From positions 1 to 34,829 of the forward strand of contig DQTE01000244.1 in the NCBI GenBank assembly GCA_015662905.1: a stretch of 34,829 bases of DNA, in the 5' to 3' direction. The notes beneath the pieces were generated by a model. That model ran no database searches, was not told the DNA's origin, and saw nothing but the letters and a program-made list of their open reading frames with translations. The position numbers and the translations under genes were made by a program. This document shows positions 1-34,829 of the stretch, piece by piece. This stretch comes from Crocinitomix sp. (lineage in GTDB: Bacteria; Bacteroidota; Bacteroidia; Flavobacteriales_D; Crocinitomicaceae). The stretch's first letter is position 1. Every line of letters starts with the position of its first letter.

Positions 1-185
1 ACACCAATAAAAAAATAAAAAAGACAGTGAGTAATTGGTGTAGCGCAGGTTTGAGACACGCAAACACCTGTATAAACGCAGACAGGTGGTTAGTATCGAA
101 AAACAGGCCTGCCTTTGTCGGCAGACAGGCATTCTTAATAATGGCGTGCAGTTTGGCTTTGCAGTAGAAGATACTTGCGGATTTA
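1..185 (-). repeat. Dispersed intergenic repeat, copy 1 (cut by window start)
   Basis: Read on the minus strand from 185 downward, this segment matches 27741 onward on the plus strand. An ungapped 77-bp block (185 down to 109) has about 61 identities, and a second block (65 down to 34) matches 27853-27884 in 31 of 32 positions. The middle is different in the two copies. The edge at 174-185 (cttgcggattta) is the same motif that closes copy 2. The copy begins 9 bases after the eno stop codon. Inside it, ctgcc (109-113) and ggcag (120-124) form a hairpin, and cacctgt (65-71) pairs with acaggtg (82-88). The far end lies outside the window. No coding frame is evident. It may act as a 3' end or terminator for eno, which is inference. 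Confidence 0.8.
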
Positions 186-193
186 AAGTAATA

Positions 194-1495
<1,302 letters not shown>

Positions 1496-1532
1496 CTATT
1501 TGTTTAGATGAATAGACTTTTTAATTATTATT

Positions 1533-2627
1533 TTAATTGCTTAACATATTTTCAATAAACTGATCAAACAGATATCTTGAATCATGTGGACCTGATGAGG
1601 CTTCTGGATGATACTGTACAGAAAATACTTTTTTATTTTTTAACTCAATGCCTGCCACAGTATCATCATTCAAATGAACGTGGGTCATTTCAACGTTATC
1701 AACTAAATCAATTGAATTTTTACTAACAACAAACCCATGATTTTGAGTTGTAATTTCACCTTTTCCGGTTTTTAGATTTTTAACAGGATGATTAACGCCT
1801 CTATGGCCATTGTGCATTTTTTCGGTTTTTAGTCCTTGACTTAGTGCTAACACTTGATGTCCTAGACAAATTCCAAAAATAGGAATACCACTCTCTACCA
1901 TTTCTGCCACATTTTTAATAATATTTGGCATTGCTGAAGGATCTCCAGGTCCGTTAGAAAGCATTATTCCATCAATATTAAAAGTTTTAAAATCTTGTAA
2001 TGTTGAACTCATAGGATAAACTTTAACTTGGCAACCTCTTTCAACTAATTGATTAATTATACTTAATTTAACGCCTAAATCTAACAATGCCACTTTATAA
2101 GGGGCATCATTATCACCCACCACATAAGGTTTTTGAGTTGAAACTTTAGAGGATAATTCCATGCCCTCCATAGAAGGGATATTTTTGGCTATATTTTTTA
2201 ATTGGTTTTCATCCAAAATTTCTGAAGAGATAACAGCATTTTGAACACCTCTATCTCTTATTATCTTTACTAAAGCTCTTGTATCAATATCAGAAATACC
2301 AACTACATTATCTCTTTCCATCAAACTTTGTAATGATTTTGTAGCTGAGGGTCTAGAGTAATTTGTTGAAAATTTTTTAACTACCATTCCAGCAATTTTC
2401 ATTGAGTCAGATTCACTTTCAGTTGGGTGTATTCCATAATTTCCAATATGTGATGTAGCCATGGTTAAAATTTGACCTTTATAAGAAGGGTCAGTAAAAA
2501 TTTCTTGGTAACCAGTCATTCCTGTATTAAAGGCAATCTCGCCAGTTGTAGTACCTATTTTTCCGATAGCTGTACCTTTAAAAACGGTACCATCTGCAAG
2601 TACTAAAAGCGCATTTTTCTGAGTCAT
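1533..2627 (-). CDS. carA: Carbamoyl-phosphate synthase small (glutaminase) subunit
   Basis: Hydrolyses glutamine and passes ammonia to the large subunit CarB for carbamoyl phosphate, which feeds pyrimidine and arginine synthesis. The 364 residues show the CPSase small-chain N-terminal domain (about 1-150) followed by a class I glutamine amidotransferase domain. The nucleophile is Cys254 in GICLGHQ, and the triad is completed by His340 and Glu342 in QYHPEAS. The oxyanion-side motif SNGPGDP is present near 224-230. carB is not in the window. A strong terminator separates the gene from rplQ, and a good -7 element lies just upstream of its ATG, so it probably starts its own unit with eno. Confidence 0.97.
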   Translation of the reverse strand: MTQKNALLVLADGTVFKGTAIGKIGTTTGEIAFNTGMTGYQEIFTDPSYKGQILTMATSHIGNYGIHPTESESDSMKIAGMVVKKFSTNYSRPSATKSLQSLMERDNVVGISDIDTRALVKIIRDRGVQNAVISSEILDENQLKNIAKNIPSMEGMELSSKVSTQKPYVVGDNDAPYKVALLDLGVKLSIINQLVERGCQVKVYPMSSTLQDFKTFNIDGIMLSNGPGDPSAMPNIIKNVAEMVESGIPIFGICLGHQVLALSQGLKTEKMHNGHRGVNHPVKNLKTGKGEITTQNHGFVVSKNSIDLVDNVEMTHVHLNDDTVAGIELKNKKVFSVQYHPEASSGPHDSRYLFDQFIENMLSN

Positions 2628-2642
2628 AGACTTGATTTTTTA

Positions 2643-2650
2643 CAAATTTA
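2643..2650 (-). promoter_or_regulatory. Putative carA promoter, -7 element
   Basis: The minus strand reads TAAATTTG, matching the Bacteroidota -7 consensus TAnnTTTG, and ends 15 bases before the carA ATG. It follows the rplQ terminator, which makes a new start necessary. No clear TTG is seen at the usual -33 spacing, so the call is moderate. Confidence 0.5.
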
Positions 2651-2683
2651 AAAAAAGGTTAGCATTATCTATTTTATTGTTAT

Positions 2684-2719
2684 AAAAAAAGGGATAATGT
2701 TAAAAACATTACCCCTTTT
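2684..2719 (-). terminator. Rho-independent terminator after rplQ
   Basis: 2687-2701 and 2705-2719 form a 15-bp stem with one G-T type imperfection and a 3-base loop. On the minus strand the hairpin is followed by a run of seven T (2684-2690). It lies 23 bases past the rplQ stop and is placed to end the ribosomal transcript before carA. Confidence 0.8.
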
Positions 2720-2741
2720 ATATTTTTGTTTAAGAAAATCA

Positions 2742-3188
2742 CTATTCTTCTTCTTTAGCAACTGTGGCTTTTTTTCCTCCTCTTCTAGAACGTCTAGTTG
2801 TCTTCTTAGCTTTGTCATTTCCATAGATTTCGTTAAAATCAACTAACTCAATCATACACATTTCTGCATTATCACCCAATCTGTTTCCCGTTCTGATAAT
2901 TCTAGTGTATCCCCCCGGTCTATCAGCAATTTTAGGTGCTACTTCTCTAAATAATTCAGTAACAGCATATTTATTTCTTAAATATCTAAAAGCAGTTCTT
3001 CTGTTATGAGTAGTATCGTTTTTAGATTTAGTAAGAATTGGTTCTACAAAAACTCTTAACGCTTTTGCTTTAGCTACAGTAGTAGTAATTCTTTTATGCT
3101 CAATTAAAGAACAAGCCATATTTGATAGCATTGCTTTTCTGTGAGCAGTTTTTCTACCTAAATGATTAAATTTTTTTCCGTGTCTCAT
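2742..3188 (-). CDS. rplQ: 50S ribosomal protein L17
   Basis: L17 lines the polypeptide exit tunnel side of the large subunit. The 148-residue protein begins [20 protein letters not shown], the standard family opening, so I place the start at 3188. An in-frame ATG 14 codons upstream would add a basic stretch that the family lacks. After the L17 core (to about residue 115) there is a charged tail rich in Lys, Arg and Glu, as is common in Bacteroidota. It is separated from rpoA by 154 bases holding a terminator-like hairpin and a promoter-like motif, an unusual gap in this otherwise compact cluster. Confidence 0.96.
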
Positions 3189-3288
3189 TTTATTTTTTTT
3201 ACGTTTAAGCCTTCTATAGTACTTAAACAAAGTTTGTTAAACATTTACCTTAATGTTATTTTACGCCCTCACAAGGATTTTGGGACTG

Positions 3289-3296
3289 CAAAGTTA
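3289..3296 (-). promoter_or_regulatory. Putative rplQ promoter, -7 element
   Basis: The minus strand reads TAACTTTG followed by C, a match to TAnnTTTG, about 100 bases before the L17 ATG. It lies right after the hairpin at 3301-3333, so the -33 region would fall inside that hairpin. The best TTTG there is spaced 16 rather than about 19 bases. Moderate support. Confidence 0.45.
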
Positions 3297-3300
3297 ACAA

Positions 3301-3338
3301 AACCGCCCAAAACAAAATTTGTTTTCGGCGGTTTTTTT
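3301..3338 (-). terminator. Hairpin terminator after rpoA (bidirectional stem)
   Basis: aaccgcc (3301-3307) pairs with ggcggtt (3327-3333), and the stem continues inward with aaaacaaa/tttgtttt around one mismatch. It begins 5 bases past the rpoA stop. The T-run is long on the plus strand (3334-3338) but only four T on the minus strand, so termination in the rpoA direction may be partial. Confidence 0.6.
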
Positions 3339-3342
3339 ATCA

Positions 3343-4335
3343 TTAATCTTTATCTAATTTATATTTAGAAACATTCATTCCAAATGCTAAACCTTTGTTT
3401 TCAACTAAGTCTTCTAACTCAGTTAAAGATTTTTTACCAAAGTTTCTAAATTTCAATAAATCATTTTTGTTGAATGAAACTAAATCTCCTAAAGTTTCAA
3501 CATCTGCAGCTTTTAAACAATTTAATGCTCTTACCGATAAATCCAAATCTACCAATTTAGATTTTAGTAATTGACGCATGTGCAATGATGTTTCATCAAA
3601 TTCTTCCTCTTCTTTCTTCATTTCAGAATCAAGTGTTATTCTTTCATCTGAAAATAACATGAAGTGGTGAATTAAAATTTTAGCAGCTTCTTGCAAAGCA
3701 TCTTTAGGTGTAATTGAACCATCAGTTTTGATATCCATAACCAATTTTTCATAATCGGTTTTTTGTTCAACTCTAAAGTTTTCAATTGAATATTTTACGT
3801 TTTTAATTGGCGTAAAAATCGAATCAATTGCAATTGTACCAATAGGTGCATTTGAAGATTTATTTTCTTCAGCTGGCAAATATCCTCTACCTTTGATGAT
3901 TTCAATCTCCATGTTTAGTTTAACACTTTTATCCATTCTACAGATTACTAAATCTGGATTTAGAACTTGAAAAGCAGTAGTAAATTTACCTATATCACCA
4001 GCAGTTAATGTTTCTTGTCCTGACACAGAAATAATTACCTTTTCTGAGTCAGTATCTTCAATTTGTTGTTTAAAACGTACCTGCTTTAAATTTAAGATGA
4101 TTTCTGTTACGTCATCTACCACACCTTTAATTGTAGAGAATTCGTGGTTAACACCCTCAATTTTAACAGATGCAATTGCAAATCCTTCTAAAGAAGATAA
4201 TAAAATTCTTCTTAGTGCATTTCCAACTGTGATTCCGTATCCTGGTTCAAGAGGACGGAACTCGAACTGACCGTGAAAATCGTCAGATTCAATCATTATT
4301 ACCTTGTCAGGCTTCTGAAAGTCTAGAATAGCCAT
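3343..4335 (-). CDS. rpoA: DNA-directed RNA polymerase subunit alpha
   Basis: The alpha subunit dimerises to nucleate RNA polymerase assembly, and its C-terminal domain contacts upstream promoter DNA and activators. The 330 residues have the N-terminal assembly domain (about 1-230, with the dimer motif [11 protein letters not shown] at 41-51), an acidic linker (KKEEEEFDE near 240-248) and the C-terminal domain (about 257-320). Arg269 in LSVRALN corresponds to the DNA-contacting Arg265 of E. coli, and [12 protein letters not shown] forms the last conserved helix. It lies 9 bases after rpsD, as in the classical alpha operon. Confidence 0.98.
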
Positions 4336-4344
4336 TATATATTA

Positions 4345-4950
4345 TTATTTAGAGTATAATTCAACGATTAATTGTTCTTTGATATTTTCTGGTATCATTT
4401 CTCTAGTAGGCTTTGATACAAATTTACCTTCTAGAGTAGCATGATTCCAATCTAACCAATCAAATTTTTGAACGTTTGTTGCTACAGCAGCAGAGATTAC
4501 TTCTAAAGACTTAGATTTTTCTCTAACACTGATAACATCACCTTCTTTTAATCTGTAAGAAGGTATATTAACGATATTACCGTTTACAGTAATATGTCTG
4601 TGTGACACTAATTGTCTAGCACCTCTTCTAGTATTAGATAAACCTAATCTGAAAACTGTGTTATCTAATCTTGACTCACACAAAGTTAACAAGTTTTCAC
4701 CTGTAATACCTTTCATTCTTGAAGCTTCTTTAAACAAGTTACGGAATTGTTTTTCTAAAATACCATAAGTATATTTAGCTTTTTGTTTTTCCATTAACTG
4801 GATTGCATATTCCGACTGTTTACCTCTTCTTTTATTAGGACCATGTTGTCCTGGAGGGTAATTTTTTCTTTCTAAAGCTTTGTCTTCACCAAAAATCGGT
4901 TCTCTAAAACGTCTTGCGATTTTTGATGTAGGGCCTGTATATCTTGCCAT
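4345..4950 (-). CDS. rpsD: 30S ribosomal protein S4
   Basis: A primary 16S rRNA-binding protein that starts assembly of the small-subunit body and, in studied bacteria, represses the alpha operon. The 201 residues open with [15 protein letters not shown] and carry the S4 RNA-binding domain around 93-155 ([11 protein letters not shown], then [13 protein letters not shown]). The N-terminus lacks the cysteine cluster of zinc-binding S4, so it is the zinc-free form. It sits between rpsK (26 bases upstream) and rpoA (9 bases downstream). Confidence 0.98.
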
Positions 4951-4976
4951 CTTCTATTCTTTTTTAATTTTATTAA

Positions 4977-5363
4977 TTAAACTCTTCTTCTTTTTGGAGG
5001 TCTACATCCATTATGAGGCATTGGAGTTACATCAATGATTTCAGTTACTTCAATTCCACTGTTATGTATTGTTCTGATTGCAGATTCTCTTCCTGCACCA
5101 GGTCCTTTTACATAAACCTTCACTTTTCTAAGTCCAAGATCTCTAGCTTCAACGCTACAATTCTCGGCAGCCATTTGTGCTGCATAAGGTGTATTTTTCT
5201 TAGAACCTCTAAACCCCATTTTACCTGCTGAAGACCAAGAGATAACTTGTCCTGCATTATTAGTTAATGAGATAATAATATTGTTAAAAGAAGCGTGAAT
5301 ATGAGCTTGTCCAACTGCTTCAACCTTTACATTCTTCTTTTTTGATTTATTTGACTTTGCCAT
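4977..5363 (-). CDS. rpsK: 30S ribosomal protein S11
   Basis: S11 sits on the platform of the small subunit beside the mRNA exit path. The 128 residues have a Lys/Asn-rich start, the core [12 protein letters not shown] (about 24-35), the signature [13 protein letters not shown] (about 87-99) and the conserved ending [18 protein letters not shown]. Length and ending are typical. It follows rpsM by 13 bases inside the alpha operon. Confidence 0.98.
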
Positions 5364-5376
5364 AATTCAAGTTAAA

Positions 5377-5751
5377 TTATTTAGTTGCTTTCTTTTTACC
5401 AGCAACAGTTTTCTTTCTTCCTTTTCTTGTTCTTGCATTATTTTTGGTTCTTTGCCCCCTTAAAGGCAAACCAGATCTATGTCTAATTCCTCTATAACAA
5501 CCGATATCCATTAAACGTTTAATGTTTAATTGAATCTCAGAACGCAAAGCACCTTCAACTTTAATTTTTTCAACAGTAGTTCTAATTTTAGACAATTGGT
5601 CATCATTCCAATCCATCACTTTGATGTTCTCATCAATACCATTGTCAGCTAATATCTTTTTAGCTGTACTTAAACCTATACCAAAAATATAAGTTAATCC
5701 TATTACCCCTCTTTTATTTTTAGGTAAATCAATTCCTGCAATTCTAGCCAT
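5377..5751 (-). CDS. rpsM: 30S ribosomal protein S13
   Basis: S13 is in the head of the small subunit, forms the inter-subunit bridge with L5 and touches P-site tRNA. The 124 residues begin [15 protein letters not shown] and contain the helix-hairpin-helix-type core ([15 protein letters not shown]) and the signature [20 protein letters not shown] (about 83-102) before a Lys-rich tail that reaches the P site. It follows rpmJ by 12 bases. Confidence 0.98.
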
Positions 5752-5763
5752 ATTCTATTACTA

Positions 5764-5880
5764 TTAACCTTGTCTTTGTTTAAACTTAGGATTCTTTTTA
5801 TTAATTACGTAAACTCTTCCTTTACGTTTTACAATTTTACAATCATCAGATCGTTTTTTTACAGACGCTCTTACTTTCAT
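5764..5880 (-). CDS. rpmJ: 50S ribosomal protein L36
   Basis: A 38-residue protein read directly from the minus strand in the gap between infA and rpsM. It begins [20 protein letters not shown] and ends [10 protein letters not shown], the family ending. Of the usual zinc ligands (Cys11, Cys14, Cys27, His33) only Cys14 remains; the others are Ser, Asn and Phe, so it is a zinc-free form. It starts 50 bases after infA and ends 12 bases before rpsM, its normal place in the spc/alpha junction. Confidence 0.95.
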
Positions 5881-5930
5881 TTTCTTCTTCTTTTTTATAC
5901 GCCAATTAAAAATTGACTCGCTTTAATACT

Positions 5931-6149
5931 TTATTTATATCTATAAGTTATTCTCCCTTTTGTTAAATCATAAGGAGACATTTCTAATTTTACTTTATCT
6001 CCAGGTAAAATCTTAATGTAGTGCATTCTCATTTTGCCTGAAATGTGTGCAATAATAGTATGCCCATTTTCTAGTTCTACTCTAAACATAGCATTACCCA
6101 ATGCTTCTAGTATTGTTCCATCTTGTTCTATTGGTGCTTGTTTTGCCAT
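5931..6149 (-). CDS. infA: Translation initiation factor IF-1
   Basis: IF-1 binds the 30S A site during initiation and helps IF-2 and IF-3 select the start. The 72-residue OB-fold protein matches the normal length. It has the core [20 protein letters not shown] (about 22-41), followed by [19 protein letters not shown] and the ending GRITYRYK. It starts 6 bases after secY, with no map or adk between, a compact arrangement often seen in flavobacteria. The 50-base spacer before rpmJ holds no promoter I can recognise. Confidence 0.97.
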
Positions 6150-6155
6150 TCTTTA

Positions 6156-7478
6156 TTAAATTACATTTGACATTTCGTTAGCAGCTCTTCGTCCTCTTAT
6201 TTTTCCACCTTCCATTAACCCATCATAGTGTTGATTCATTAAGTAAGTTTCAATTTGCTGAAGTGTATCTAGTACAACACCAACCATAATTAAAATAGAG
6301 GTTCCACCCATAAACATGGCGAAATTTTGGGTAAATCCAGCTACATAAGCAAATGCAGGAATAACCGCAATTAATGCTAATAAAATAGACCCCGGTAACG
6401 TTATCTTTGAAACAACATCATCAATTCTATTAGCAGTATCTATTCCGGGCTTAACTCCGGGTATAAAACCACCGTTACGTTTTAAATCATCAGCGATTTG
6501 TTTTGGATTAATGGTAATTGCTGTATAGAAAAATGTAAATACAATAATTAAAATACCAAACACCAAGTTATATTGCCATGAAAACATATCTTTTAATCCA
6601 ATTAGAAATGGATTTGAAGTTTGTCCTATTACCATCATTGGCACAGACATGATTGCTTGAGCAAAAATAATTGGCATTACTCCTGAAGCATTAACTTTTA
6701 ATGGAATATAACTACGAGACGATTGTTCTGTAACCGCTCCCCCCCCAGCTACTCTTTTGGCATAATTAATAGGCAAACGTCTAACACCTTGAACGATAAG
6801 CACTGTAGCCATAAGTATTCCAAAGAACACAAGCACTTTGATAATGTTCAAATAAATAGCACTATCTGTAAGTATAAATTCTTGCGCAATTGCTCCTGGG
6901 AATCTAGCTAAAATCCCAACAGTAATAAGGATAGATATACCTTGTCCCACTCCGTTGTCAGTTATACGTTCACCAATCCAAGTAGCAAACATAGTTCCTG
7001 CAATAAGTACAGTCATAGCCATTGCCCACCACATAACACTATTGTCAATTATAGCATTACTTGAGCCTACATACATTTTTAAATAGGCTGGACCTTGGAA
7101 AGCACAAATAACAATGGTTAGAATTCTAGTATAATTATTTATTTTTCTACGACCACTTTCTCCATCTTTTTGCATTTTTTGAACCACAGGAACTGCCATT
7201 CCTAATAACTGCATAATAATTGAAGCAGATATATAAGGCATAATACCTAAGGCCATTACAGATGCTTTAGAAAAAGCTCCTCCAGCAAATAAATCTAATA
7301 TTCCTGCTAAACCAGAATTACTTCCTGCACCAGCAGACATGGCATTTTGGTCAATTCCAGGAAGTATAATAAAAGACCCTATTCTATAGATCAATATCAT
7401 ACTTAACGTAAATATTATTCTTTTACGTAACTCCTCTGTTTTCCAAATATGCTTTATTGTTTCAATAAACTTTTTCAT
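6156..7478 (-). CDS. secY: Preprotein translocase subunit SecY
   Basis: The channel-forming subunit of the Sec translocon in the inner membrane, working with SecE, SecG and SecA. The 440 residues show about ten hydrophobic segments. The N-terminal part has the plug-region sequence (LAGILDLFAGGAFSKASVMALGIMPYISASIIMQLL, about 57-92) typical of SecY. Further signatures are GVGQGISILI (about 176-185), the cytoplasmic loop RRLPINYAKR (about 233-242) and RNGGFIPGVKPG (about 334-345). It follows rplO by 16 bases in its usual spc-operon position. It should export the signal-peptide proteins encoded further right in this window. Confidence 0.98.
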   Translation of the reverse strand: MKKFIETIKHIWKTEELRKRIIFTLSMILIYRIGSFIILPGIDQNAMSAGAGSNSGLAGILDLFAGGAFSKASVMALGIMPYISASIIMQLLGMAVPVVQKMQKDGESGRRKINNYTRILTIVICAFQGPAYLKMYVGSSNAIIDNSVMWWAMAMTVLIAGTMFATWIGERITDNGVGQGISILITVGILARFPGAIAQEFILTDSAIYLNIIKVLVFFGILMATVLIVQGVRRLPINYAKRVAGGGAVTEQSSRSYIPLKVNASGVMPIIFAQAIMSVPMMVIGQTSNPFLIGLKDMFSWQYNLVFGILIIVFTFFYTAITINPKQIADDLKRNGGFIPGVKPGIDTANRIDDVVSKITLPGSILLALIAVIPAFAYVAGFTQNFAMFMGGTSILIMVGVVLDTLQQIETYLMNQHYDGLMEGGKIRGRRAANEMSNVI

Positions 7479-7494
7479 GCAAAGTTTTTAACTA

Positions 7495-7944
7495 TTATTT
7501 AATAAATTCAATACTACCTCCTGCTTTTTCAATAGCAGCTTGCGCTGTTGCTGAAAACTTATGGGCAGTAACTTTTAATGATGCTTTTAATTCACCTCTT
7601 CCTAAAATTTTAATCAAATCATTTTTGGATACTAATCCATTTTCAATTAAAATTTCTTTAGTTATTTCCTTTACCTTTTTGTTATCCACTAACAATTGAA
7701 TAGAATCTAAATTAATTCCTTTATATTCTACTCTATTAATGTTTTTAAATCCAAATTTAGGTACACGTCTTTGAAGTGGCATTTGTCCACCTTCAAAACC
7801 TACTTTTCTAGAATAACCAGAACGTGACTTAGCCCCTTTATGTCCTCTTGTAGAAGTTCCGCCTCTACCAGATCCTTGTCCTCTACCAATTCTTTTTACA
7901 TTTTTAGTAGAACCTTCAGCCGGTTTTATGTTTGATAAATTCAT
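7495..7944 (-). CDS. rplO: 50S ribosomal protein L15
   Basis: A late-assembly protein of the large subunit. The 149 residues begin [20 protein letters not shown] with the Gly/Arg-rich extension [24 protein letters not shown] that threads into 23S rRNA, then the globular C-terminal domain ending in [18 protein letters not shown]. The length is normal. It starts 8 bases after rpmD and ends 16 bases before secY. Confidence 0.97.
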
Positions 7945-7952
7945 TTTCTTAA

Positions 7953-8129
7953 TTATTTTACAATCTCAACTAAGTGAGAAACTTTTTTAATCATTCCCAT
8001 TATTTGTGGAGTATCATCTTTCTCCACAGTTTGATTTAATTTTTTAAATCCAAGTGCAATTAAGGTTGCTTTTTGATCCTTAGGTCTGTTGATTGCACTT
8101 CTTACTTGTTTAATTTTAATCGTTGCCAT
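7953..8129 (-). CDS. rpmD: 50S ribosomal protein L30
   Basis: A short gene read from the gap between rpsE and rplO on the minus strand. It encodes 58 residues beginning [20 protein letters not shown], followed by [15 protein letters not shown] and ending [13 protein letters not shown]. This is the standard bacterial L30 fold and length. It begins 12 bases after rpsE and ends 8 bases before rplO, the position expected in the spc operon. Confidence 0.95.
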
Positions 8130-8141
8130 TTTCTTATCAAA

Positions 8142-8654
8142 TTAACCGTTAAACACTTTATCTAATGTTACACCTCTATCTCTTGCAACCGTAACAGCAT
8201 CTCTCATTTCTGTTAAAGCCAACATAGTAGCTTTTACCACATTGTGAGGATTAGAAGATCCTTGAGATTTTGCAAGTATATCAGTAATTCCAGCACTTTC
8301 AAGAACTGCACGCATAGCACCGCCAGCAATTACCCCTGTACCGTGAGAAGCAGGTTTTAACATCACTCTTGCTCCAGAGTACTTACCTTTTTGTAAGTGA
8401 GGTACAGTTCCATTAATAATAGGGATACGTACTACATTTTTCTTTGCATCTTCTACACCTTTTTGTATAGCTTCAACAACTTCTTTGGCTTTACCTAAAC
8501 CGTGACCAACAATTCCATTTTCGTCACCTACTACAACGATAGCAGAAAAACTAAATGTTCTACCTCCTTTAGTCACTTTAGTTACACGATTAAGAGCAAC
8601 TAATTTATCTTTTAATTCTACTTCTGTAGATCTTACTTTATTCTTAGCTTTCAT
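8142..8654 (-). CDS. rpsE: 30S ribosomal protein S5
   Basis: S5 lies at the mRNA entry side of the 30S subunit and affects decoding accuracy. The 170 residues have the N-terminal double-strand RNA-binding domain (about 14-77, with [20 protein letters not shown] and [10 protein letters not shown]) and the C-terminal domain with the signature [19 protein letters not shown] (about 105-123) and [14 protein letters not shown]. It lies 6 bases after rplR. Confidence 0.98.
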
Positions 8655-8660
8655 TATAGT

Positions 8661-9014
8661 TTAAAATTTAAGTCCACCTTCTCTTGCACCTTCTGCTAGG
8701 GCTTTTACTCTTCCGTGGTATTGATAGAAATTTCTATCAAAAACAATTGTTTCTATTCCAGCTTTTATAGCCTTTTCAGCAATTTGCTTTCCAATTATAG
8801 CTGCTTGTTCAGATTTATTTTTCCCTTCAACGCTTTTATTTTTATATGATGAAGCGGATACTAGTGTCACGCCTTTGGTATCATCAATAATTTGCGCATA
8901 AATTTGTTTATTTGATCTAAACACGCTCAATCTTGGACGCTCAGAAGTGCCATATATATTTTTTCTGACTCTTCTTTTTATCTTATTTCTTTTTTCTATT
9001 TTAGTTAAAGACAT
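8661..9014 (-). CDS. rplR: 50S ribosomal protein L18
   Basis: L18 binds 5S rRNA together with L5 in the central protuberance. The 117 residues have a basic N-terminus ([19 protein letters not shown]), the core [20 protein letters not shown] and the conserved ending [26 protein letters not shown]. Length and ending are typical. It begins 11 bases after rplF and ends 6 bases before rpsE. Confidence 0.97.
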
Positions 9015-9025
9015 ATCAAATATTG

Positions 9026-9580
9026 TTATTTAGCTGCAGATTTTCCTGCTTTTCTTCTTATAAACTCATCTGTATAACGGATTCCTTTTCCTTTATACGG
9101 TTCAGGCTTTCTGAACGATCTAATTTTAGCGGCCACATGACCAATTAATTGCTTGTCATTTGACTCTAATGTAACGATTGGAGCTTTACCTTTTTGAGTT
9201 TCAGCTGATAATTTTACTTCAGCAGGGATTTCGAAATGAATTGGGTGCGAAAACCCTACAACCATTTCTAAAATTTGTCCTTTGGCAACGGCTCTATAAC
9301 CAACACCATTGAACTCTAATTGTTTTTTCCAACCTTCAGAAACACCTTTAATCATATTTGCAATTAAAGCACGGTATAAACCGTGTTTTGCTCTATGATC
9401 TTTATGGTCAGAGGCTCTTTCTAAAGTGATAGTTCCGTCTTCAACTTTAATTGATACGGCAGATGAATCAAAATCTTGAGTTAAAGTTCCTTTTGAACCT
9501 TTAACTGTAATTAAGTTTCCATCAATTTTCACTTCAACACCATTCGTTACGTCAATTGGATTATTTCCTATTCTAGACAT
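9026..9580 (-). CDS. rplF: 50S ribosomal protein L6
   Basis: L6 lies at the base of the stalk near the factor-binding site. The 184 residues begin [17 protein letters not shown] and end [13 protein letters not shown], with the two repeated L6 domains and the signature [11 protein letters not shown] (about 159-169). I place the start at 9580, where the family begins. A longer reading from 9619 would add 13 residues unlike L6 and overlap the end of rpsH. The gap to rpsH is then 23 bases. Confidence 0.97.
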
Positions 9581-9603
9581 ACTTCTTTTTCTTTCAGTTA
9601 TTA

Positions 9604-9999
9604 TTAATAAACGTGGCAAATAATTTCACCACCAACTTTTTCTTTTCTTGCTTCTTTGTCAGAGATTACTCCTTTATTTGTAGAAAGTATGGCTATTCCA
9701 AGTCCGTTTAACACTCTTGGTAATTCACCTGCTCCACAATATTTTCTTAATCCTGGTTTACTTATTCTTGATATATTACGAATTGCAGGTTCATTATCAC
9801 TTGAATATTTCAAAGCGATTTTAATAGTACCTTGCGGTCCGTTATCATCAAATTTGTAAGATAAAATATAACCTTTATCTTCCAAGATTTTAGTAATTTC
9901 TTTTTTCATTTTTGAACTAGGAATTTCCACCACTTTGTGTCCTGCACTTTGTGCGTTTCTAATTCTAGTCAAATAATCAGCTATTGGATCTGTGTACAT
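9604..9999 (-). CDS. rpsH: 30S ribosomal protein S8
   Basis: A primary 16S rRNA binder in the platform region and, in studied bacteria, the feedback repressor of the spc operon. The 131 residues begin [20 protein letters not shown] and end with the conserved C-terminal RNA-binding part [20 protein letters not shown] followed by GGEIICHVY. Length and both ends are typical. It follows rpsN by 23 bases. Confidence 0.98.
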
Positions 10000-10022
10000 T
10001 TCTTCTTGCTTTTACTTAATTA

Positions 10023-10310
10023 TTACCAACTTGCTTTAGTTATCCCTGGAATTTGTCCAGATAAAGCCATTTCTCTAAACGTAACCCTTGAAATACCAAA
10101 TTGTCTCATATAACCTCTTGGTCTTCCTGTTAAATTACATCTATTATGAACTCTAATTTTCATAGAATTTCTAGGTAATTTTTGCAAAGCCATCATTGCA
10201 TCCCAATCACCCTCATTTGCTGCTTTTCTTAAAGCTTCTCTTTTTTCAGCGTATTTTTTTGCCATTGCAATTCTTTTACGCTCTCTAGCTTTCATTGATT
10301 CTTTAGCCAT
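10023..10310 (-). CDS. rpsN: 30S ribosomal protein S14 (zinc-free type)
   Basis: S14 is in the head of the small subunit near the A site. The 95 residues have the long zinc-free architecture: a basic helical N-terminus ([20 protein letters not shown]) and the conserved C-terminus [20 protein letters not shown] ending KASW. Only one cysteine is present, so the zinc ribbon is absent. It is a few residues longer than the usual 89, with the additional sequence around NEGDWDAMM (about 33-41). It starts 4 bases after rplE. Confidence 0.97.
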
Positions 10311-10314
10311 ACTT

Positions 10315-10866
10315 CTATTTTTTTACAAATGGAAAACCAAACTCACCAAAAAGAGCTCTTGCTTCTTCATCTGAGTCAGTTGAAGTTACAAAGGTAATAT
10401 CCATTCCGAATATTTTATTTACTTTATCAATATCTATTTCTGGAAAAATGATATGTTCTTTTATTCCCATATTATAGTTACCTCTACCATCAAATCCTTT
10501 AGGGTTAATTCCTCTAAAATCTCTTGTTCTTGGTAAGGAAACAGAAATGAAACGATCTAAAAATTCATACATTTTTTCTCCTCTAAGAGTAACTTTTACT
10601 CCTACTGGCATTCCTTTTCTTAATTTGAAATTAGAAATATCTTTCTTGGAATTAGTAACAACAGCTTTTTGTCCAGCAATTATTGACATATCGTTAACAG
10701 CTGATTCAATTAATTTTTTATCAGATGTTGCAGCCCCTATTCCTTGTGATAATACAATTTTTTCTAATTTAGGAATACGCATAGACGATTTAAAACCAAA
10801 CTTTTCTTTTAAAGCTTTACTGATTTCTTTATCGTATTTTTCTTTAAGTCTCGGTGTATAACTCAT
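10315..10866 (-). CDS. rplE: 50S ribosomal protein L5
   Basis: L5 binds 5S rRNA in the central protuberance and forms a bridge to S13. The 183 residues begin with the N-terminal helix ([20 protein letters not shown]) and contain the signature [14 protein letters not shown] (about 30-43), then [20 protein letters not shown] and the ending [15 protein letters not shown]. Its ATG overlaps the rplX stop by one base (TAATG), so translation of the two is likely coupled. Confidence 0.98.
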
Positions 10867-11180
10867 TACTTAATTACCTCCCCTGTTTTTTTAGAATATC
10901 TAACTTTTTTTCCATTATCGACTTTATAACCTGTTTTGGTAGCTACTCCATTAACCACTAACATTACATTAGAAATATGGATGCCAGCAGGTTTTTCAAC
11001 TATTCCTCCTTGAGGATTAGATGCACTAGGCTTCACATGTTTTTTTATCATGTTTACACCTTCAACGATAACACGGTCTTTTTTTCTATCTATTGAAAGG
11101 ATTTCTCCTTCACTACCTTTGGCTTTACCTGAAATAACCTTCACGGTATCGCCAACTTTTACGTGTAACTTTTTCTGCAT
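10866..11180 (-). CDS. rplX: 50S ribosomal protein L24
   Basis: An assembly-initiating large-subunit protein located near the tunnel exit. The 104 residues hold the KOW motif ([20 protein letters not shown], about 7-26) and the following [10 protein letters not shown] and [13 protein letters not shown] stretches. The length is normal. It starts 11 bases after rplN, and its stop codon shares a base with the rplE start. Confidence 0.97.
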
Positions 11181-11191
11181 TTCCTTAATTT

Positions 11192-11560
11192 TTAAAGTAC
11201 TTCAGGTGCTAATGAAACGATCTTCATGAACTGTTTGTCTCTTAATTCACGTGCTACAGGACCAAAGATACGTGTGCCTCTCATTTCCCCAGCAGTGTTT
11301 AATAACACAACTGCATTGTCATCAAATCGAATATAAGAACCATCTTGTCTTCTTACTTCTTTTTTAGTTCTAACTATTACTGCTTTGGTAACTTGTCCTT
11401 TTTTGACATTACCAGCTGGTATAGCGCTTTTAATTGTAACAACAATTTTGTCACCTATTGAAGCGTAACGTCTTTTAGTACCTCCTAGTACTCTAATACA
11501 TAACACTTCTTTAGCTCCGCTATTGTCTGCTACTGCTAATCTACTTTCTTGTTGGATCAT
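11192..11560 (-). CDS. rplN: 50S ribosomal protein L14
   Basis: L14 lies at the subunit interface and contacts 16S rRNA. The 122 residues begin [20 protein letters not shown] and contain [19 protein letters not shown] and the signature [20 protein letters not shown] (about 53-72), ending [10 protein letters not shown]. Length and ends match the bacterial family exactly. It follows rpsQ by 12 bases. Confidence 0.98.
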
Positions 11561-11572
11561 CTTTTTACTAAA

Positions 11573-11830
11573 TTATTTTGCTCTTTCCACAATTTCTACT
11601 AATCTCCAACACTTATTTTTACTAAGTGGTCTTGTTTCCATGATTCTAACTGTATCACCAATGTTACAGTCATTTTTTTCATCATGGGCGACAAATTTAG
11701 TAGTTTTTTTGACAAACTTACCATACTTTTCGTGTTTTACTTTTCTTTCTACAGAAACAACGATAGATTTTTCCATCTTATCGCTAGTAACAACACCGAT
11801 TCTTTCTTTTCTTAAATTTCTTTTTTCCAT
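11573..11830 (-). CDS. rpsQ: 30S ribosomal protein S17
   Basis: A primary 16S rRNA-binding OB-fold protein. The 85 residues begin [20 protein letters not shown] and hold the core [20 protein letters not shown] and the signature [20 protein letters not shown] (about 57-76). The length is normal. It starts 29 bases after rpmC and precedes rplN by 12 bases. Confidence 0.97.
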
Positions 11831-11859
11831 TACAGAATGTGTTTTATTAATTTAAAAAA

Positions 11860-12054
11860 TTAAGCTTGAAGCTCTCTTTTTTTTAATTCTGTTTTTAAAC
11901 GTGCAATATCTTTTCTGTCCGTTCTTAACTGTAAAGGATTTTCTAAAGGAGAAATTTGGTGAGATAAAACAAGCTTGTTATATTTTGCTTGCATTTCAAC
12001 AATCTTCTCTTTCAAATCATTTACCGATAAACCTTTAATCTCTTCTGACTTCAT
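11860..12054 (-). CDS. rpmC: 50S ribosomal protein L29
   Basis: A two-helix protein near the tunnel exit that helps form the docking site for trigger factor and SRP. The 64 residues have the expected helix-turn-helix pattern, with LSVNDLKEKIVEMQAKYNKL in the first helix and TDRKDIARLKTELKKREL in the second. The length is typical. It lies 11 bases after rplP and 29 bases before rpsQ. Confidence 0.96.
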   Translation of the reverse strand: MKSEEIKGLSVNDLKEKIVEMQAKYNKLVLSHQISPLENPLQLRTDRKDIARLKTELKKRELQA

Positions 12055-12065
12055 CTCAATTTTTT

Positions 12066-12485
12066 TTATTCAGTGTAATCTTTTCTAGTAACAAATTTAC
12101 ATTTAACTGGAAGTTTTTGAGCAGCTAGACGCATTGCTTCTTGCGCAGTTTCTCTATTTACTCCTTCGCATTCAAATAAAATTCTACCAGGTCTAACAAC
12201 AGCAACCCAATGGTCTGGTGCTCCTTTACCTTTACCCATTCTTACCTCAGCGGGTTTTTTAGTAACAGGTTTATCAGGAAATATTCTAATCCAAACTTTA
12301 CCTTGTCTTTTCATGTATCTGGTAACTGCAATACGAGACGCTTCAATTTGTCTTGAAGTTATCCATCCTGGTTGCACTGTTTTTAATCCAAAATCACCAA
12401 AAGCAATTTGGCTACCTCTTTGAGCTAAACCTCTGTTTCTGCCTTTTTGCGCTTTTCTGAACTTTGTTCTTTTAGGTTGTAACAT
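12066..12485 (-). CDS. rplP: 50S ribosomal protein L16
   Basis: L16 organises the A-site region of the large subunit. The 139 residues begin [19 protein letters not shown] and contain [20 protein letters not shown], the signature [20 protein letters not shown] (about 82-101) and [20 protein letters not shown]. Start, length and motifs are standard. It follows rpsC by 21 bases. Confidence 0.98.
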
Positions 12486-12506
12486 AATAGTACTCCTTTA
12501 AATTCT

Positions 12507-13217
12507 TTATTTCTTATTTCTTCTATTGAAGTTTCCGCCACCTTTTCTTCCTTTTTTTTGTTGTAAACCAACATTAGGAGATAAGTCTCTTTTTCCGTAA
12601 ACTTCACCTTTACAAATCCACACCTTAATTCCTATTCTACCATAGGTTGTGTGTGCTTCAGATAATGCATAATCAATGTCAGCTCTAAAAGTATGTAAAG
12701 GTGTTCTACCTTCTTTATACATTTCAGCTCTAGCCATCTCAGCTCCATTTAATCTTCCACTAATTTTAACTTTAATACCTTCAGCTCCCATTCTCATGGT
12801 AGAAGCAATTGACATTTTTATGGCTCTACGGAAAGAAATTCTACCTTCAATTTGTCTTGCTATACTGTCAGCAACAAGTTTAGCATCAAGTTCAGGTCTT
12901 TTTATTTCAAAGATGTTGATTTGTACATCTTTTCCAGTTAATTTTTTTAATTCTTCTTTAAGTTTATCAACTTCTTGACCACCTTTACCAATAATTACTC
13001 CTGGTCTTGCAGTATTAATTGTAACTGTTACTAGCTTAATTGTTCTTTCAATAATTATCTTTGAGATACTTGCTTTTGATAAACGAACAAGTAAATATTT
13101 TCTGATTTTATCGTCTTCAACAATTTTTGCAGAATAGTCATTTCCTCCGTACCAATTAGAGTCCCATCCTTTGATGATCCCTAATCTATTTCCTATTGGA
13201 TTAGTTTTTTGTCCCAT
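12507..13217 (-). CDS. rpsC: 30S ribosomal protein S3
   Basis: S3 forms part of the mRNA entry channel and helicase in the 30S head. The 236 residues begin [21 protein letters not shown] type-2 KH domain follows, with the GKGG loop at 77-80 ([14 protein letters not shown]), then the C-terminal domain ([38 protein letters not shown]) and a Lys/Gly-rich tail ending NFNRRNKK. It follows rplV by 4 bases. Confidence 0.98.
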
Positions 13218-13221
13218 TCGT

Positions 13222-13620
13222 TTATTTATTTACGCTATCTACAATGATAGTTGTATGATTAGATCTTTTTCTTATTCTATGAGCTCTACCCTGAGGTGCT
13301 GGTTGAATTCTTTTAAGCATTCCTGCGTTATCAACTTTTACCATTGAAACAACAAGTGTTTCATCCTCAATGTTCTTATCCTCATTTTTTATTTCCCAGT
13401 TAGCGATAGCAGAACGCAACAAAGTTGCTAATCTGCTAGATGCTTCTTTAGGATTATGTTGCAAAATGTTTAAAGCTTTATTTACTTCTACACCTCTAAC
13501 AAGATCTGCAACCAATCTCATTTTTCTTGCAGGGATAGGACAATTTCGCAATTTTGCAATTGCTATGTTCATTTTCTCTGCTTTTAGTTTTTCAGCTTTT
13601 AATCTTTTTCTAGCCCCCAT
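13222..13620 (-). CDS. rplV: 50S ribosomal protein L22
   Basis: L22 contacts all six 23S rRNA domains, and its beta-hairpin lines the exit tunnel. The 132 residues begin [17 protein letters not shown], a Bacteroidota-style N-terminal extension, then the core [17 protein letters not shown] (about 27-43) and the tunnel hairpin with [20 protein letters not shown] (about 96-115), whose tip and flanks look intact. It follows rpsS by 20 bases. Confidence 0.97.
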
Positions 13621-13640
13621 TATCTTATTATTTTAGACTA

Positions 13641-13913
13641 TTATTTCTTTTTCTTTTTATCTGCGTGTCCTCTGAAAGTTCTCGTTGGAGAAAATTCACC
13701 TAATTTATGACCTACCATATTTTCAGTAACAAAAACGGGAATAAATTTATTTCCATTGTGCACTGCAAAAGTAAGCCCAACAAAATCAGGAGTTATAGTT
13801 GACGCTCTTGACCAAGTTTTAATCACTGTCTTTTTTTGTGATTCTTGTGCTTCTTCAACTCTTTTCATTAACTTGTAATGAACAAAAGGTGGTTTTTTTA
13901 ACGATCTACTCAT
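13641..13913 (-). CDS. rpsS: 30S ribosomal protein S19
   Basis: S19 is in the 30S head and works with S13. The 90 residues begin [15 protein letters not shown] and contain [20 protein letters not shown] and the signature [20 protein letters not shown] (about 62-81), ending in a Lys run. Length and motifs are standard. It follows rplB by 3 bases, suggesting translational coupling. Confidence 0.98.
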
Positions 13914-13916
13914 AAC

Positions 13917-14744
13917 TTATTTTTTCTTTTTTCTTTCAATGATATACTTATCAGAGTACTTTTTCTTATTTCTTGTTTTGAATCCTTTAGCTGGTATTCC
14001 GTTTCTAGATCTTGGGTGTCCTCCAGACTGACGTCCTTCACCACCACCCATTGGATGATCGACAGGGTTCATAACTACAGCTCTTACTCTTGGTCTTCTA
14101 CCTTTCCATCTACTTCTTCCTGCTTTACCAGATCTTGTTAGCAAGTGCTCTGAGTTAGAAACAGACCCTATTGTTGCCATACAAGTAATTAAAATCATTC
14201 TAGTTTCACCAGAAGGCATTTTTACCACAGCATATTTACCATCTCTAGCGTTTAACTGTGCATACGAACCTGCACTTCTAGCAATTGAAGCCCCTTTTCC
14301 TGGTATTAATTCAATATTATGAATCACAGTTCCTAAAGGAATTTCCGATAAAAACAAAGCGTTTCCAACTTCTGGTGCAACACCTTTGCCTGATTTTAAT
14401 ACATCTCCTACTTTTAAACCTTCAGGAGCGATAATATATCTTTTTTCTCCATCTGCGTAGAATAACAATGCAATTAAAGCAGATCTATTTGGATCATATT
14501 CAATGGTTTTAACAGTTGCTGGAATTCCAAATTTCTCTCTTTTAAAATCTATTATTCTGTATTTTTGTTTGTGACCGCCACCAATCTGGCGCATTGTCAT
14601 CTTTCCAGTATTATTTCTACCACCAGATTTCTTTTTGGTAGTTAACAAAGTTTTCTCTGGAGTAGAACAAGTAACTGTAGCGTACTCATTTACAACTTTA
14701 TGTCTTTGTCCTGGAGTTGTTGGTTTTATTTTTCTAACACCCAT
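13917..14744 (-). CDS. rplB: 50S ribosomal protein L2
   Basis: L2 is one of the most conserved large-subunit proteins and is needed for subunit association and peptidyl transferase structure. The 275 residues have an N-terminal OB-like domain and a C-terminal SH3-like domain. The signature [14 protein letters not shown] includes His230, the equivalent of the functionally important E. coli His229. The ending is Lys-rich. It follows rplW by 10 bases. Confidence 0.98.
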
Positions 14745-14754
14745 CTCTTATTTC

Positions 14755-15051
14755 TTAAATGTTATCATATAATTCAATAGTTTCTCCTTCAGCAACTTGT
14801 ACTACAGCTTTTTTCCATAGTTTAGTTCTTTGGTAAGAGATTCCTTTTGAGGTATATTTTACTTTTGCTTTACCGCCACCATATCTCATGGTTCTAACTT
14901 TTTCAATAGTTACTCCATACATTTCTTCAACGGCTTTTTTTATTTCTAACTTATTTGCATTAACATCAACAACAAAAGAAAATCTATTGTTTAATTCGCT
15001 ATCGTTTGTAGCTTTTTCTGTCAATAAAGGTTTCTTAATTATAACTTTCAT
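14755..15051 (-). CDS. rplW: 50S ribosomal protein L23
   Basis: L23 sits at the tunnel exit and docks trigger factor and SRP. The 98 residues begin MKVIIKKPLLTEKATN, where the LTEKAT motif is the family mark, and include FVVDVNANKLEIKKAVEEMY and the loop region VEKVRTMRYGGGK-like segment around 50-63. The length is normal. It lies 11 bases after rplD. Confidence 0.97.
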   Translation of the reverse strand: MKVIIKKPLLTEKATNDSELNNRFSFVVDVNANKLEIKKAVEEMYGVTIEKVRTMRYGGGKAKVKYTSKGISYQRTKLWKKAVVQVAEGETIELYDNI

Positions 15052-15062
15052 TTTCGTTCCTC

Positions 15063-15689
15063 CTAATTAAGTGTATTTTCGATTTTTTGAACAGCGCCTT
15101 CTAAAAAGACTAATTTGTTAGCGTTCAAAACATCATATGTATTTAAACTATCAGCCGTTACTACCTTTGTTCCTTGAATGTTTCTTGAAGACAAGTAAAC
15201 ATTATCATTATTTGAAGGAAGCACAAAAAGTACTTTATCATATAACAAATTAAGGTTATCTAATAAAGAAGTAAACTCTTTTGTTTTAGGTGCTTTAAAG
15301 TTAAGATCTTCTAACACTAAAATAGAATTTTCTTTTGCTTTATAAGTTAACGCTGATTTTTTAGCTAATTGTTTTACCTTAGAATTAAGTTTAAAGCCAT
15401 AATTTCTTGGTTTTGGTCCGAAAACACGTCCTCCTCCTCTTAAAATTGGTGACTTAATACTCCCCATACGAGCTGTACCTGTACCTTTTTGCTTCTTAAT
15501 TTTCCTAGTACTTCCTGAAATATCTGCTCTTTCTTTAGACTTGTGTGTTCCTTGTCTTTTGTTAGCCAAAATTAACTTTACATCTAAGTAAATGGCATGA
15601 TCATTTGGTTCAATAGCAAAAATTGAATCAGTAAGCTCTACAGACTTTGACGTCTCTTTTCCTTTTGTATCTAATACTTTCAATTTCAT
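15063..15689 (-). CDS. rplD: 50S ribosomal protein L4
   Basis: L4 lines the exit tunnel constriction with L22 and, in E. coli, represses the S10 operon. The 208 residues include the internal loop that enters the tunnel (about 50-95: [40 protein letters not shown]) and the C-terminal alpha/beta domain with [16 protein letters not shown]. The length is normal. Only one base separates it from rplC, which implies translational coupling. Confidence 0.97.
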
Positions 15690-15690
15690 C

Positions 15691-16308
15691 TTACTTCTTA
15701 ATTAATACGAAAGAACCCTTAGCACCAGGTACAGAACCTTTTACTAAGATTAAATTCTTATCAGTTAATACTTTCATTACTTGTAGATTTTGCTGAGTCA
15801 CTTGGCTTCCACCCATTCTACCTGCCATTCTCATCCCTTTAAATACTCTTGCAGGGTAAGAAGCAGCTCCAATAGAACCAGGCGCTCTTAATCTGTTATG
15901 TTGTCCGTGTGTAGATTGTCCAACACCTCCAAATCCATGTCTTTTAACAACTCCTTGAAAGCCTTTTCCTTTAGAAGTTCCAATCACATCAACAAACGTA
16001 TTTTCTTCAAACACTTCTTCAACTTTGATAATATCTCCTAATTTAGCATTAGGAAAACCATCAAATTCAACAACTTTTCTTTTAGGAGTAGTTTTAGCTT
16101 TTTTGAAGTGTCCTTGCAATGGTTTTGAAGTATTTTTCTCTCTCTTTTCACCATAAGCAAGCTGAACAGCTTCATAGCCATCTTTTTCCACGGTTTTAAC
16201 TTGTGTTACAACACAAGGACCAACTTCTAACACTGTGCATGGTGTTGCCTTACCCTCAACACTGTAGATGCTAGTCATTCCGATTTTTTTTCCAATTAAT
16301 CCTGGCAT
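15691..16308 (-). CDS. rplC: 50S ribosomal protein L3
   Basis: L3 starts large-subunit assembly and reaches close to the peptidyl transferase centre. The 205 residues begin [16 protein letters not shown] and hold the signature [20 protein letters not shown] (about 106-125) and [20 protein letters not shown]. In E. coli a methylated glutamine follows GSIG; here that position is Ala, so the PrmB methylation site is absent. It follows rpsJ by 17 bases. Confidence 0.98.
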
Positions 16309-16325
16309 TCTTTACTTATTTATAA

Positions 16326-16631
16326 TTAAACTTTAATTTCTACATTTACCCCACTAGGTAATTCAAGCTTCATTAGAGCATCTACAGTCTTAGAAGAAGA
16401 ACTATAAATATCTAATAATCTTTTGTACGAACACAACTTGAATTGCTCTCTCGCTTTTTTATTAACATGTGGAGATTTTAAAACAGTATAAATCTTTTTG
16501 TTGGTTGGTAATGGAATTGGTCCATTAACAATAGCACCAGTAGCTTTAACTGCTTTTACGATTTTCTCTGCTGATTTATCAACTAAGTTGAAATCGTATG
16601 ACTTTAATTTTATTCTTATCTTTTGGCTCAT
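16326..16631 (-). CDS. rpsJ: 30S ribosomal protein S10
   Basis: S10 is in the 30S head and also binds NusB in antitermination complexes. The 101 residues begin [20 protein letters not shown] and contain the signature [20 protein letters not shown] (about 37-56), then [19 protein letters not shown]. The length is typical. It lies 23 bases after fusA with no tuf gene between, a common Bacteroidota arrangement. Confidence 0.98.
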
Positions 16632-16654
16632 CTTTATAACCTTATTATTTATTC

Positions 16655-18787
16655 TTACTTACCTTTTGATTTTGCAATTACTTCATCTGCAATATTTTTC
16701 GGGCACACATCATAATGTGAAAACTCCATTGTTGAAGTTGCTCTACCAGAAGACATTGTTCTTAATGCAGTAACGTAACCAAACATTTGAGATAAAGGAA
16801 CTTTTGCCTTAATTACTTTTGCACCAGCTCTATCTCCCATTCCTTCCATTTGACCTCTTCTTCTATTCAAATCAGCAACTATATCACCCATATTTTCTTC
16901 AGGTGTTACAATTTCTAACTTCATAATAGGCTCTAACAATACTGGTTTTGCTTGTGGAATAGCATTTCTATAACACATTTTAGCTGCAACCTCAAACGAT
17001 AATTGGTCAGAATCCACAGCATGGTATGATCCATCTACTAACTCTACTTTTAAACTATCCATTGGATAACCAGCTAGTACTCCATTTTTCATTGCTTCTT
17101 TAAAACCTTTTTCTACCGAGGGAACAAATTCTCTAGGAACATTACCACCTTTAATTGAGTTTATAAACTCAAGTCCTGTTTTTTCCTCATCATCTTGTGG
17201 AGATATATTAACGATTATATCTGCAAATTTCCCTCTACCACCAGATTGTTTTTTATAAACCTCTCTAAATTTATTTACAGGAGCAGTTATTTTCTCTTTG
17301 TAAGCAACTTGAGGTTCTCCTTCATTCACTTCAACTTTAAACTCTCTTTTTAATCTATCAATTAAGATTTCAAGGTGTAACTCACCCATTCCTGAAATAA
17401 TAGTTTGACCAGATGATTCATCAGTTCTAACTTGGAAAGTTGGATCTTCTTCTGCTAATTTAGATAAACCTAAACCTAGTTTATCAACATCAGCTTGAGT
17501 TTTAGGCTCTATAGAAATACCAATTACTGGATCTGGGAAAGTCATAGACTCTAATACGATAGGATGTTTTTCATCACACAAAGTATCCCCTGTTCTAATA
17601 TCTTTAAAACCAACACCTGCACCTATGTCACCTGCTTCTATAAAATCGATAGCATTTTGTTTATTTGAGTGCATTTGGAATATTCTTGAAATTCTTTCTT
17701 TTTTAGAAGTTCTTGGGTTATATATGTAAGAACCTGCTGGTATTTTCCCTGAATACATTCTAAAAAAGCATAATCTACCAACAAAAGGGTCTGTAGCAAT
17801 TTTAAATGCTAAAGCTGCTGTTGGTTCATCAGGACTTGGATTTCTAAGTTCTTTTTCCTCTGTAACAGGGTTAACTCCTTCTATTGCATCAGCATCATAA
17901 GGAGAAGGTAAGAAAGCCATTACAGCATCTAAAAGTGTTTGTACTCCTTTATTTTTGAAAGCTGAACCACACATAACTGGTTGAATTGACATATCAATGG
18001 TTGCTTTTCTAATAGCCCCCATCATCTCTTCGGTAGTTATTGACTCTGTATCTTCAAAAAACTTTTCCATTAAAGCTTCATCAGACTCTGCTACAGCTTC
18101 AATTAATTTATCTCTCCACTCATTGCATTCATCAACTAAATCGGCAGGAACTTCATCCTCAGTATAAGTCATTCCCATATCCTCCTCATTCCATCTTATT
18201 GCCTTCATTGTGATTAAATCAACCACACCTTCAAATTCATCTTCAGCACCAATAGGAATTTGTAAAGGAATCGGGGTTCCACCTAATCTTTCCTTAATTT
18301 CAGTTACACATCTCATAAAATCTGCACCAGCTCTATCCATTTTATTTACAAAACAGATTCTTGGCACCTTATATTTGTCTGCTTGCCTCCAAACAGTTTC
18401 AGATTGCGGCTCAACACCAGAGGCAGCGCAAATTAAAGCAACTGCTCCATCCAAAACCCTTAGAGAACGTTCCACCTCAACGGTAAAATCAACGTGTCCT
18501 GGAGTATCTATGATATTAATTCTATATTCCTTAGTAGTTTCTATTGGTTCACCTTGAACTGTTGGGTATTTCCAAAAACAAGTTGTTGCAGCAGAAGTAA
18601 TTGTAATACCTCTCTCTTGCTCTTGCTCCATCCAATCCATTGTAGCAGCACCATCATGCACCTCTCCAATTTTATGGCTTACACCTGTATAATATAAGAT
18701 ACGCTCTGTAGTTGTGGTTTTTCCAGCATCTACGTGAGCCATAATTCCAATGTTTCTTGTATATGATAAATCTCTTTTCTTAGCCAT
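16655..18787 (-). CDS. fusA: Translation elongation factor G
   Basis: GTPase that drives translocation of tRNA and mRNA and, with RRF, ribosome recycling. The 710 residues have the full five-domain EF-G layout. The G domain carries AHVDAGKTT (17-25), the switch I region [13 protein letters not shown] (58-70), DTPGH (94-98) and NKMD (148-151). Later come the domain II-III segments ([20 protein letters not shown]), domain IV ([20 protein letters not shown] region) and domain V ending with [20 protein letters not shown]. It starts 12 bases after rpsG and belongs to the str part of the operon. No sign of the shortened or partner-less forms seen in EF-G paralogues. Confidence 0.98.
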
Positions 18788-18799
18788 GACTATCTTTAA

Positions 18800-19276
18800 T
18801 TAAAATCTAAAATGAGAGAATGCTTTGTTTGCTTCAGCCATTCTGTGCATATCTTCTTTTTTCTTAAATGCAGATCCTTCTTCTTTAGACGCCGCAATTA
18901 TTTCATTTGCTAATCTTTGCGCCATTGATTTTTCATTTCTCTTACGCGCAAAACCAATTAACCAAGTCATAGCTAACGATTGTTTTCTTCCTTCTCTAAC
19001 TGGTGAAGGTATTTGATACGTGGCCCCTCCAACCCTTCTTGATCTAACTTCAACAGCAGGAGTTATATTCTGCAATGCTTTTTTCCATATATCTAACGCA
19101 ACTTCTTCCTCATTAGATTTTTTTTCTTCAATGATATCTATAGCGTCATAAAAGATTTTATAAGCTGTACTTTTTTTACCGTGTAACATTAAGTTATTTA
19201 CAAACTTAGTCACCAAAACCTCATTAAACTTTGGATCTGGTAAAATTGCGTGTTTTTTTGCTTTTCTTCTTCTCAT
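18800..19276 (-). CDS. rpsG: 30S ribosomal protein S7
   Basis: S7 nucleates assembly of the 30S head and contacts E-site tRNA; in E. coli it regulates the str operon. The 158 residues begin [17 protein letters not shown] and contain [19 protein letters not shown], the signature [20 protein letters not shown] (about 73-92) and the ending [14 protein letters not shown]. The length is close to the family norm of about 156. It follows rpsL by 16 bases. Confidence 0.98.
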
Positions 19277-19292
19277 TTCTCCTTAGATTTCT

Positions 19293-19667
19293 TTATTTCT
19301 TAGGTCTTTTAGTACCATATTTTGAACGTCTTTGTGTCCTACCTTCAACTCCTGATGTATCAAGTGCACCTCTCACTACGTGATATCTTACTCCTGGCAA
19401 ATCTTTAACCCTTCCTCCTCTAACTAACACGATACTATGTTCCTGTAAATTATGACCTTCTCCTCCGATATAAGCATTAACTTCTTTACCGTTTGTAAGT
19501 CTTACCCTAGCAACTTTTCTCATTGCTGAATTAGGTTTTTTAGGTGTAGTGGTGTAAACTCTTACACATACCCCTCTTCTTTGTGGACATGAGTCTAAAG
19601 CAGCAGACTTTGAAGTCTTAACTTGCTTAACTCTTCCTTTTCTTATTAACTGTTGAATAGTAGGCAT
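19293..19667 (-). CDS. rpsL: 30S ribosomal protein S12
   Basis: S12 is at the decoding centre and sets translational accuracy. The 124 residues begin [12 protein letters not shown] and include [19 protein letters not shown] (39-57) and [17 protein letters not shown]. Lys43 and Lys88, the positions changed in streptomycin-resistant mutants, are the wild-type residues, and Asp89, the site of beta-methylthiolation in E. coli, is present. It is the first gene of the str-S10-spc-alpha block and has a strong promoter about 75 bases upstream. Confidence 0.98.
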
Positions 19668-19748
19668 ATTTAAACTATCTATTTTTCTTTATTTTATTCT
19701 TTATCTATAATACAATACAAAAATTCCAAATCGTAAAAATTCGGAGTG

Positions 19749-19778
19749 CAAAGGTAAATATTTTTTTTTATAAAACAA
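19749..19778 (-). promoter_or_regulatory. Promoter of the str-S10-spc-alpha operon
   Basis: On the minus strand TACCTTTG (19749-19756) followed by C is a full match to the Bacteroidota -7 box TAnnTTTG, and TTG (19776-19778) lies exactly 19 bases upstream as the -33 box. This gives a 5' leader of about 75 bases before the rpsL ATG. The leader contains gaattttt twice but I see no clear regulatory fold. This is the best-formed promoter in the window and fits the need for very high expression. Confidence 0.85.
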
Positions 19779-19917
19779 CATTTAACTTTATTTTTTTCAT
19801 TTTTTTTCACACAACAATGTTTAAAAACATTTTTTTACGGATAAATTAGCTAAAATTCACGATAATTATGGAATAAAAAATCATCAAAAAACTTTAATAA
19901 ATTACGATTTAATATAC

Positions 19918-19925
19918 TACTTTTG
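19918..19925 (+). promoter_or_regulatory. Putative pcrA promoter, -7 element
   Basis: TACTTTTG matches TAnnTTTG and ends only five bases before the pcrA ATG, so transcription should begin at or next to the start codon. No clear -33 TTG is seen at 19-20 bases. The rest of the divergent gap (19668-19930) is very AT-rich and otherwise shows no genes. Confidence 0.55.
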
Positions 19926-19930
19926 TTGAT

Positions 19931-22195
19931 ATGAATTATTTAGATACTTTAAATCAACCACAACTAGAGGCGGTTAAAAACACTGAGGGACCTACAATGG
20001 TAATTGCTGGGGCAGGGTCTGGAAAAACTCGTGTTTTAACTTTTAGAATTGCTTATTTGATGGAACAAGGTGTTGACCCTTTTAATATTTTAGCTTTGAC
20101 CTTTACTAACAAAGCTGCTAAAGAAATGAAAAGCAGAATTGCCAAAATTGTTGGTGACTCTGAAGCGAAAAACATTTCAATGGGAACTTTTCATTCTGTT
20201 TTCTCTAGAATATTACGCCATCACTCAGACAAATTAGGATACCCATCAAACTTTACTATTTACGACACTCAAGATTCTCGCAGTTTACTCAAAGCAATCA
20301 TTAAAGATTTAAAGTTGGATGATAAAATATATAAATCTGCAATGGTAGGCAGCAGAATTTCATCAGCTAAAAACAATTTAATATCTGCAGCAGCATATCA
20401 AAGTAACACAGATATAATTTCTGAGGATAGGCAGTCAGGAAGACCAAGACTATTTGAAATATATAAAGCTTACGAAAAAAGATGTTTTTTGGCTGGCGCA
20501 ATGGATTTTGATGACTTACTATTTAAAACAAATGTTTTATTTAGAGACCATCCTGAGATTCTTCATTTTTACCAACATAAATTTAGATATATTTTGGTGG
20601 ATGAGTACCAAGACACGAATTACTCTCAATATATTTTAGTTAAAAAGCTTGCTGCTGTTTTTCAAAATATTTGCGTGGTTGGTGATGATGCGCAATCCAT
20701 TTATTCTTTTAGAGGTGCAAACATTCAAAATATTTTGAATTTTAAAAATGACTATCCTGATTATAAACTATATAAATTAGAACAAAACTACCGTAGTTCC
20801 AAAACTATTGTTAGTGCAGCTAATAGTGTCATAGCTAAAAACAAAAATCAAATTCAAAAAGATGTATGGACAGACAATGGTGAAGGAAGTAAAATAAAAG
20901 TTATAAGGACTTTAACTGATGGTGAGGAAGGTAAAACTGTTGTTAATCACATATATGAAACAAAAGTTAATCAACAAGCAAACAATTACGACTTTGCTAT
21001 TTTATACAGAACCAACGCTCAGTCGAGAGCTTTTGAGGAACATTTAAGAAAAATTAATTTACCTTACAAAATATATGGTGGTTTATCTTTTTACCAACGT
21101 AAAGAAATTAAAGATTTAGTTGCTTATTATAGACTTACAGCCAACCCTACAGATGAAGAGGCTCTTAAACGAATTATAAATTACCCTAAGCGTGGCATTG
21201 GTAAAACATCAATAGAGAAAGTTGCTGTTTGCGCCAATCATTACGGTGTTAGTTTATGGGATATTTTGTCTGACTCTCAGCAATATCCTTGTGATATACC
21301 AAGTGGCACACGTAATAAAATGAATGATTTTATCACCATGATAGAAAGCTTTAAAATTGAACTTGATAAAAAAGATGCTTACGAATTAGGAGCACACATT
21401 GCTAGATCGTCTGGTATTTTAAAAAACCTATATGATGACAAATCTCCAGAAGGCGTTAGTAGATATCAAAACATTGAAGCCTTACTAACCGGTTTAAAAG
21501 AATTTGTAGAAAATGAAACAGACAAAGACAACATATATTTGAATGATTTTTTGATGGATGTTGCATTATTGACAGATGCAGACGACGAGAAAGAAGAAGA
21601 TAAGGATAAAATCACTTTGATGACTATTCACGCATCAAAAGGACTTGAATTCAAATATGTATATGTTGTTGGATTAGAGGAGAATTTATTCCCTAGTCAA
21701 ATGGCACTAAATTCTCGTAGCGAATTAGAAGAAGAAAGACGTTTATTTTACGTGGCAGTAACTAGAGCCGAAAAAGAATGTACATTAACCTACGCTACTA
21801 GTCGTTTTAAGTGGGGGAATTTAACCACAGCAGAACCTAGTAGATTTATTGAAGAAATAGACAGTAAACACCTTGAGCTTTCAGGTACATCTTACAAAGG
21901 AGGAGGAAGATCTTTAAACGCAGTCAATTCTAACCATAAAATAGTTGGCAAAAACTTTAATATGCCTAAGAGAAAACTCACAAAAATGAGTGATTTACCT
22001 AACGGGGTTAAAAATTTGAATAGTGCTAAATTGTTAGATTTAAAAGTAGGTTACAATGTAAAGCACGCCAGATACGGAAAAGGAAAAGTTATGGCGTTAG
22101 AAGGCACGCCTCCCACTAAGGCGACGGTGTTTTTTCCTACACACGGAAACAAACAGTTGTTATTGAAGTTTGCTAAATTAGAAGTTTTGAATTAA
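19931..22195 (+). CDS. pcrA: ATP-dependent DNA helicase, UvrD/PcrA family
   Basis: A superfamily 1A 3'-5' DNA helicase used in nucleotide excision repair and removal of recombination or transcription blocks. The 754 residues carry the full motif set: Q motif LNQPQLEAV (7-15), Walker A AGAGSGKT (26-33), GTFHS (85-89), Walker B VDEYQDT (223-229), GDDAQSIYSFRGA (251-263), NYRSS (286-290), TIHASKGLEF and the motif VI stretch FYVAVTRAE. The C-terminal segment VKHARYGKGKVMAL is the Tudor-like RNA polymerase/DNA-binding module of PcrA-type enzymes. There is no RecB-type nuclease domain. It is transcribed divergently from rpsL and probably translated from a leaderless mRNA. PcrA versus UvrD naming is a matter of convention in this phylum. 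Confidence 0.95.
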   Translation: MNYLDTLNQPQLEAVKNTEGPTMVIAGAGSGKTRVLTFRIAYLMEQGVDPFNILALTFTNKAAKEMKSRIAKIVGDSEAKNISMGTFHSVFSRILRHHSDKLGYPSNFTIYDTQDSRSLLKAIIKDLKLDDKIYKSAMVGSRISSAKNNLISAAAYQSNTDIISEDRQSGRPRLFEIYKAYEKRCFLAGAMDFDDLLFKTNVLFRDHPEILHFYQHKFRYILVDEYQDTNYSQYILVKKLAAVFQNICVVGDDAQSIYSFRGANIQNILNFKNDYPDYKLYKLEQNYRSSKTIVSAANSVIAKNKNQIQKDVWTDNGEGSKIKVIRTLTDGEEGKTVVNHIYETKVNQQANNYDFAILYRTNAQSRAFEEHLRKINLPYKIYGGLSFYQRKEIKDLVAYYRLTANPTDEEALKRIINYPKRGIGKTSIEKVAVCANHYGVSLWDILSDSQQYPCDIPSGTRNKMNDFITMIESFKIELDKKDAYELGAHIARSSGILKNLYDDKSPEGVSRYQNIEALLTGLKEFVENETDKDNIYLNDFLMDVALLTDADDEKEEDKDKITLMTIHASKGLEFKYVYVVGLEENLFPSQMALNSRSELEEERRLFYVAVTRAEKECTLTYATSRFKWGNLTTAEPSRFIEEIDSKHLELSGTSYKGGGRSLNAVNSNHKIVGKNFNMPKRKLTKMSDLPNGVKNLNSAKLLDLKVGYNVKHARYGKGKVMALEGTPPTKATVFFPTHGNKQLLLKFAKLEVLN

Positions 22196-22232
22196 CGTAT
22201 AAAGAAGATTAAAAATTCAGTTTTTTATGCCA

Positions 22233-22268
22233 GCATTTCGTAAATAGAATTAGTAAATGCACTTTTTA
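22233..22268 (+). terminator. Weak terminator-like hairpin after pcrA
   Basis: gcattt (22233-22238) pairs with aaatgc (22255-22260), extended inward by taa/tta past an internal loop, and is followed by actttttat. It is AT-rich with a short stem, so only weak support. It lies between pcrA and the B12 operon promoter. Confidence 0.4.
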
Positions 22269-22291
22269 TCTTACATTTGAAATATATTACT

Positions 22292-22299
22292 TACCTTTG
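22292..22299 (+). promoter_or_regulatory. Promoter of the cobalamin uptake operon, -7 element
   Basis: TACCTTTG is a full match to the Bacteroidota -7 box and lies directly in front of the riboswitch, so the transcript would begin near 22304, just before the first conserved riboswitch segment. A clear -33 TTG at the right distance is not seen. Confidence 0.7.
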
Positions 22300-22302
22300 T
22301 GG

Positions 22303-22468
22303 CGAATATTGGTTCGACCATAGGGTTGATTAAAATGGGAATCAGGTGAAAAACCTGAGCTGTTCCCGCAACTGTAAGTGTTAAACGCTATTAACCAAAC
22401 CACTGTCTTTTACTTTAAGGCGGGAAGGGGTTAAGAGTATAGCACGAGCCAGGAGACCTGCCACTATT
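22303..22468 (+). ncRNA. Cobalamin (B12) riboswitch
   Basis: The conserved elements occur in the right order: ggttcg (22311-22316, the GGUGCC-like segment), aaaatgggaatcaggtgaaa leading to the P4/P5 junction and tgttcccgcaactgt, then ccactgt and gggaagg, and finally the B12 box agccaggagacctgcc (about 22447-22462). The aptamer senses adenosyl- or other cobalamins and normally lowers expression of uptake or synthesis genes when B12 is plentiful. The expression platform is not certain. Downstream, aggtct (22507-22512) is complementary to agacct within the B12 box, and gcttt/aaagc (22479-22495) forms a small hairpin, so alternative pairing around the B12 box is possible. Boundaries are approximate. 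Confidence 0.93.
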
Positions 22469-22576
22469 CAAAAACAACGCTTTCGGGATAAAAGCAAAGT
22501 TTAGATAGGTCTTTTTAATTAGAATTAGGGCTTATTTATTCTATTGATTTTATTCCTTTTAAATTATTATTAACCC

Positions 22577-22606
22577 GTTAAACATTAAAACAATAATTTG
22601 TTTAAC
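22577..22606 (+). promoter_or_regulatory. Hairpin in the riboswitch leader close to the first start codon
   Basis: gttaaaca (22577-22584) and tgtttaac (22599-22606) form a perfect 8-bp stem with a 14-base loop, ending 17 bases before the ATG at 22624. It lacks a T-run, so it is not a standard terminator. It could affect access to the translation start, which is inference. Confidence 0.35.
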
Positions 22607-22623
22607 ACAAAAATTTTAAAAGG

Positions 22624-23595
22624 ATGAAAAGAATTTTACTTTTTGCAACTGCACTTGTTCTAGGTGCTAACACTATGGCACAAAATGCCGATTTTGAATT
22701 ACCTTTAAGTGGCAGTGATACTGCTTGGTTTGGACAAACCACTACTAATGCTAGTGGAGACACAACTTTTACCAATGGTTATTTTACCTTTGAAAACAAT
22801 TACAACTCAGGTTGGGGAAGTTGGTCAGGTTGGGCTTACTCTAATGACACAGATGCCTCAACATCAGGTTACGCTAACCAATTTGGAAATATAACAGGTT
22901 CTGGAGAAAGCTCTACTCAGTTTGGAGTGTTTTTTCAATCTTTTACAGGAAAAAATAGAATTTTTACAAATACCCCTGTAAATTTAAGTGGGGCTTATTT
23001 TACTAATACAACCTACGCTTATTTTTCAATGTTAAATGGGGATTCATTTGCCACTCAATTTGGTGACACTTCAAACGCTAGTGGTGGAGCAGATTGGTTT
23101 TTATTAACCATTTATGCATTAGACAGTGACACCCTTCATACGGGAGATTCTGTTAACTTTTATTTGGCTGATTACAGGTTTACTGACAACACTCAAGATT
23201 ATATTATAAATACTTGGGAGTGGGTTGACCTCTCATCATTAGGGACAGTATCAGGTTTAGATTTTAAATTAACCTCATCAGATGTTGGTCAATTTGGAAT
23301 GAATACACCTGCATATTTTGCAATGGACAATTTGACAATTGATTTTGCTAACATTAATGATAATAATTTCTCAACACAAAGCATTTATCCAAATCCAACA
23401 ACTGGAATTTTAAGTGTTAATACTAATGAAAACTCAACTATTAGTATATTTAACATAAACGGACAACTTATCCGTTCAGTTAAAACACAAAATTCAACAA
23501 CTACACTTGATTTGTCAGATTTAGATAACGGAATTTACTTTATCCAAGTTGAAAACAAAGGTGTCATTACAACTCAAAAAGTGGTTAAACAATAA
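22624..23595 (+). CDS. DUF4465 (BtuH-like) surface protein with T9SS sorting domain
   Basis: The 323-residue protein has a signal peptide cleaved around MAQ (about residue 20), a DUF4465-type body (about 22-240) and a C-terminal T9SS type A sorting domain (about 253-323, IYPNPTTGILSVNTNENS through NGIYFIQVEN). The body shows the family's landmarks: WSGWAYSNDTDASTSGYANQ, STYAYFSM-like segment with GDSFATQFG, DWFLLTIYALD, VNFYLADYRFTDNTQDYI, WVDLSSLG and FGMNTPAYFAMDNL. From memory, DUF4465 proteins of gut Bacteroides B12 loci bind cobalamin at the cell surface (BtuH); I have not verified this here. It is the first gene after a cobalamin riboswitch and precedes the TonB receptor by 45 bases. 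Most likely it captures corrinoids after T9SS export. Confidence 0.88.
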   Translation: MKRILLFATALVLGANTMAQNADFELPLSGSDTAWFGQTTTNASGDTTFTNGYFTFENNYNSGWGSWSGWAYSNDTDASTSGYANQFGNITGSGESSTQFGVFFQSFTGKNRIFTNTPVNLSGAYFTNTTYAYFSMLNGDSFATQFGDTSNASGGADWFLLTIYALDSDTLHTGDSVNFYLADYRFTDNTQDYIINTWEWVDLSSLGTVSGLDFKLTSSDVGQFGMNTPAYFAMDNLTIDFANINDNNFSTQSIYPNPTTGILSVNTNENSTISIFNINGQLIRSVKTQNSTTTLDLSDLDNGIYFIQVENKGVITTQKVVKQ

Positions 23596-23640
23596 CACTT
23601 TTTCATAGTTTTTCAAATTAATTTTGGTTAACAATTAAAG

Positions 23641-25623
23641 ATGCAATTAAAGATTTACATATTAGTTTTTAGTTGCGTCTTTTTTTTTGGTATTAACGCA
23701 CAAATCATTGAAAAAGATACTTTAAACACTGTAACGGTTTTGGCAAAAAAGGATTCTATTTTAAAACTGACTGTTATAACCTCTAACGTGCCACATTACG
23801 TTATTAACAATGATAAATTAAATGAAATATCGGCTAACGATATTGGAGACGCGTTGAAATATGTTCCAGGTACTTATATCAAAGATTATGGCGGGATTGG
23901 GGGATTAAAAACTGTGTCATATCGTAGTTTGGGAGCTTCACATACCTCAGTAGAAGTTGACGGGATTATACTACCAACAACTCAAACCGCTGTTGTTAAC
24001 TTATCATCTTTTGATGTCTTTTCTACTCAACAAATTGAAATGACTTCAGGGCAGGTACAAAATCATTTTTCTACAGCAAGTGCTTATGTTAAATCAAATA
24101 TTCTATCTATCCAAAGTCAATTAAATACTATACCTAATAATAAATATAATCTGAAATTGATGGGATTAACTAACAGCATAAATTCATATCAAAACGGTGT
24201 TTTTTATCAACAAAAAATAACTTCTAAATTGTCTTTAGGCATTCAAGGATTGGCTACTTATGGTAGTGGAAAATATTCTTTTAGTATTCAAAATGTGGAT
24301 AGTACTTATACGGCTGTTCGTCAAAATGCAGATTTGACAAATTACAACATTAGGGGAGGTTTTACTTACAAGGCATCACATTTAAAAGTATTTTTAAACG
24401 GAAGTTATGTCAATAATTTTCAACAACTACCAGGGGCAGTTGTTTTATACAATCCCTTTAACGACCAAACACTAGCTAAAACAATTCGTAATACTGCTTT
24501 AAATGTTCAATATAAAAAGAACAAATATGCTATAGGTTTTAATGCTTTTAATCAACAGAGCTTAACAACTTACAGAGATAATCAGTTTTTAAATCAACAA
24601 GGTTTTTTAGAAAATAATTATGACAATAACACTTTTGGTACAGGTGTTATTATGATTAGATTTTTAAATACAGAAACTCAAAAAATATTTTTAGGAGGAG
24701 ACCTATTATTATCCTCTTTAAAAGGTAGTCAATTTATGGTAATGCCAACACGAATTGGTGTGAACTCTGTTTTAGGTCTATCAAAATGGTGGCGTCGTTT
24801 TAAAATTCAAGGTAATGTTAGTCATCAATGGATTAAGGATATTACACCAACAGATACAAATTATATTTCTCACTTTTCGCCATTCATTTCAATTTCATAT
24901 TTACCAATTAAAAACAAGCAGATTAGGTTTAGAACCCACTATAAAAACACCTATCGGCAACCCTCTTTTAATGATTTGTACTATAACTTTATTGGCAACA
25001 AAAACTTAAAGGCTGAAAATGCACAGAGTTTTAATTTTGGATTTACCTATGGTAAAACTATAAGGGCTATACACATTGAATCTACCATAGACGTTTACCA
25101 AAACAATATTAAGGATAAAATTGTAGCTATTCCAACCAAAAATTTATTCAATTGGAGTATGCAAAACATAGGTAACGTTTTAAGCAGAGGATTAGATTTG
25201 AATATTTTATTTACTATAAAAAAACACAAACACAAAATTTCATTTTCAACAGGACATTCTTTAAATGCATCTATAGATGTTACCGACAAAAATAGCCCTA
25301 CTTACAGACATCAAATACCATATACACCTAACTATTCAGGAAATTATACGTTTACTTATGGTTTTAAAAAAACATTTTATACTTTAACCGTGTTACATTC
25401 TGGTAGCAGATACATTTTAAATGAAAATACACCCTATAATTTATTAGACGGATTTATAGATATTGGTTTTGCAATAAGTAAGACTTTTCTATTTAAACAT
25501 CAAAGTTTTTATTGTAATTTACAAGGCGCTAATTTACTAAACAAGAACTACGAAATGATTAAAAGTTATCCAATGCCGGGGAGACATATTAGAATAAAGG
25601 TAGTTTATCAATTTAACAAATAA
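23641..25623 (+). CDS. btuB: BtuB-like TonB-dependent cobalamin receptor
   Basis: An outer-membrane gated beta-barrel predicted to import cobalamin with energy from TonB-ExbBD. The 660 residues begin with a signal peptide ending near NAQ (19-21). A possible TonB-box region follows (DTLNTVTVLA, 26-35), then the plug domain (about 45-140, with IGDALKYVPGTYIKDYGGIG and VSYRSLGASHTSVEVDGI) and a 22-strand-type barrel ending in GRHIRIKVVYQF. It has no carboxypeptidase-like N-terminal extension. The substrate is inferred from the upstream riboswitch and the BtuG-like gene that starts 4 bases after its stop codon. A related metal-chelate specificity cannot be excluded from sequence alone. Confidence 0.88.
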   Translation: MQLKIYILVFSCVFFFGINAQIIEKDTLNTVTVLAKKDSILKLTVITSNVPHYVINNDKLNEISANDIGDALKYVPGTYIKDYGGIGGLKTVSYRSLGASHTSVEVDGIILPTTQTAVVNLSSFDVFSTQQIEMTSGQVQNHFSTASAYVKSNILSIQSQLNTIPNNKYNLKLMGLTNSINSYQNGVFYQQKITSKLSLGIQGLATYGSGKYSFSIQNVDSTYTAVRQNADLTNYNIRGGFTYKASHLKVFLNGSYVNNFQQLPGAVVLYNPFNDQTLAKTIRNTALNVQYKKNKYAIGFNAFNQQSLTTYRDNQFLNQQGFLENNYDNNTFGTGVIMIRFLNTETQKIFLGGDLLLSSLKGSQFMVMPTRIGVNSVLGLSKWWRRFKIQGNVSHQWIKDITPTDTNYISHFSPFISISYLPIKNKQIRFRTHYKNTYRQPSFNDLYYNFIGNKNLKAENAQSFNFGFTYGKTIRAIHIESTIDVYQNNIKDKIVAIPTKNLFNWSMQNIGNVLSRGLDLNILFTIKKHKHKISFSTGHSLNASIDVTDKNSPTYRHQIPYTPNYSGNYTFTYGFKKTFYTLTVLHSGSRYILNENTPYNLLDGFIDIGFAISKTFLFKHQSFYCNLQGANLLNKNYEMIKSYPMPGRHIRIKVVYQFNK

Positions 25624-25627
25624 AGTT

Positions 25628-26683
25628 ATGAAAAGTATATTTATTATTATTGTTTTATTCTTAACCTTTACAGCTTGTAAAAAAGACAAGCCACAACCAA
25701 GTACAACTGAATCTACTTATACCAATGGTGTGCTATGTATGAATGAGGGGTTATTTCAACAAAACAATGCAAGTTTATCATATTATAGCTTAGATAGTAA
25801 TAAAGTTATTTCTCACATTTTTCAAAAAATTAATGGTAGAGGCCTGGGAGATACCGCTAATGATATGATTGAATACACATATAACGGCAAAAGATATATA
25901 GCCATTGCAGTAGATATATCCAGCCAAGTTGAGATTTTGACTTACGAAAATTTAAAGTCTGTTAAACAAATACCTGTGTTTAATGGAAATATGGCGAGAG
26001 AACCAAGAGCACTACAATTTTACAACGACAAACTCTATTCTATCAACTTTGACGGTACTGTTAGTGTAATTGATTTAACTACTTATTCAATTATTCAAAA
26101 CATATCTTGCGGAGTAAACCCCGACAATGCAGTTATTATCAATAATTTGATGTATATTGTAAATTCAGGCGGGTTAAATTATCCCGTATATGATAGTACC
26201 ATAAGTGTTTTAAACTTAAACACACTCTTGGTAACAGATACTGTCATAACAGCTATTAATTGTTCGCAAATTGTAGCTGATGCCCAAAATGAGATATACG
26301 TTTTATCAAGAGGAAATTATAGTAACATATTACCCAAATTACAACGTATAGACCCAATAACAAATCAAGTTATACAGGAGTTTAATATCGAAACTTATGA
26401 AATGACGTATTTTAACGACAAAATTTATTACTTTAATGATGCCGACAGTAAAATATACACTTTTAATACCACAACAGAAAGTGTTGAAGGACCATTAATA
26501 GACTGTTCAAACTATCAAAATATTTATGGTATTCAAATAGACGAAATCAATCAATTAATTTACACCAATGATGCCAATGGTTACGTCAACTCTTCAACCA
26601 TAAGATGTTATGATATGAATGGGAGCTTTAAATACGAGTTTGACACCGACTTGAATACAGGCAAATTGATATTTATGAATTAA
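25628..26683 (+). CDS. btuG: BtuG-like beta-propeller lipoprotein (YncE/DUF5074-type)
   Basis: The 351-residue protein has a lipoprotein signal peptide with Cys17 in LTFTACKKDK, then repeated blade-like segments of the YncE/NHL kind, for example LYSINFDGTVSVIDLTTYS, NLMYIVNSGG, STISVLNLNTLLV and EIYVLSRG. In Bacteroides, BtuG is a seven-bladed surface lipoprotein that binds B12 very tightly and caps BtuB; the same gene pair and order are seen here. The lysine and aspartate just after the lipid-anchored cysteine would fit a surface-export signal, but this is inference. It starts 4 bases after btuB, so the two are translated from one mRNA. I could not confirm the number of blades by eye. Confidence 0.82.
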   Translation: MKSIFIIIVLFLTFTACKKDKPQPSTTESTYTNGVLCMNEGLFQQNNASLSYYSLDSNKVISHIFQKINGRGLGDTANDMIEYTYNGKRYIAIAVDISSQVEILTYENLKSVKQIPVFNGNMAREPRALQFYNDKLYSINFDGTVSVIDLTTYSIIQNISCGVNPDNAVIINNLMYIVNSGGLNYPVYDSTISVLNLNTLLVTDTVITAINCSQIVADAQNEIYVLSRGNYSNILPKLQRIDPITNQVIQEFNIETYEMTYFNDKIYYFNDADSKIYTFNTTTESVEGPLIDCSNYQNIYGIQIDEINQLIYTNDANGYVNSSTIRCYDMNGSFKYEFDTDLNTGKLIFMN

Positions 26684-26711
26684 ATAATACCTTAAATAAA
26701 AACAAAAAATT

Positions 26712-27689
26712 ATGAGAGCTATTTTAATATTATCGTTAGTTTTTGGACTACAACCTATGGCAAGTGCCCAATATGCCCCACCAGCAGGACAAACAGGCAC
26801 AACAGCAATTCACAAAGATTCATCTGTATTTGTAAACTGGGCAACAGGAGTCACTCAATTTTCAAGAGGGTTTATGGATATTGCCGACCCATCATTAGGA
26901 TTAGTAACATTTGGAGATTCATCAGTCGCTATTGGACAGGCTGAAGGAACAAATTCTGGAGTAGTGAGTTTGGGTGATTCAGGTAGCATTACACTATCAT
27001 TTCAATATCCTATAATTAATGGGTCTGGTTTTGATTTTGCAATTTTTGAAAATGGATTTAGTGATACTTTTTTAGAATTAGCTTTTGTTGAAGTAAGTAC
27101 TGACGGTATAACTTATATTAGATTCCCATCAGTATCTTTAACACCCGAAAATGAAATTGGTGGTTTTGGTTCGCTTGATGCCACAAATTTATATAACTTT
27201 GCAGGTAAATACAGAATTGGTTATGGCACCCCGTTTGATTTAGAAGACATTGTTGATTCTACTGGTATAGACATTAATAATATTAATTATGTTAGACTAA
27301 TTGATGTTGTAGGAACAACAAATCCACAGTACGCTACCTATGACAGTCAAGGTAATATAGTAATAGACCCTTATTCTACACCATTTTCAAGTGGAGGATT
27401 TGACTTAGATGCTATTGGAGTGATAAATGAAAACCAGAACGCTTACATTAAAGATAACTCATTAGCTTCATTCATTTCTGTTTTTCCTAACCCCTCTTAT
27501 GGTAATTTAAACATTAAAAGCATTAAATCTGGCTTTTTAAATATTTACGATATGAGTGGAAAAAAAGTATTTAATAAAACCTGTATTGGAAATGAAACTA
27601 TATTTATAAATTCACTAACAAAAGGGATCTATTTAATAAAGTTTGAATTTGATGAGGGTATAGAAACAAAAAAAATAATCGTTCAATAA
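26712..27689 (+). CDS. T9SS-sorted secreted protein of unrecognised family in the B12 operon
   Basis: The 325 residues have a signal peptide ending near ASA (17-19), a body of about 230 residues and a T9SS type A sorting domain from about 255 (SVFPNPSYGNLNIKS, MSGKKVF, LTKGIYLIKFEF). The body does not resemble DUF4465. It has a jelly-roll-like beta pattern with marks such as GFDFAIFENGF, LELAFVEVSTDGITYIRFPS, EIGGFGSLDATNLYNFAGKY and GGFDLDAIGVINE. I have the impression that proteins of this type recur near B12 receptors in Bacteroidota, but I cannot prove it here. It lies 28 bases after btuG with no promoter between, so it is the last gene of the riboswitch-controlled unit. A role in corrinoid binding is inference. 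Confidence 0.75.
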   Translation: MRAILILSLVFGLQPMASAQYAPPAGQTGTTAIHKDSSVFVNWATGVTQFSRGFMDIADPSLGLVTFGDSSVAIGQAEGTNSGVVSLGDSGSITLSFQYPIINGSGFDFAIFENGFSDTFLELAFVEVSTDGITYIRFPSVSLTPENEIGGFGSLDATNLYNFAGKYRIGYGTPFDLEDIVDSTGIDINNINYVRLIDVVGTTNPQYATYDSQGNIVIDPYSTPFSSGGFDLDAIGVINENQNAYIKDNSLASFISVFPNPSYGNLNIKSIKSGFLNIYDMSGKKVFNKTCIGNETIFINSLTKGIYLIKFEFDEGIETKKIIVQ

Positions 27690-27740
27690 AACTTCACTAT
27701 AAAGATTTTTAAACGCATAAGATATCTTTAAAAAAAACCT

Positions 27741-27930
27741 TAAATATGCAAGTTTTTTCTACTGCATAGCTAAAGTGCGCACCATTATTGGGAATACCTG
27801 TCTACCGAAAAAGGTAAGCTCACTTTTCAGGACTCACGATAATTAATGCTCTGTTTGCGTGTCTTAAACCTGCGCTACACCAATATTGACGTACATTTTG
27901 ACTTTTACAACGAACAATCTTGCGGATTTA
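27741..27930 (+). repeat. Dispersed intergenic repeat, copy 2 (complete)
   Basis: This copy has terminal inverted repeats: taaatatgcaag (27741-27752) and cttgcggattta (27919-27930) match in 10 of 12 positions when one is reversed. It aligns with copy 1 near eno over 27741-27817 without gaps (about 79 percent identity) and over 27853-27884 (31 of 32). The central part differs. A small hairpin tacc/ggta (27803-27816 region) corresponds to tgcc/ggca in copy 1. No frame codes for a protein, and no clear target-site duplication is visible. It starts 51 bases after the last gene of the B12 operon and ends before the tRNA promoter. A MITE-like element or a family of transcribed 3' elements are both possible. 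Confidence 0.75.
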
Positions 27931-27963
27931 ATATAAAAAAATAAAAATATTTTTTAATTTTAT

Positions 27964-27994
27964 TTGGCTATATAAAATAATGCACATATATTTG
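27964..27994 (+). promoter_or_regulatory. Promoter of the tRNA-Gly/tRNA-Leu unit
   Basis: TTG (27964-27966) and TATATTTG (27987-27994, followed by C) are the -33 and -7 boxes of the Bacteroidota consensus with a 20-base spacer. The tRNA-Gly begins 36 bases after the -7 box, and the tRNA unit is closed by a terminator after tRNA-Leu. Confidence 0.8.
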
Positions 27995-28029
27995 CACCCC
28001 GAAAGAAAACGTTCTTTAACAAGGGAAAA

Positions 28030-28102
28030 GCGAGAATAGCTCAGCTGGTAGAGCACGACCTTGCCAAGGTCGGGGCCGCGGGTTCGAGTCCCGTTTCCCG
28101 CT
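28030..28102 (+). tRNA. tRNA-Gly (anticodon GCC)
   Basis: A 73-base cloverleaf: the anticodon loop ttgccaa lies on the stem cgacc/ggtcg, the D arm contains agctcagctggtagagc, and the T arm is cggg-ttcgagt-cccg. The discriminator base is T73, normal for glycine. CCA is not encoded. The acceptor stem gcgagaa/ttcccgc pairs except at position 4-69, where A faces C. Confidence 0.95.
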
Positions 28103-28131
28103 CAATAAAAAAAACATCACAAAACAATAAT

Positions 28132-28215
<84 letters not shown>

Positions 28216-28216
28216 C

Positions 28217-28254
28217 AAAATAGGATAATCTTCTCAGATTGTCCTATTTTTGTT
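28217..28254 (+). terminator. Rho-independent terminator after tRNA-Leu
   Basis: 28217-28231 pairs with 28236-28250 in a 15-bp stem with one wobble and a tctc loop, followed by more T. It begins two bases after the tRNA and closes the tRNA transcript. Confidence 0.85.
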
Positions 28255-28317
28255 TTTAGGCTGAATTTTTATCGAAAAAAACTCTTTAAATTTTACTTTT
28301 ATTCTATGTTATTTTAC

Positions 28318-28325
28318 TAATTTTG
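28318..28325 (+). promoter_or_regulatory. Putative promoter of the OmpA-family gene, -7 element
   Basis: TAATTTTG followed by C matches TAnnTTTG and lies 18 bases before the ATG at 28344. Its presence argues against a longer protein starting with a TTG at 28323, which would begin inside the promoter. Confidence 0.6.
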
Positions 28326-28343
28326 CAAAAAAAAATAATAACT

Positions 28344-29492
28344 ATGAAAAAAAGATTACTAAACACAGCCCTGTTTTCTGTTTTGTTAGCCTCAAGCGTT
28401 AATGCTCAAAACAAAGTAAACAATATGTCTATAGGCATGCAATTTGGAACCATTGAATACAGTGGTGAATATGCAAAAGAAATATTTTCTTTTGCTCCTG
28501 GCATACATCCATCATTTGGATTTAACGTGTCAAAATACCTTACTCCTTCGTTTGATATTAGAGGGAATTTTAGAATAGGTACAATTGACGGTAGTGACGC
28601 AACAGGAGGGTTTAAAACATCTATGTTTGATGTAAATGTGTTGTTAGATTACAAATTTAATAATGGTTACATTCTAAAAGAAGATGCTTTTTTTGCACCT
28701 TATGTATTTTTAGGAATTGGTGATGCCGTTACTTGGTTAACGCCAAATTCAACATTAATTAAGGAAGAGCCGTTAGCATATTTTAACATTCCTATGGGAT
28801 TAGGTTTTAAATTTAACCTTTCCCCATCAATGTATTTATCATTAGAAACTCATTACAACTACGCAATTTCTGATAGATTAGACGGTAAAGTTGGCTTGAC
28901 TGGTACCGATAACAAATGGGATGATTCTTTCCTTTATAACTCTATTGGTTTTGGTTACAACTTTTCTGTTGGAAAAGATTCTGACGGTGATGGTGTAAAA
29001 GATAAGGATGATAAGTGTCCAAATGTACCTGGTACAGTTAATGGATGTCCTGATTCTGACGGTGATGGCTTTGCTGATTTAGATGACAAATGTCCAGACA
29101 TTGCAGGACCTGACCAAGGTTGTCCAAAACACTATTTTGAACACGTAGAAATTATGAAAAGAGCTCAAAAAGGATTGTTTTTCAATACGGGTTCAGCTGT
29201 TATAAAACAAGAGTCTTATCCTGTATTAGACAACGTATATAGCCTAATGGAAAAGAATCCTAACTTAAAAATTAGTATTGAGGGTCACACAGACAATACT
29301 GGTTCAGCAGAAGGCAATAAAAAATTATCACAACAAAGAGCTGATGCTGCTAAAGCCTATTTAGTAAATAAAGGCATTGATGCTTCAAGAATTTCTACTA
29401 CTGGTTATGGACAAGATAAACCAATAGCTGATAATTCAACTAAAGAAGGAAGACAAAAAAATAGAAGAGTTGAATTTATTCTTAAATATTAA
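28344..29492 (+). CDS. OmpA-family outer-membrane protein with calcium-binding-type repeats
   Basis: Predicted to link the outer membrane to peptidoglycan. The 382 residues begin with a signal peptide ending at NAQ (about 22), followed by a beta-barrel region (about 23-208, alternating aromatic strands ending in SIGFGYNFSVG). Next come thrombospondin type 3-like repeats (about 210-265: DSDGDGVKDKDDKCP, DSDGDGFADLDDKCP) and a C-terminal OmpA domain (about 275-382). The OmpA domain holds the peptidoglycan-binding signature GHTDNTGSAEGNKKLSQQRA and the ending GRQKNRRVEF. The start was chosen at the ATG after a good promoter. This domain order is very common in flavobacteria. A terminator follows it. 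Confidence 0.92.
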   Translation: MKKRLLNTALFSVLLASSVNAQNKVNNMSIGMQFGTIEYSGEYAKEIFSFAPGIHPSFGFNVSKYLTPSFDIRGNFRIGTIDGSDATGGFKTSMFDVNVLLDYKFNNGYILKEDAFFAPYVFLGIGDAVTWLTPNSTLIKEEPLAYFNIPMGLGFKFNLSPSMYLSLETHYNYAISDRLDGKVGLTGTDNKWDDSFLYNSIGFGYNFSVGKDSDGDGVKDKDDKCPNVPGTVNGCPDSDGDGFADLDDKCPDIAGPDQGCPKHYFEHVEIMKRAQKGLFFNTGSAVIKQESYPVLDNVYSLMEKNPNLKISIEGHTDNTGSAEGNKKLSQQRADAAKAYLVNKGIDASRISTTGYGQDKPIADNSTKEGRQKNRRVEFILKY

Positions 29493-29514
29493 TAAATTAT
29501 ACATTTTACCCATT

Positions 29515-29550
29515 AAAAGCCTTTTACAAATTTTGTAAAAGGCTTTTTTT
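29515..29550 (+). terminator. Strong terminator after the OmpA-family gene
   Basis: 29515-29530 and 29532-29547 are perfect inverted repeats of 16 bp (the innermost pairs open to form the loop), with the stem core agcc/ggct and seven T at its end. The tilS -7 box starts two bases after the T-run. Confidence 0.9.
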
Positions 29551-29551
29551 A

Positions 29552-29559
29552 TACCTTTG
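29552..29559 (+). promoter_or_regulatory. Putative tilS promoter, -7 element
   Basis: TACCTTTG is a full match to TAnnTTTG and ends five bases before the tilS ATG, which predicts a leaderless or near-leaderless mRNA. The -33 region would fall inside the upstream terminator; a TTG there is 16 bases away, shorter than usual. Confidence 0.55.
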
Positions 29560-29564
29560 TTTTT

Positions 29565-30872
29565 ATGTTAAGGCATATCAAAACGTTTATCAATACATAT
29601 CACCTTACTAACAAAACTATTTATTTAGCGTGTAGTGGAGGTGTGGATTCTATGGTTTTGAGTCATTGTTTGCAAAAATTGAATCTCAAACATACCTTGC
29701 TCCACTGTAACTTTAAATTAAGAGGTAAGGATAGCGATAAAGACGAAAACTTTATCGTTGAATATGCAAAAAAACATAAAATAGAATATCATATCAAAAC
29801 ATTTAACACTAAACAATATTGCAACACCAACCATTTAACTATACAAGAAGGAGCAAGAGTATTAAGATATGATTGGTTTAAAGAATTTTTAAAAGCAGAA
29901 AACACTGCGCTCTTTACCGCTCACCATTTAGACGACCAAATTGAAACTTTTTTCATCAATTTACTAAGAGGTACAGGTTTAAAAGGATTAACGGGTATTC
30001 CTAACCAAAAAAATAAAATTTATCGTCCATTACTTAACATATCTAAGAATGATATTTTAATTTTTGCTAAAGATAAAAACATTGCGTATAAAGAAGACCA
30101 ATCCAATTTATCAGACAAATATTTGCGCAATAGGTTAAGACATCAACACATCCCTAATCTAAAGAAGGAAACCAACAATTTTAATTCTAAAATGAATCAT
30201 CTTTTTGAGGAATTAAACGATATTGACAACTATTTAGAACAACAAATCTCTAACTTAAACTCTATTTTAAAACAAAACAAGTCTATTGACATTAAACATA
30301 TTTTTAATTTACCAAACTTTTTAACAGTTAGGCTGTTCGCATTCTACAATCTTAACCGCAAAAAAATAAATGAGTTTAATAAATTTTTACAAAGTCAAAC
30401 TGGTAGTGTGTTTAAAACCTCAACACATATCTTCTTAAAAGACAGAGATAAAATTGTAATTCAAAACAAATCTGCTCAATTTGAATCTGATAATGAAAGT
30501 ATTATTATTCATCAAATACCTATTGAAAAAAACATCAATCAACAAACTTATAAGTTAAGTATTATTGAGGTAAAAGACCAAATCAAATTTGAACCAAACG
30601 CTGCCTTTATTGATGCTGATAAAATAAAGTTCCCTATCATTATAAGAAAATGGAAAAAAGGTGATAAAGTCCAACCATTAGGAATGAGGGGTAAAAAATT
30701 AGTTTCAAACATTTTAAATGATAAAAAAATAAACCTGTTTGATAAAAATAAACAATTGGTTTTTGAATCTGACAAAGAAATTTTTTGGTTAGTTGACAAC
30801 GTTGTAAGTGAAAAATTTAAAATCACTCCACAAACCAAGCGAATTTTATTTATAGAACATATCAAATATTAA
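29565..30872 (+). CDS. tilS: tRNA(Ile)-lysidine synthase
   Basis: Modifies C34 of tRNA-Ile(CAU) to lysidine using ATP and lysine, which changes its decoding from AUG to AUA. The 435 residues contain the N-type ATP pyrophosphatase P-loop SGGVDS (24-29), the family motif TAHHLDDQIETFFINLLRGT near 120-139, the segment YRPLLNISKNDI, and a C-terminal TilS domain (about 355-430) with WKKGDKVQPLGMRGKK and NDKKI. Length and domains are normal. It has its own probable promoter just before the ATG and is an essential gene in most bacteria. Confidence 0.95.
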   Translation: MLRHIKTFINTYHLTNKTIYLACSGGVDSMVLSHCLQKLNLKHTLLHCNFKLRGKDSDKDENFIVEYAKKHKIEYHIKTFNTKQYCNTNHLTIQEGARVLRYDWFKEFLKAENTALFTAHHLDDQIETFFINLLRGTGLKGLTGIPNQKNKIYRPLLNISKNDILIFAKDKNIAYKEDQSNLSDKYLRNRLRHQHIPNLKKETNNFNSKMNHLFEELNDIDNYLEQQISNLNSILKQNKSIDIKHIFNLPNFLTVRLFAFYNLNRKKINEFNKFLQSQTGSVFKTSTHIFLKDRDKIVIQNKSAQFESDNESIIIHQIPIEKNINQQTYKLSIIEVKDQIKFEPNAAFIDADKIKFPIIIRKWKKGDKVQPLGMRGKKLVSNILNDKKINLFDKNKQLVFESDKEIFWLVDNVVSEKFKITPQTKRILFIEHIKY

Positions 30873-30944
30873 ACAAAAAAAAGCGTTAATCTTTACTGTA
30901 CATTAATAGCATTAGTTATTATTGCAAAATTCAAAAATAAAACA

Positions 30945-33602
30945 GTGATAAAACAGTTACTTTTACTCATAACTTTTAGTTGTATTTTAAGCCTCAGTTT
31001 TGCTCAAAATGTAACTATATCTGGTAAATTAACTGATACTGATGGCTCGCCTTTACAAGGAAAAGTAAAAGTAGTTGAAATTGGTAAAGATTTTATATGT
31101 TCGCCACAAGGCTATTTCTCCATAGACTTAAAACCAAATAAAACCTACACATTTTATTTTTATGCCATTAATCACACCACCAAGAAGAAAACAATAAGTG
31201 TTGGTCGAACCGACCTAAACATTGGCACTGTTCAGTTAATGATTAGAACACTTAGACCTGTTAATGTTGTAGGTAAAGAAATAGGAATGACAATGGAAAA
31301 AATACCACCTCCAGAGGTAGGAAGTGTTCCTACAGCAACAGGTAATTTTGAAGACTATTTAAAAGTAAGTTTTTTTATTTCATCTAATAACGAATTAACC
31401 TCTAATTATAATGTTCGTGGTGGAAATTATGATGAGAATTTAATCTATGTCAATGGCATTCAAATCTATCGCCCATTTTTGCCGCGTTCAGGACAACAAG
31501 AAGGGCTAAGTTTTATTAACTCGGCTTTTGTTGAAAACATCACATTTTCTGCCGGAGGATTTGATGCCTATTATGGTGATAGATTATCGTCTGTTTTAGA
31601 TATTACATATAAAGAACCTACTCGTTTTGGAGGTTCGGCACAATTAAGTTTAATGGGCGCACAGTCTCACCTTGAAGGCGTTTTTGGCAAAGGAAACAGA
31701 GGTAATTTTTTAATTGGTGCCAGGTATAGAACTAATGCTTATTTATTAAACAGCTTACAAGTAAAGGGCGATTATAAACCAACCTTTTTTGATTTTCAGT
31801 ATTTAACTAATTATTACACTAAGTTTGATGATGACGATAGCTACCAAAAACTATATTTTTTAGCACATTATTCTACCAATAATTATTTATTTGTACCCAC
31901 TACAAGAAGTACAGAGTTTGGAACTGTAAATGAAGCGTATCAATTAAAAATTTATTACGAAGGACAAGAACAAACAAAATTTCAAACCTTTACAGGCGCA
32001 ATAGGATATCAATGGAAAATAAATAAAAACCTTGATATGCATTTAGTTGGCTCAACATTTAACTCTAAAGAAACTGAATATTTTGACGTTTTAAGTGAAT
32101 ACTTTATCAATCAATTAGAAACAGATCCTGCAAAAGAAGAATTTGGAGATTCCACCTCTAACATAGGTGTAGGCGGACTGTTAGACCACGCACGTAATGA
32201 CTTAAACGTATGGATTAGTAATTTATACTATTATGGTATTTATAGTTTTGATTTAAAGTATGACAGTATAAAGCAAACAGCTAAATTTTCAAGATTAAGA
32301 TGGGGCACTAAATTGCAACACGAACAATTTGACAATAATTTAAGTGAATGGAATCTTATAGATTCTGCTAGTTATATTATACCAAACAACAATCCTAATG
32401 TTATTGAATTAAGTGACGTAATCAAACAACGAAATTTTGTTGTAAATAACAGAATTACGGCACATTTTCAATACACCTTTAACCACGTAAAACGACAAAC
32501 CGTCTATCTAAATTTAAAACGGAAAATAAAAACAGATACTTCCATTTACTACATATATGCCAAAGATACGATTAAACAAAGTCCAAATAAATGGGCTATG
32601 GCTATAGGCGTTAGGGGCGGATATAGAACTTTTAATAATGAATATTGGATAACCCCAAGATTAAACGTGTCATACACCCCAAGAAAATACATTTTAAATG
32701 AAGATTCTACCATTACAAGAAGAAGTATAAAATTTAAGTTTGCAACAGGTTTGTATTATCAACCTCCTTTGTATAGGGCAATGCGTAGTATTGACGGCAC
32801 CATTAATCAAAACGTAGTCTCTCAAAAATCTTGGCACAATGTTTTTGCTTTTAATTCATATTTTAAAATGTGGGGACGTCCCTTTAAATTTACAACAGAA
32901 GCTTACTACAAATACCTATGGGATGTAAACCCTTACGAAATAGATAATGTTAGAATAAGATATTATGCTGAAAATAATGCCATAGCTCACGTTTACGGAA
33001 TTGATGCCAAAATAAACGGAGAATTTATAGAGGGGGTTGAATCCTCTTTTAAAATTGGAATACTTAGGGCTATAGAAGATATTTTAGACGATTATTATAT
33101 GAGCTACATTAATTCTGACGGAGATACTATTATACCAGGTTTTACCTATAACAACGTAGCTGTTGACAGTTTTATTACCTACCCCGGATACATACCAAGA
33201 CCCACCGATCAAAGGGTTAATTTTGGTGTGTTTTTTCAAGATAAAATGCCTAAATTTGAAAACTTTAAAATATCTGTTAGTATTTTATTTGGAACAGCCC
33301 TGCCCTTTGGTCCACCTACTTTTGAAAGATATAAAGATGTACTCAGAACAAAATCTTATTTTAGAACAGATTTAGGGTTTATTTTTGATGTAATAAATAC
33401 CAATAATATCACTAAATTTAAAGACAAAAAAATACTCAAACATTTTAACAGAGCATCAGTAAGTCTAAATGTATTTAACCTAATGGGTATTAACAATGTT
33501 ATATCCTATGACTGGGTTCAAGATGTAAATGCAAGGTATTTTGCCGTACCTAACTACTTAACAGGTCGCAGAATCAATTTAAGATTAGTAGTTGAATTTT
33601 AA
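30945..33602 (+). CDS. TonB-dependent receptor with carboxypeptidase-regulatory-like N-terminal domain
   Basis: A large outer-membrane receptor of unknown substrate. The 885 residues begin at a GTG, needed because the next in-frame Met is far inside. They have a signal peptide ending near FAQ (about 21), a CarboxypepD-regulatory-like beta-sandwich (about 22-100, VTISGKLTDTDGSPLQGKVK), a plug (about 115-225, with NYNVRGGNYDENLIYVNGIQ and GGFDAYYGDRLSSVLDITYK) and a long barrel ending RRINLRLVVEF. It lacks an adjacent SusD-like gene, so it is not a classic polysaccharide-uptake pair. It lies 72 bases after tilS with only a weak -7 match (TATTATTG, 30917-30924). The substrate cannot be told from the sequence. 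Confidence 0.9.
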   Translation: MIKQLLLLITFSCILSLSFAQNVTISGKLTDTDGSPLQGKVKVVEIGKDFICSPQGYFSIDLKPNKTYTFYFYAINHTTKKKTISVGRTDLNIGTVQLMIRTLRPVNVVGKEIGMTMEKIPPPEVGSVPTATGNFEDYLKVSFFISSNNELTSNYNVRGGNYDENLIYVNGIQIYRPFLPRSGQQEGLSFINSAFVENITFSAGGFDAYYGDRLSSVLDITYKEPTRFGGSAQLSLMGAQSHLEGVFGKGNRGNFLIGARYRTNAYLLNSLQVKGDYKPTFFDFQYLTNYYTKFDDDDSYQKLYFLAHYSTNNYLFVPTTRSTEFGTVNEAYQLKIYYEGQEQTKFQTFTGAIGYQWKINKNLDMHLVGSTFNSKETEYFDVLSEYFINQLETDPAKEEFGDSTSNIGVGGLLDHARNDLNVWISNLYYYGIYSFDLKYDSIKQTAKFSRLRWGTKLQHEQFDNNLSEWNLIDSASYIIPNNNPNVIELSDVIKQRNFVVNNRITAHFQYTFNHVKRQTVYLNLKRKIKTDTSIYYIYAKDTIKQSPNKWAMAIGVRGGYRTFNNEYWITPRLNVSYTPRKYILNEDSTITRRSIKFKFATGLYYQPPLYRAMRSIDGTINQNVVSQKSWHNVFAFNSYFKMWGRPFKFTTEAYYKYLWDVNPYEIDNVRIRYYAENNAIAHVYGIDAKINGEFIEGVESSFKIGILRAIEDILDDYYMSYINSDGDTIIPGFTYNNVAVDSFITYPGYIPRPTDQRVNFGVFFQDKMPKFENFKISVSILFGTALPFGPPTFERYKDVLRTKSYFRTDLGFIFDVINTNNITKFKDKKILKHFNRASVSLNVFNLMGINNVISYDWVQDVNARYFAVPNYLTGRRINLRLVVEF

Positions 33603-33645
33603 GGCTTATTATTGCCTCCACAAAATAATCAGAACAATATTTTAC

Positions 33646-33653
33646 TATATTTG
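33646..33653 (+). promoter_or_regulatory. Putative bioB promoter, -7 element
   Basis: TATATTTG followed by C is a full match to TAnnTTTG and lies 21 bases before the ATG at 33675. A good -33 TTG is not seen at 19-20 bases. It lies in the gap after the TonB receptor, so bioB likely has its own transcript. No BirA-type palindrome was recognised. Confidence 0.6.
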
Positions 33654-33674
33654 CGCAACTCTAAAGTTAAAACA

Positions 33675-34766
33675 ATGAAAGTTAATACCACATACACCAC
33701 AATAGAAAAATTAGTTCAGTTATACAATTCTCCGTTAATGGACTTGATGTATCAAGCAGCAAGTGTTCACAGAGAGCATCATAACCCTAATGAAATTCAA
33801 ATGAGTTCATTAATATCTATAAAAACAGGAGGATGTTCAGAAGATTGTGGATATTGTCCTCAATCAGCTAAATATAACACCGAACTTGAAGTAAAGGCTA
33901 TGATGTCGGTAGATGAGGTAGTTAAATTAGCTAAAAATGCTAAAAACAATGGTTCAGCGCGTGTATGTATGGGGGCTGCTTGGCGTGAGGTTAGAGACAA
34001 TAGAGATTTTGATAAAGTAGTTGAGATGGTACAAGAAATTAACAAAATGGATATGGAGGTTTGTGCCACCCTTGGTATGATAAACGAACAACAAGCTGAA
34101 AGATTAAAAAAAGCCGGACTCTATGCATACAACCATAACTTAGACTCTTCTAAAGAATTTTATAAAGATATTATTTCAACACGTGAATATGACCAACGTT
34201 TAGAAACCATCAAAAATGCAAGACAAGCAGGTATTTCTGTTTGCTCAGGGGGTATTATTGGAATGGGTGAGTCCGTAGAAGACAGAATGGGAATGTTAAT
34301 GACTTATGTGCATATGGAACAACCACCAGAGTCTTTACCAATTAATGCTTTGGTGGCAGTAAAAGGTACACCACTTGAAGAACAAAAACCTGTACCTGTA
34401 TGGGATATGGTAAGAATGATTGCTACTTGCAGAATTTTATTCCCTAAAACAATTGTAAGATTGTCTGCAGGGAGAACGTCTATGAGCCCTGAAGCACAAG
34501 CTATGTGCTTTTTTGTTGGCGCTAATTCCATTTTTGCAGGAGATAAACTTCTAACCACACCAAACCCAGAATTTAATGAAGACCAAGCCTTATTTAAAGC
34601 ATTAGGCTTAACTACCAAAAAACCTTTTCAAGATGGTGAACAACCAGAAACATTGGTAGATGAAAAAGTAGAAAAAGCCAAACAATTAAGAGCAAAAAGA
34701 GAAGCTTCTAAAAAATATTCAACCAAAAACAAAAATTTTCAACCACGAAAAATTGTAGTAGAGTAA
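33675..34766 (+). CDS. bioB: Biotin synthase
   Basis: A radical SAM enzyme that inserts sulfur into dethiobiotin, the last step of biotin synthesis. The 363 residues (start at the ATG 33675, after the promoter) carry the CxxxCxxC 4Fe-4S motif at Cys54, Cys58 and Cys61. The [2Fe-2S] ligands are at Cys98, Cys130, Cys190 and Arg262 (RLSAGR), and the signature YNHNLD is at 152-157. All catalytic residues are in place. It extends past the usual end with a basic Lys/Arg-rich tail of about 20 residues. A longer reading from 33612 would overlap the promoter and is not accepted. No other bio genes lie in the window. Confidence 0.96.
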   Translation: MKVNTTYTTIEKLVQLYNSPLMDLMYQAASVHREHHNPNEIQMSSLISIKTGGCSEDCGYCPQSAKYNTELEVKAMMSVDEVVKLAKNAKNNGSARVCMGAAWREVRDNRDFDKVVEMVQEINKMDMEVCATLGMINEQQAERLKKAGLYAYNHNLDSSKEFYKDIISTREYDQRLETIKNARQAGISVCSGGIIGMGESVEDRMGMLMTYVHMEQPPESLPINALVAVKGTPLEEQKPVPVWDMVRMIATCRILFPKTIVRLSAGRTSMSPEAQAMCFFVGANSIFAGDKLLTTPNPEFNEDQALFKALGLTTKKPFQDGEQPETLVDEKVEKAKQLRAKREASKKYSTKNKNFQPRKIVVE

Positions 34767-34791
34767 ACTGATAAATGTTTCAGTTATTTTT
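34766..34791 (+). terminator. Probable terminator after bioB
   Basis: aactga (34766-34771) and tcagtt (34780-34785) form a 6-bp stem followed by atttttaaaa. It overlaps the last base of the bioB stop codon. The stem is short, so support is moderate. The remaining bases to 34829 show nothing clear. Confidence 0.4.
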
Positions 34792-34829
34792 AAAACTAAA
34801 TTATGGTTATCTTTAAGTGGCTTAAAAAG

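Follow-up and report, generated by a model that had tools for sequence, protein, structure and literature searches.

The repeat found at two places in a 34,829-nucleotide stretch of Crocinitomix sp. DNA (hereafter the window, which is one entire contig, G000:C84, of a 2.97 Mb genome in 335 contigs) is very probably, at roughly 85%, a MITE that is moved in trans by an IS1380-family transposase. The repeat represents a new family of an ordinary, known type of bacterial element, and it adjoins genes through landing between them and not as a part of gene ends.

Results

An earlier note had reported that two copies of the repeat in the window resemble one another, and this similarity is real. When the reverse complement of positions 1–189 was compared with positions 27737–27935, we found a 101 bp ungapped block with 76 identities (window 189–89 against 27737–27837) and a second block of 33 bp with 32 identities (66–34 against 27852–27884). 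The scores of these blocks (46 and 31) are far above the maximum of 14 obtained among 300 random window pieces. The boundaries given previously (1–185 and 27741–27930) required slight correction: copy 1 occupies positions 1–188 on the minus strand and copy 2 occupies positions 27738–27933 on the plus strand. The inverted ends "taaat..gcaag" noted for copy 2 belong to a real terminal inverted repeat (TIR), CCTTAAATCYGCAAGTAT, of which they are only a part.

Copy 1 consists of the A-end part of the element only. End A lies at position 188, with the TIR (CTTTAAATCCGCAAGTAT) at 171–188 on the minus strand, and the element is truncated by the contig edge; the missing B-end part, which makes up about 120 bp of the 310 bp consensus, lies beyond it. 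The remaining sequence is 98.4% identical to consensus positions 3–188. The adjacent TAATA (189–193) is presumed to be the single visible copy of a 5 bp target duplication, the partner side of which falls outside the contig; as a flank signature it fits the TWWWA pattern described below. The eno (enolase) coding sequence follows at 194–1477 on the minus strand, and its stop codon (194–196) is 5 bp from the repeat, not 9 bp as first reported.

Copy 2 is 196 bp long and internally deleted, with two ends present: end A (CCTTAAATATGCAAGTTT) at 27738–27755 on the plus strand and end B (TATTAAATCCGCAAGATT), which has a degenerate tip, at 27916–27933 on the minus strand. Its flanks, AAAAA on the left (27733–27737) and TAAAA on the right (27934–27938), form a candidate target duplication that matches at 4/5 positions and is weak, being of low complexity. 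The copy starts 48 bp (previously given as 51 bp) past the stop (27689) of the final gene in the riboswitch-headed B12 operon. In that region (22293–27689), a cobalamin riboswitch (Rfam score 110.6) heads a four-gene stretch that encodes, in order, a sorting-signal protein, an outer-membrane receptor-like protein, a lipoprotein-like protein, and another sorting-signal protein. An Rfam scan of the window returned this riboswitch and two tRNAs only, with no match to the repeat itself.

The repeat had been described as found twice, and a whole-genome search instead shows dozens of copies, with at least 40 matches to copy 1 and at least 44 to copy 2. The shared terminal motif ACCTTAAATCYGCAAGTAT has 104 genome matches when up to 3 mismatches are allowed, compared with 2 for the reversed control. 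We classified ends in 73 contigs, each taken in part, as type A (TIR then CTTCTACTGCAAAG) or type B (TIR then GTTCGTAGCGAAA), and counted 51 A and 47 B ends with a loose cut-off and 48 A and 45 B ends with a stricter cut-off (0.77). The copy number in the Crocinitomix sp. genome is at least about 50. In fifteen elements, spanning 97–324 bp, an A end is paired with a B end on a single contig. The consensus element is 310 bp long, which lies within the MITE size range of about 50–500 bp, and contains no transposase coding sequence; its tips are identical at 18/18 positions, and at 25/34 across the first 34 bases. Many copies are internally deleted, some of them between short repeats, which explains the "variable centre" seen when the window copies were first compared, and several are one-ended remnants. 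Because the aligned pieces range from about 72% to 100% identity to the consensus, the family includes both old and young copies. For 43 ends a contig edge is no more than about 400 bases away, the contig stopping inside or just past the element, and the family is in part responsible for the fragmented state of this MAG. A search of plasmid and phage collections with the repeat gave no match.

The insertion sites share a signature. In 75 outer flanks, T is found at position −5 in 64 and A at position −1 in 61, giving the pattern TWWWA. Exact 5 bp duplications flank 3 of the 15 both-ended copies in this genome (TAACA, TTTTA, and GTAAA; the copies lie on C14, C114, and C198); four further copies match at 4/5 positions, bringing the count to 7/15 at this threshold, and the flanks of the other 8 are clearly mismatched (3/5 or less). 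A permutation test gave p = 0.01 for exact duplications and p = 0.008 for matches of at least 4/5. The number of exact matches obtained with 5 bp at the CCTTAAAT boundary was not exceeded at other duplication lengths or offsets; a 4 bp duplication shifted out by one also gives three, which are contained in the same copies. Both-ended elements in two other Bacteroidota MAGs have exact 5 bp duplications in every case (6/6: TAATA, GAAAC, CTTAT, TTAAA, TTAAA, and TAGTA), which establishes that the repeat has transposed.

These two MAGs (JAJRQN010000099 and JALWYP010000432) were identified in one scan of organism-named genome contigs, and the genome of the former contains nine DNA matches to the family. 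Among 240 genomes of the taxonomic family of Crocinitomix sp., many motif copies are present in the home genome only. In another MAG, the first 60 bp or so of end A are 76–90% conserved, in contrast to a variable centre. It is conceivable, if unlikely, that this segment does more than bind transposase, for instance as an RNA or regulatory module that host genes use, or as a long-lived cross-genus element. At another locus (L089, G128:C133:2567–2613), a 47 bp near-palindrome consists of this TIR present twice, with almost nothing in between.

The earlier note had proposed a search for a transposase with matching ends. IS1380-family fragments in this genome have the ends CCTTAAATCYGCAAaact and YCTTAAATCCGCAAGTTA, the first 14–16 bp of which are common to the MITE. 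Their outer flanks carry T at −5 in 9/12 cases and A at −1 in 12/12, and so are of the same target type. A transposase start adjoining the first of these ends matches the NCBIfam IS1380 model at 1.5e-9 over 68 residues, and C-terminal IS1380 transposase pieces lie near the YCTTAAATCCGCAAGTTA end; C-terminal parts are located at C295 and C83. The matches of the fragments to NF033539 (1.5e-9, 7.5e-20, and others) are all short of the curated cut-off, and a comparison of a short transposase fragment with Pfam produced nothing useful. An intact transposase of the matching IS1380 type is absent from this assembly, as all of the copies are deleted, frame-broken, or cut by a contig edge, and none was found in the two other MITE-bearing MAGs. 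The MITE interior is unrelated to IS1380 sequence, which indicates that the MITE cannot be regarded simply as an internally deleted IS.

Two intact IS1380 relatives are present in other genera of the same taxonomic family. One has the ends CCTTAAATCCGTAAGTG on both sides, a length of 1647 bp, and an open frame of 435 aa; the other, in G108, has the ends CCACAAATCCGCAGGT and CCTCAAATCCGCAGGT, a length of 1596 bp, an open frame of 441 aa, and a duplicated TTGTA. These two relatives score 202 and 215 bits against an NCBIfam cut-off of 180. Both (L133 and L134) lie in palindromic surroundings (CGCGA-TTGTA-TCGCG; CCCGATAA...TTATCGGG), which suggests a taste for hairpin targets.

Several loci in the home genome combine or modify these sequences. 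The locus G000:C83:8295–8597 (L141) is a chimera in which a B end and about 70 bp of MITE sequence are joined to the gene segment for the C-terminal portion of an IS1380 transposase, and at G000:C119:4543–5182 (L091), a 173 bp MITE copy is nested in an internally deleted IS1380 copy. A 152 bp element at G000:C95:15692–15843 (L094) has IS1380-type ends on both sides and is an internal-deletion derivative of the IS, constituting a second, rarer type of MITE. An IS1380-type element of another kind, in which GCATAATGCGGGTTAAA directly follows the gene, is truncated at C295:9095–9463 (L131) and internally deleted at C101:16253–16564 (L154).

By a simple ORF call, about 6% of positions in the sampled contigs are intergenic, and 4/93 ends were flagged as lying inside an open frame. 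The earlier note had also raised the possibility that the repeat is a mobile 3′-end/terminator module. In its broader form, this reading would make the repeat a mobile or genomic 3′-end module, a terminator or mRNA-stabilising hairpin that is placed after operons in a fixed orientation. Both window copies do follow a stop codon in the same orientation, ends that face the 3′ end of a gene are close to it (in many cases less than 30 bp away, although gene calls came from a simple script and not from a gene finder, and single distances may be off), and the RNA fold of the 310 nt consensus is a strong one (−91.3 kcal/mol; z = −6.6 relative to shuffles). However, the 85 scorable ends divide into 41 that face a gene 3′ end and 44 that face a 5′ end, a division that does not differ from the one given by random intergenic points (42% 3′; p = 0.27), and A and B ends are alike in the gene orientation that they face (23:20 for 3′ versus 5′ among A ends and 18:24 among B ends; Fisher p = 0.39). 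These counts show that there is no rule by which the repeat lies after operons in the same orientation, and the agreement between the two window copies is a coincidence; random placement and orientation of the other copies is the outcome that had been named in advance as counting against a 3′-end role. In addition, the fold of copy 2 is weak (z = −1.6), and what makes the consensus fold strongly is for the most part the long inverted repeat that is needed for transposition. We therefore consider a 3′-end module very improbable. Local transcript effects, including transcript ends in single copies, are possible, but not as a rule for the family.

Alternatively, the MITE could be moved by a transposase of another family with a similar TIR, its resemblance to IS1380 being convergent. 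The lack of an intact matching IS1380 transposase here and in the other two host MAGs is in keeping with this explanation, as is the unrelated interior of the MITE. Set against these points are the approximately 15 identical terminal bases together with the same 5 bp TWWWA target type, the nesting and chimeras of MITE and IS1380 in C119 and C83, and the recurrence of the end motif on the intact IS1380 copies of sister genera, and we regard a mover from another family as improbable. The repeat is also palindromic, extragenic, and multicopy, as would be expected of REP/RAYT-type repeats, which a Y1 tyrosine transposase disperses, but that transposase (PF01797) is absent from the genome, and the elements have TIRs and 5 bp target duplications. 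Y1 transposition is not known to make target duplications, and their presence refutes this reading, to which we attach next to no probability.

Discussion

The initial suggestion of a MITE-like family is borne out by the terminal inverted repeats, the dozens of copies, the 5 bp target-site duplications, the non-coding sequence, and the match of the first 14–16 bp to the ends of broken IS1380 copies in the same genome. With regard to the enzyme responsible, captured IS1380 elements in Pseudomonas have been found experimentally to leave direct repeats of 4 or 5 bp, and the elements described in that account include ISPa33a (16/16 IR, 4 bp) and ISPsp9 (21/18 IR, 5 bp) (PMC4133298). Together with the shared ends, the common target type, the intact relatives, and the nesting and fusion in C119 and C83, these captures lead us to infer from sequence comparison that an IS1380 transposase is the likeliest mover of the MITE. 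Such a DDE transposase, supplied in trans, would recognize the TIR (CCTTAAATCYGCAAGTAT) at both ends, excise or copy the element, and insert it at TWWWA sites with the formation of a 5 bp duplication. Surviving insertions would be intergenic because, we propose, those inside genes are removed by selection. If the link to IS1380 is correct, an intact IS1380 of this species is expected to have the ends CCTTAAATCYGCAAGT.

Recognition of the family adds a MITE that is tied to IS1380, and it can prevent such repeats from being misread as operon terminators. In the portions of the open-access literature that were searched, we found no description of an IS1380-linked MITE, which is not proof of absence.

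The repeat resembles the IS1380 family (NCBIfam NF033539, Pfam PF13701) in its terminal bases (CCTTAAATCCG), its 5 bp duplication, and its TNNNA target, and it differs from that family in lacking a transposase gene and in having an interior of its own. MITEs that carry the TIRs of a resident IS are well known, including in Bacteroidota (PMC4596501, PMC9769881). The Porphyromonas gingivalis MITEs (BrickBuilt, MITEPgRS, and MITE239/700) are likewise short, multicopy, non-coding elements of a Bacteroidota host with resident-IS TIRs, but they are linked to the IS5 family (GAGAC.../ACGTC... ends), whereas the present repeat is linked to IS1380 (PMC4596501). MITECca01 of Cardinium, which is about 240 bp long, similarly has TIRs of a resident IS (ISCca4), by means of which it spread; it belongs with the IS982 family and is derived from its parent by deletion, in contrast to the unrelated interior found here (PMC9769881). 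Finally, the Type II MITEs of Anabaena sp. 90 are also multicopy and mostly intergenic; no matching IS was found for them (PMC3542288), whereas the ends of the Crocinitomix sp. family match IS1380 remnants.
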